Positions 1 through 64,000 of a stretch of DNA of 64,000 bases are shown here, piece by piece. Numbering within the stretch: the stretch's first letter is position 1; the number at the start of each line of letters is the position of its first letter. The DNA comes from Lanius collurio (Eukaryota > Chordata > Aves > Passeriformes > Laniidae). The DNA lies in contig JACBWW010000003.1 of NCBI GenBank assembly GCA_020086605.1, positions 4,439,260 through 4,503,259 on the forward strand, read 5' to 3'. The notes under the pieces are model-generated. The model was given only the letters and a program-made list of their open reading frames with translations. It was not told the DNA's origin and made no database searches. The position numbers and the translations under genes are program-made.

Positions 1-3000
1 TCACAGCATCTAGCAGTGAGCCAGCCTCTCACACTCAGGAACAAAAAGTTGGTAAAAGCCAGATAAACAGTTGCCTACTTGAATATTGATATACTACTAT
101 AACACAGGTTACTCTGCAGCTATGATATTGTGAAAGAAAACTGAAGAAAAAAGCAAAGGTGTGGATGTTGCCTAAAAAAAAAAAAAAAAGTAGATTGAAC
201 ACTTTGGTTTCTTTTACCGCAGCTAAACAGAGTTCTTCCGGCTCCAAAATTGTCAGTCTCTGTGTCAACTGCAGCATCTTCTCAGACTACAGAATACATT
301 TCTTTGGAACACTTTAGAAATTTTTAAACTTCTTTTTCTGAGGCCTTTTAAGACAATTTATATCCTCCTTCATTGCCCTGACTCAGGAGAGAATACCTTT
401 CCTTTTAGAACAGCAATCTTCCTAGGGAAAATATGTTCCTTCAAAACTGAGTTATAACTTGGAGCCACAGCCTTGCAAAATTCATCTCAAAAGAATGCTT
501 TGTATCCCAACACAGGCACGAGCAGGGTCCATGACAATGGATCCTCTCAAGGTCATTTATGGTCAGAAATGTAATTATGTAATTATAGAGATGTTATTAT
601 GCAATTATAGAGATGTTATTATGTAATTACAGCACCTTCTCTCTTTTTAGCACTTGTTAATTATAGTTGAAGAAATTATCACTATTTCATATTCATTCAT
701 ATTCTACTGATTATTTCTTTCTTATTTATGTTATTTATCAGCTGGCCTTAGGAACGATGACTTAAATTGCAGTATTGCACTGAAGAATTTGCTAAGTCAG
801 AAGGGACACAGCCCAAAACTTGCACTTTTACATGTTTGCTTCTTCTTGTAAGCCTGAGTTTGAAACACTCCCTTTTAATTCCTGACAAATAAACTTGATA
901 TGACATTCACTGTAACATGACTAACTCTGATGAAATTTTCACAAAGTCACATTTGGACTATATCTGTACTTTGTTTAAAAAAAGAAGAACTGCAAGCAGA
1001 GGGGAGGTTATCATATAGCATCTTGAACAAATTTATAGCATAGAAAACATGATTAGAAAAAATTCGGGAAAAATTCCACGACCAAGAGAGATAATTTGTT
1101 CTGATCTATGTCTGTGTCTAAAGACAGAAGTTATGGAGATGAAAAAAAAGACTACACATTTTCCAGCTTTATTTTTTTACAGTTTTGAATTCTCTAGTTA
1201 ATAATAATATTGGATTTTCTTTCTCTCTCCTCCCTCCCTGCACTCCCTCCTCCCTTTCATCCCCTCCAACTATATTCAGGCTGCCTGATCAAAACAAATT
1301 ACAGGACAGCCTTATAAATTAGTTACAGTAGACTAATGTCTAATGGTGACATGTCTGTTTTGCCATGGTGATGCTCATCCTCCAGAGGTAATGTCACCTA
1401 GGTTGTCAGACAAGCAACAGCATTTTCATAAATAATCCATGTGATGCTAATACAGGATGATTTGTGATGCCTTATGAAAAGTTTGGTTGGGTTTGATTGA
1501 GTTTCCCTCAAGATACTCTATTCTTAACATTATGGCCTGATCTGACTTGGTTGATTCTAATTTCTGAAAAGGCTACTCTGAAATCCTGGTGTATAACATG
1601 AAGACACTATGTTACCAAGCACAGCCACTCTAGTAATACACACAAGATTGTATGTAATATTTTGCATGTATTTCTGATTATATCAAAAATTCATGAGGGC
1701 ATTAAAATACCTATAGAGCTTAAAAATCCAGCTGGCATCTTTCAAGCATGAATTTATTGGGTAAGGAGAGAAAACAAAGGGAGCTGAATCTCTTCCCCAT
1801 GATAACTATGGCCTCATACAGTTTGCATGCTTCAGTTCACATGACACTGACCTGTCATTCAACTGCATAACCTTCTCATATCCCTCCTGCCCTACCTGAG
1901 CATGGCTGATCTGGACCAAATTTCACCTTTCAAAAATGCAAAGGTCCATGCCAGCATTAAACAGCAGCTAAAACTACAGACGGAAAACACTTTGTGATTA
2001 ATACAATGAGGCTATATACCTTAATTGTAGAATATCACCTCCTTTACAACTAATAAGGGTAATAGGGCAAAAAAAGACAGTTGTAATATAAATGAGTCTC
2101 TAACTGGTTTACAAATATGAGTCAGATGCTCATTATCATACTGGAAAAATCTCAGTATGTTCCCCTATTGATATATTGAGAGAGAGACTCCCTTCACATG
2201 TCTCAACACTACTAATTTTAATTTCACTGGTTGATTGGCTGCTTTTGGTTAAGAACATCCTGGTGTCTCCGTAAACGCTGCGGTTACTTCTCCACTTTTG
2301 TTAATAGGACATGTTTTGCCAATGTCTTGACATATTTCCCAGGAAATTACAATAGCTTCACTGTTGTCACACAAAGTTGGCCAGTCCTGTGAAACAATGT
2401 GGTTCTTAAATTGAAATTAGTTTTAACTATAAGTCTGATGCTTAGAATTTCTTCAACACTTTTCAGGATATGATGGATGTATGGTATGTTTGAATATTTA
2501 GCATTGATACAATAAACTAACTGGATCTTTAAAATCCAAGTCGTGCTTTCTTGAGAGACAGATTATATGTGTGCATGGACATGAGAAGTTCAGACAGCGA
2601 CTGAGAGGAAAGAAAAAAATTTGAAGCAAGAGGGAGGACAGAGAACAAAGTGCTCAGCTTAGGAGGAAGAATTTACTACAGCCCATCTGTACAAAAATAT
2701 CAAAACTAGGAATATCTTCTCAAATTTTTTATATTCTCTGTTTTCTGCAATGTGGTTGATGATACAAACACTCTAATACTCGTCTATAGAAATCAAAGAG
2801 CTTATTGAAAAAGTGTGAGAGCTCCAGCAAATATTGCATCCCCCTCACTCTCTGATCAAAGCAACAGTATAATGCCAGAATGAGACAACAATTCATTAAT
2901 GAGACTAAGTCATAGAATGACATCCAAAGATGCAAGGTTCAGCTCAACTTTAATAGAACAGAAAGGCAGTTTTAATATTACTACAATCTGATCTCTTGGA

Positions 3001-3636
3001 CATGCAGTTTTCTGAGATGGTGGCATACACATCACAGTGTTTTGGTTGTGCAATTGCAATTGTTCTCCTTTAACCTATATGCTCCACAGCAACTTCACAG
3101 TTGCAGCATCTAACTGCATACCTGGAGAAATGGAGACTCTTCAGTAAAGTGTTGGTGAAATTTGTTCTCTGGAAAAGTCAACACTTTTTAGAGTTCACAG
3201 TTTTTATCCCACATATTCCCCTCAAAAGCTTTGTGGAAACAAATGAAGCCATCTTGGTAAATAAAGAGGACTAGAGTTTCCAAAATCTGATTCTATCATG
3301 TCTTCCCTCTGACATTATTAAGGTGCTACAAGAATATGGAGATGTCATAAAGTAATTCTCAAGTTGATTCCTGCGAATCTCTGTTCTTCCTCAAACCTGA
3401 AGTGCCACTTCATTTGACGGTATCTACATCAAACTCAAGACTATTCAACTACTTTACCTCTGGCGAATTGTCCTGAAGAATGAGTGTGGATCTATGAAGC
3501 AGCCTGTGCCTCCAGTCATCAGTGCATATCTTGGAATTTTAGTCAGGACTTTTGTTTACAGCCATAGTGAGAGAGGTATATAAGTTGCTTAAGCCAGGGT
3601 CCCAAATGACAAAGTATCTTGTCTTTCACAGCAGTG
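1..3636. other. Unique AT-rich sequence, no gene seen
   Basis: No coding region, RNA gene or recognisable transposon is visible. Open frames here are short and have no family resemblance. The only structure is a 16-base A run (174-189), a 22-bp tandem duplication near 571-630 and a pyrimidine-rich tract near 1220-1268. The stretch ends at the target duplication of the provirus. Confidence 0.6.
571..630. repeat. 22-bp tandem duplication
   Basis: A 22-bp unit (core TAGAGATGTTATTAT) occurs at 579-600 and 601-622, differing at one base (GTAATTA versus GCAATTA). Partial units GTAATTA(T/C) flank both ends. This is a small minisatellite-like local duplication. Confidence 0.8.
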
Positions 3637-3642
3637 CAGAGC
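3637..3642. repeat. Target-site duplication, left copy (CAGAGC)
   Basis: CAGAGC directly abuts the outer end of the LTR at 3643. The identical hexamer abuts the outer end of the other LTR at 5956-5961. Six-base duplications are typical of alpha- and betaretrovirus-like integrases. The match shows that everything between entered as one integration. Confidence 0.85.
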
Positions 3643-3933
3643 TTTTGTAGTGCGGAATCCTTTACAACATGTATAAGATAGCAATGAACTTGGAAGGAAA
3701 GATGAAGCGATATTTCTGTAGATGTTCAGGGATGATTTATTCCTCCAGCTGCATGGCTGGAGTTCCCAGGCAGACCCCAGTCATGGGACCCTGCTCCCTT
3801 CCCAGGCCCCTGGCACACAAACCACCCAATTAGGAACAGGTATGGGGCACACGTGACATGGGGACAGGGACAGAGGCAGACCCATACCCTGCAGGGTCCC
3901 TCCCCCAGGATTTCAGGGGAAGGCACCTTCACA
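3643..3933 (-). repeat. 3' LTR of the Y-box provirus
   Basis: This 291-bp LTR reads on the minus strand. It begins TGTGAAGGTGCC at 3933 and ends CACTACAAAA at 3643, where the usual terminal CA has mutated to AA. It contains an AATAAA polyadenylation signal (complement of 3736-3741), a CACGTG E-box and a CCCTGCAGGG palindrome. It aligns along its full length with 5663-5955 and, in opposite orientation, with 37354-37650. By hand I count roughly 14-16 substitutions plus a few short indels against the 5' LTR, about 5 percent divergence. Confidence 0.9.
3736..3741 (-). terminator. LTR polyadenylation signal (AATAAA)
   Basis: TTTATT on the plus strand is AATAAA in the provirus sense. The hexamer is conserved in all three LTR copies of the window and marks the R region. 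In the 3' LTR it would have specified 3'-end formation of proviral transcripts. Confidence 0.7.
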
Positions 3934-4149
3934 ATTCAACCTTTCTTTTTAAATAAAATGACATTAGAAACAGTTGGATAAACAACAAAACAATCTCAAA
4001 GGAAAGGAAGCCACTATCTTGAGTCCCCAGATGTCCAAACAGATTTTCTTTGGAGCATCAGAAGGGAGACAGGACTTGAGCACGCTTCAGATAGAAACTG
4101 AGGAAGAAATTTTCCTTTTTGTACCTGTTGGAATCTTAGAAAATTATGG
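3934..4149 (-). other. Proviral 3' internal segment, possible env tail or 3' UTR
   Basis: This lies between the stop of the Y-box frame and the 3' LTR. The last ~60 bases before the LTR contain a short open stretch encoding a hydrophobic run followed by Lys-Arg-Lys, with a stop just inside the LTR. That would suit the membrane anchor and tail of an env remnant, but it is too short to prove. The rest could be the 3' UTR of the captured Y-box mRNA. No poly-A tail is present, which argues against a LINE-mediated processed pseudogene. Confidence 0.4.
3939..3950 (-). promoter_or_regulatory. Candidate polypurine tract
   Basis: In provirus sense the bases read AAAAAGAAAGG, five or six bases before the 3' LTR start. 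Purine tracts just upstream of the 3' LTR prime plus-strand DNA synthesis in retroviruses. The tract is short and slightly offset from the LTR edge, so the assignment is tentative. Confidence 0.45.
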
Positions 4150-4948
4150 TTAATTTCTTCCCTCCCTCCTTTTCATCGCCCCCATTGGCAATGCAAAGGG
4201 ATTAATGGCATATGAAAAGGACTGGTTTTGTGAGGGGAACCAGAAAGAGAAGTTTGGGCTGGGCATGTATGGGGGAAAAGGGACATGGGATAAAAGGGGA
4301 ATTGTGGGATAGGGGAAAGGATAGGGATTATGGGGATATTGTGTAGCATATCTACTGCCTTTCACAGGGACACCCCCAGGGCCTGTAACACATGCGGCCT
4401 GTGGGCCCTTCCTTCCTTGCACAATTTTAAATTCTACTCTTTCTCCTTCTTCTAAGCTTGGAACCTCACTTTTGGGGTTATTTTTCACAGTAGTAGATTT
4501 ATGGACAAAACTACTTTCTCCAGTATCGTTTTTCAATAAGAAACCGTAATTTTTCTTTATACCATTTTACATTTCCAAAAACCCTAGCTGCGATAACCTT
4601 TTCATTTTTCCAAGTTACTTCATTCTTGCTTTCACTTACAGCTTTTCTCGCTCTTGTGCTGGAGTTCTGCGTGACTGCTCCACGCTTTCCGGGCTTTCAC
4701 GCGGCTGCTTGGCCGCGCCCTGTGAGGTGTTCTGTTCCAGCATGCGTGCACTGCTTTGAACCACCGCCACTGCCGCCACTGCTGCTGCTGTCGGCTGTGT
4801 GGCTGACGGGCATTAGTGCGGTTCCCTTCTTGCCCCCACGCCGCTCCGGCTCGGCTTGGCGTGGCTCACCGTGGTCGCCATAGCGACCGCCACACTCACC
4901 ACTGCCTTTCTCTCCACGGGGCTCAGACCATCGCTCGCCACGTGGCAC
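4150..4948 (-). pseudogene. Captured Y-box (YBX family) cold-shock-domain gene, broken
   Basis: Y-box proteins bind single-stranded DNA and mRNA through a cold-shock domain and control translation and transcription. Reading on the minus strand, the first part (4948 to about 4559) has a Ser/Gly-rich stretch (SSSSGGSGGGS), then Lys/Arg-rich sequence, then the domain start KVIAARVFGNVKWY. An in-frame TGA at 4697-4699 interrupts this part. A frameshift falls in an A-rich run at about 4549-4558. The second frame (to the stop at 4150, about 130 codons) continues with YGFLL (RNP1-like), SFVHK (RNP2-like), NNP, GERVEF and VTGPGGVPVKGSRYA, the signature end of a YBX cold-shock domain. The domain is continuous, whereas vertebrate YBX genes split it over several exons, so this is a spliced-RNA-derived copy. 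The tail after the domain (~65 residues) is rich in Pro, Tyr and Phe rather than alternating basic and acidic islands. I cannot tell which YBX paralogue was the source. Confidence 0.85.
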
Positions 4949-5262
4949 AGGGCGGCCATCGCCAGGTCACGCCTCGGCCGCCACTGCCCTCACCACTGCC
5001 TCAGGGCAAACACCGCCAGGCCCGCACTGTCGCGTCATTCGTGGCTCCACTCCCGCTGCCACCGTTCTCGCTGCTGCCCCCGTTCCCGCCGTGCCTGGCC
5101 TCACTGGCTCTCCCATGCGCAGGAGCTCCCTCACCGCCGCCCGCAATGCACTGGGCGCCCGCAGCCAGGGCTGGGCAGTGTCCGGCGTGATGAAGGAGCC
5201 CGCTGCAAGGCGCGCGCTGCTTGACCACGTGTTCGCTGCTGAAACAGCAGCGGGACACGGCC
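4949..5262 (-). other. GC-rich block upstream of the Y-box frame
   Basis: A CpG-rich segment, sharply different from its AT-rich surroundings, runs from about 5262 to 4640. On the minus strand its open frame (5001-5258) is rich in Gly, Ala, Ser and Arg. The first exon and 5' UTR of vertebrate YBX genes are GC-rich, so this is probably the 5' part of the same captured mRNA. The plus-strand frames over the same bases are shadows. The junction with the gag-like fragment is near 5262-5283. Confidence 0.55.
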
Positions 5263-5280
5263 GATATTGCTCAGCAGTCT

Positions 5281-5555
5281 CTAAATCAGGTAATATTCAT
5301 GGAAATAGTGCTGTATTGGCACGTTTTTTGATTCGGAAATTAACTGTGTCCAAACATTCTTCCAAAAGTCCTTGGTAAGAATCAAATCCCAAGGAACATA
5401 GAAGTTTTTAAACAGCCATGCCAAAAAGTTAGTTCTTTCTGAGTTTGAATTAATCTAAAATCTACATATTGCTGTTCCAGAACCTTTTTAAGTTTAAGGT
5501 AAATGTCTCTTTGTGGTTCGAACAGCCATGAGTTCTTCCATGGGTCCTGCATCAT
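5281..5555 (-). pseudogene. Gag-like fragment of the provirus
   Basis: It starts with tandem ATG codons (5550-5555, minus strand), about 90 bases past the primer-binding site, where a retroviral gag would begin. The first frame runs to a stop at 5382-5384. A second frame, open from about 5396 to a stop at 5281-5283, continues in the same style, so a frameshift separates them. The translated pieces are rich in Trp, Leu, Lys and Gln, as in retroviral matrix regions. Identity rests on position and composition, not on a recognised motif. The remainder of gag and all of pol are absent. Confidence 0.5.
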
Positions 5556-5603
5556 TCAGAGATGGGACAGCAAAACAAAAACAAGAAGAGATATCCAGAG
5601 TTT

Positions 5604-5609
5604 ACTTAC
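5604..5609 (-). promoter_or_regulatory. Candidate retroviral 5' splice donor (GTAAGT)
   Basis: The complement of ACTTAC is a consensus donor GTAAGT. It lies in the leader between the primer-binding site and the gag-like start, the usual place for the donor of subgenomic mRNAs. The homologous leader after the LTR at 37354-37650 reads GAGTAACT here, so the site is not clearly conserved. Confidence 0.4.
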
Positions 5610-5641
5610 GAATCACCAAATTATCTTCTCCAGGGATCATT

Positions 5642-5660
5642 TGCCAGTATTTCTCTGCCA
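5642..5660 (-). promoter_or_regulatory. Decayed primer-binding site
   Basis: Two bases after the LTR end, the minus strand reads TGGCAGAGAAATACTGGCA. It aligns with the intact site TGGTGGAGAATGCGGGCA at 37653-37670, with a few substitutions (some at a CpG) and one inserted base. The flanking leader (GATCCCTGGAGAAGATAATT) is shared by both elements, which confirms homology. Confidence 0.7.
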
Positions 5661-5662
5661 TT

Positions 5663-5955
5663 TGTTGTAGTGTGGAATCCTTTACAACATGTGTAAGATA
5701 GCAACGAACTTGGAAGGAAAGATGAAGCGATATTTCTGTAGATGTTCAGGGATGATTTATTCCTCCAGCCGCATGGCTGGAGTTCCCAGGCAGACTCCAG
5801 TCACAGGACTCTGCTCTCTTCCCAGGCCCAGGCACACCCCAAACCAACCAGTCAGGAACAGGTATGGGGCACACGTGACATGGGGACAGGGACAGAGGCA
5901 GACCCATACCCTGCAGGGTCCCTCCCCCAGGATTTCAGGGGAAGGCACCTCCACA
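5663..5955 (-). repeat. 5' LTR of the Y-box provirus
   Basis: This 293-bp LTR reads TGTGGAGGTGCC (5955) to CACTACAACA (5663) on the minus strand, with the canonical TG...CA ends. AATAAA is the complement of 5756-5761 and is the likely R-region polyadenylation signal. The overlapping AATAAAT could also serve as a weak TATA-like element, because no separate TATA box is obvious. A CACGTG E-box lies in U3. Confidence 0.9.
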
Positions 5956-5961
5956 CAGAGC
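5956..5961. repeat. Target-site duplication, right copy (CAGAGC)
   Basis: Identical to 3637-3642 and directly adjacent to the TG end of the 5' LTR. It closes the integration unit. Confidence 0.85.
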
Positions 5962-8900
5962 ACTTTCTCTAAAGCAACTTCCCTTAACTTAAGCAACATC
6001 TTATGCTACCCTGGCTTATTCATATAAAGCCATTTACTCTTCTCAAAGGACACACTGGCGCATCAGAAAAACAGCCGCTGAAGATTTTTCTTGGTCCTCT
6101 CTGGGCAAACAGTCACACAGGGTGTGGGTCTTTTACTTACTGGGCTGTTTTACAGCTGTAGACTCTGTTCCTTCAAGGCATTTTGAGGCACCTTTAGAAG
6201 GGTCTGTGATCGATTTTTCATTAACTGAGCTTTCACAATAATGACTTTTCTCTTGACCTCCTAATTCAGTACAGCCTGTAAACAGCTTTTCCAGACATCT
6301 TTTCCAGCTGGATATTTGTGGTTTAAGACATTTCAGCAAGCACACTGCCATAGTCCTTTTTTCATAAGAGTTTTATTAATATGAAGACCTTCTGAAACCA
6401 AAATTCTAGTTTTAATTACTTGAAGAGAAACTTTATGCCCTAATTAAAGGCATCTTTAATAGCAGATGTGCTTTCCCTGTTCCAATAAGGATATTTAACT
6501 ATAACAAAGGAAAGCAATAGCTCCATAAATGTCCCATTCTATGATGTTTTCAGGCAACCACCTTTAGGACAGCAACCATGACAATATCAAGCAAGCTAAA
6601 AAAATCACTTCCCACATATGGTGTCAGTGTCCTGAGGCCTTCCCACACCCTGACTTATGCTCAAGTTTTTCCTGGCAGCTTTGAACAAGAGGCTGGAAGA
6701 TGAAAGCAAGCAGTCACTATTTCTAAAAAAGAAAAAATGTATATCAACATCTGTATCTGAGCAACATAAGCAACAGAGCTCCACAAAGCAGCTATTAAGC
6801 CAAAGGACACTCTGCTGTTTCCTAGTCAATGATCATTGACAATGGATTTTCTCTGTTCACCTAATTTATTTTTTTTTTAAGAAAAGTTGGATGTTAATCA
6901 TGTTCTCAAAAAAAGTGTTCTCCCACCCCTCGTTAACACCTGTTAATGAGATGCATGTTTCAATATTAGATTTGCTCTGCCAATTTCATCAGGGCTCTGC
7001 TTTCCCATGACAAAACTCGAATATGTACCAGATGAACACTAAAACACTACTATTTTTTTCTTTTTTTTTTTTTTTTTTTTAATTGGCTTCAAAACATTCT
7101 GTTGTGCCAATTAATAAAGTACACTAGAAAGAATCAAAATAGCATCTTTCTTCACACCACTTGTATGGCACATATGCAGACTGCTGCAGATCTTTTCTTC
7201 CTTACTTGGGTATACTTTGGATGGGATGCTGATTTCTAAGAGATATTTTTTTTCAGACCTTCTCAGACTGAATTGAATATAAAGGCCCAAGGCCCTCAAA
7301 TTATCCAAGCAGTTCATGTCTTTGGAAGAAACACAGTACAGAATTAAGGTACAGTTTACTCAGGAAGAGAATAGTGGCTGTGTTTCACAGGAAACTCTGC
7401 TTCAGTAAATTTTATTTCATATGCCAAGGTTCACTCTGTGTGGAATATGGCAGTTGATCTGCAGAATGGGATAGAAAGTAGAGAAGATCCAGCAAAGCAA
7501 ATTTTTTGTTTCAAAACTGTTTGATTTTGAGAAGGATATAAAGAGTGTCAGATCACTTTTTTACAGATCAATGGTTCAGAAAAAAAATTTATCTAACATT
7601 TCTGAGCATCCTCATTCAGACTCCACTATCAGAGACATTAATTCTTGAATTTTATTGACATTTTAGGTGTGCAGATAGATGAATGGATGTTTTCTGACTT
7701 TGGAAGTGCAACCCCTGTATACCAGAAAGCCCAGATTTTCATTGCACTTTTCTGAGTGGCCCTAGAAATTGTTACATAGTTTTCTTAATCCTCTCCTTAC
7801 ATTTCTGTTTCAAAGTCTGCAAGATGGTTTCAGTGAGACAATTTCAGGGATCAAACACCTCTCAGTATGAATGTGGAATCACCAGAATTATGTTAAGTGT
7901 GAAGGTAAATAAGATCCTATATTATACTACATAACAAAATGTTGACAATAAGTCTACATAAGAAAAATCCCAATATTTGTGAAATCATATATTTTCCTAA
8001 ATATAAACATGCTTTCACATTAATATCCAGAAAAAAAGATCATTTTGGTATTTTTAAAGCTATCAAGTGATGCCACATCTTTTTATAAGAAATCAAAACT
8101 GAAGATAAATATTATGCTTATTATTTACTTCCTGAGAGGAATAAAGCTCACGCAGATTTGAAAATAGTTTGATAAAGATAAGGAAAATAAATACTAGCTT
8201 TTTTTAACTGACTTTTTAGCAAATAAAATTGCATGCCTTTTATATGAGATATGACTGGATAAAATTGCTCCAGGCTTAAGTATTATTGTCATTTGAGAAA
8301 GCAAACAATAGAAACCTACTTTCAGTAAGTTGTGAGCCTGCAGTTGTTTCAATGATGTAACCATACCTTCGATATTCATGAGTGAAGATAAGCACAGAAC
8401 ATTCCTAATCCTTCAGTGAAAAATACAAATCACAGTCTCCCTCCTTGTTTATGTTCATCCCTGCACAAACACAGACAGCTACTCTACAACTGAAGGAAGT
8501 ACAGTCAATTGTCTTGTTATGCTCCTTTTGCATTACAGATGCATTAGAGCTCTGCTTAGATTTCATAATTGAGTTATAGCAATCATCCACATATTAGATT
8601 CTAGGCTGAGCTTTGGCAAGACTAAATAATATAAATAAATTATTGCTTACCTACAGAATTCCTTTGCTTGGGAGGTAAAGCATATCTATCAGAAAAGCTG
8701 TTGGTTTTTTTCCTCAGGCCTATTCAATAAATAAACGTTACACCAGGATTCTTACACAGAGTATCTTTGAAATGGGTTTTGTATTGATTTTTATAACTAC
8801 CCTGTTAGATGACGTTATCCCTTAGTGTGTCATGTTTAGATGGGTCCGCCCGGAGCAGGTCACTGAGGTGATAACTGTCATTTGGAGGGACAGAAAAGCA

Positions 8901-10016
8901 ATCATAGCTTTTTCATTACTTACTGTTTTCCCCTGCAAGTGCAGGATCATTTGACATATTATGGTTTCTGTGATTTAAGCTGCATTTTGAAATTAAGTGC
9001 TAGAATATCAAGCTGTGGGTTTAGAAAAATAAACTTCATGTCAAAGGAACCACATGCCCTGTAGGTCATAGTCATAACTAAGATCCAAGAGAAGTGACAG
9101 TCCTCAGCATTTTAAGAAAAAACAAAACAAACCCCAAACATATACCCTCCAAAAAAATTGATCAGAAAATAAATACATTTTTGTAAGAGGCAAAAGGATC
9201 CAAAATTGTTAAAGTAATTGTAGCCTGCACTTCCCATGTAACTGAACAATTGAAAAGCAATTTACAACCTGATTCTCCTCATTTTCCATGCTGAAACAAT
9301 TGTAAAAATACCACCAATTTCTTAAAGCATTTAGGATGACAACATCAGAAAAAAAATCACCAAAACATGTTTTTCACCAGCCTTCAAAACACTGGTGCAC
9401 TTCCCTCAAAAGTGATCAAGTTTCTAAGGCAAGTTTTATATCAATCCAAACTCATTCTAAACCAAATCTGTATTAATGCATAGTTGCCAAGAGAAAATAT
9501 AGAATGTCAGAGCTACTAAATTGTCTTGATATAGAACAAGGACAGTTGTTACACTTTAGCTGAGCTTTCACAATTTTTAAAAATTAATGAAATACCAAGC
9601 TAAAAAGTTATTTAACTAATAAACTATTCTTCTGTCTCAGATGTGCAAACAGGTCTTTGGTGTATTTTAAAAACAAGATGCCAAAGCATAATGCCAAAGT
9701 GGCCCTTCCCCTGTTAATCTTGAACACTTACTGTGTAAGAATTGTTGATGTACTTATGGGATAAGCCCTTAAACTGTCACTTTTGGTTTTTTTTTTTTTC
9801 CTTTATTCAGGATCTTAATTTTTGAACAAAATCATACTTCATTCACAAGTCTGTTCATGCTTCCCTTACACAAAACTTATTTTTACATCTCTGTAATTCT
9901 CTGGAAGCTCCTATAGTACTATAGAATTTCAGTATAGTGGTGGTCATCTATTATATAGTCATTGGATAGAATGCAAACACTAACCTGGAAGCAAGGACTG
10001 GCAAAATGGTATTTTA
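5962..10016. other. Unique sequence, no gene seen
   Basis: AT-rich, without a recognised repeat family or coding region. It holds a 20-base T run (7061-7080, with a C-interrupted extension from 7053). Short open frames on both strands are uncharacteristic of genes. Confidence 0.55.
7053..7080. repeat. Poly-T tract
   Basis: Twenty-seven T residues interrupted by a single C. It is simple sequence with no transposon attached on either side that I can see. Confidence 0.85.
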
Positions 10017-10255
10017 AAATGCTGGAGAGCCACAAAGATAATCACAGGGCTGGAGCACTTCTCCTATGAAGACCGGCTGAGAGAGTTGGGGTTGCTCAGC
10101 CTGGAGAAGAGAAAGTTATGGGAGACCTCACTCTGGCCTGCCAGGACTAGAACTAGAAATTCAGATCTAGTGGATGGCTTCCCTGTCCTGGGTGGGTGGT
10201 GTGGAACCAGAAAATCTTGAAGGTTCTTTCCAATCCAAGCCATTCTACAATACCG
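10017..10255 (+). mobile_element. CR1 LINE fragment (3' end, internally deleted)
   Basis: The sequence follows the sauropsid CR1 3' region: GGCTGGAGCACTTCTCC, then CTCAGCCTGGAGAAGAGAAAG, GGGAGACCTCA, and a terminal AAGGTTCTTTCCAATCCAAGCC. A block between CCTGCCAG and CTAGAACTAG is missing relative to the usual CR1 order. It is non-coding and old. Confidence 0.8.
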
Positions 10256-13200
10256 CGAAAATATCCTACATAAGTGCCAGGTTACAGAACTTGCTTTCTC
10301 TTGTCTTCTTTCTCACTCTTTAAACCCTGTGGACATGCAAGGTTTTGCCATGTGTAGGAACAGTTTCAAGGCTATTATTGTAGTCAGGTGGTTCAGGTAC
10401 ACTCTAAAGGGCAGAATGTCTTGGTCCAAATAACTTGAGGCTGAGGAATCCCTGCCACCACACACTGCGCAGAGGTTTTAACCATGAGGTTTTCTTCTTT
10501 ACTATATTTTCAAGGAGTTATTCTAATCTATTTCTCCAGAAGAAAGCTTAAAATTCTTTTCTATGATTTCAGAGTGGGTAGGGTTCCCAGAGCCTAGAAA
10601 AAGACAAGTACATGCTCAAGCATGTCTGTCTATGCTAGTTCTCAGCAGCTCCTTCCTTAGCAGTCAATTTGGATTTCAGGCTGAAAAGCTTAAACAAAGA
10701 TTAGTAAAATAAGCCACCATTTCTTTATCTCTTCTCTTTCAACAAAGTAAGATAAGTAACTAACAAAATAACTTTATTGGGTTTTTTGTTTCTTTGGGTT
10801 TTCTTAAGAGTAGGCAATCATTACTTTTATATGCACTGAAGTGATTATGGACATTGTCTTCCCAAATAATAAATATATATATATTTATATATAAAGTATT
10901 GTTAACCTTTATTGACCTTAGAATGCTCTAAAATAGATTTGCAGTCTTGCAACTAAAATTAAAGCCTCTGACAGATTCTGATTAATATTTTACATATGAT
11001 TCTATTAAGTAATACTTCTTTTGGATTACTATCTCAGATCCTTAAGAAAAAACTGACCATAAAATAAATCAATTCTTTTTAAAATGTGCTCAGAAATTAT
11101 CTACTTACTTGGCCATAGAAATAAAAGATGATCAAGTTACATACTTCTCTTTTTGTCATATATTTGAACTATGGTTGGATATCAGCACTCTTTAAAAAAA
11201 CTACAGTATACAATATCTAAAGAATAAGTGTTGTGTGAAGTGAAAAATAACCCTTCGACAGATCTCAAAACCAAACACATTAAAAAAGAAATTGGTGGGA
11301 TTATTTCTAGAGAATAAGTCTGGTCAGTGTATTAAGTAATTCTACCACTCATAAGAAAAAATTTATCAGATTTATTGATGACAGAGGGATTGGTTGATTA
11401 AAAATAATGATGAGAATAGACTGTTTATTCAGAGACATCCAGATCACATGGCACCATGGGTGTATTCAAATAGCATGCATTTTAATATACATTTAATACA
11501 TTCAGTATTCAGCCAGAGGCATGTTTTGAGAAAACTCAAATCCAGGTTTCTGATGGAGTGCTAGTCACAATCTTATTAATTATGAAATATTATTTTTTCC
11601 TATTCAGAGGACAGCCTTAAATTTTTCTATTTAGGATGTAAAAGAACTTTTGCATTTTTCTTTTTTTCATATTTGCAGGAAATTATATATCACTGGAAAA
11701 TATTCAAAACCAGTTGTTTTCATTTCATGTTTTTTCATTGGTTTTCATATGCAAAGTCTTCTGGTTTCTTGATGTCATAAAATTCAAATTGCAGGCACAC
11801 ATTTTTCCCTTGGAAACAAATGAAATCATCATAACATTGATCACTGCCGTCATTCCCTGAGATTCTAGAGTAGTTTAAGAATCTAAGCTTTTTCAAATTA
11901 TTCAAATAACTCTCACTAGAAATATCCACTCTTAATTATAAGGAATTAATAAAAGTTGTATGTTATTCTTTTCAACAATAAATATGCTTCCTCCAAAGGG
12001 GAGCTAAGAGAGTATTGTGAAGCAAACCTTATTGTCCCTACAGAAATATACAACTGTGGGTTAACTGTCAAGGAAATATGACAATACTATCCTTTTTTCA
12101 CTGACATTATATTTTGAAAACACAGAATATTAAATCAGGATACTATCAGTTATTCTTCCTTACTTAAATTCAAGTCACAAAAGATAGTGAAAATTGAGTG
12201 AAATTGACATTTTTTAACTTCTCAAGTCTCTTTCATAATAAAAAATTAGTTGAGATTTTCTTTATTATTTTATTAAGAATACTTTCTTTTCTCCCTTACT
12301 GGGTCACAGACTTGCCAAATGACTTTACATTGTATCATCTTAAATATGCATTATTGTCTATCATGTCAACTTTCAGAGATATAATCCCAAAAATGTATTC
12401 AGGTTGTTTAAAATCCATACATATAATTCTGATAGAGAAACACTGCAAGAATCTATTGTAAAAAAACCCCCATTCAACCACAATATATTTATAACTTGTC
12501 ACAGACTATTAATATGCATCATCCCAACAAAGACTCTCTTTGTTCCAAACTGAAGTGGAAGAACTGAGTGAAGCTAGGAGGATTCTTGATCCACCGGCTT
12601 CAGTTGCTCATTCTTAAGCCAGCATGGCTCCTTTTTCATGGATATACTTATTTACTTTGTCTTCTTTCAGGAATGTAAAAGGAGTTTAAAGTAGCTTTAG
12701 CTGGGCTGCAAGATTGGGTTAATAAGATTAAAGCAAATCTTTTCAATTCTTCAGTCATTTTGCCTTGGGTTTGACTATATGGTCTGAGGAAGCCTTTGAG
12801 CTTCAGCTGAAACAACTTGCACATTTCTCAAGATGCGAACTTCTTAATTAACCCCAATCTTCATTAATAGAAGGCAACTTCTAGAGAGCCATTTTATATT
12901 TGCCATGAAATTGTTGCAGCTGCTTGGTAAGTCTCTTCTGTCTCTGTGACTAAACTGACCAGATGACCCCGGTAAGTCCAGCTGCTTTCAAGGAAAAGGC
13001 CAGATAGTGAGGCAGCATCAGCACAGTGTACTGATGGGATTTCTAGGTGTTCCATATGCTGAGGTGGCACTACAGTTCTGGGAGCTTGGATCAAAGGTTA
13101 GGTCACTCATTTCTTCTTCCTTGCATCCACACAGTTTCTAGTTTACCCTAGTGTTAAGCATGTCACATCCTTTTCCCATTTTCTGTCAGATTTTTTTTCA

Positions 13201-15085
13201 CGAAAATAATATAAACCAACATTTTCGAAGAAAAGTCAAATATTTCATGGAAATTAAGTAGCTTTATATCCTGTTTGCCCAATATTGTCCAACAGAAAAA
13301 TAAGCCAAAAAATCTGAGAAAAAAAATATTATAGAGTCATCATTATCTTTCTAAAAATTTCTTTCATTACAATACAGTGACATAACACCTCTGTGAGATC
13401 TTCTATTAATACAGCATTATTTTACCCTTTCTAGCCTGGACAAAAATTTCCACAGGGGAATTTGGCTGAATACATGACTTTTTGTAATAAGAATGTTACA
13501 TTTTAGAAAAAAAAAAAAAGTCTTTTCTAGAAGTAAACAAGATTCAGTGCGCTTGATAGAATAAGATGAAATAAAACTGTTGGAAATTCAAGAGCAGTGA
13601 TTCCAAACACCAATTTACACATCTATATTTAGCTTATGTCATTTTTGTCAGGATTTGTGATCTATAATACCAATTTCTAAAAAGTGTAACTGTCTGCAAA
13701 TACAGGATACCAAATTTTTTAAATGGCTCCATTGGGGAGATGTATCTGGGGAACTCCAGATCATTACATATGGCACTAAACTTAGGTAAATCTGTAGAAA
13801 CTGTTACTAAAGTCTAGAAAATGTGGGTTCAAGGAAACGTGTGATTCAGGGGGGAAGAAATAACCCCGCACTGATAGAGAAGCACTGTGCTTACAGTTGA
13901 TTCATAATCTCTGTAGGACTGAAGGTGAGTGTGATATGGTTGAAATGCTATATCTAGATTTTTACAAAATTATCTGCCACATCTATTGTTGTAGGCTCTC
14001 AAACTAATTAAAATTCTAAGGTGTGAATCAAATAACTATTTGTATATTATGGAACAAAACCAATGACAAATTTTCATTCTGGAGAGGTAAGTCAATAATG
14101 CAGGTAGCAGCCTGCACTAGCATCTGAAGTGTTGAAAACAAGCTATCATTGCTAAGTTGTTCAGCATTTTCAAGTAGGTACATGGAAAGGCCTAGGACAA
14201 ATGTTAACCATTCTTTAGGGGGAAAATAAAGAGTTCAGGTCACATTCTTGTCCCACAGAAAGTAAAACAGCACTTGGAGGGGGAGTGAGAAGGATCTGTG
14301 GCACAGTTTCTCTACAAAGAACTGTAAAAGAGAAAATAATACCATATGAAAGAAAGATAGCAGTCTATAAATAGATTATGAGAAAGCGATATAAAACCAG
14401 AAGCTGCCTGGGTGAATCAAAATATTGAATTTAAAGGAGTCATATCATACCCCTTAATGAACAAAAAAAGCAAAAGTAGAAATTCCTGGATATGTTCTCA
14501 GAAAAAAAATCCTAAAAATCACCATCTTTGACTCATCAAGTCCACATGCTGCTCACAACTAGGAGGGTGCACAGAGGGAGTTATCACTGCTTCCCTAGGC
14601 ATCTGCTGCTAGCCACCGATTAAGAAAGGAAACCAGGATAAGATGGACTCTTTCATCTGATCCATTAACGTTTTTATTCAGGAGCCCCTGGCATTAGAGA
14701 GGCAAAACAATGTCAATTAGCTGATTAGCAGTATCTTGCAACAGGGAAAAGCAGATGCTCTTAAACTAAATTGCTTTATTTGGAATGCATACAGGACTGC
14801 AGCAGAAGTTCCCACAGAGAACCTGCAGACTGGCCGACTGCAGTCCTTCTCAGCACAGCTCCATGTCCATCTTGGGGGAAGTAAGGTGGGAGGGAAGCTT
14901 ATTGCATATCTTTTTGATATACCCCTCCAAGCTCACTGTAGGAGCACTTATTTTAGAAGCAAACCAACCACACAATTCTGGTATTACTTGCTTTTTGTTT
15001 TAAGTTGCTGACACCAAATGCACAAGCTTTTTGAGATCCAGGCTGTCTGAAAATTTATACACGTGAAACAGACAAACGAGAGTGT
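10256..15085. other. Unique AT-rich sequence, no confident gene
   Basis: It contains an AT-rich palindromic patch (10868-10894), a 13-base A run near 13507 and short frames only. A 64-codon minus-strand frame (11735-11929) has a cysteine-containing, acidic composition unlike the chance frames around it, but I do not recognise it. Confidence 0.5.
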
Positions 15086-15805
15086 CCACCCCTCTTACTT
15101 TGCTGGGTTTGGTTATGTCCTCCATTTATGGCCCTTGTAAAACTAAAACTGCTTTGTCCCTTGCGGCGCTGCAAGTGGCAGCAGCCACCCTGACCGTGGA
15201 GGGCACTGCCAACACCAAAGTGGGGCAGTCAGGCACCAAGGTTTAACAACTCACTCTGTAGGCAGGGTGAGAACACATAATCCCCCAGTTTAGTGGTTTG
15301 CATACTTTTGTATGATTGGTTAATGTTTTCCCCTCCCTATTTTATGTATAGAGTTGTTAATATTCATTTCCCTTCATTGACTATGTATGTACCGTAAAGT
15401 TCTGTTATCCTCGACACCCCATTGGTTCCTTTGCTAAGTCCCACCTTTGTATTAATCCCATTGGCTTCCTCACTGTTAACTCTGCCCACTTTGCCCCATC
15501 TTATTGGCTGAATCATTTATCCCTGCCTTTCCATTCCCCCCTATAAACCCGTGGACACCTTCAGGTTTTTGGCTCTTTGTTCCTGGTACCTCCACAGTGA
15601 GCTTTGTGTGTGGAATCCGTACAAGGAGTCCTCGCCCTTCTTCTTTACCTCCGCCCGTGTGCCCTTACATCCAGCTCGGACACAGCTTCCTCAGGTGAGG
15701 AGCTCACCCCCTCTGCCCCTCTTTTTGTGAGTAAGCAGCCTTGAACCAGAGGGGTGCAGCTAGACCTCTGGGCTCTTCTTCAGCTAGCATGCAAACCCTC
15801 AGACC
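15086..15805 (+). mobile_element. LTR-like promoter region, second family (ends uncertain)
   Basis: A moderately GC-rich block has the build of a retroviral U3-R. Three ATTGG (reverse CCAAT) boxes lie at about 15420, 15459 and 15504, with a further one near 15318. They are followed by a CTATAAACCC TATA box at about 15541 and a pyrimidine-rich downstream region. A strong donor-like CTCAGGTGAGG occurs at about 15690. It shares no similarity with the 290-bp LTR family here. I could not fix TG/CA ends or a target duplication, so it may be a solo LTR, a truncated LTR plus leader, or a non-viral promoter. Confidence 0.5.
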
Positions 15806-18424
15806 CCACAGAAAGAGCCTCTACTAGAGTCAGAATTAATACAGATTTCTTTATCAGTCAACAGGAACTAAAAGGGGACAGAAGGAATCTAATGTCTTTA
15901 AAATACTTTTAAATGTGATTTGGTTCTCCAGGTGCAGTACCCTGAAATCAAAAGGTTTTCAGCCATTGTGAGGCATCATCAGAGATCCAAAGAAAAGTCT
16001 TTGGAGTGGTTTGTACTCCAATACTTTTGAATTTCTCTTGACTGCAACGAAGGCCTGAATTTCTTTGATTTAAGGATAGCTACATTATCACTATAGTGTT
16101 TTATTACCATTAAATGGCAGGTCCACTTTCAGCTGTAATTGAAGTTTTTCTTGTGTGGTAATATAGGATCTGGTTATAGGACTTTAGCTAAGAGCCACTG
16201 CTTGTAATTCACAGAGCACTTTGAGATTTGCAAATAGGGTCTCATAATTCAGTTTAAAGAATAATAATGGAAGGCAATGGAATTAAATTATTAACATTAT
16301 ATATTCACTCAATTTCATTTCAACTGGCTTTTCATCATGAGGACTTTTCTTGACATATAAATATGAAGCTGTACAAAAGAGGGAGCTTTTTTTGGTTGTT
16401 GTGAGAGAATGAGAGTATTAAAAGGAAATTAGTCACCTGGATAAAATACTTCAGCCAGTAACTGAGTAGTACTGCAGGCAAAAGCAGATAGTCCTCACAA
16501 GGACTGTGCAAAATAGACAACTCTAATAATCTGCATCTTGTTGCTTTTAGGCATAATCAACTGAAAAGTGAGGCATATTTTGTGGGGGTTATGCAAACCA
16601 CACTATTTTGTGAAGATCACATTTCACAGCTGAACACAATGGCTGCTGAAGCTTTTTATGTATGCCCAGTTTTGCGATAGTCGCCACAAATCCCCACCAC
16701 ACATCATGAATCACAAAATCATCATACAGAAAAATACCTGTGTCCCAGAGATATTGCCACCTCATGGCCAGATCCAAAGAGAACTAGAGCTGACAAAGTG
16801 GAATATAGGTAAATTTAGTAGCCTATGTCCAAAGCTGCAATCCTGAAACATGTGACTGTTCAGGAGCATCTTCTTCACAGAAGAGAAAAATTTCCTATTT
16901 ATTACTCTGTTAGCTCTGTTCTTCTCTATAAGTGAAAAAAATACTATGCTTTGGTATTCAGTACACAGTGCTATACATAATATATACAATTCGGAATGTT
17001 TTGTTCAGAAATAATTCTGAAATTTGTAAAGGTAAAATAGTTAAAATATAGTAAAAATAGGTAAAAAATATTTTCTTCATTACATCTAGGTAGTGGATTG
17101 CAGAGTCTTTTTGCTGTCTCCCAAAGGAGAGTCACCATTCCAGAAGACAGGGTATGCTGGAGATGACATTCAGTAATCTCTTTAGAAGACAGTTACCAGG
17201 TACCAGTCTCTGTGTGCAGAATCTCTGACCATATCTCCAGCTCATTTGTTTTCAGATTATATTTAACTCACTTAGAAGTCTTTCTCTTTTCCCAAACAAA
17301 TTATTCTCCTAAGGCATTCAGGGTACCAGAAACGCCAAGACATTTAGGCGAATGTGAATAGTGTGAAACATCACCTAGCTCAGTAAAACAGAGCACAAAG
17401 GAGAGGACAGCAAAATTTCTCATAGCACACACATCCTTAGCTGTTGTGGCAATGTGACACAGAGCATGTGGCACAATGGAGGAGCCAGTGTTCCCCTCAG
17501 TCCTGCCAGTGGTGGAGAAGGACATGAGGACTTTATCAGCTCAGTGGGTCAACAGTTGGTCCTATGAGTCAGCCATGGGTCTGTGGTTGTAAAAGAGAAG
17601 AGGAAAGGGTTATGGGGGAGAACTCATCAAATTGTGCAAATGCCTAAGGGAAGGATGCAAATAAGACAGAGACAGGCTCTTTTCCATGGTGCGTAGTATG
17701 AGACCAGAAGCAATGGACTCACACCAAAACAGAGAAAGTGCCAGCTGATAATGACGAAGAACTTTTTTACTGTGCACTGACACTGTATTTTATCATTACA
17801 TTTTCTGGTATGAGTGCTTTGTAATTTGAGGGCATGGATGTATTTACAAAGCACCTTTTGGATAAAAGTTACTTTCCTTGTGGGTTTTTTTCACAGTAAT
17901 GAAACACTGGTCAAGAATGCTCAGAGGTGTTCACTGAGTCATAAACACCTCACCCACTTAGAAATATGTAGAAACATTTCTAGGACATTGTCTAAAAATG
18001 GGGCAGCACAGTAAGCTTCCCAAAGCTGTTTTTCAGTTCTGCTAGCAAGACGAAAAAGCTGCTGTCAAACTCCATTTTATTTGATGGAGGATGCCAGTTT
18101 CAAGAAATATGCTAATTTTTACAACTAAATTAGATTACAACCATGTTTAATGAAAAAACAGGTCTCCACTGATGTTCCTAAAGCTTTTCTATTGCATAAA
18201 GAATAAGCAGAAGCCCACACTGTTATCTGTAACAGAGTTTATGAACTGTAAGACACAAATAAGTTAATCATATCTCTGTTGCCTCAATAATATGAATTAA
18301 TCAGGTGTTGAATGGATTGTGGAATGAATTTATTCTACTGAAATCACATTATACTTTTGTATGGAAAAGAGTGAAAATCTACTTTTGAAGCCAAAAAGAA
18401 ATTGAAATTTTAATAAAACTTGCA
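15806..18424. other. Unique sequence, no gene seen
   Basis: AT-rich sequence without recognised repeats or a credible coding frame. Several 60-75-codon frames on both strands around 16.6-17.0 and 17.3-17.9 kb overlap one another and look like chance. Confidence 0.55.
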
Positions 18425-19640
18425 CTGTAGCTATTATTGGTGTTGGAAGGGACTGAACGACCATCTGATTCCAATCCTCCTGCCTTGGACAGGTACACCT
18501 TCCACTACAGCAGGTTGCTGAAAGCACCATGCAACCTGACCTTGAACACTCTGGGGGATGAGGCATCCACAACTCCTCTGGGCAACCTGTTCCTGTGCCT
18601 CTTTACCATCTGAATAAAGAATTTCTTCCTAATATCTAATCTAAACCTGCCATTACCATTTGTCCTATCACCCTTGTAAAAAGTCCCTCTCTATCTTTCT
18701 TTAGTACCTGTCTTTATGTACTGCAAGGCTTTTGTAAGGTCTCTCCATAGCCTTCTCTTCTCCAGGCTGAACAGCCCCAACTCTCTCAGCTATCTTCACA
18801 GGAGAGTTGCTCCAGCTTTGATGATCTTCCTGGCCCTTCTCTGGTCTTGCTCCAACAGGTTCGTGTGCTGGGACACCAGAACTTAATGCAGTGCTCCAGC
18901 TGGGGTCTCATAAGAGCAGAGCAGAGGGGGAGAATTGCCTCCCTCGCCCTGCTGGCCTTGCTGTTTTTAGTGCAGCTCAGGTTATGGTCGGCTTTCTGGG
19001 CTACAAGTGCACGCTTGCCAAGTCATGTTGGGCACCAATACCCCCAAGTCCTCCTCGCCAGGGCTGTTCTCAATCCATTCTCCACCCAGCCTGTATCTAT
19101 GCTTGGGATTGCTCCAGCCCAGGTGCAGGACCTTGCGCTTGGCCTTCTTGAACTTCATGAGGTTTGGACCCACCTTTCTCGCCTGTCAAGACCCCTCTGG
19201 GTGGCATCCCTTCCCTCCAGTGTGTCAGCTGTGCCACACAGCTTAATGATATTGACAGAATTGCTGAGGGTGCACTCAAGACCACTGTCCACGTCGCTGT
19301 CAGAGATGTTAAACCATACTGCTCCCAATACTGACCCCTGAGGAAAGCCTCTTGTCACCAGTCTTCCTTTGCACATCCAGCCATTGCCTTGCAAAACTGC
19401 AAGTGTGATCATGCAGCCAATTCTTTATTCTCCAAGTGGTTCATCCATCAAATCCACATCTCTATTTTAAATACAATGTTGTGTGGGACACTGTCAAATG
19501 CTTTGCTTGAGTCCAGGTAGATGACATCAGCCAGTCTTCCCTTAACCACCAACATCATAAGCACATCATAGAAGGCCATCAGAATTGCCTGAGTATGTTT
19601 TCCCAGGCAAACACCTCTGTTGCTTCCTGTGTAATTCTAC
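18425..19640 (-). mobile_element. CR1 LINE, 5'-truncated, with dead reverse-transcriptase remnant
   Basis: This is the longest CR1 in the window. Read on the minus strand, it runs from reverse-transcriptase sequence through the 3' UTR. The 3' UTR part includes complements of GGCAACCTGTTCCTGTGCC and CTTCTCTTCCAGGCTGAAC-type blocks. The minus-strand frame at 19155-19412 shows the CR1 motif PQGSVLG. Where the catalytic FADD box should follow, the sequence reads VNIIKL, so the enzyme is dead. The next domain remnant (19000-19170) has a CR1-like LMKFKKAKRKVLHLG segment. Stops and frameshifts separate the pieces. Confidence 0.85.
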
Positions 19641-22600
19641 CATGATTCTCCTTTGGAAAGAAGACACAGAGATGTCAATGAGGAAAGACCCCTCCAAAGG
19701 TCAGAAGATGTGCAGTTCATGGAGTGGTTATCAGCCTCACAGTACCAATGCAGGCACAAGAGATACAACCTTTAACAACTAAAGTTGGTGACATATGGGA
19801 AAAAAGGGAGAATTCATCTACAAAAGCAGTAAACATCCCATACTGCATACCTTATGGGGTGGTTTGACACAAACTGAAACACCCTGGTTGCATCCCTGTA
19901 TCTTTGTGCCCAGGGGTATGCTTTCAGCAGGCTCTCTTTGCACAGAAATCGTGTTGCAAGAACGCAGGAGATTGAATCTGGATGTTGTTAATTAGTATTA
20001 CTTTTTATATACTTGTTTTATTTGTGTCAGACACTGTGATTTCCATTACCGTTTAGCTCAAGATTTCTTCTAAAAAGGAAAGTCTCACATATGAACAAGC
20101 AAGTTAATATGAGATGCACAGTTTTAAACCAGCTGAGAATCTGGCCCAGAAAGGGTGTCCAAAACTAAAAGTGCATCTTCTGAGGCACTATTTTCCATAG
20201 CTGTCCATAATAATTTATTTTCTACATGGTTTTGTCATTCTATATAGGCACAGGCATGGATGCACACAAACAACTGTGTGGATGAATTTCTGGTGTGATA
20301 TCTCATGCCTTTATCTTTGGTCCAAAGTTCTGCTAGACCTAGTTGAGTCTGAAATAAGTGCTTTCAGGAAGCGTATTGGAATAACTTGAAGAACATTTCT
20401 TCTGCTTTTACTAATAAAGGAAAGGATTCAAGCCCCATCTGTAATGTTGAATTTTGGAACAAGGTGTGCTTGTTCTATCAAGGATATGCCAATAATTCAA
20501 GGCAATCAGCAGGGTACATTACAGTGGAAAGTCTGAACCAACAAGCTGTACAAACAAAATAACAATCAGAAGATTTAATGCATTTCTGATGTACATTTAA
20601 GGCATTGACACTGGGCCACAGATGTACATGTGTAGTGTTTTATCTTGTTGAGATATGGCTTGTGAGAACCTATTACAGCACATCATCACCCACAAGTACT
20701 GGGCACAGCAGAGGAAAAATTCCATCACACATTACTCCTGCAGATATATTAGAGAAACAAATTGTACTTGGAATTGAAAAGTCACAGGCTTATTCTGTCT
20801 TAATAAATTCCTGCCAAAAGGCTAAGTGTAAAACTAGAAATACTTCCCAAATGTTGTTACTGTATTATCATCTCTGACATCTCAAGGGCTGCTCGGGGAT
20901 CATCTAGATATCATTTCAGAGTTCCCACAATAAATCTGGCTTTTTTAACCTTTTTTTAAATCTGCTTGGGTTTATGTAGACATTTTGAGTTTGCTGTACT
21001 TGAAATTTAGCACCTCCTTTACCAAAAGGCAAAGGCTGTTTTTGAACAAAATCTCTGACACACTGGTGATGCGATGATACCATGCACTTTTCAAAATCAT
21101 AGATGCACCTTCAAATCTTACTTTAACTTTGCCAAAGACACAGCCTGAAATTCTGCGATGCATCTAAAGCATTTTAATAGATCTCATTCTGTCCCTGCGC
21201 TGCCATCTTTATTCTAGATTGTACATTATATTTTGAACGTTTTTTATTCTGTTCTCAATACTTGCAAAGACTCTGGATTGTTTTCTATCATACACACCTT
21301 GTAACTCATCTAAATGTCACTGTAGTATATAACAATATTGTAAAGTTCTCCATTACATTTCTGTTTTCTTCTCTTATGTTTTCATTTCTTTACCTCTCTT
21401 AATAAATACATGAGGAGTTTATACTCATGTACTGGTATGAGGAGGACTACACGCACTAGGAAAAAATGCACCAGGAAAGAGCACTTTTTAAAAAATTATT
21501 CAAAAAAAAGCAGTCTTTCATGTCAGCCAGGAAAAACGTTTTGTCACATTTTATTTCTGCTACAACTAAACATAAAAAGAATCAAACTAAACACAAACAA
21601 ATCAACTAAAAATGCCGAGAAGTTTCCTGGGATTGAGCAATGTGGTCCTTACCCTCTCAGCACCCAGGCCTGGCTGAAAACTTACGTAGGCATGTACAGG
21701 GATGAGACATCTTGCCTGTTGTCTATCCCAGTCTTCCAACACCTTAAATTCAAAACCACATTCATCCCACCCTCCTCTGCACATGGTTCACACTCTCAGC
21801 ATCACTTTACTGAAGAGAAATGGGGAGTGATAGAAAGCAGGCCTGCAACTATCTCTATTCCAATATGAAGTTATATGAGTTCAGAAATAAATTTACAATT
21901 TCATAACTGAGTCCCAACAAGAAAAAAGCCCTCTAGATCAAGAAGAACCAACCTTGACTGGTGCTTCTATCTTCCCCATGCAAGGCACTGGATGGCCTTC
22001 AAGTGAGAAGACTGGGACATGCTGTCTGTGCTTGTCTAGAGGAACCCACCAGGGCAGTCCATGAACAGGGTTATGAACAGCAGCTGGTCAGAACTGGGCC
22101 TTGGTGTCTTCAATCTATAAACCTAAGCCAAGCCATTCCAAGTCAAGTCACACTGAGTCATGAATCCCAGCAATTATTGGTACAGTGTGGTGTGATGGAA
22201 AAATAAACTGAAATTGTAAAAAAAAAAGAAAACCATTATTAAATTTAATGCTTAATATGAAACAGGAAATTATGTATCCCTTGTGAGTAAAGTTTTCCCT
22301 TATGAAACAAGAGTTGTGGACTCTATCAGTGTGCTTACTTTGTATGTTTAATACTTTTTTGCTCAAATAATTCAAGGTTCTCTGTGTTAAAATAATAAAT
22401 CATTTTTGGAAAAAAATGCTGCCAAGAAGTCCTACCATGTTATTCATACAGTAGGAGAAAAATATAACTAGCTATGGTCACCTTGCTTTTCCTCAACCAT
22501 GTATCTTTTATGATTCCATGCTTCCTTCCTAAAATATTCCAGCACTTTTATACAAAAACGTGGACAGCTCTAGATTTGCAATGTCATTCCTTCACAAGTG

Positions 22601-23289
22601 AGGCTTCATGAGATAACTTTCTCACCAGTTCTTCACCTTCATTCTTGGCCCTGTCCTCGTGCATTCTTTTGGAGGTGAGGAATTAGCAGGCCACTGTGAG
22701 TACTTTGGGTAATGAGGATACTTTATCAAGTATCTTGCTTTTTGGGAGGGTATCATTTTTTTCTTTCCCATAAGTGTAATTTTTTTTTACAGTTAAAGCT
22801 GATATGGCTACTGCTGAACTTTATGTGAGTCCACATTTAGTGCTTCAAGAGAACTCCAAACCTCCTCCAGCACATGTGCCTGCCATCCAGTATGTAGTGA
22901 CCAGGCATTTCTGCTTCAGCATTTTGCAAAACCAGAACAGCAGTTTGCATTGCCTGTGTTCGGGCTCCTCCACACGGCACCTTTACTTCAGCAATCAACA
23001 GGTAGGCCAGCAAAGCACAGGTCTTGAAATAATGAAGCAGCAACTTGTCATTTCAGCTGTGATGGAAGTCAACAACTGTGGTGTGAGATATGAAAATGTG
23101 CAGCAAAGAGTGGTGATCTTGTTTCTCTGGCATCTGAATAAGACAAAGAAGACAACTGGGTTTCACAGTTGCACATCAGTGCCTCATAGTTTAAAACCCG
23201 TTAATGTTAACAGGCCCTGGTAAATGAATGAAAAGAAAATTGATCATTAAATGGTGCGATTAAATGTATGAACAAGACATCCAGATACC

Positions 23290-23700
23290 AGGAGCTTTCT
23301 ATGTACTGAATGTAGCAGCCTTATAGGCAACAAGCTTACGATGTACACCTGCAGATTCCACTAAATTGTTTAGATTGCACACTTTACTGTAGGTCAGGGC
23401 TGTTAATCACCAGAACGCCCCAGGGCAGCCACATACAGCCTTATTTATGGGCAAATCAAGAAACTGAAATACTGAACCGTGCCTGATTAGCTGCACTAAT
23501 ATGCTACTTGTGGCTAATTTCTGAGCTGCTTAATTCGCAGGTGTTTGCCCCAGCCAATAAATCATGCTTTCTACCTCCTCTTTGCACTCATGACCTGCCA
23601 TGCATATGTGGAGCCTGTTTAAGTGACAAGCAGGAAATAATTGATGGTGCATTAAATCACTCTGGTGTTTAGTGAACTGGGTCTCCTTTGAAACAGGCCT
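23290..23700. promoter_or_regulatory. Possible conserved non-coding element
   Basis: This stretch is compositionally balanced and lacks simple repeats. It holds several homeodomain-like TAAT cores, a CCAATAAATCA motif and TTTATGG (Cdx/Hox-like). Such texture is common in developmental enhancers of amniotes. Conservation cannot be judged from one sequence, so this is inference. Confidence 0.2.
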
Positions 23701-25836
23701 TGCTATGTTCCCACTCCCAGGCTCGTTTCAGATGTTATTGTAACCCAAGTCTTCTGCGCCACTGCTCTCAACCTTTCAAAGGTACAATGTGTACATTTCC
23801 TCATTTTTATTTGTTTTACTTGTAGAGCACACGATTTGCATAAGCCATCGCTATTAAATTTTCCACAACAGTTAATCACCAGTGCGTTGAAACAGAACAA
23901 AATTCCCTGGACTGAGAAGTTGGAAAGGAACATACCAGGAGCCTTAGCAGCTCAAGCCCTGCGCTGCACTAGAAGCTGTCACCTATCAGGGGTTCTCAGT
24001 CAAATTTACATCAATCATCACTGAGTTGGTCACTCTGATTTCCTTCCTTCAGATGAGAAAAAGGGATCTGAAAGCTGAACTCATAGAAACAACTCCTACC
24101 TCATTCTAAGTCTCAATGTAACAAGAGTCATGCTCTTTTCCATATCTTGACACAAAATCACTAAGAAACCACAAAATTTCCAAGCTTTAATTAAAAATGC
24201 TGTTGAGGGTATATTGAAAGGGCCAAAATAGGAAAGACTGTATTTTTTTCATCTATGTTATGAATCATCTCATATTAACATAGAGTTGAGTGAAACAGTA
24301 TTTATTTTGGGGGGATTTCTGGTATTCAGATTGCATTGTAGCTGAGGTGATTGTTCCTCAGGGAATTCTGGGTGAATCACAAAAATCTTTTCGTTAGGGC
24401 TTATGGAGAATGTCCTTTGGAGCAAAGGATAAGAGGGAAGACCTAATCAGTTCTTTCTACTTTAAGGAGTAACTTTTACCATTCTCCATGATAAAGTTCC
24501 TTAGCCTTTATTCTGACATCTAAATCGAATAAACTCGAAGTAAAGGATTTCAGCAAATGGGTAAAGATTCTGGGGTTTGAACATTTTTACTGCCTGTTTA
24601 TGACCTATTCTGAGTTCAAACAAGAATCAAAGCTAATGAGTAATGAGGTCTGCTTATTAATGTATCACACAAAATTTAGTGGTAACCTGCAAACCACAAT
24701 GCTGCTAGAACCTTTGTGGTGATAGTTAAATTGGGGATTTCTTGAGCTATGTTTTCTAGGGGTACTTAAAAATTACAATATTAGCTTAGCAGAGTGTTAC
24801 ATTTTTTAGTGTACATTTACCTGGGAGGACTTTTGCTGTAGCGATGACCTGCAGAAAAAAAAATCCCCCTTCCATAACAAAGGCAGCTAATTAAAAATAA
24901 ATTAAAAGAAGCGGGAAAAAGATTACAAAATGCCTACAGATGATACAAAAATTTTTAAAGAGCATGTATAAATCATTCAAATTAACAGTTAATCAATCCT
25001 AACACCAAGAAATATTTCCCACCTGCTTCTCTAGGAAAACATACAGCTGAATAGAAAAGGTAAAGAAAGCAATAGTAATTCTAAAAAAAGGGAATTATTC
25101 TCATTATTCATAGCCAAACGTAAAAGTTTTTAAAAAGCTAAAATTGAGACAAGTTACAGAAAAAAAACCCCACACATCAAGTCACATAAAAAGTGGAAAT
25201 AACTTTTAAAAGCATGAGGAAAAAGAGAAAGTTTAATAACAAAACAAGAAACTGTTTGTTTGGGGGTTTTTCCAGGCTTGATAAGTAATCTATGAAGAGA
25301 ATAGAAGGTCAAAGTTTATAAAGAGAACTTAAATGCCCTATAGAAGCCACATGGGAAGTTGCAATACTGAGTTATATGACCATTTAGCCAGACCTAGTAT
25401 GGTAATTTCATAGTTTTGTCTTCTGAGATTATAAAACTAGGGTTCTGCTGTCAGAGTGTAGTTTCCTGCTCGTATACACTTTCCTTGAATGCCAAGAGAA
25501 TGTTTGTTAACTTCTAGGGAAGCTATAAAGCCATGTTCTGCTATAGACTTGCAAAAGAGTTGGGTTATGATTGGGATTAGGAGTGGTTTTTAACAGATTT
25601 TTAAACTTCAAGGCCAGAAATAGCCATTATGTTTGCCTAAAGTAATTTCCTTTGCTATCCAGTTATAGCATTTTTTCCTGAGTAGTTTCTGAATTGGAAG
25701 GAATTATTCTTTTCTATTAAAAAGGAGTTTGTTTAGGTTTAGACACTAGTAATTTAACCTGGATTATATTTTTATAATTTGGCATAGTTCTTCCAATTTT
25801 TAATTGTAGTTAGATTATAAAAAATAAAAACTATAT

Positions 25837-25854
25837 TTGAGATAATTATCTCAA
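25837..25854. repeat. Perfect 18-bp palindrome
   Basis: TTGAGATAATTATCTCAA is its own reverse complement. It contains two inverted GATA cores around a TAATTA homeodomain core, so it could be a composite binding site, or chance in AT-rich DNA. Confidence 0.6.
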
Positions 25855-26641
25855 GCACCCTTATATAAAGGAGGTTATTAGTACCAATATCTAGCACATA
25901 ATGTTGAGTCATAATGTCTGACCTGAACACTTTAGGGGATCTTCTATATTAAATTATCATAAAACACCTAATCAACTCTATTATGGAGAAACAAATATTT
26001 CACTATAAGGGCATGACATTTTTACACTATTTCTTACTGAAAATTATGGTTTGTTTTGATGCCTAGTTTGCTAAGAATCCTACTAGAGAAAAAACATAAT
26101 GCATGCAATTAATATAATTTCAGTATAACAGACTGCAGTGTTTTGGCTAAAAATATGTTTTTTCCTTTAAAATGTCTTTTCTTGGATGTGAATATTTGGA
26201 TTCAGGGTTTTTGTTTGGGGGTAGGGGGGTTGTTAATATAGACTTTTTTTTCTTCATTGCCTAAAAATTTCATAAGCTTCTTATTAAATATTTTTATATG
26301 TTTTCTCAGGGATTAGAAAACTGCTATTGAACCTAATTATTCAATTAATTCAGTTCAATCATGGATTTATTAAAAAAAGAGAACTCTTTCTATGATGTGT
26401 TCAGTAGACAATTCAGGTAAATAACGCTTGAATAAATAAGTGTTACAAATTTCAGCTTGATGGTAGGTCACAGATAATAATATGACTGAAATGGGGAGTA
26501 AAAGAGTGAACAAATTTTTACAGAGCTTCAATTCTTCATTTATAACCCGTTGGAAGTGTATCTAGGAATAAATTACTTTGTGGTCAGATGATGTCCATGG
26601 GAAAACACCAGATGAATTTGATGTGGACACAGATAGATAAT

Positions 26642-26660
26642 ACACACACACACACACACA
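26642..26660. repeat. (AC)n microsatellite
   Basis: About nine to ten AC dinucleotides in a row. A short simple repeat. Confidence 0.85.
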
Positions 26661-29600
26661 TAGACATTATCAGTATTTCTATTCTGACTTGATATTCTGA
26701 GTATTTTAGGATTTTTCATGCCAATCTAGAGAAATCATCAAGATGCTTAATGTTCATTGGCTCAGTTCTGTGTCCTTTTTTAAGTCCAGGACATTGCAAA
26801 CATGATGCATTGGACACAAAAACTGTTTTCTGAAAACTAATCTTAACATTATTTTGTTGTCATTCTTGTAATTTTTGTGGTGTTTCAAATAAAATTATGG
26901 AAATGTTCATTAGGATTTACACAAGGCTCTGATCAGGATAATGAAATAATATCAGTTATTTTTGTTTGCATTTTCCTTTTCTTTCCCCACTCACTTTATT
27001 TATAATATAGATAAACCTATGCCTCAGTCATGCTGACTTTGTGTTTAGCAGACACAAAACAAACTCTGATGCAAGGATCATAATTGTGGATTTCCTGACC
27101 AATTTTTCATACCTCTGAAATAGTCTGAAAAATCAATCTAAAGGTTCTACTCTTTCAAAAAAAAAAAAAAAATTCAATAAAGTGGAAGGTGTTTAGAAGT
27201 TTCTTTAAACTGTCTTGATTTTTATGTGGGTTTCCTTTTACCAACATATTTTTCCTAGCTTGAAATTCAGTGAATTCAATAAGGAGACCTCCCTGAACTT
27301 TCAAGGCTGCAAAACAGTCGCAAGGTGTTACAATAAATCCTACATGTATGAGCTGAAAATAAAACAAGCTCCTAAGTCCTGGAGGGGTGTATTAAGAGAA
27401 AGACTAACGCTAGGTTGTGATCACTATTTGGGTGTACACTAGTACTGTATTCTGATAGCCTTTGCTGAAGTTTCTCTAGTTTTCTCAAAGTGATGAGGTA
27501 AGCAGAGAATTAAGATAGTTTGGGTTACCTTAATTGCTTCTCTCCATATTCATGATGCTCTGACTGTTTTAGAAATGAAACTACTGTATGTCATTTTTTT
27601 GCTTTAAATTATTTCTGATTTTTGGGAGTAACCCTGATAATACACTCTAAAGACTTCTGTGCTAGAAATAACCAAAAGATATTTGCAGTTTAACCCCATA
27701 TTAACAAAGGTACTTATTATTATTGAATTTGGGTTTTGTTTCCTTCATTGCTCTTGAATTACTTTGTCAGTTGAAAATTCATTGTCTCTTTCTTCATGTT
27801 CTGGATCAACATCAAAGAAATAATGTATGACAATTCATAAAAGGAAAATGGAAAGGTAAAATGCAACTTAGTAACCCAATCCAATTGTTATATTGCTGAA
27901 ATGTAAGCCTGGGAGGGAGATATGGGAATGTCAAGAAGTGTGGATTCTGTATTTAAGAATTGAAGGTGTGCCAGACTTTACTGTCAGAATACACTTTCAG
28001 GAGGCAGAAATGAAAGTTTATATTACAAAGGTCACTCAGAGAAGAAGAATGTCACAAAGTTAAGTACATCCAGGGAAGACCAGATAATAAGGAATATGTT
28101 TTTCAACACTAAAACAATGGATTGCAAGAATGGCAAAATAGGGCACATGGCAGATAGAAAGAGAAATAGAGACAAGAAAAAATAAAATAGAAGAGTAATA
28201 CAAGTGAAGCTGTAGAAATCATAAAAGAAACACTTGGAAACAAGAGTGAAACTTATTGAATAAACTAAAATTTATTCAGAACATTCAGATGGCAAGATTC
28301 AGAAAAATAGCCAGCAGAATGGCATCTCAGCTGATTGAAAGATGCTTGACGAATACATTTTTAAAAATTGTCATGTGTTTTCATATAGTTCCATATGAAT
28401 AATTTAACAGCAATGCCAAGATTTATGGAAAGAGTATTATCAGTGAAATTTTAATGCCTGAGACTAGAAATTGTGGGGGTTTAGGGTGACTGTACAGTTC
28501 TAATTTATAAAATCTTACACCATTTAACATGGACTTGAAAAACTAGGACAAGATCTTTTTGGATTTCTATCATATTAGGAAAGATGAAAGCTTGATGAAG
28601 TTTGGAAATTCTGTGCTAGTTATCATTTAATACAATCTTTGGCAAACAGAATATATATAATACTTTCAATGCCATATTTACACAGAATAGCAGTCATAAT
28701 TATTTTTCATTTAATATTTCTGCCTCCTTTGATAAGCTCATCATAAAGTTACCCTTTATACTGAAAAAGAAATTCTGTGATGTCATTCAAATGTTACCAA
28801 CAAAATCATTATGTAATGTTCGTCATTTTGGCCTTGGGAAACCTATAAAGAAGAGCATGTACAGGCAGAATTGTTTTGGTTGCTTGCACCCATGGTCTCA
28901 GCATGAGACAGAGTGTTCTGGTTTCCTGTGGCATCTGTTGCACCTTGATGAAGAAACCCCTCCGTGTTCACCATCTTATGCATTCATACAGCACATCAAA
29001 ATGCTGTTGAACAAGCACAAAGTAGACAGGATTCCACCACTTTACCTGTGCAGCCCTCAACTGCAGGATTGCAACCCTTCCACATGGGAAGCTGTGGTGG
29101 AAATCTCCTGAGGGGGCACAGGTGGGTGGGGTACAAAAATACACAGTGTCTCTTTTAAATTTATGATGCCACAATCATTTTACAACTTCATCTGCCTTAG
29201 TGTCTCCTACAGGAAGAAGATAGTAGGCTGAATTTCTATGGTTTCAATAAGTGTACAGAAAATCTGATGCTCAGTCACTAACCCAGTGATGCTGAAATCA
29301 CGGATGGTGAGCATAATCATTCTCAAAGAAATCCTACTGTCATAAGGAACAAAATAATTTTAAGCAAAATGATTTAGACAATGCAAGTATGTATTGTGAC
29401 CAGAAGAGCACAGATTATGTATTCAACCCTTTAGGGCAGATGAGGCTAAGGGCAACCTTTCTGGTAAAATCTGTTTAGCTATCTGTTCCTTGCAAATATA
29501 CCAGAAGACAGATAGTATATTACTCTAATAATGTGGTGTTTTCCCCTTTTCCTCTACCAATATTAAAAATTTGCTTAAAGCTAAAAAAAAAGTCCTGCTA

Positions 29601-31446
29601 AAGTGCAAATACTCTTTTGATCAACAGTTATTAATAAAAAATCCCTATTTCCTCTTCCTCCATTGGTAAGCTAAAGAAATACTGTCATCCCTACATGTCA
29701 TTTCCTACCCACAATCATTTCTGAATCTTCCAGTATTTTATTTTAATTGCATGCTACAACATCTTTTATATTGACTAATAGTCATTTCTCATCTATAGAA
29801 AGCACATACTTGATGAACATGGTCCTCTCAGAAAATGTTCAAATCACTAAATTTGTGTCAGCAATATAAAACTTATATATACATTGAGACTGGTTATAAA
29901 GTCTGGCCATGTTCTGGACCTTGGAATACCTTCAGTTACAGAAATACGAGCCTTGTGCCAGCCAAAAAAAACCCCATCATGCTGTGGACATGGTGACTCC
30001 AAAATATTTGAGGATACTGGGGTCAACTCATTACCCCTTAGAACTATAAGAATTGACAAAAAAACACCCAGAACAGTCTTTTCAGTTGGACCTCTTCTCA
30101 GGTTTGATTGACATTAGAGCAAGAAAAACTACAGAGAGGAGAAATATCTATGAATCCATGGCATTACCTCCAGGAATCTTCAGCTAGGATCAGCTGTATT
30201 TAAAATCCAGTTCATTCTGGACTGGAACCCAAGCTGTGCTGTTTACTCTGCAAAAACAATTGTGTAGTAGCAGAGATTGTACATGAGAGAGAAATTGATT
30301 AAGGCTTCTCAGCTCTGAATAGCATGAAATCTCGGGCTGTTAATCTTGTTTGACCACCTAAGAGATTTTTATGGGTCAAAGTATTACCTGAAGATGCTTC
30401 TTAAGCAAGTTCACTTAACCAAGAGAGATGAGTTGGGTCTTACTGCAAAGTTTTGACTTTTGCAATGTATTTTTGTAATGCATTTTTAAAGAAAATTTTT
30501 CATATTCATGCAGATGACTACACAGGTACATTAAGACCATAAAACAAAACAAGAAGATTCCTTCTGTATTTTAATCTCTGCAGTGAGGAACAGTAGAAAA
30601 TTTCTGGTTTCTGTTCTTCAGACTGCTGTATATCACACATGATTATCAATATCTGTTGTGGCTATTTTTCTCCTTCTTTTCCTACTTTTTCAGTACATTG
30701 TGGCTGATTTTGAAAAAGCTCCTGTTTTGAAACTGTAAACAGATGTAGACTCTTAGTTAAAAAATAAGTTTTATCAAAATGCTATACTTACATATTGCAG
30801 TGGTGTATGATACTAAGGGTAGGACTGAGACTGATTATATAGCTTCTTTACATTTCCATGGATTCTTTTCATCAGTGTGGTATGAAAGGTCTCACAAAAG
30901 CTCTAATTAGGCCTCAGGGCTTTTTTTCTTTTCTATTAGTAATTCTCTGCTTTCAGAAATCATGATTGCCATGATAAACTGTACAAGCCGCCAATTTCTT
31001 TGGTCATCTGTTCCCACACAAGTCACAGCCCATAGGAAAGGAGGAATTTACAGGATCATTCCATCCATGTATCAGCTGAGGACCACCTCTACTTCCTTCA
31101 TTCATAACAGAGACATACTCCAACTATTTTTGGAAACTCCTGTGCAGGAGATCCCACAAAACTCCCTGTCAGAACCATGTACTTGTTACTTTCAGAGGAG
31201 GGTTTATTTATTTGTTTGTTTGTTTTAATGCAGAACAAGTACATTTTTGCTGAAAAGGAAAAAAGTTTATTCCCGTCGATATAAAAAAAATGTAGTTATG
31301 TCTGTCTTTCTCTTAGCTAAATAGCATTAGGTTAAATAGCATTATTTCAATCAACCTGTTCTAACAGGTCACATTTTCTAACAAACATTACATTACCAAC
31401 TGAACATGATGTGAAAGCTTGGGCCATTCCAACACTGAGCAGGGTA

Positions 31447-31595
31447 TAGTCACAGAATCAGAGTTGGAAGGGAGACACAAGGATCATCAAATCCAATTCC
31501 TGGCGCTGCACAGGATCACCCAAAGAGTCACACCAGCTGCCCGTGAGTATTGTCCAAATGCTTCTTGAACTCTGTCATGCTTGGTGCTGTAGGTC
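31447..31595 (-). mobile_element. CR1 LINE fragment (3' end)
   Basis: The minus-strand 3' tail of a CR1 begins near TCACAGAATCAGAGTTGGAAG. It includes GCTGCACAGGATCACCC and GTCCAAATGCTTCTTGAACTC, typical of CR1 3' UTRs. It is truncated after about 150 bp. Confidence 0.8.
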
Positions 31596-31622
31596 ACATG
31601 TTTTCAGGGTATATTCTTAAAA

Positions 31623-31660
31623 GCCAATGGTGTCAGTTGTCTTTTTGTGACACCATTGGC
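31623..31660. repeat. 13-bp perfect inverted repeat (hairpin)
   Basis: GCCAATGGTGTCA (31623-31635) and its exact reverse complement (31648-31660) flank a 12-base, T-rich loop. It lies 28 bases beyond the CR1 fragment and is not part of the CR1 3' end as I know it. Each arm contains a CCAAT/ATTGG core. Confidence 0.75.
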
Positions 31661-34600
31661 AAGACTGACTCATTCTGGGGCCTCTTACAATCCCACAAGA
31701 TTCTCAGCTTCAGCCCTCCTGCCTAGTCAGCTTGCATTTGTTCTTGCAACTATTTATTCTTATCTAAATATAGTGCTCAACTGATGCAGTATCTTTATCT
31801 TTTCAATTTTCAGAAACTGTTTTTCTATTCTAATCATGTCTACCTATGCATTTCATGCCTTGTCCCATCTAACAGTGTCCTTAAGCATCTTTTCAAGTCC
31901 TTTTCCCAATTCTCTAGTGAAAAATTCAAATGACGACTGATCTCTGTCAAGTCTTATTCACTGCGTTCTCCCATCTTGAAAATGAACTGTTAATAAACTA
32001 GTAAAGATTTGACCTTAACCACTTTTGTCAAGCTTAATTTTAAGACCACAGTGCAAAATGTATTAGCAAAATATACTGTCAGCTTCTTCCTTTGCCTGTC
32101 ATGTAATCATTTTGATAAAATTTGCCCCTCACAACTCCCTGTTGGGTGTTTATTCCTTTCTGTTATCACTTAGATGCTAACAGATTCTTTCATTAGGTGC
32201 ATGTATTTTTTCTAAGAATGGAAGTTTCTGTAACTGCCTTATATTTCCTACATCTTCCTCCTTTTCTTGTTTATATCTGCAGATATTCTTTGCTTGTTTC
32301 TCCTTTGTGGAACTTCCACAAGGTCTCAGAGGAAATGGCTTCTAGTCTGAAGCTGCTTCATCCAGATCTGTGATCATAATGGGGTGAATTTTACCCAGCT
32401 TACATGAATTACAGTACTTACAGAGCAGTTCTTTCCCCGTTGTAGACTGCTTTTTCTTATTTTTTACCATAAAACTGGTCAGTGTTGACTGTGTGATCAC
32501 AGTCCATCCTTTTGGAAAAGATTGTAGCCTGCTGCCTTGTGGTACACTGCCATACTTGCCAGTAGCCTTCATGCTACAGCACATCTGCAAGCAGTAAAAG
32601 CATGGAAAAGCAGCAGAGCGAGCTGTTACCAAACTAGGAGAATATATTTAACTTATTCTAATTGACAAGCACTTAGTTTTACCTTATCATTTCCTGGTTT
32701 TGGCCTCATACATTTCTTACAGATAAAGGAAAGCCCTCTCCTTCTCCGTCTCTTTCCATATGTCTGCCTTTCCCTTTAATTCTTGTTCTCTGTTATCTTG
32801 CAGGATCTAATGAGATGAATGTTACAAAGTGAGAATGGGAAGCTCTGTGCTTTCACTGAACTAATCTCTACCCTGGTCTAAGGGGCTTATTTGCAGCTGA
32901 AAGTCCTGGCAGTCTAGAAATAAATGCCTCATAAAGAATTACTTAATTTAGTTAATAATGTTTGAATCAATTCATTCTTCATTTTCCATAAAACTAGAAT
33001 AAGCTAGAAGTAATTCAATTATTTTTTACAAGTACTAATGAATAAAGTAAATGTGTAATTTCCAATAAATTACATAGTTACTTGTGGTGTGAAATATTGT
33101 GCACTCAAAACAAGTAAAAAATGTGTCACTTTTATTTTTATAGTATGTCCTTTAGAAGAGATATTAAAGCACTGTTTATTTTATCCCACGGTACTCTATA
33201 GAAAACTGTAGATTAATGTTCCCTCAGAGAAGCCATATAGAATTTCAACCCTGAAAGAAAAAAAAATGCCTTCGAGAGAATCATTCAGGTACCTTGTATA
33301 AATTCTTCAGTAATAAGAAATAGGTATTTATGCATTTCACATATAGCCTGTATCTGTTGAGGAAACATGTTCTTGCCCTGATAAAGGGAAAATTTGGAGG
33401 TTTTTTTTCTGAGTGTTTTTGTCCCTTTTTAATTAAAATGCAAACTTATGTATAATGTATAACTTATGTCTGCACTCTTGGACAGTGTTCTTCTGTTTTG
33501 AAGCATGCAGTTAGACTTGAGTTTCTCTGGGCAATAGGGAGGACAGAAGAGTCATGAATGGAAAATGAGTTTAAATACCCCTCATGCTATGCCATCTCTC
33601 CTCTTTTTCTCTCAAAGCTCAAGAAAATCTGTACATGGAAATGACAAAGTAACTTCATATTTTCAACTATAAAAAGAGGCAACTTAGAACAGTACAGTAT
33701 TTCTAAAAATGTAATTACTGTAAGCTGGAATCCCCCTTGGCATAACATGCGGGCACTGCCTGCAAGTAATGCATCCACTGATTGTGCTGCTACACTGGGG
33801 CAGAAGGGGAAAATAAAGAGATTCACAAAATACATATCTCAGTAACTATAAATGAAGCAAATCCACTTTAGCTTTGCTGTGACCTCCAGGAAGCAGAGCA
33901 TGAAGTGCTTTGATTTATCTCAAAATTGGAGCTTGCATCTAGAAATGTAAGTGTGGGATCATTTACTTAAAAGCTGTAGTCATCACCATAATCTTTAAGG
34001 AGCCAGATCCTGAGGCAAATTGCTGATGTGCTGATGTACTAAGGCCTAGAAAGCCAGTCAGACTTCCAGGCTACTTTACAAATATGGCAACATCGACAGG
34101 CTGTAAATTGGTTTCTTTGTGCATTCTGTCTAGCTAAATAACTCTTAAGGAAAGCGTGATAATAGCATAAATCACCCAATGCATTTCACCAGGCCTCTGT
34201 GCAGATGTAACTCCTCAGGATAAAATAAACCAGCCATGCTAGTTTTGAAGACAAGGTGCTGTTACGTAGTTGTGAAATAAACCACCACCTGGCACAAAGC
34301 AATCTCCTCCTCTGGGATCAGCTTCATCTACAGGATGTGAAACCAGTGTCTTCACAGGTGGCACTGGCTCCAGAGCAGGAGCAAACAGACATGGATTTAG
34401 TGAAGAAACGTACTGACAGCTGAAATAATCCAGGTAAATCAGTACCACACATTGAGATATGCATAGAGGAAAAAGATCTCTGTGACCTGCAAGATCTGTA
34501 TGCTTCTGGGCTGTGGAGGAGAACACAATCTTTGCCAGAATTTCTTGAGACAGAGCGTCCTTTTGGTCGGAGTGTTTTCACTTCTGGTAGGAAGAAGTTA

Positions 34601-37205
34601 GAAAGTGACCCTTGTTTCAGTTCCACAGACCAATGACCCATCATCTTTTCCAAGTACTCTACCTCATTCTGTGTTTACAGCAAAATTACATAAACAGAGA
34701 ACTGTTAGTAAAACATTAAGTTAATGCTGAAGGGCGTTAACTTTTTACAATGACTATCTAGTGTCGTCCTTTGAATAATCTAAAGAGCAACAAACACAAA
34801 GCACACAGTCAACCAACTTTTAAAAAGGAAGTAGGATAACAGAACAATAAAATAATTTTTGAAATTAAATTGTTTAGGTCTTTTTTTTTTCCCCATTAAG
34901 CTGATCCAGAACAGAATCTTCAAAAATAAAAAACCCATATGATCAGTATGTGCACAGATATGTGCTAAGAGTTCGTATAACAAGTGCTTCTTACTGTTAG
35001 AAATGCCTAGAGAACCTTATCTTCTCTGGTATGCTAATGACATGGGCTGATTTCCAAAACAGCATCCAGCGTGGGCTAACTATTGGCAGATTTGAAAATA
35101 TTTACATAGATGAACATAACTGTGTATGGTAATATACTTGCAAATTTATCTTATAGATGTCATTTTCAGACATGAAGACATGATGATCATTTTCTTGCTA
35201 GCTCTAATTAGTTGCTACCCTAAAATGCTGTAAAAGGTTCCCAAAAACATATGTGAAAGCATTTTAGAAAGATGTACCTGAATTTTTCAGTCAATGTAGA
35301 AATGTGATATTTCTGCTATTCATACTCCTCCTGAGATTTGTTTCCACAGCACAGACTATACCTAGAATGAACTAGATTAGATTTTCTTTTTTTAAATATC
35401 AGTGCTTTCCAAGTTTCCAGTAAATATTTTCTTTTATATTTATTTGCCTGTGGGGAGAGAAAAGGATCTGCACGGCCGTTTAAAATGTATTTTTGCAAAA
35501 AGTACAACAAAGTAAATCAAAATTGGACCATTCCACTACTCAAAATTAGAAGAGTGGCTTATATATCCTGTATATATGGAAAAAATATTATAACAACTGC
35601 TTAAAAATTAATTCAAAAATTCTGGTAATTGAGCAAGGAAGAATCTGAGCTAGCCAATAAGAAATGGTGAGAACCATGATGCACCCAGGCCTCGGCAGAA
35701 AAAAGATGAGCCCTGGGTACTCAACACAATGATCCCAGCAACACCCCTCTGCCAATACAGTTCTCAGGCCCCGTGCTACAAAGCCATGCACTCTCTTGCA
35801 TTCACTTTCTCTCAATGAAAGGATTTTTCATTCATGACTGCTCTTGCTTCCCAGTTTCAACAAGAAAATGGAGAATCAGTCCTTTCCAGCCACCCTCATG
35901 AAGCCCATTGGTTATGCTGCATTCCTATATGATGAGAGCTTTGAGCTTGAACCCATTCAGACCAAGTCACCTTTTAGTTCACCTCAGTCAATTTTTTCTA
36001 AAGCTCAATCAAGGCAATTAAAACAGCTCTGATGGATGTAGAAGAAACTCAAGCATCTAAAGCAACACACTGAAATGTGTTCCTGAAGTAATCAATGTCA
36101 TATTGTTACTTAATATGTGTTGTAGCGTTAAGAAATCCTTTTGCTATTTTTTTTCATAATAATCTATTGATCCAAAACGTCCACTTTCAGTAACTATATT
36201 TTCAGAAGATAATCCAAAAATGTTTGGTGTGTGTTTGTCATATTATGTTCATGGAGCATAATGCTTTAGCATGTTATTATTTTTGTTGACTTAAAGATAC
36301 AAAAACATAGCATTTATATCAAGATTTGTGCAGATACATGGTAGGAGAAAGTATGTCCAATATCACTGGAACTGTTTTAAACATTAGTAGGACTTCTTGA
36401 CACACAGTTAAACTTAGCTTATGAGGGCTTATGAAAACTGACAGATCTGAATTGAACAAAATTTCTACTAGAATAAGGCCATTTTCTTGTGGAAATTGGC
36501 TTCATATATTTCTCACTTATTCCTTTTTAACTTGGTTTATTATTTTTTTATGTGAAACATTTGGGGGAAAAAGGCACTTTTTTTACCTTATTATGGAGTT
36601 GAAAGACTTCACAAATATTCCAATTTAAAAACTGTAATGAGTAATGCCAGAAAAAAAAATCACTTGACCACAATTTCAACACACTTTTTCAACATTAGAA
36701 GCACACATGACTTTGGCATCTGTACTTGGGAACTTGGCTGGGGATTTTTGTGCAATTTGTGCAATTTTCTCAGAATATTTAGAACATTATGTAAAAATTC
36801 AGAAAACTATGATGTTCTATTAAAAACTAAATAAGTGTTCCAGCCCACATGTGCAGTATGGAATTATGTGTGGAAGTAGTTTTCACGGTGAAAACGTGCG
36901 TGAATTCCCTCTCTGATTATCCATATGGAATCTGAGCACCTCTGAATTTGAGCAAAGTGCATTGGTAGCCCTTGCACTGCTCAGGGCCATTAGCTGCACA
37001 AGGGTAGGAAAAAGAGACCTCCTAATTCTTCCTGTGAACCGGGAGTAGTATTTCACTTGTGCTGCTCCATGCCCACCTCTGTCAATTTGGTGATGCAAAT
37101 TGTCTGCTGATGGTGATTGAGCCCAGCAGGCTGAGGAAGCTGCTGTTATTTCTTGGGAAATAACAACTAAAGTGGTTTGTTCAGGTATGTCCCCAGTGCA
37201 AGAGA
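31661..37205. other. Unique AT-rich sequence, no confident gene
   Basis: No recognised transposon or coding region. Minus-strand frames at 32342-32632 (96 codons) and 34324-34653 (109 codons) lack family resemblance. A small hairpin is at 37144-37165 just before the next CR1. The 33.95-34.24 kb segment has enhancer-like composition. Confidence 0.5.
37144..37165. repeat. 9-bp hairpin with 4-base loop
   Basis: TGTTATTTC and GAAATAACA flank TTGG. The centre also matches a STAT-type spacing (TTC N4 GAA). It may be chance. Confidence 0.5.
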
Positions 37206-37347
37206 TGGAGCTACCGGGAAGAGTCCAGAAAAGGGTCATGAAGATGTTGCAGGGACTAGAGTATCTCTCCTGTGAGGAAAGGCTGAAAGAGCTGGAACTG
37301 CTCGGCTTGGAGAAGAGAAGCTCAGGGAAATCTCACTGATGTACATA

Positions 37348-37353
37348 AATACT
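37348..37353. repeat. Target-site duplication, left (AATACT)
   Basis: It directly precedes the LTR start. The matching copy AATACC follows the second LTR end at 37739-37744, with one mismatch in six. Confidence 0.7.
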
Positions 37354-37650
37354 TGTGGAGGTGCCTTCCCCTGAAATCCTGGCAGGAGGGACCCTGCAGG
37401 GTACGGGTCTGCCTCTGTCCCTGTCCCCATGTCACCTGTGCCCCATACCTGTTCCTGGTTGGGTGGTTTGGGGTGTGCCTGGGCCCGGGAAGAGAGCAGG
37501 GTCCCAGGACGGAAGTCGGCCTGGGAACTCCAGCCATGCGGCTGGAGGAATAAAATAATCCCTGAACATCTACAGAAATATTGCTTCATCTTTCCTTCCA
37601 AGTCCATCACTGTCTTATATATCGTTGTAAGGATTCCCCGCACTACAACA
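37354..37650 (+). repeat. LTR (297 bp), third family copy
   Basis: It begins TGTGGAGGTGCC and ends CACTACAACA. AATAAA is at 37549-37554. The copy differs from the two at 3.6-6.0 kb by what looks like 7-9 percent on a hand alignment. The E-box CACGTG of the other copies reads CAGGTG here. Confidence 0.9.
37549..37554 (+). terminator. LTR polyadenylation signal (AATAAA)
   Basis: Conserved in position in all three LTRs, about 100 bases before the LTR end. It marks the R region. Confidence 0.65.
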
Positions 37651-37652
37651 AA

Positions 37653-37670
37653 TGGTGGAGAATGCGGGCA
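37653..37670 (+). promoter_or_regulatory. Primer-binding site, apparent tRNA-Ala(AGC) type
   Basis: TGGTGGAGAATGCGGGCA lies two bases after the LTR end, the expected place. It is the exact complement of the 3' end (acceptor plus CCA) of a vertebrate tRNA-Ala(AGC) variant as I remember that tRNA. The similarity continues with CGATCC, like the tRNA T-arm complement. The tRNA match should be confirmed against a tRNA set. Confidence 0.7.
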
Positions 37671-39641
37671 AACGATCCCTGGAGAAGATAATTCATGAGT
37701 AACTCTCGATACCTCTTCTTACTCCCCACACTACAACAAATACCCGAAGCACAGGTGCAAGGAGGAGGCATCCAGGTTCTTCAGTGAAGCTCAGTTACAG
37801 GACCAGAGGCAACAGGTACAAACAGAAACACAGGAGGCTCTGCCTCTGAGGGTGACCGACCATTGGCACAGGCTGCCCAGGGAGGTTACAGAGTCTCCAT
37901 TCTTAGAGATATTCAAAAGCAGTCTGGACATGTCCCTAAATGAGCTGATGGGTTGGACTGGATGGCATCCAATTTCAGCTGTCCTGTGGTACTGTGAAAT
38001 CGAGTCTGAACTTCAAGTCAGAATTATGGATATGTAATAAAAAACAATCATTGTATGAACCTCTTCTGGACACACCCAGGAGGCCATCAGGACATAACAC
38101 AGGATACTTCACTGCCTTACTTTCCCCTCCCCTGAGGACTTTTCCTTACAAGGTTATGTGCTCATTCAGTGTTCCACTGAGTTCATATTTTTTAATGTTC
38201 TTAACAAATGGTCTTTGCATCCCGAAGACTTCTGTCCATTTTAGAAGGATGTCCCTTCCAAGTTCTCCAGCTCATTAACACCCAGCATTCATAATTTCAC
38301 TTCCTGAAAGCATTCTCCCTGAAGGCTGATTTATGATGAGAGTGTTCTTCAAGTTCTTCTCTTCAATGATTGAGGTTCCATGTTTATGGAAGGAAAAAAA
38401 TCTTTTGAGAGTCTCAGGGCACTGATATCTTGCATCTCAGCAAATTGCCGTGGGGTAGAGCACTCTGGTGTTATCTGTTAATACCAGAAGGTGCAGTCTT
38501 AAAGATTTTTATGTTAAGATGCAAAACAGTGGCACTCGGTGACTCCAGCTCCTTAAGGAGAAAGAATATTTTTGTATTGAGTCTGTTCCATTCCTGTATT
38601 CATCAAGTCACATTGCTGAGCAAGAACAGATCAGTTAATTTTTTGGCCCAGCTTGCTGCATAGCCGTATTAATTGGAATTTTCCATGAAGGATTTATAGG
38701 GCACAGTTAAAATGAAATGTACTTGCTAACACCTCTGCAGAGGAGGTTATTATAGAAAATAGATGAGAAGTAACTGGGTTTCCTTTAGAAAACAAATGTA
38801 AATGTATACTCTGTACATTGCAAACCAGATAACATACATTGTTCAGAGTATAAATTACACAGGAAAAAAAATAAGGTGAAGACAAGATAAAGATCTTAAA
38901 TCCAAAAACTTCCAGTTGTCTTTTGCAGAAAAATAATAATGCAAAATATTTTTCTGCTTGTTTTTTCCCCCCACAAACCAGCTATCTCTCAGCCACCGGG
39001 TGGTAAAGTTTCACTCTAAATAAACCATTGATAGTATGGAAAAACAGCTGAAAAAAACCCCAAATGACAGTCAGTTCTGAGTGTCAATCTACACATTTAA
39101 TGAGAAACTCTGCTCGATTTAATGAATCCTGGTGCTTCAGTCTACCATCACTTTAAGTAGAGCCTGCATACACAACTATGTAGTGTCAATTTGGGGTGTA
39201 TATTGTGGCAGTACAATACACCTCTGAAGGCAGAACTTCATTTTCTGAACTACTAACCATATAAACAGTTGTTACTAATTTACTGTGAGAAACGTGTGTG
39301 AAAATGTATGTGCACATGATTGGCTTGTTGAGACAGCTTGAAAATGTTTAATCAAGGCTGAATAATTCTGTGTCTACAGTAGCAGTTAGATTAAAAACAA
39401 TCAAAAGAAAAAATAATACTATCACTTCACCAGCGTGTCAGGGGTGAAAGTCTAATTGGATTGTAGTTGAACATAAACTAACTTCACTGTGAAATGAGCA
39501 GTTGAAATCTGGGGGGGAGGGTCATTATTTGGAGCTTGACCTCTGAATCCTAAGTCTGATAAAACCTGAAAAGAAGGACCCTTCTTTGGAAAGTGTATTC
39601 CATATGCGTGAGGTGGGGGAAAGTGGGAGGTAGAGAAAGAC

Positions 39642-39663
39642 AAAAAAAAAAAAAAAAAAAAAA
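39642..39663. repeat. Poly-A tract
   Basis: Twenty-two A residues, not preceded by a recognisable retrocopy. A simple repeat. Confidence 0.85.
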
Positions 39664-39689
39664 TAAGAAAAAACTCCTTGGAAGCTGCT

Positions 39690-40275
39690 ATTTGACATCA
39701 GAACTAGGTGGCTGATTGCAACATCTCGGTCAGGATGGTTAACTCCTTGTAATTATGCAGATATAATACATCCACTAACAAATGCTGACATTTATGCATG
39801 CATTTATCAGCCAGAAGGGCCAGCGCAAACAAAATGCTCAGATTATTTTAGGAATCCCTCTAAAAGCCTGCTCTTTAAATTCTGCACAGAGATGCCAGTT
39901 TTAGCAATGGTGCTTGAATGCTGGTTCTGAACACCAAACTCACTCTCATTACAGCCACGAACAAGCCCAAACCTCCCCACCTCTCCCCACGCTCCCTCGC
40001 ACAATCCCTTCCTCTCCCAGCTCTAGTGGACTGGAGCCCAGTTCCTCTCTGCGTGAGGCTGAGAACCGGCTCATGTAAATACAAGCTGGAGAATTTAGGT
40101 TGTGTCACGTAGCAAAAACAATGAGTGGAACAAATGAGCCGAGCAGCTCGGAGAGTTGGAAATCTCTAATTACCAGAGCCAGTCACAGGCAAACACTGAA
40201 GGAGGGGCGGACTATTTGCACCTAGTGCCACTCAACCAGGGTGACAATAAATTCATGAAAGGTCAAAGAACTTTC
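39690..40275. promoter_or_regulatory. Possible conserved non-coding element
   Basis: This block of mixed composition contains TAATTA/TAATTAC homeodomain cores, an ATGCAT octamer-like patch and a nuclear-receptor half-site (AAAGGTCA). It has no repeat content. The enhancer reading is inference from texture only. Confidence 0.2.
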
Positions 40276-41589
40276 CATATGTAAAACTTGCAGCGGGAGT
40301 GATGGGGGCTGTCACCCAGCCGGGACTGCCAGGGCTGTGGCGATGCTGCCACCTGCCGATGTCTCACCCTCCTCTGAGATCCCTCTCCAGGCTCTGCTCT
40401 GCTTTTCCAGCCTCCTTCCTTCTGCCGATAGCTTACACTGGATTCGCTCTCATCACCTGACAGACTTTCCAGTGACTCATTTTGATTATAACACTTACTT
40501 AGGATGTACCTGGAGCAATCTGGCACTTTCTCTGATGAGATCCCACTGTCCTGAGTGCAACTACAACATCACTTGCTGGAAAGGCAAACATAAATATTAG
40601 ACAGATAGTACTTGCTTTTGTTAAATACAGCCTCCTTTTCTAAACAGAGCTTTCACTCATAGCATTTATATTGCTGTGGACTATGGGATACTTCTTGCCA
40701 ATATGTCGTTTATTGCTTAGTTTTCAGATTGTGAAAAATGTTTTTCTTACAAAAAATGCCTCTCCCATAAATATACAAAAACTTCCACATCCAACTGTCT
40801 TAATAAAAGGCTCTGTAATCATAATGAGTCTTATTTATAAAATATACACAAAGATGTATATAAATGCATACAAATGCATCTGTAAACATCCAGAGAGAAA
40901 TAGGATAAATAAAAGAATTTTTTAAAAACACAAATATAATCTAATCTTATTTGATACATATGCTCCCTCTCTGAATTCCTCCAGCTACTTTTTTTGACAA
41001 TTTATCTAGATTAAGTTAAAAAGTGGGTGGGGAGGAGGAACCTTGCAACAGCTTTCTCACGACAGGCTGTAAGGGACATTTCATTCTGCAGTGTCTCACT
41101 CAGGTCATTCCTACACAGTTCCATTGCATGGGTTGGTCCACATTGCCTGGTGGTCTCTTTGTGAAGAAGGATAAGAAGCAAAGTTCTTTTCAAAGAATTG
41201 TTGGAACAGGGAAACCTCCAGTAGAACTTTCAAAATCAACTTGCCAGCTGAGTGTGTCCTGTGTGTGCTGCTCCTTCCCAGCACATGCACACATGCACAG
41301 GCACACAGACACACACTTTCAAGTAGCTGTTGAAAAGTGTCAAAAGGTGTTTGGAAGAGCTACCTTAGTCTTTCTCCCTCAAAATCTTGGCTTTGTGTAA
41401 TTTCGTGTTTGAGACTACTTAGGACAATGGTATCCCAAGTTTCCTTTTGGTTCTGAACTGCAAATATGTCTAAATTTTCATGTTCTGATGCTGCACATGC
41501 CATCATCATGCCCTCTTGTGCTGCGATTGCAGCTAGGCCAGCAGTCTCATGCTGTACTGATTTGAAGCATCTACAGGAGACAACTAATC

Positions 41590-41714
41590 TCCACATGCCC
41601 CAAGCCTTCAAAAAGCATTTGGAAAACACTCTCAGGCACATGGTGTGATTCTTGGGGTGGCCCTGTGCAGGGCCAGGAGTTGAATGATCCTTATCAGTCT
41701 CTCCCAACTCAGGA
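41590..41714 (+). mobile_element. CR1 LINE fragment (3' end)
   Basis: AAGCCTTCAAAAAGCATTTGG, GTGATTCTTGGGGTGG and CCTGTGCAGGGCCAGGAGTTG, then TCTCCCAACTCAGGA, follow the CR1 3' UTR order on the plus strand. The left boundary is approximate. Confidence 0.75.
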
Positions 41715-44318
41715 CAAGTGAAGGAAAGGCTCCTTCTAGCTGTGCAAAGGCACTCACAGACTTGTGGCGACCACCATGATCAAACTCCAGGGGAAGCATG
41801 TGGTAGTGGCATGTCCTCAGAGCAAAGCCACCAGCTCTCCCACGCTGTCAGCCCAGAAAAAAACATAATTCTTGTTTATTTGTGCCTGATTAAGAACTCT
41901 GCACCTGAATTTTAATCATGAGAAAATCGTGTCCAGTACAGAGAAATAGACAGAGAGAGGGTGCCCTTGGGAGGACCTTCTGTAGCAATTATTTGGCCTG
42001 AACCACTAAATTTCTTACATTATGTTTAATCATTATAGGACAGATAGACTTAGGGTAACAGTTCCAACAGCAAGCCCTGATGGTTAGCTAAGGTACCTAA
42101 GGCTGCGCATTTTACCAAACATTTGCATAATGATGCAGCTGTTTAAAAATTACATAACAGTACAATTAAAATGCCAGAATGGCACAGTGGAGCTGCTGCT
42201 TAGGTTAGCAGATCATGGATCTCTCTGCCAGCTGCTTTCTTCTCTGAAACGGCTTGTCCACTTAAAATGTAAAGGCACGCTCTTCCAGTGGCTCCCACAG
42301 TTTTCACTCACATATAAAGTCTCTGGTGGGCTGCATGGAGTTTTCTCAAGGAAATATTTCATACCTAGAACATACATTAGCAGCCTAGGATTTGCCATCA
42401 AAACAATACCAGCATTTAAAGATCTCCTTTATCTGCTGTTATGAAGTTGTTGCCTAATATCGTTTACAATTATATATGATAAAAATAAATATATGCACAC
42501 AGCAGTTTTCCTTCTTAAAAAAAGCCAAACATAAACCCCACAAAATACCAATTATCCTAACCCCCTGCTAAGCTTCCAATATATATCCTAATTGTTTAAT
42601 TGACCTCTGGGCCTCACTGTTAACATTAATGTGGGTGTTTTTCACTTCAACTTCAGTACCACTACATATGATTTAAAATATGCATTTAAATTACATTAAA
42701 CTTTGACATCCACAAGTGCTGAAGAGAATGTTCATATTTTTTCCTTACCGAGAAAATTCTTTCTAGTCCAATATTGTAATTGAGCCATGAACAGCTGGCA
42801 TGAATCTTATCTGCTTTGACAATCACAATACCAAGTGGAAAGACATGACTTTCCTTGCCTATGATTTTAAAGATTACAAGGGACTCAGACCAGAAGTCCA
42901 GAACTTAATATTTCCTTGTTCAGATAAGAATGATTTGTGAGATCAACCCTGAGTTTAATTTATGTTTGGGCCTCATCCCAGTTCAAGACAAGTGTTGCCG
43001 GGAAGAATGTGGCAAGCAATATAAGCCCACTCTAAGCTGAATTATAATGGCATTTCCCACTTCTAAAAATGAAAATATAAGAATGAAATTTTCAATTCTT
43101 GACTGCAAACGGCTGCAATCCCCCTTTTTTTTTTTTATCACTGATGTTTTCTAGGAAATAAATTAAAAATTAGAGGAAGGTAAACTATCTCCTGCCTGTG
43201 TTTCAGAGGATTAAAAATACTGACCACTGAGAAGCTTGCCTCTCTTTAAATACTAGGCTTCCTCTCATCTATTTAAAGTTATGCAAGACTAATTAAGAAT
43301 TATAATGAAAATAATCTTTCAAGAAATTGCCAAGCAGCAAAATTCATTTAAAAAAAACTGAAAAAACATAACAATTTTTTGTAAATAAGCAATTGTTTTC
43401 AAAATGAAAAGCTCTTGATCTCCCAATTTAATTTTGCCAAAAAGAACTTTGCTACCATGAATTCTGAGCTGCTGCCAAGATTATTGTAATGAGGAACTCC
43501 TCATTTAGTATTGGGGATTTATTCATGCTTTTTCTAGAGAAGTTGCAAATTGAATCAGAAACATTGTTTTACTTTGACTACCAAATGAATGCAGCTTCTA
43601 TGATGTGCAAGAAACATCTTACAACAAGCATACGTCAAGCTGTCTCCAGCAGATTTTCTCCAGGATAAAAAGATAAACTGGTTTTCACTTGCCAAAAAAT
43701 TGCATTGTTGTTTGAAAGAAGTAAATAAATTATAATATATATATTTTGCATTTACAAAACATTCAGGAAAGCAGAATTCTTCCTCAGCAATAAGAAAATA
43801 AATTGGAAGCTCAAAAGCAACTTCCCCACTCCAAAAAAACCCCCCCACCCTTTATGTGTTGACTGACATGCCTTTAGCTTATTACTGGTGTTACACTATT
43901 TATTGGCTACTTGCAAAAATGACAAGGCGAATCAGTTATGTATAAGGAACCCTTTTTCCCACTGTTACAGACTTGTAACTGTCCAAAGAGCTTCAGTTTC
44001 AGTAGAAAAAAATAGAAATAAATAGGCCTGAGGATTCCATTAGAAGGTAAGCAGACATTTCACAAGGAATACATGGCTGCAGGTAGAGAGAAATACAGAA
44101 AAAAAAAAGCATTTGCATTTCTTTAAATCTTGGAAAATAGAAATATTTTATAGCCATGTCGTAACCACTGGAAAGTCACATTCACACAATAGTTTAGAAG
44201 AGAAGGTTGTTATGCAGGGAGCTGTGAGTGGGTCAGTGCATTTCTTTCTCAAAGACAAGAGAACTCTTTCCTGAAGAAATGTACAATGGTACATCCATCG
44301 GGAACAAACAAGAACTTT
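41715..44318. other. Unique AT-rich sequence, no gene seen
   Basis: No repeat family or coding frame is recognised. There is a short T run (43126-43137). A C-rich patch with an A run is near 43835-43850. Confidence 0.55.
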
Positions 44319-44340
44319 AGGCTTTCTTTCTTTCTTTTTT

Positions 44341-44423
<83 letters not shown>

Positions 44424-44475
44424 CTCTTTCTCTCTTTCTCTCTTTCTCTCTTTCTCTCTTTCTTTCTTTCTTTCT
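44319..44475. repeat. CTTT / CTCTTT microsatellite
   Basis: About 20 perfect CTTT units are followed by a (CTCTTT)n variant block and a few more CTTT units. On the minus strand this yields a Lys/Glu/Arg-repeat open frame, which is an artefact. The homopurine-homopyrimidine tract is a candidate triplex-former and probably length-polymorphic. Confidence 0.95.
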
Positions 44476-47400
44476 AGAAAATTGTGACGACTTATTTCCA
44501 AAGCCACACCTGCATCAGAACACAGTGAGAGATGGATCTTGAGTGCTTAGTAACATCTACTGTATGTAAATGGTAGGCATTTGTCAGTTGTTTGAGGTTT
44601 GGGACTGCTCATCTACTGCCTTAGATAGGAGAGAAGGAGCACCAGATCAACCATGTTTTTTACATATCATAATTCTCCATATATTTTATATTTGCTTGGG
44701 CTGAAAGCCAAGAGCATGGTCCCTTTTCCTTAAAAAAAATCAAAATTGCTTTAATTTTTTTCCAAGCATTATTACTTGAAACTGAAATCCAAAGAAGCAG
44801 GACAGTTGCAGGGAACAGAAGTGGTATTGTGCCATAGCTCCAATAATGATAAGCACAATAAACAAACTATTTTATTTTTCTGGACATTAGACTTAGATGC
44901 CATGAACATAAAAAGAACAAGGTATGTTCCTCTAACACAAACTTATACTACACATAGACAACAAAAGGTTTGCAAGTACATTTATTGCTCTGAACAGAGA
45001 AAAAATTTATTAAGGGAGCTTGAATGCCATTTATTCAAACTGAACCATACCATTCCTGTGTGGACAGATTGATGATATGTCTGTTAAAGAAACCAAATGC
45101 TACATCCAGTTGCAATTGCACCACTTAGTTGCTCATCTCTGATACATGTAAGATAATACCTTATGAGTGATCTATGTAATGTTTAAAACAGGTTTAACAT
45201 AGATATTATTGGAAACCAGATACAAATAAGTCAAGAAACTGGATTAATTAGTTTGTTTTGCAGGAATCAAATGAAGGGAGAATGAGCTATGATCAAAAAT
45301 GTTCTTGTTCTGCCAAAGAGAAGGTGATTCTATGCAGTGTCTAAAGTTTGTTCAATACTGTGTTATGTAATAAACTGTTATGTAGCAATACAGATCTTGC
45401 TTCTACTTGAGGTGTTGTAAATCACTGTTGATTTCAGTGGAGGTAGGATCAGGTTCTTAGAAATGGTAACAGGCCAATTTTCAATTTTCTCATATATACC
45501 AAAGACAGTTGTCATCTTTGACAAAGGTGCAGCAATGGCAAGGAAATCTACTCATGTGCTTCGAACACTGGCTTTTCAGAGCAGAACAGGTATCAAACAG
45601 CAAAGTTTACAAGCATATGCAAGAGTGGCATTATAGATGACTTTCCTGAACCAAGGCTAGCTTACTTGCAAGGCTTTTACTAAGCTTTTGAATTGTAGAG
45701 AAACAGTGTTAAAAATACACCTGTTGTATTGTACTGACTGGGTTTGAATTAAATTGCAGATGTTCGATATCCCTGAAAGACTACTTTTTATTAAGAGATA
45801 GAGTACTCCATTAAACTTCTGTTTCAAATCACACTACTTGTCATTAAACAATCAGAGCATGTTTTCTCTTTCTTTCGACCTTGGCAATTAACATATAAAC
45901 TTTCAAAGCACTGAGCTCAGACCTCTGAAAAGAAATATGATATTGAACACAATTAGAGACATAAAGATGAAGGAGACAAATAAAGGGTATCTAAATATAA
46001 AGAAATTTCCTAAAAACTCTTCCTGGAAATAAGACACTGTTATTAGAGAGCAGACAGTTTAAAGTGAAAAGACATCTGACATTTGCACTGATGCTGTAGT
46101 AGTGTAGCTCTGACTTGCAGTAGGTATAATTAGAGCACTCAGTCTACAGAGAAAGAAAGACCTGTCACTCTGCAGCAAAGCCCCGAGCGAGGCAGGATAG
46201 CTAACAATGTCTTATCCTTAAATTACGCTTCTGATTTGAAAAAATATTTTAAAAAAACAAGGTTTGAGGTGGATTGTGTAGTGTTAGTAACTAAACCTTT
46301 CCCCACTTCTCTGTTAATATTATTACAGCAAGTTATTACATATTTTTTGAAGCCCAGAGGACAGCTCAAGATTCATCTGCTTGAGTAAATGCACTGATAG
46401 GATTATTTTGGAAAAGCATGATGTAAGCAGACTCTTTCTAATAGAATGAAACCCCCTCAAGGTACTCGTAATTAAATTGATTAATTTGGCTTTTGAAGGT
46501 GCACTATGTCATCTGATTTATCCAAGAGATAGAATATCAGTGTCTTCTCATTCCTTTTTTATTTAGGGTTCACATACTACCAGCTAACATGGGAAACATC
46601 TCAGACAAAAGCTACTTTTCAGCCCTGCTGATTGAAAGGAATTGGAAATTTCAATTTTCTCCAGTCCTGGACAAGAAAGAAATTCCATGCATTGTAAATA
46701 GCTTTGAATTTTCTGAAATACATGAAATGCAAACAGTCCAATCGCTGCTCAGCCTTGAATAGATCCCCTGCAAACCCCACTGTTGTTAAAAAATCCCCCT
46801 CATCTACTAACAGGAGTTTAGAAAAAACAGATGAGTTTCTCACGTCTACAGAGCCAGAGATAGAGTGGATGATACCTACAGCAATGCCTTCCTCTTTTCT
46901 TGCAAGGAGACTGATCTTTTTGTCAACTACCCATGGAGATCCACTGTCACTATTTCATCATTGCAGCACTTGTCAGGAGACAGAGAAGGGACAACTTAAT
47001 GCTGCTTTCTGAAACACTGATCATAGAGACTTGATGGAGACCAGATGCTGGAGAGTTTTGTGAAGGATAACTGACTGCCAGATAATGGCCTCATACCCAC
47101 ACCTAAAGCAAGCCATGAAGGTCTTGTCTCGCAGGGATCCCTAAATCTCCTCCATTTGGAAGGAGCAGTAGCTTTCCAGGGAAGTGCGAATCAGTACTAA
47201 AAATTATTGACAGTTTCCATTTCTAGGGATGCCCCTGGCTACAGTCACAATGAAAGAGAATTATTTTGGCTTCCCTTGCCAAGTTCAGGATAATCCATAA
47301 CTGAAATCCATGCCAGCAAATGAAATATAAGACACATAAGCAAATCCAATGAAATATATGAGAAAATCAGAGCTATTTGGCCAGTAAACACATTAAGATT

Positions 47401-50400
47401 ACCAAGGAACAAGGCAAACTGGATCTTCAAAGCCTTTCTCAATAGCTCTCCTGCTTCTGTTGAGTAGGCACTGCATTAACTTGATCATCATTTGAACTAC
47501 TTATGAATAATTGATTCAGGAATAACTTCACTGACAAAAATCTCACAGTTCAATTTGTTCCGGTTTGTGGAACATATTTATATTCATTTATAACAATGCT
47601 AATCGACAGCAATCCAGACTTTGGAACCCTTAAAAAAATTAACTGAACGTTACAAACTCAAATACTGTCGATCAACATAATTTAATAGAGTATCTTCCAT
47701 AGATTACCTAACAAAGATCAATCATAATCACAGGACCTTCAACCATTTCTATTTTCTTGTGGTTATTAAAATAGATGGGATTTTCCAGTATGTCTGAAAG
47801 ATTAATGAAACAGATTTCTGATAGATCAGAGTGAGATACTAAATTAGGAACAAGTAGTTCTCCAGAAGAACCCCCACCAGTTGCCTGTCTCCACATTTCA
47901 TTTTCGTCAATGGAGTTCCATTGGAATATCTTTGTTAGTCACAATAATAGAAGCATGTACCCAGGATGCAGAATATTTAGCACTTCTAAGACTCACAGAG
48001 GGCAACTGGAAATACACTGCAAGATGGAAAAAATAGCCAATGACAATCCTGAAATGATACATGTTGTCTTAATACTTTTTTATTTTGTTGTTGAAATTGA
48101 TGACTGAGCGTAACCTAGTCAGACTTTTGCTGTAGCCTTGGTGATGGACATGCAGATGGCTGTATGGAAAATGCATGTGCCCTGCAGAGCTAGACTGTCT
48201 GCAAGCATACACAAGGAGAGAGGAACTACATTTAATGCTCTGTAACAGCAAGAGAACAGGGAGCTACTGCAGTATCTCTGGGTTTCATGCATCTCTACAT
48301 GACAGCACACCAAATATAGGGTGTCTTTCCAGGTAATATTAAGGTTTTGTTGGCTTGAGGTGTGTGCTTGTGTGCATGTGTGTCCCAAAGGAAATAATAA
48401 AAAATCTTTTTTTTTTTATGTAAGAGTGCATATGCATTGTTCTGTTGGACATGAGGACACTCAAAATAACAACTCACATGCAAATCCAGAATCGAAAGAT
48501 AAGTAGAAGGGTGACCAATACAAGAACTGGTAACAGCACATAATAATTTACACAGTGAAGGGCATGGCATAGGGTACCTGAGCTGACAAAATACAGGGTA
48601 CTGAGTCTTCTTTTACCACCTGAGTAAGAGAGGTAATGTTCAGTGATAGCAATACTCTTCCTCCTTATAGAGTCTTCATGTGATGATGAAAGTTTATCAG
48701 GCATAAATTCTGGCTACAAAAATATGACTGAAAAATTTCTTTCAATCAAAGAAATAAATCCCTAAAGCGAACTTAATAGAAAAAAAATCAACTTTGTTTC
48801 TACTTTTTAATTTCTATCCAGTCTGCTTTCCCAGACAATTTTTCAGGTTTAATACAGGGCTTTATCACAAAAACCAAAGTGTCAGAGCAGAGTGAGCATT
48901 AATTTGCAATATACCAAGGAGATATTGGCATGTTGTTCTTCTTGTCCCTTTTAAGATATTACAAAACCTCTTGAGCCGAGGAAAGTAGTGCTGAAACAGT
49001 CATAACAGTGATTTAAGAGGATCATCTTGAAAATGCCAGATTTATACTGATGGTGTGTTCTCTTCCTGTGAGGAGTTTTACCATTTCCTTTGGTGAAAAA
49101 CCCTTTGGTTTAAAAAATGATCTAGCTTCTAGAACCATAATCTCCAGTAAAGACATGGCATGAAGCTGAGTAAGTATTTATAGGATGCTTCTATCACATT
49201 TTCTACACACACAAAGAATGCCAACTGTGGCACCTACATATTCCCTTTCTTACTGCATCCTGTCAGCATTCTCGTGATCTGGCAGTTGGGTCCAATTTGG
49301 TAGGACACCAAGGGATGCTGTTCCAGGAAACCTTTCAACTGTCTGTGGGGGGTTACAAGAGCAGTGCAGCACAGGTGTTGCCCCTACCTGACATCCTCCA
49401 GAGAAGAATCTTGGGGTGAGAATGAAAATAGGAGGTGCTCAAATGTGGCCCAGGCAGAAGGGAGGACAAACTCACTGGCAGGGAAGCACGTCCTAAAGCA
49501 GGCCTGAAGATACCACGCAGAGAACACAAGCTCAAATTTTGCAGCCTCTCTCAACAGGCCCATTCTTTACACATGAGACTGAGGAAGTTAACCAGAATGG
49601 ATACACACTGCAGATAAGAGGTAAATAAATTTTGTTCATTTGCAGTTTCATTCATTCATTTGCAGTTGTTCTTCATGCAAGTATACTTTGCTTCACAGTC
49701 ACTCAGAGGTTTAATGTTATGTCACGATTTGCAAAATGGTAGGAGTTTCATACTCTTGTTTTTAGAAGGGGGAAAGTAGAAATGAACAATTCAAGAAGTT
49801 GTTCAGGGAGTAATATGCACTGGCATGGAAAACCAGGAGAAGACTTGGATTGTAGGTTTATCTGTCCCCTTTTATGGGTGACCTTGAAAATGCTTAGAGA
49901 AAGCTAGAGAGAAAAGCAATTACATTTTTGAAATTACACACCACTGTACTCATTCATCTTGATAAGCACTTTTAAGGAATCCAAAAAAGGCTAGAATATT
50001 GCTTTTATAAAAGTTGTAGAGGCCTTGGTTCTGCAGAGCCAGATTTAAAATAAATTTAGATGTACAAAGATGAATTTTTATTTCCTTTGTGTCACTAAAT
50101 TGCTACTTTTATAATTTAAAAAAAAAAAAAAAAAAAGAAAAACCCTGCAGCCCTATACTGAGGCCTTTGGCAAAAATAAAAGTGTGCAAGATCTTTTTTT
50201 CCTTGCTCTGGAAAGATATGCAGCAGCTCAACCTGTGTTGTGCAGTCATCCCTACTGTGCCACAAGCATCTGCATTCACCCTTTTCTGTGCCTTTATAAG
50301 TGTGATTGAAGTGTTGATAAGAAGCTGCATTTATAAAAACAGGACGTTATGCAAACAATAGGCACCAGATCTTAGTTATTCTTATTCCTGCTGGTTAAGC

Positions 50401-53163
50401 TCCCCTGTGTTCATTTAGGCATGATCTGTCTTCGTGTCTCTTTTACTCTCATTATTATCTTGCCTTACCAATTAGGTAAGGCACTGAACGGCCTGTTATT
50501 CCAGCCTGGGAGGGCTGGGGGTCAGAAGGAGTCATGCTTAATGTTAAGTGGCTGTGAAACGTTAAAGCCTGTAAATTCATCAGGACAGTTGGCCTGGCCC
50601 ACTGCAGGGCAAGGGGTGTAAGTACTTTTCTGCTTGAATTACGCATGGAATAGCACCGGCTTTGAAACGCCAGGATCCACGCTGAGCTCAGAGAACGCTC
50701 CCCAAGTGCGTAGCTCCATCCTCAGCTCTAATAGCAGGAGCAACAGGGGTTATTTTTGGAAGCTCTTGGCAGACAGATAGAAAAAGAAACTTCAAAAATC
50801 ATTCTGCCTTTTTACTGAGGACCCCCTTAGGAGTACTACTGGGAAGAAGTCTGTCGACCTGCCACAGCTAATAGTCACTCAGCAACCCGGCGTAACCAGC
50901 GCTCCAGAATCAATGCGCTGCAGCTATTCAGTAGTACCACATCTGATGCTTGAAAGGATGGAAAATACGATATGTGACAGCTGCTTAGGAGTGATAGTGA
51001 TAGTGAACAAGAAGCCTAACGGGTACTGGAATGTCCCCGCCCCGCACACAGAAAGGACGCGGAAGGGAATGATGACTTTTCCTAGCACTGCTGCACTCTT
51101 CGGCAGGCACCATCCTGTGTGCCAGATTGGCAACTCCAGCAGCTCAACAGCAATTATTCACATGCCCCCTCTGAGGCAGTGGTTTGCTACTCACTGTATC
51201 CCTGCTATATCATCTACCAGACTGCTGACTGCACATCAAGAGGTTTTTCATTTCTTGGACAAGGGAATAAGAGATCAACAGACAGAAAAGGGTCAAATCT
51301 CTGAGTCTAGAATTTGTACAAGGAAAGCAAAGAACTATTTGTAAGCAATACGGACAAGGTTAAAATCTAAAGGAGGCTAGTTAACTTTGGAAAGAAGGAA
51401 TTTCTGATGCACCAAAAAAAACTGGCAGGGTTTGTTACTATGGTGTTTAATACTGGCTTCATTGGAACCTCAGTTGCATATTCTCTTGGTCTGCTTGAAA
51501 CTTAACACTCAGCAATATTTAAATAATTTCTGGAATTATGGATTATTTCTTGAAATACAATATTGTCTCATTTTGATTTAAACTAAGATATTTCTTTGGC
51601 AAAGGCAACTTTGCTTCTGACTACTATATGGCTTAGCACCTCAAACCTTTATCTCCAATAATAAATAGTTACAGTTACACCTCATCTCCATGATATTCAC
51701 TCTTCATTGTATGAGCATAGCTAAGATTGGTATTTACAGAAAAAAAAGTTCCCTTGTTCTGAGAGGAAAGCTTTTTTTTTACATAGCTGAAACATTTTAA
51801 AATATGTCTCAAAACAATTCTCATAAACTAATAATTTTGGCAAACTTCTATAGAAAAAAGGTCTTCAGTACAAAGCAATAATGTTATTACTAGCACCCAG
51901 AATGATAGAACACCTCCTTAAAAAAAAAAAAAGGACAAGAAGAAATTTCATCAGGAGAGAACCTACTTATTAAAGACATTGTAAAAGTAAAGATGACTCT
52001 GAATTTGGTGTGTAAAGATGAGTTTGATCAAAGGTTAGTTTAATCATTCATCTATACAAGGAAGTGCTGCCCTGAGTTGCCAGTAGCTCTTCTTGACCTA
52101 TTAAAAGTCTTAAGTGAATGTATTTTGTAAATCTCAATTGGAAAGACTCCCTTAATAACTCAGGTATGAAAACAACTTTTTAATATATATTTTACTAGTT
52201 ATTTTTTCCTGCAAATAAATATTTCCTGTCATCATGTTCAATTTTTTACACTGTAAGATTTTTTTATCTTGCTTTAAGATAGATAAACTCCCTTTCAAAT
52301 ATTTATATACCACCAAGAAATATTTTCAAGACTGCCTCTGCTTGTGATTTTATCTTCACACTAAGGGACTCAAAAGGTTAAGATTTTAATCCACTGCAAG
52401 GGATTTGCTGAATAAATATCTTGTTTGTAAGAGCTGTATTAGGACAACACACTAAACCTACTCCATCTAACTACAACACACTGAATATTGTCAAGAAAAT
52501 AAACTCTTCTGTTTATCCTTACTTATGCACAGAGTTATGAATAACTCTTATAACCAGCTAGTGATCCTGCCTACATTATCTTGTCTGTAAACATGCCCTG
52601 CATGCTGAAACAGCTGAAAGGAACATACAGGATTAGGAAAAATCACAGAAGCTGAAAACATGTTTTGACGCAACTATGGGAGAAAAAAATCCTCTGCTCC
52701 AGGTGAAAAGCTTTATAGTCTGTCTCATCTCCCCTTATCCTCACATTGCCCAGAACTGCCTTACTTTGTCAAAGAGAAGCTATGATGAAAAGCTCCTTAG
52801 AGTGACCCAACTTGAAGGAATGCCTCCTTTTTTAATTTCCCTAGGAGATAAAACAGTATATAAGTGTCTGCTTTCAAATGATTGTTTTTCAAATGGTATA
52901 CTAGGAATGGTTAGAAAAAAAAAACTTTATATTGAGCAAAAACACACACTTCCAAAGGTTTGGTAATCTGTAAATCACTGCTTAAACTTTGAGTTTCAAC
53001 ATTTGATTTTTAACCTGGGAGATCCCAAGCATGTCACAAACCTTATCAGAGATCCTGTTTATCATTAATGTATAAATTATTGGTGGATTGTTTAAGAACA
53101 GAATCTAGCATTAGCCTGCAGAGGAACAGCTCTTTAATAACATGAAGGAATTTTTCACTATAA
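44476..53163. other. Unique sequence, no confident gene
   Basis: About 8.7 kb have no recognised transposon. Larger open frames (46704-47012 plus; 50913-51344 plus, 143 codons) show no domain, signal peptide or family resemblance. Simple runs include A tracts at 50119-50137 and 51920-51931. Confidence 0.5.
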
Positions 53164-53560
53164 TTGACCCAGGTGGCCAAGAAGGCCAATGGCATCCTGG
53201 CCCATATCAGGAATAGTGTGACCAGCAGGTCTCAGGAAAGTGATTCTCCCTCTGTACTTGGCACTTGTGAGGCCTCACCTTGAGTGCTGTGTCCAGTTCT
53301 GGGCACCTCAGTTCAGGAAGGACGTGAAGGTGCTGAGAAAGGTCCATAGAAGGGAAATGAAGCTGGTGAAGGGTCTGGAGCACAAGTCCTGTGAGGAGCA
53401 GCTGGGGGAGCTGGGGGTGTTTAACTTGGAGAAAAGGAGGCTTGGGGGGAACCTCATCACCCCCACCTCACAAAGAGGCTGTAACCAGGTGCCTCTTCTC
53501 CCAGGCAATTAGTGACAGGATAGAAGGACATAGTCTGAAACTGCACCAGAGGAGGAAAAC
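53164..53560 (+). mobile_element. CR1 LINE fragment with reverse-transcriptase C-terminal remnant
   Basis: It starts GACCCAGGTGGCCAAGAAGG, a common CR1 ORF2 position. An open frame (53240-53512) encodes the CR1 C-terminal signature [17 protein letters not shown], then a Lys/Arg-rich stretch, then LEKRRLGG. The region after CTCATCACCCCC is diverged or deleted, and the 3' terminus is missing. It is a fragment, not an active element. Confidence 0.85.
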
Positions 53561-56500
53561 ATTTAACTAGCTACCTGGAGAGCATGGACTTGAAAAATCT
53601 AAAAAATCAGTTTAAGGGTTTTTTCATGTTTTCTCCTCAGATTGAAATGAATTCTTTTGAGAAGTCCATGGAAAGTTGGAATTACAGCAATGAGAAAATA
53701 TTTCAGATGTGAGTCTGCACAACTTAATAATATACCTGTCCAGAATGTTTCTACCTAAGTGCATAGAGAATGATTTCCTCTAATAGCTTTAAAAGTTTAA
53801 AAAGTGAACTCTATTTTTTTTTTTTGTAATTCTACTTTTACACCTAAATTTTAAGTTGTTTTTTCCTATGAAGCCAAAAACCATACACTGCAACTATCTC
53901 CAGTTCTCCCTAACAAAATACATTTTGCCATTAGGTTTCCTTAGAATCAAATTCAGAGAAAAAATGTTTTTACAATTTTTTTGCAATTTATAAGTAAAAC
54001 AAAACAAACCCAATGGTTCTTGTTGCTAATGAAGGCAGCAGCCTCACTCTGCCTTAGGAATTTCATAAGGCACTGCATGATACTAAATAAGTTTCTTAAG
54101 TATTCCTTTTGCATTATACAGTTAGTGGTACACAGATTTGTCTGGTAAACAAGTATATTTTACTATTTACACTTTATTTCCACTATAGAATGAAAAAGAA
54201 TGTGTGACCAGCAGAACTAGGGAAAAGGACAATAAAATGATAATGTGGTGTAAGATTTGGAGCATCCCAGTCAGTTAATTTGCTTTTCTACAGGAGGCGT
54301 AGCTATCTGAATTTCCATAATATAAAACCATTTAGTCTTCCACAGAGTAGGAAAAAAACATCCCTGTGGCATGGTTTAAGGTCAACTATTAGAGTAAAAC
54401 ATTCATTTTCATGATACATATGAAATAAACATTGAAATATAACACAGAACCTTTTCTTGCATCAGCAGTGGTAAAAACAGCAAATAGTTGGTTCAGCAAG
54501 GAAGTTTTACAATTATTTGTCAGGATTTTTCATTTTCTGGTCAGAAACACCAACCTCTTCTCTATGAGTAAAGATATAAAGAAGTGAACACTGCTTGGTA
54601 TTCACGGATGCTTCTATAAGTAAAATTATAGCATGGATTTATTCATAAAATAAAGAATGCATTCACTCCACATATGTCTTTGTTTTATTCTCTAATAGTT
54701 TCACAGGATCAGCAGCCTCTTCTCTTTAGAAAAAGACCACTCTTACTAAAATAGGGAAAAAATTATACTGGTGATGAAAGACACACAGAGCTCATAAAAA
54801 TGAATCACTACATATGCTGGCTAACAATGTCTCAATTTAAAACAACATAATTCCTGAAAGTTGTGTGGCATAAATAATTTCTTTCATGTGAGCAGTATTT
54901 ATATGGATTTGTCAGTATTACCAGGAGAAAACAAACAAATTTTAATGCTGTCCTAAAACTCACACGTGCAGGCATTCACTATCCAAAAACTGGGATCATA
55001 GCTAACAGCGATAAAAATGTTAATTTATTTCTAATCCTGTAGAAGTCTATTTTCTCTAATAGTTACGGAAATGGAAATGAAGAGGTGTCTAAAATGAACA
55101 CACGTATTTTGCTTCTTCAAAGACCAAGAATTTCAACTGGGTACTTTTGGATAAGCTGTCCGATGTATTTTGTGCAAGACATATTTGGGACATAAAAAAA
55201 TGAGCATCCTAAAGGGTGTACAATAATACACTGGATAAGGCCTTATGAATCAAAGTGTTCAAGACTTTTTAAGAATTGCAGAGGTAGGATTCCCTCCCTT
55301 GGACCACATGACCTTTCACATATGTTTATGTATGTATTGTGCTTATTCTTCAGCATTCAGTGTATCTGCACTGACAGGTAATCCATCTGGTGTTGGCAAA
55401 AGACATATGGAGAAGTCTTTTAGAGTGAATGTCCTGCAACCTCTGTCTTCAGGAGAGGCAGAATTTTTCCTCATCTTTCCCAGCTATTACAAAAATTATA
55501 CAAATCTGTGGACAGAAATGCTACATGTTACTATCTGTCTACATATCCCCATACCTTAAAATGGGGATTTTTTTCCTCAAATGTATAACTCTTTCCTCCC
55601 TCTAGAAATTCTACTGCTCTTGTCTGAGGCAGGGGGCCCAATATTCATATTCAGTATCAAAACTGAGGATGGTCATTTTCAATCTAAGTAATAGGGGAAC
55701 ACTAATGAAATCACAGAATCGAAAATAAATAAATAAATAAATGCATTAGAGAGAAAAAACAAATATCCACAAAATCCCCAACAATTTTTCTGCCTAAAAG
55801 GTTATTGAACAGATGAACAGATTGCTGAATTACTTATGCTCTTCTATAGGTACATATACATGCTTTAAATACCTAACGACTATATTAGTTTATAATATGT
55901 CCATTGTGTCAAAATTTCCAGCTCCCTGAAAAAAATCCACATTTTACTCTTGGAATGTTTCTTCTGGTGTCCTTCATTAAAAATATTACACAAAAGACAT
56001 GTGGCAATGCTCTGATTTAAGGTAGGTCAAGGCAGAAATTTCACGTCATCACTCTGAGAAAATGGGGTAAGAAATTTAGACAGTTTGCATGCACAGAATA
56101 ATTCTTTTGGATCCCTTCATCTCAACTGTCTTTGGTGTCAGCCCAAGAGACGAAATGCATGTAACTGAGCAGCCTTGTAATTCTGGCACCATTAAGAAGA
56201 CTGCCCTCCCTTCTCTCTTCCAGACCTCCTGACATTTGTTTCTAGTCTGCATTGTCTGATTAAGCCCAGAGTCTGAAGGCCTTCCTTGAAGATCATACTT
56301 ACCATGAGGAAAGACAGACTTTTCCCAAGGGCTGGAAAAAGAAGCCACTTAAGAAATGAGGACTGAAAAGCCACATTTGTGATGGGTTTTATTACCTGAA
56401 CAGGACTGCATTTTACTTGTGACCTTCTCTTGGAAGATCATGTAGCATCTTCCAACCACGGCAGCACTTCAGCAGACTTTTGCATTGTTCTGAGCCAGCT

Positions 56501-59500
56501 GCTACACCCTCACAAGACTGCAGTGGTGAATTAAGTCTAGTATCTGTGTTCCATTTGTGTGCAAAAACTTCAAAGGCACAAATAAATTCCACTGCTTATT
56601 TATGAAACACTTTGGAGCTGTGGCAATGAACAGATATTGATGCACAACTAGTTTGAACTGAAATGCCAGTGCCAGATTTGGAGAAACACTGAGATGAAGG
56701 CAACAACTTGAGAGAGTGAACCTCACCCCAAACTTCAAAACATGCCACAATGCTGTTGTTTCTGGCAATCTGAAACAAGTCTCTTGAAGTTGTTTTCCTA
56801 GGATCCACATCTGTTCTCTAGTGTTAGAAAGTCACAGTGGGGAGGAGGGTGAAGAAACAAACATCAGGCAAGGGAACTTTATTTAAAAGGTACCAATTCC
56901 CTACCTATTTTCATGCTCTTCTATTTCAAACTTTGAAAGTATAACATGATCCAGTAATTTGGGGGTATTATCAACTGCCTCAAGCCCAAATTGCCACTTC
57001 AAAATGTGGAAAGCGTTTCTGAATTTCCCCACAGCTTTCACCCTTGCCTAAAACTATTCTATAACACTCACTAATGTTCTAGTTTCTTTGTCAAGGCAGA
57101 TGCTGCTAAAGACAACCTGAACTACCTTATGCCAGAGGATGGAGATATATTAGCATTTCCAGGCCAAGACAATCAATTAATTGGTAATAACTACTAGAAT
57201 AAATCAGCCTTGTCTATCTGGCTTCATTACTCAGAAACAAAGCACCAGCATGTCTTTTCTGCTGTCACTTCAATTCATTTTTTTCTATATATTTTGCTTA
57301 ATCTTAGACGGCATCATATTTGAATTTATTTAAAAGTCATGCCTCATATTACTTTTCAGTATCTCTGCATTGCCCTGTATCAGCACAACCTATGGAAATT
57401 GGGTGCTGTGCTTGCTGGGCTGCATTTTCAGGAGGAGAAAGTGGAGGTGGGAGTGCTTATTAAAAATACTGGGATGATCCAGTGTGGGTATGGCTTCTAC
57501 CTTTGCATCTGCAGGGATGCTGAAAGTGTGTCCATAGACTCTTAACCATTCCTTGTCAGCCCAAGAGCAAATATGTTTTTGCATAGGCCATCATCAGCCA
57601 AAGTCAGAGGTTTGGTAATATTACCCTAAATGCTCAGGTGAAATCTGTGAGGATTTAGGAGAAAATAAGGTATCTCTGCCTCAAGAACAGAAACATCCTT
57701 CAATTAGGGGAGACTGGGCCTGTACAGTTTCAGCTTTGCTGTTGTTACCTACTGCTGACTGTTTATCCACTTCCAGGATGGAAATGCAAGTACCATATCC
57801 ACAAACGTGGACCAGTTGGTGACATTTCACAAATATTCTCAGCCAGAAAGGTTTCCTTATATGAATAAACTCTAAACATCCATGTTGAACGTAAACCTAG
57901 TTGACCAAATTCAACTGTCCAGTCCTGACCTCCTCCTTCATGAGTTTTATTTTCCAGATATTACTGTTTGAAGCCTTTCCATAATTTATAGCACGTTACT
58001 CCACACTTTCTTTAGTTTTCAAAGCCAGGTCTAAATAAAGACCAAAAAACACTTCAAACAACTTAATCCTTCCTAGAAAAGGCTGTTAGCATTCAAAGAT
58101 GACATTACATCAAAAGCAAAGGTTAAACTCCAGAATGCATTCTTTGAATGAAGTAACAAAAGCTCTATTATAGCCTTTGATCACTTGAGCTCACCTGTAG
58201 GAAATGTTACACCTTTTTATTAAACTGTTGAATTGTCTTTGCTGTACAAGCTGGAGACATTCTTGACAGGCTTAAAGTCGTTAACACCTCTGAGGAATGC
58301 TCAGCAGAGCCTATAATACTCTCTCATGTCTATGCATGTTAGTACAGCAACACTATAGTTTCCTAACAGCCCAGGCACTCTTTCCTTTTCTTATTTCTGC
58401 AACAAATATATTGAAATGAGTGAAAAAGTAATATATTGACAAAATTATCCATGACCCAGATGTGCACAGCAAATTATTTGATGCTATCAGGAAATAAAGA
58501 CCTTATCACTAAATTAGCAAATGTACTGAAATACCATGAGAGAATTTTAAATAAATCACCACTGAATTACTGAAAAGAAAACCAAACAAATGTGCATTTT
58601 TAATTGGTGGCTGGGCAATACATTCACCATTGTCCATTACCAACTGCTGTACACAGAGTAAATTTATTTTTTCATTCAGATAGCCCGCATTCACATTCTC
58701 ACACAAACTGACACACACATACCCACCATACTTTTCCTCCCTCTCTCTTGCATTAACTACTTGTATATAAATGTAGTTGCATGCAACTGTGGACCATGAA
58801 AATAAAGATCAACATTATATCTTTAATTTCTCTTCTCTTAAAGCTTGCTGCACGTTTATTTAGTTTTAGAAACACTGCCAAATATAAACACATCTTCTCT
58901 TGAAAGTAAAAATAAATAAATAAGCTTATAAGGATGTTGTGACAATCCAGACTGCTATTTAGTTCTAATAGCTTTAACAATGAACAGCTGAAAGCTATTT
59001 TCCCCCAGCCTCTGTGGATCCTTTATTTTCCCCTTTTATTTCTTCTATTCTTTTGCACAGCTCATCTCTTCATACTTAAAGATTATTTTTAATAAAAACT
59101 AGCATTCCTACATGGATGCACCCTCCCAGACACACAGAGAACTAGGAGCTGATTATGCTTTTGTTCCCAAGTTGTGCTCTATATACATTACTTCTTACAT
59201 GTCACAAAGCTTTTGAATATTCCTAATACATTTTACACTTCAGGTTCTGAGACGTCTTCTGCTGAATAAGCACTCACATCCACGAAAGCTGACTTCCAGA
59301 CCATCCCTGCATGCACATACAGAAAGAATTCTTACGTAGAAATGTATGCTATGAAACAGCTGAGAAACACAGGGCAAACAACTACCAAATATAAATGATG
59401 ATTGATTTTTAAAAAGAGCACATATCCTTCAAAAAAGGAAATAAGTCTGCTGTCTGCACTGTAGCTGAAGCCTCCCACACAGCCTCATGCAATCAGCAAA

Positions 59501-61377
59501 AAGTAAGTTTACATCTTTCTTTCCCACTAGATCTATGATTTTCTTAGAGAACTTCTGACTTACTCATGCTTCTATTTAGAGATAACTATTCAGTGGAGGC
59601 TTACAGTGAGCTTCTGGATCTTAATCCTGTTGTCTCGATTAGTCTCTCTAATGATTACACAGTTTGATTGCCTCAGAGGAAGGTGGAGAAGAATGGGGTA
59701 GAGTGAAGGGAGCAGTTTGTGTAGTCCCCATTAGCTCCTGATTACAGGAAAAACAAGATAGTGTCATGTTGTCTGAGTTCAGTGGGGAGGAAGGTAATGT
59801 GCCTCAGAATAATTCTGTACAATCAAGAGATTAGAAGGATTAAATGTAACCAAACCTTTCCTAAAACAGAAGAGATGAGCAATATGCTTTTAAGTAGTAA
59901 ACACTGACTAATTTGTTGACTCATTTGTGAGGGTCTACCAACACAGTGAGAGCACTAGTGAGAATAAAGCAGCTGCCCATACCTGTTTCCATGCTGAATC
60001 ACATGGAATGGATTTAAGATTGCTGTGCCTGTATGACTTTACTCACTGAAGATTTCTGTCTTTCTCCCTTTTCTAACTCAACTGGGCAATAAAAACTCAG
60101 TATTTTCTAAAACTATGAATTTTTCTATACCTTTGGGTGACCAGAACAAATGAGTAAAAGCCACCTCACTTTGAAGAAATTTTCATCAGCAATTTCTTCT
60201 TAGATATGAGGGATTTAGCATTTGTATTTTTCATAAAAGTTGAAAATGGCTTTTATAACAATTAAATCAGAAAAACAACAATATAAATTTATTTGCTAAT
60301 TCCTTCTGAAAAATTATACAATACAAAAACATGCCTAATAGACTTTTCATTTTTCTACTTTTGATCATTTCCTTAATTAACAACTAATGATTTTCTTATT
60401 TCATTTTATGAAAACAGCTCATTATTTGCAGTGACATACAGAAATTCTTCATCAAATATCTTCAGTTTCTGGAGAACAACTTAATCTTTTCTGCAATCAC
60501 AGTCCTGTCAGATGCAGAAAGCAATATTCACTCTGCACAGAAAAGTCCTTTTTAGTCCTCACAAGACTGTGACATTACTGTGTGGTAATATTCACAGTAG
60601 TGAAAACACAGGAGCATATCCACATCTTTTCACTCTTCAAAGCTTGTAGACAGTGATGGACTAAACTGAGAACAGCAGCTCCTCCAAATGGAAAAAAACG
60701 TATCCCATCCTTATCAAGAAAACATCGAGTCTGTGCTGCTTATTCTATTTTAAAAGTCAATTATCCCCTAATGATAGCCTGCTCCTCCCTTCAAGGCACA
60801 ACATTCAGAAGAGAGGAGTAACTGCAGTGAAGTATGAAAGCAACATGTTCCAAAATGATATGGAAAGCAAGTGCAACTCTTTCCTATATATGCAGTAACA
60901 CCAGAAGAGTGGAGGAGCTGTGGTCTGCCAGTTGCTTTCCTCACAACAGCAAAATAAAGGTGATAAATAAAACCTTAGAAGCAGTTTATGGAATTGGTTT
61001 AAGATTATGTATCATGTCAAAAGAAATTAGTAAGGAGAGAGACTATATTTTATTGGGTTAGGCAGTTTAACAGGAAAATACAAATTTCTGAAGTCCTTTA
61101 TCAGATGAAATGCAGAATCTCTTGGTTTCCAAAAATATTTTAGTTCATGTAACTCCACTTCCAACTAACTCAAGGATCTGAAAACGAAAGTAACAGCAGA
61201 GGAAAACTGAAAGTTTACAGTTCATGTAGACACATGGGCTAAAGCTCACAACAAACCCAGACACAGCCTGGAAAAAAAATTGAATTGCTCTTGGCTTCAG
61301 ATACCTGGCCTTCAGTCACCAGGATGAATCTCAGATTAGCTTTCCCAAATCCATTTTATTCATAAACCCTGTGCTTA
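53561..61377. other. Unique AT-rich sequence, no gene seen
   Basis: No transposon or coding region is recognised. (AAAT)n repeats occur at 55722-55743 and briefly near 58908-58922. Frames of 60-105 codons are scattered on both strands without family resemblance. Confidence 0.55.
55722..55743. repeat. (AAAT)n microsatellite
   Basis: Five AAAT units in tandem. A short simple repeat. Confidence 0.8.
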
Positions 61378-61790
61378 TCACAGAATCATAAAATTGCCTG
61401 GGTTGGAAGTGACCTCTAGAGGTGATCTGGATCCAATCCTCCTGCTGTTGGCAGGGACACCTTTCACTGGACCAGGTTGCTCAAAGACCTGTCCAATCTG
61501 GCACATTTCCAGGGATGAGGCATCCACGTCTCCAAGCAACCCATTCCAGTGTTTCACCACCCTCACAGTAAAGAATTTCTTCATTATGTCAAATCTAAAT
61601 CATTCCTTTTTCAGTTTAAAACCATTACCCCTTCTCCCTTTGCAACAGGCTGTACCACAAAGTTTGTCTGTTTCTCTCTTCTAAGCCCCTTTAAGTACTG
61701 AAAGGCCACAATCAGGTCTTCCCTGAGCCTTCTGTCCACCAGGCTAAACAATGCCAACTCTCTCAGCCTTTCTTTATGAAGCAAGAACAT
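61378..61790 (-). mobile_element. CR1 LINE fragment (3' end)
   Basis: The minus-strand CR1 3' region starts at TCACAGAATCATAAAATTGC. It passes GGTTGGAAGTGACCTCTAG, AGTAAAGAATTTCTTCAT and TTAAAACCATTACCCCTTC, and ends near CAACTCTCTCAGCC. All are standard CR1 3' UTR blocks. Its 5' part is truncated. It is among the less diverged CR1s in the window by eye. Confidence 0.85.
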
Positions 61791-62568
61791 CTATCTACAC
61801 AGACTTTCCACCAATGCCTAAACTGGACAACTCTTTCCCCATTTGGAGTCAGAATCTGAGGTTACTCAACTTGTTAATACAACATAAAATGAGTAATGGT
61901 GGGGAAAGAGGTTTACTGACACTCAGAAAAACTCACAGAACTGAGTTTTCCAAATACAGGTGGTCTTCTTGCTGGAAGCTCAGACTCTTTGGGAAAAGTA
62001 CAGGCAATAGCTGAATTACAGATCTGAAATAACATGTTGACATGGATGTTTTAACAAAAGAAAAATAGTGATTTTCAAATAGTCACCCCCAAACTGGACT
62101 TTTTTTCAGATCACTTGTTCAGTAACCTTGGTAATCATTAAAGGAGTTTAGGGATTCTTTTGACACATTATTCATCACAAGCAGAAGCTAGAAAGTCACA
62201 ACACTAAAAAAAGAAGTTGGTTGCCCTAGGCATGTTTCAGCTTACTGTCAGCTCAGTCTGTTCTAGTGTTTCACTTGTAATAGCTCCCTTGCTGTACTTA
62301 TGACTAATAACAATAAAATATTAACAAAATAGTTTTGCTTGGTGGTGACTCTAGAGACAGGAATGAAAGATGTTGTTGTGTCCTCTGTTTTGTTTCTAGC
62401 CTGACAAGTAGTTTTGTTCCCATTGCTGCTGTAACATTTTGATGCCAAAGGGATCGGTGACAGCAGTACTGCTGTGTTCATCACACAGAATGAACAGCCT
62501 GGTGTGCTCTCCTCACCCTGAAGAGAAATTTTTGCATTTAGTGCTTCTTCCTTCTCAACTAGAACTTT
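61791..62568. other. Unique sequence, no gene seen
   Basis: Sequence between a CR1 fragment and the putative exon. Nothing recognisable. Confidence 0.5.
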
Positions 62569-62843
62569 CTAATACCCTCCAACTTCCTCTAGCTTTTCCC
62601 ACTTTCTCCCAAATAAATAAAAGTCATGGTGATGCTTTAGGTCCTTGAGCTGCCTTGTTGCCCATGTTGAGCTCCCTTTCATCTCTTCCAGCTCCTTCTG
62701 CACTCGTTCAGCTGCAGACCTGAGAGCTGCTCCAATTCCCAGAGCCTCCAGAGTGTTGCTTTCTTCAAAATCCAACTCTCTCCCCCTCTGCACGGCAGCA
62801 ATGGATGGGAAAGGTTTGCCAGTTCTCAGAAGGCTCCCTGTAA
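62569..62843 (-). CDS. Possible coding exon, unknown protein
   Basis: A minus-strand frame stays open from an acceptor-like site (GATTTTACAG/GGAGCC at about 62842) to a stop at 62569, about 90 codons. The predicted peptide has coding-like composition: an acidic segment (RELDFEESNTLEAL), then an amphipathic charged helix (RSAAERVQKELEEM), and a basic/aromatic end. GC content is higher than in the flanks. It would suit a terminal exon, because I see no strong donor. I do not recognise the protein. It could also be an old retrocopy or a chance frame. Confidence 0.35.
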
Positions 62844-62889
62844 AATCACCCCAAAATACGCAAAAGATTAAATCTGAAATTTTTAACAA

Positions 62890-64000
62890 TGTATTTTTAT
62901 TTCACTGTAATTACTGCTTGTTTTTAAACATGCCTACAGGCCCCAGGTGAGGTTGGGCACTACCCATAGGAATAAACAGCCCTCTATGCACTTTGCCATA
63001 TAAACCTAATCAGACCAAAGATAAGGGAAGCAAATACTATAATTCTTATTATTCCATTTCACTCTGAAGTACAGTTGAATTTGTGCAAAAACATGTGGCA
63101 ACTGCAGCAAAAGTGTTCAGGCTGTACTATGAACTTGGTACTTTGTACACTGAATTCATTTTCTTATCATTTTCAGGGTTTTTTGCAAAAGCTTCATGTG
63201 GTTCTAGGACTTACAGTATTATGGTCTATTTGTTCCAGCATCAGTGCCTTATGAACAAGGTATCTGTTAAGGGTTTCTCAAACATCTCATTCAAACCAAA
63301 CTCTGAAGAAAATTTAGTTTCTTTAAACCAATTAAGGTCTATGTTTTTAATCCCTTGGGTGATGTCACATGAATGTACAATTTTACATGCAAGCTAGGAT
63401 GGATTCTTAGAATAAGAACAAATAAAATTTAAGAGAAAAAACAAAATAAGATAAGAAGATAAAATAAGCTTGAAAAAGTCAGGCACTAACCAATAATATC
63501 AAGGTTGACTTATGCATTGTCTGTGTAGATTGTAGCCTGTAATTCAAACCAAATGATGCCTTTAACATATGTTTTGCAAAGAGTACGACAAGATTGGCAA
63601 ATACTTGTGGTCTCAAAAAAATTCCCTTTTGTCCTCATGTTGGGATTCTCACCTCTTTGTGGTACACCCACAGTTTGCCTCCTCAAACTCTTTTATTCTG
63701 ATGCCTTTTTAATGCTAACACCAGTCAACTCCAGATTGCAATATCCCTTGGCATTGTAGTGGTGATATGATTCACATTACCACTGGCACTCTATCCCCTG
63801 ATAATTGCATAATTAACTTACTGTGCAATCACCACTGTTTCCAGCAACTTGTTACATGATTGCCACCTCATTTCCACAAAGCAGCACATCTTGGTTTTGA
63901 CATGGCCAAACCATGTGATGGTTGGAGACTTGTGAACTTCATCATTCCCAGAGGCTTGAAAGCTGGTTTGTCATAGCTCATATGTGAAAGCTGAGTCAGC
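62890..64000. other. Unique AT-rich sequence, no gene seen
   Basis: No repeat or coding region is recognised to the window end. If the frame just before it is an exon, this would be the upstream intron. Confidence 0.5.

What the first reader, a model, noticed from the sequence alone, without database searches (positions are those of the whole stretch)
3637..5961. Germline provirus that has captured a host Y-box gene
Seen directly: a perfect 6-bp duplication, two full LTRs, primer-binding site, leader and gag-like start, then an intronless, same-strand, GC-rich segment with an unmistakable YBX cold-shock domain where gag-pol-env should continue. This is the architecture of transducing (oncogene-carrying type) retroviruses, but with an RNA-binding regulator of translation. 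Retroviral capture of a Y-box gene is not something I know to be described. Birds also have few LINE-made processed genes, which makes the retroviral route more likely.
Basis: partly seen in the sequence, partly recalled or inferred. Interest (0 to 1): 0.92.

Follow-up and report, generated by a model that had tools for sequence, protein, structure and literature searches.

The report
Bird retroelement carrying a Y-box gene
A short virus-like jumping element, present in very many copies in what looks like a songbird genome, carries a copied host RNA-binding (Y-box) gene fused into its only protein, and a similar element probably makes up the insertion linked to hooded-crow plumage.

Summary
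Window 3637-5961 is an LTR element on the minus strand: CAGAGC target duplication, 291/293-nt LTRs, leader, then a gag-position N-terminus, GC-rich linker and YBX-type cold-shock domain (CSD). This copy is dead (frames broken). It belongs to a large family: own-genome searches gave 1,213 (CSD; 150 scored), 1,267 (N-terminus; 150 scored) and 3,322 (LTR; 40 scored) first-look candidates. Twelve of 12 loci picked by the N-terminus carry the CSD downstream; 17 of 19 elements have exact 6-bp target duplications. Thirteen copies have one 504-509-codon frame; one has LTRs without substitutions. N-terminus and CSD evolve under constraint (dN/dS 0.26, 0.27), the linker barely (0.74). No pol or env domain was seen, so a helper presumably supplies them. 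Proteins fused alike occur in New Caledonian crow and Florida scrub-jay. A published primer inside the 2.25-kb insertion upstream of crow NDP reads as six residues of the crow protein, so that insertion is probably a relative. Not established: helper, parental YBX gene (searches unanswered), Gag nature of the N-terminus. Likely mechanism, inferred: the protein binds its own RNA. Host-gene capture by ERVs is known; this form is a new variant.

The parts
3637..3642 (.). target-site duplication CAGAGC, left copy
   Evidence: sequence; exact match to 5956-5961
5956..5961 (.). target-site duplication CAGAGC, right copy
5663..5955 (-). 5' LTR (293 nt); element reads on the minus strand
   Evidence: direct repeat with 3643-3933; genome-wide LTR family
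3643..3933 (-). 3' LTR (291 nt)
5643..5660 (-). putative primer-binding site (TGG..., 2 nt after the 5' LTR); tRNA not identified
   Evidence: position read; the recent copy L028 has TGGTGGAGAATGCGGGCA at the same place
5553..5662 (-). leader (about 110 nt here; about 89 nt in L023)
   Evidence: from the LTR end to the start of the N-terminal match at 5552; similar to the leaders of other copies
5249..5552 (-). gag-position N-terminal domain, split over three frames in this copy
   Evidence: tblastn with L023 residues 2-105
4640..5248 (-). GC-rich linker, match with 2 stops in this copy
4345..4600 (-). Y-box cold-shock domain, with a frame change in this copy
   Evidence: PF00313 in intact sister copies
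4153..4341 (-). aromatic/proline-rich C-terminal tail
3934..4152 (-). 3' untranslated stretch, with a purine-rich run next to the 3' LTR (putative polypurine tract, by eye)
   Evidence: sequence; the same stretch of L023 has 1,008 first-look candidates in the genome, 40 scored
37348..37744 (+). second family copy in the window: one LTR (37354-37650), about 73 nt of leader, last ~15 nt of an LTR; flanks aatact/aatacc

Best explanation
The segment is a decayed member of a (probably songbird) family of short, about 2.3 kb, non-autonomous, ERVK-like LTR retroelements. Their single gene is a fusion of a gag-position helical domain, a GC-rich linker and the cold-shock domain of a Y-box protein, probably taken up once as mRNA and inherited by the subfamilies; which YBX paralogue gave it is not resolved. 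Shown: LTRs, 6-bp target duplications, amplification, shared architecture, constraint on N-terminus and CSD, kept RNA-contact residues. Inferred: reverse transcriptase and integrase come from a helper ERV in trans; the fusion protein binds its own RNA through the CSD, somewhat as C-terminally shortened YB-1 coats mRNA, and favours stability, translation or particle entry of that RNA. A protein that served nothing in cis should not be kept under constraint in a non-autonomous element.
For: Two LTRs and CAGAGC duplication; 17 of 19 elements with exact 6-bp duplications. Family size: first-look candidates 1,213 CSD (150 scored, all 150 over cut-off), 1,267 N-terminus (150 scored), 3,322 LTR (40 scored), 1,008 3' UTR (40 scored). 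Shared architecture: 12 of 12 N-terminus-picked loci carry the CSD; of 8 LTR-picked loci 5 carry it, 1 has another subfamily's internal part, 2 have none within 1.5 kb. Constraint: dN/dS N-terminus 0.257 (bootstrap 0.12-0.51), CSD 0.267 (0.12-0.55), linker 0.735 (0.56-0.98) in 13 intact copies; CSD 0.42 in 12 N-terminus-picked copies; CSD among seven diverged copies 0.16-0.49 over 21 pairs. YBX2 and YBX1 are the best PDB matches of L036 and P0006. RNA-contact residues kept in 42/45, 49/49, 48/49, 45/49 rows. Corvid proteins fused alike. Crow NDP primer reads HPWFPS, found in P0001, P0004 and P0007.
Against: The N-terminal domain matches no Pfam family or PDB sequence. No helper or parental YBX gene was located: those searches did not complete. 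The C-terminal tail is only weakly constrained (0.62, interval reaching above 1). Copies for dN/dS were picked for intact frames or high domain scores; in N-terminus-picked copies the CSD value is 0.42. PMC6451097 (passages) says that the CSD alone forms no filament and that a cluster of basic residues after it is needed; the element's tail shows, by eye, no such cluster, which weakens the filament analogy. RNA binding and any role in mobilisation are untested.
Confidence: 0.77

Rival explanations
1. A processed Y-box pseudogene inserted secondarily into one provirus; the family itself has no Y-box.
For: The segment is intronless and GC-rich, as a processed copy could be.
Against: 12 of 12 N-terminus-picked loci have the CSD at the same place; corvid proteins have the same fusion.
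Confidence: 0.01
2. The protein is a passenger: the element spreads through its LTRs and leader alone, and open frames merely reflect youth.
For: Many copies, the window's included, are broken yet were integrated normally.
Against: N-terminus and CSD dN/dS about 0.26 against 0.74 for the linker inside the same frames; CSD constraint among diverged copies.
Confidence: 0.1
3. The fusion acts on the host (germ-cell translation, RNA decay or small-RNA silencing) rather than on its own RNA; the Y-box part competes with host YBX proteins.
For: Best PDB match is human YBX2 for P0006 and L036; PVKGSRYAPNR shared, but for one residue, by L036 and human YBX2. That YBX2 is germ-cell specific is recalled.
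Against: Constraint in a trans-mobilised element is easier to explain by a benefit to its own RNA; no direct evidence either way.
Confidence: 0.3
4. The N-terminal domain is not Gag but another host-derived or new helical domain, so this is not a gag fusion.
For: No Pfam or PDB sequence match; the fold searches hardly tested this domain.
Against: It starts about 90 (L023) to 110 nt (window) after the 5' LTR, where gag would start, and AF2 draws five helices there (block pLDDT 52-79 over residues 1-90, 39 at 91-100), which a matrix domain would also show.
Confidence: 0.25

Closest known systems
Crocodilian ERVs with captured KIT-ligand and nectin3 (PMC4299795, passages seen)
   Same: Host mRNA taken up by an ERV lineage, kept as an open frame under purifying selection, shared between species.
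   Different: There KIT-ligand was gained without loss of an ERV domain and nectin3 replaced env (six insertions shown); here the captured part is fused into the element's only protein, no pol or env domain is seen, and copies run to hundreds or about a thousand.
Acute transforming (gag-onc) retroviruses (recalled)
   Same: LTRs, leader, gag-position start, captured host coding sequence in place of viral genes, helper needed.
   Different: Those are usually single, recent and carry oncogenes; here a germ-line family with diversified, constrained Y-box subfamilies.
corCorLTRK1b, the 2.25-kb crow NDP insertion (PMC7341801, passages seen)
   Same: ERVK assignment, LTR 296 nt against 291/293 here, 2.25 against 2.31 kb, an in-element primer that reads HPWFPS of the corvid Y-box protein.
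   Different: Its full sequence was not compared; its main text has no occurrence of 'open reading frame' or 'gag'.
Vertebrate YBX2/YBX1 cold-shock domain
   Same: 66% (L036, counted) and 73% (P0006) identity to human YBX2; RNA-contact aromatics kept.
   Different: GRKGPQA-like stretch instead of GEKGAEA, mostly WYNVK instead of WFNVR; an aromatic/proline tail after the CSD; fused to an N-terminal domain.

Membership tests
ERVK-like LTR retroelement | 6-bp target duplication and TG..CA LTR ends | tested here: met
   17 of 19 exact 6-mers, 14 with TG..CA; the window copy itself has only one of the two ends intact. That 6 bp marks ERVK-type elements is recalled
ERVK-like LTR retroelement | primer-binding site after the 5' LTR | tested here: inconclusive
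   TGG at +3 in window and L028; resemblance to tRNA-Ala is recalled, not tested
ERVK-like LTR retroelement | class II pol | not tested
   no pol domain in the scanned frames; the Gag_p24 search of the genome for a partner did not complete
Retrovirus transducing a host gene | host-derived intronless coding sequence between LTRs | tested here: met
   CSD contiguous in one frame in intact copies; host exon structure not examined
Retrovirus transducing a host gene | fusion to Gag N-terminus | tested here: inconclusive
   no family or PDB sequence match; helical model at moderate confidence
Retrovirus transducing a host gene | helper-dependent mobilisation | not tested
   the one long frame fills 1.5 of 1.8 kb of L023's internal part; helper search unanswered
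Retrovirus transducing a host gene | parental host gene found | not tested
   search unanswered
Y-box proteins | CSD above Pfam cut-off, closest to YBX | tested here: met
   PF00313 70-82 bits against cut-off 27 in 7 scanned proteins; best PDB matches of L036 and P0006 are YBX2 and YB-1
Y-box proteins | RNA-contact residues W65, F74, F85, H87 (PMC9928419, PMC6451097, passages) | tested here: met
   42/45, 49/49, 48/49, 45/49 rows; three rows are the window copy and two are one locus
Crow corCorLTRK1b | sequence identity to the NDP insertion | tested here: inconclusive
   one of two in-element primers matches by translation, the other does not; the library is in a supplement that could not be read

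The most novel reading that the evidence does not exclude
The Y-box domain has taken over the RNA-binding task of a nucleocapsid: a non-autonomous retroelement encodes its own RNA-coating protein from a host Y-box gene and so secures cis-preferential mobilisation by a helper. Such elements spread through songbird genomes for millions of years, and one of them is the hooded-crow NDP insertion.
Probability: 0.28. Interest if true: 0.95.

Novelty: new variant of a known kind. Interest (0 to 1): 0.85.

Why it matters
Host-gene capture by retroviruses is mostly known from single oncogenic events or small ERV groups. Here a captured RNA-binding domain became part of the only gene of a very large family and stayed under constraint, which makes the question of what a non-autonomous retroelement gains from its own RNA-binding protein directly testable. 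It would also give a coding identity to a class of young insertions that seems to include the one associated with crow plumage, and it suggests that some 'uncharacterized' cold-shock proteins in songbird annotations (those) belong to a mobile element.

Tried and rejected
Secondary insertion of a processed Y-box copy: rejected. The neighbouring LTR at 37354 as a pol-bearing partner: rejected, it is an internally deleted remnant. Pfam, PDB sequence, PDB profile and fold searches for the N-terminal domain: no match; the fold searches (best 50 rows shown each) were filled by CSD matches or low-scoring rows and hardly tested that domain. The AF2 model is poor overall (mean pLDDT 41). Crow primer P_R_F_1 gave no translated match; none of the four crow primers tried has a DNA match of up to 5 mismatches in window 3401-6200. 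The L023 distance printed is void (motif absent there); only the L036 distance is used. Paper searches for a prior description; none in the listings (one search showed 10 of 110, 10 of 15); supplements could not be read.

Never answered: Gag_p24 (PF00607) search, 23 calls; Gag_p10 (not repeated); leader pattern, 7 calls; YBX1 C-terminal part. So 'no helper found' means not looked at. Searches were also unanswered, then answered as 22 and 108.
Full report
What is there. The window lies in an unnamed 1.097-Gb genome. On its minus strand, 5955-3643, lies a 2,313-bp element between CAGAGC duplications. Its LTRs differ by 12 transitions and 2 transversions (K2P 0.051). With the rate that the crow paper used (0.0158 per site per My, PMC7341801) this is about 1.6 My; with slower recalled songbird rates it would be several times older. 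Between the LTRs come a leader, a gag-position N-terminal domain in three frames, a GC-rich linker with 2 stops in its match, a CSD with a frame change, and a tail. The copy is dead.

The family. A search of the same genome for the CSD gave 1,213 first-look candidates; the 150 scored all pass the Pfam cut-off. The N-terminal domain gave 1,267 (150 scored), the LTR 3,322 (40 scored), the 3' untranslated stretch 1,008 (40 scored). 'About a thousand copies' is my estimate from these unscored candidates. Of 20 loci taken from the CSD list mostly for long frames, 20 have family LTR matches and 18 gave a measurable LTR pair (L026 and L033 did not). Thirteen have one frame of 504-509 codons. LTR divergence runs from 0 substitutions and one gap (L028) to 0.12, so the family has been active recently and for long. 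Seventeen of 19 elements, window included, have an exact 6-bp duplication; L020 and L036 do not.

Is the Y-box part of the family? Twelve loci, taken from the top 34 of the N-terminus list because I did not see them in the CSD list, carry the CSD downstream, 12 of 12; four of them with the CSD match in two frames. Of 8 loci picked by the LTR (two others are the window's own), 5 carry it, L015 has another subfamily's internal part, and L012 and L013 show none within 1.5 kb; L013 looks like a solo LTR with matching flanks. Of the 40 places picked by the 3' untranslated stretch, compared by eye, 25 have a CSD just upstream in the list or in fetched loci, 3 more only an N-terminus in the list, and 12 are in neither capped list, which is no absence.

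Relatives elsewhere. A search of 5.77 billion proteins with the N-terminus returned 3, all from Corvus moneduloides, one standing for 24 sequences, all with a CSD. The C-terminal part returned 7: 5 crow, 1 Aphelocoma coerulescens, 1 unnamed (P0008). A second N-terminal type gave the jay protein itself and one more crow protein. The search reaches only proteins sharing exact words and similar length; it returned no host YBX, so absence elsewhere means little. P0003 joins the first N-terminal type to the second CSD type, as recombination between subfamilies would. In a CSD tree of 28 rows, the 9 bird or unnamed proteins all hold G[RK][KR]G[PL]QA where the three YBX rows have GEKGAEA; the 16 genome rows do too, but the script had required it of them. 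W[YC]NVK for WFNVR is usual, not universal. This fits one capture, but the tree is short, weakly supported in places and rooted at the midpoint only; it does not resolve the YBX paralogue.

Selection. In 13 intact copies dN/dS is 0.257 (bootstrap 0.124-0.507) for the N-terminus, 0.267 (0.122-0.551) for the CSD, 0.735 (0.564-0.980) for the linker and 0.624 (0.288-1.554) for the tail; with slightly other bounds the CSD gives 0.236. These copies were picked by CSD score, so the CSD value leans low; the N-terminus was no criterion. In 12 N-terminus-picked copies the N-terminus gives 0.158, the CSD 0.421 with 1 stop and the tail 0.725 with 2 stops. Among seven diverged copies, two of them of one subfamily and all but L023 taken from the best CSD scores, 21 pairs give 0.164-0.492 for the CSD. 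Residues that contact RNA in YB-1 (PMC9928419 and PMC6451097, passages; W65, F74, F85, H87) are kept in 42 of 45, 49 of 49, 48 of 49 and 45 of 49 rows; three rows are the window copy and two are one locus.

What the domains are. The CSD matches PF00313 at 70-82 bits in 7 scanned proteins; the best PDB matches of L036 and the jay protein are YBX2 and YB-1, human YBX2 at 73% identity by Foldseek for the jay protein. The N-terminal domain matches nothing in Pfam or among PDB sequences at a useful E-value. AF2 draws five helices there at moderate confidence. I call it gag-position, not Gag.

Mechanism. The one long frame fills 1.5 of 1.8 kb of L023's internal part, and no pol or env domain appears in the scanned frames, so enzymes presumably come in trans. 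A protein that is constrained in such an element most likely serves the RNA that encodes it. [quoted passage not shown] Against the analogy, the first of these papers finds that the CSD alone forms no filament and that a basic cluster after it is needed; the element's tail shows none by eye. I propose that the fusion binds its own RNA and aids its stability, translation or entry into helper particles. This step is inferred.

The crow link. The hooded-crow NDP insertion is 2.25 kb, ERVK, LTR 296 nt (PMC7341801, passages). Its in-element primer P_L_R_2 reads HPWFPS, residues 415-420 of the crow protein P0001, also in P0004 and P0007; 62 of 100,000 shuffles gave any six-residue match. The nearest site in our loci lies in the same coding region of L036, 3 mismatches, 629 nt from the element's end, against a 659-bp amplicon that includes flank. 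The second in-element primer gave no translated match. I regard membership as probable, not proven.

Known or new. Capture of KIT-ligand and nectin3 by crocodilian ERVs, under purifying selection, is published (PMC4299795, passages). Gag-oncogene fusions are classical (recalled). I found no report of a Y-box or cold-shock gene in an ERV in the listings, nor in the passages of PMC6523648. I file it as a new variant of a known kind.

Noticed in passing
window 37348-37744: A second family LTR with about 73 nt of leader and the last ~15 nt of an LTR, flanked by aatact/aatacc: an internally deleted copy.
   Followed up: yes
L026:7589-9775: A 729-codon open frame that by eye looks like ERV polymerase lies about 2 kb beyond a family copy; not tested, no link to the family shown.
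   Followed up: no
P0003, P0007 (Corvus moneduloides): Proteins that join N-terminal or linker parts of one subfamily to the CSD of another, as template switching would give.
   Followed up: partly
L019:4079-8045: One family element (4272-6599, duplication CCCTTC) appears to sit inside an older copy, whose matches flank it on both sides.
   Followed up: partly
P0008: A 344-residue protein on a 1.4-kb unnamed contig has the CSD nearest to host YBX in the tree but no gag-position domain; possibly an early branch.
   Followed up: no
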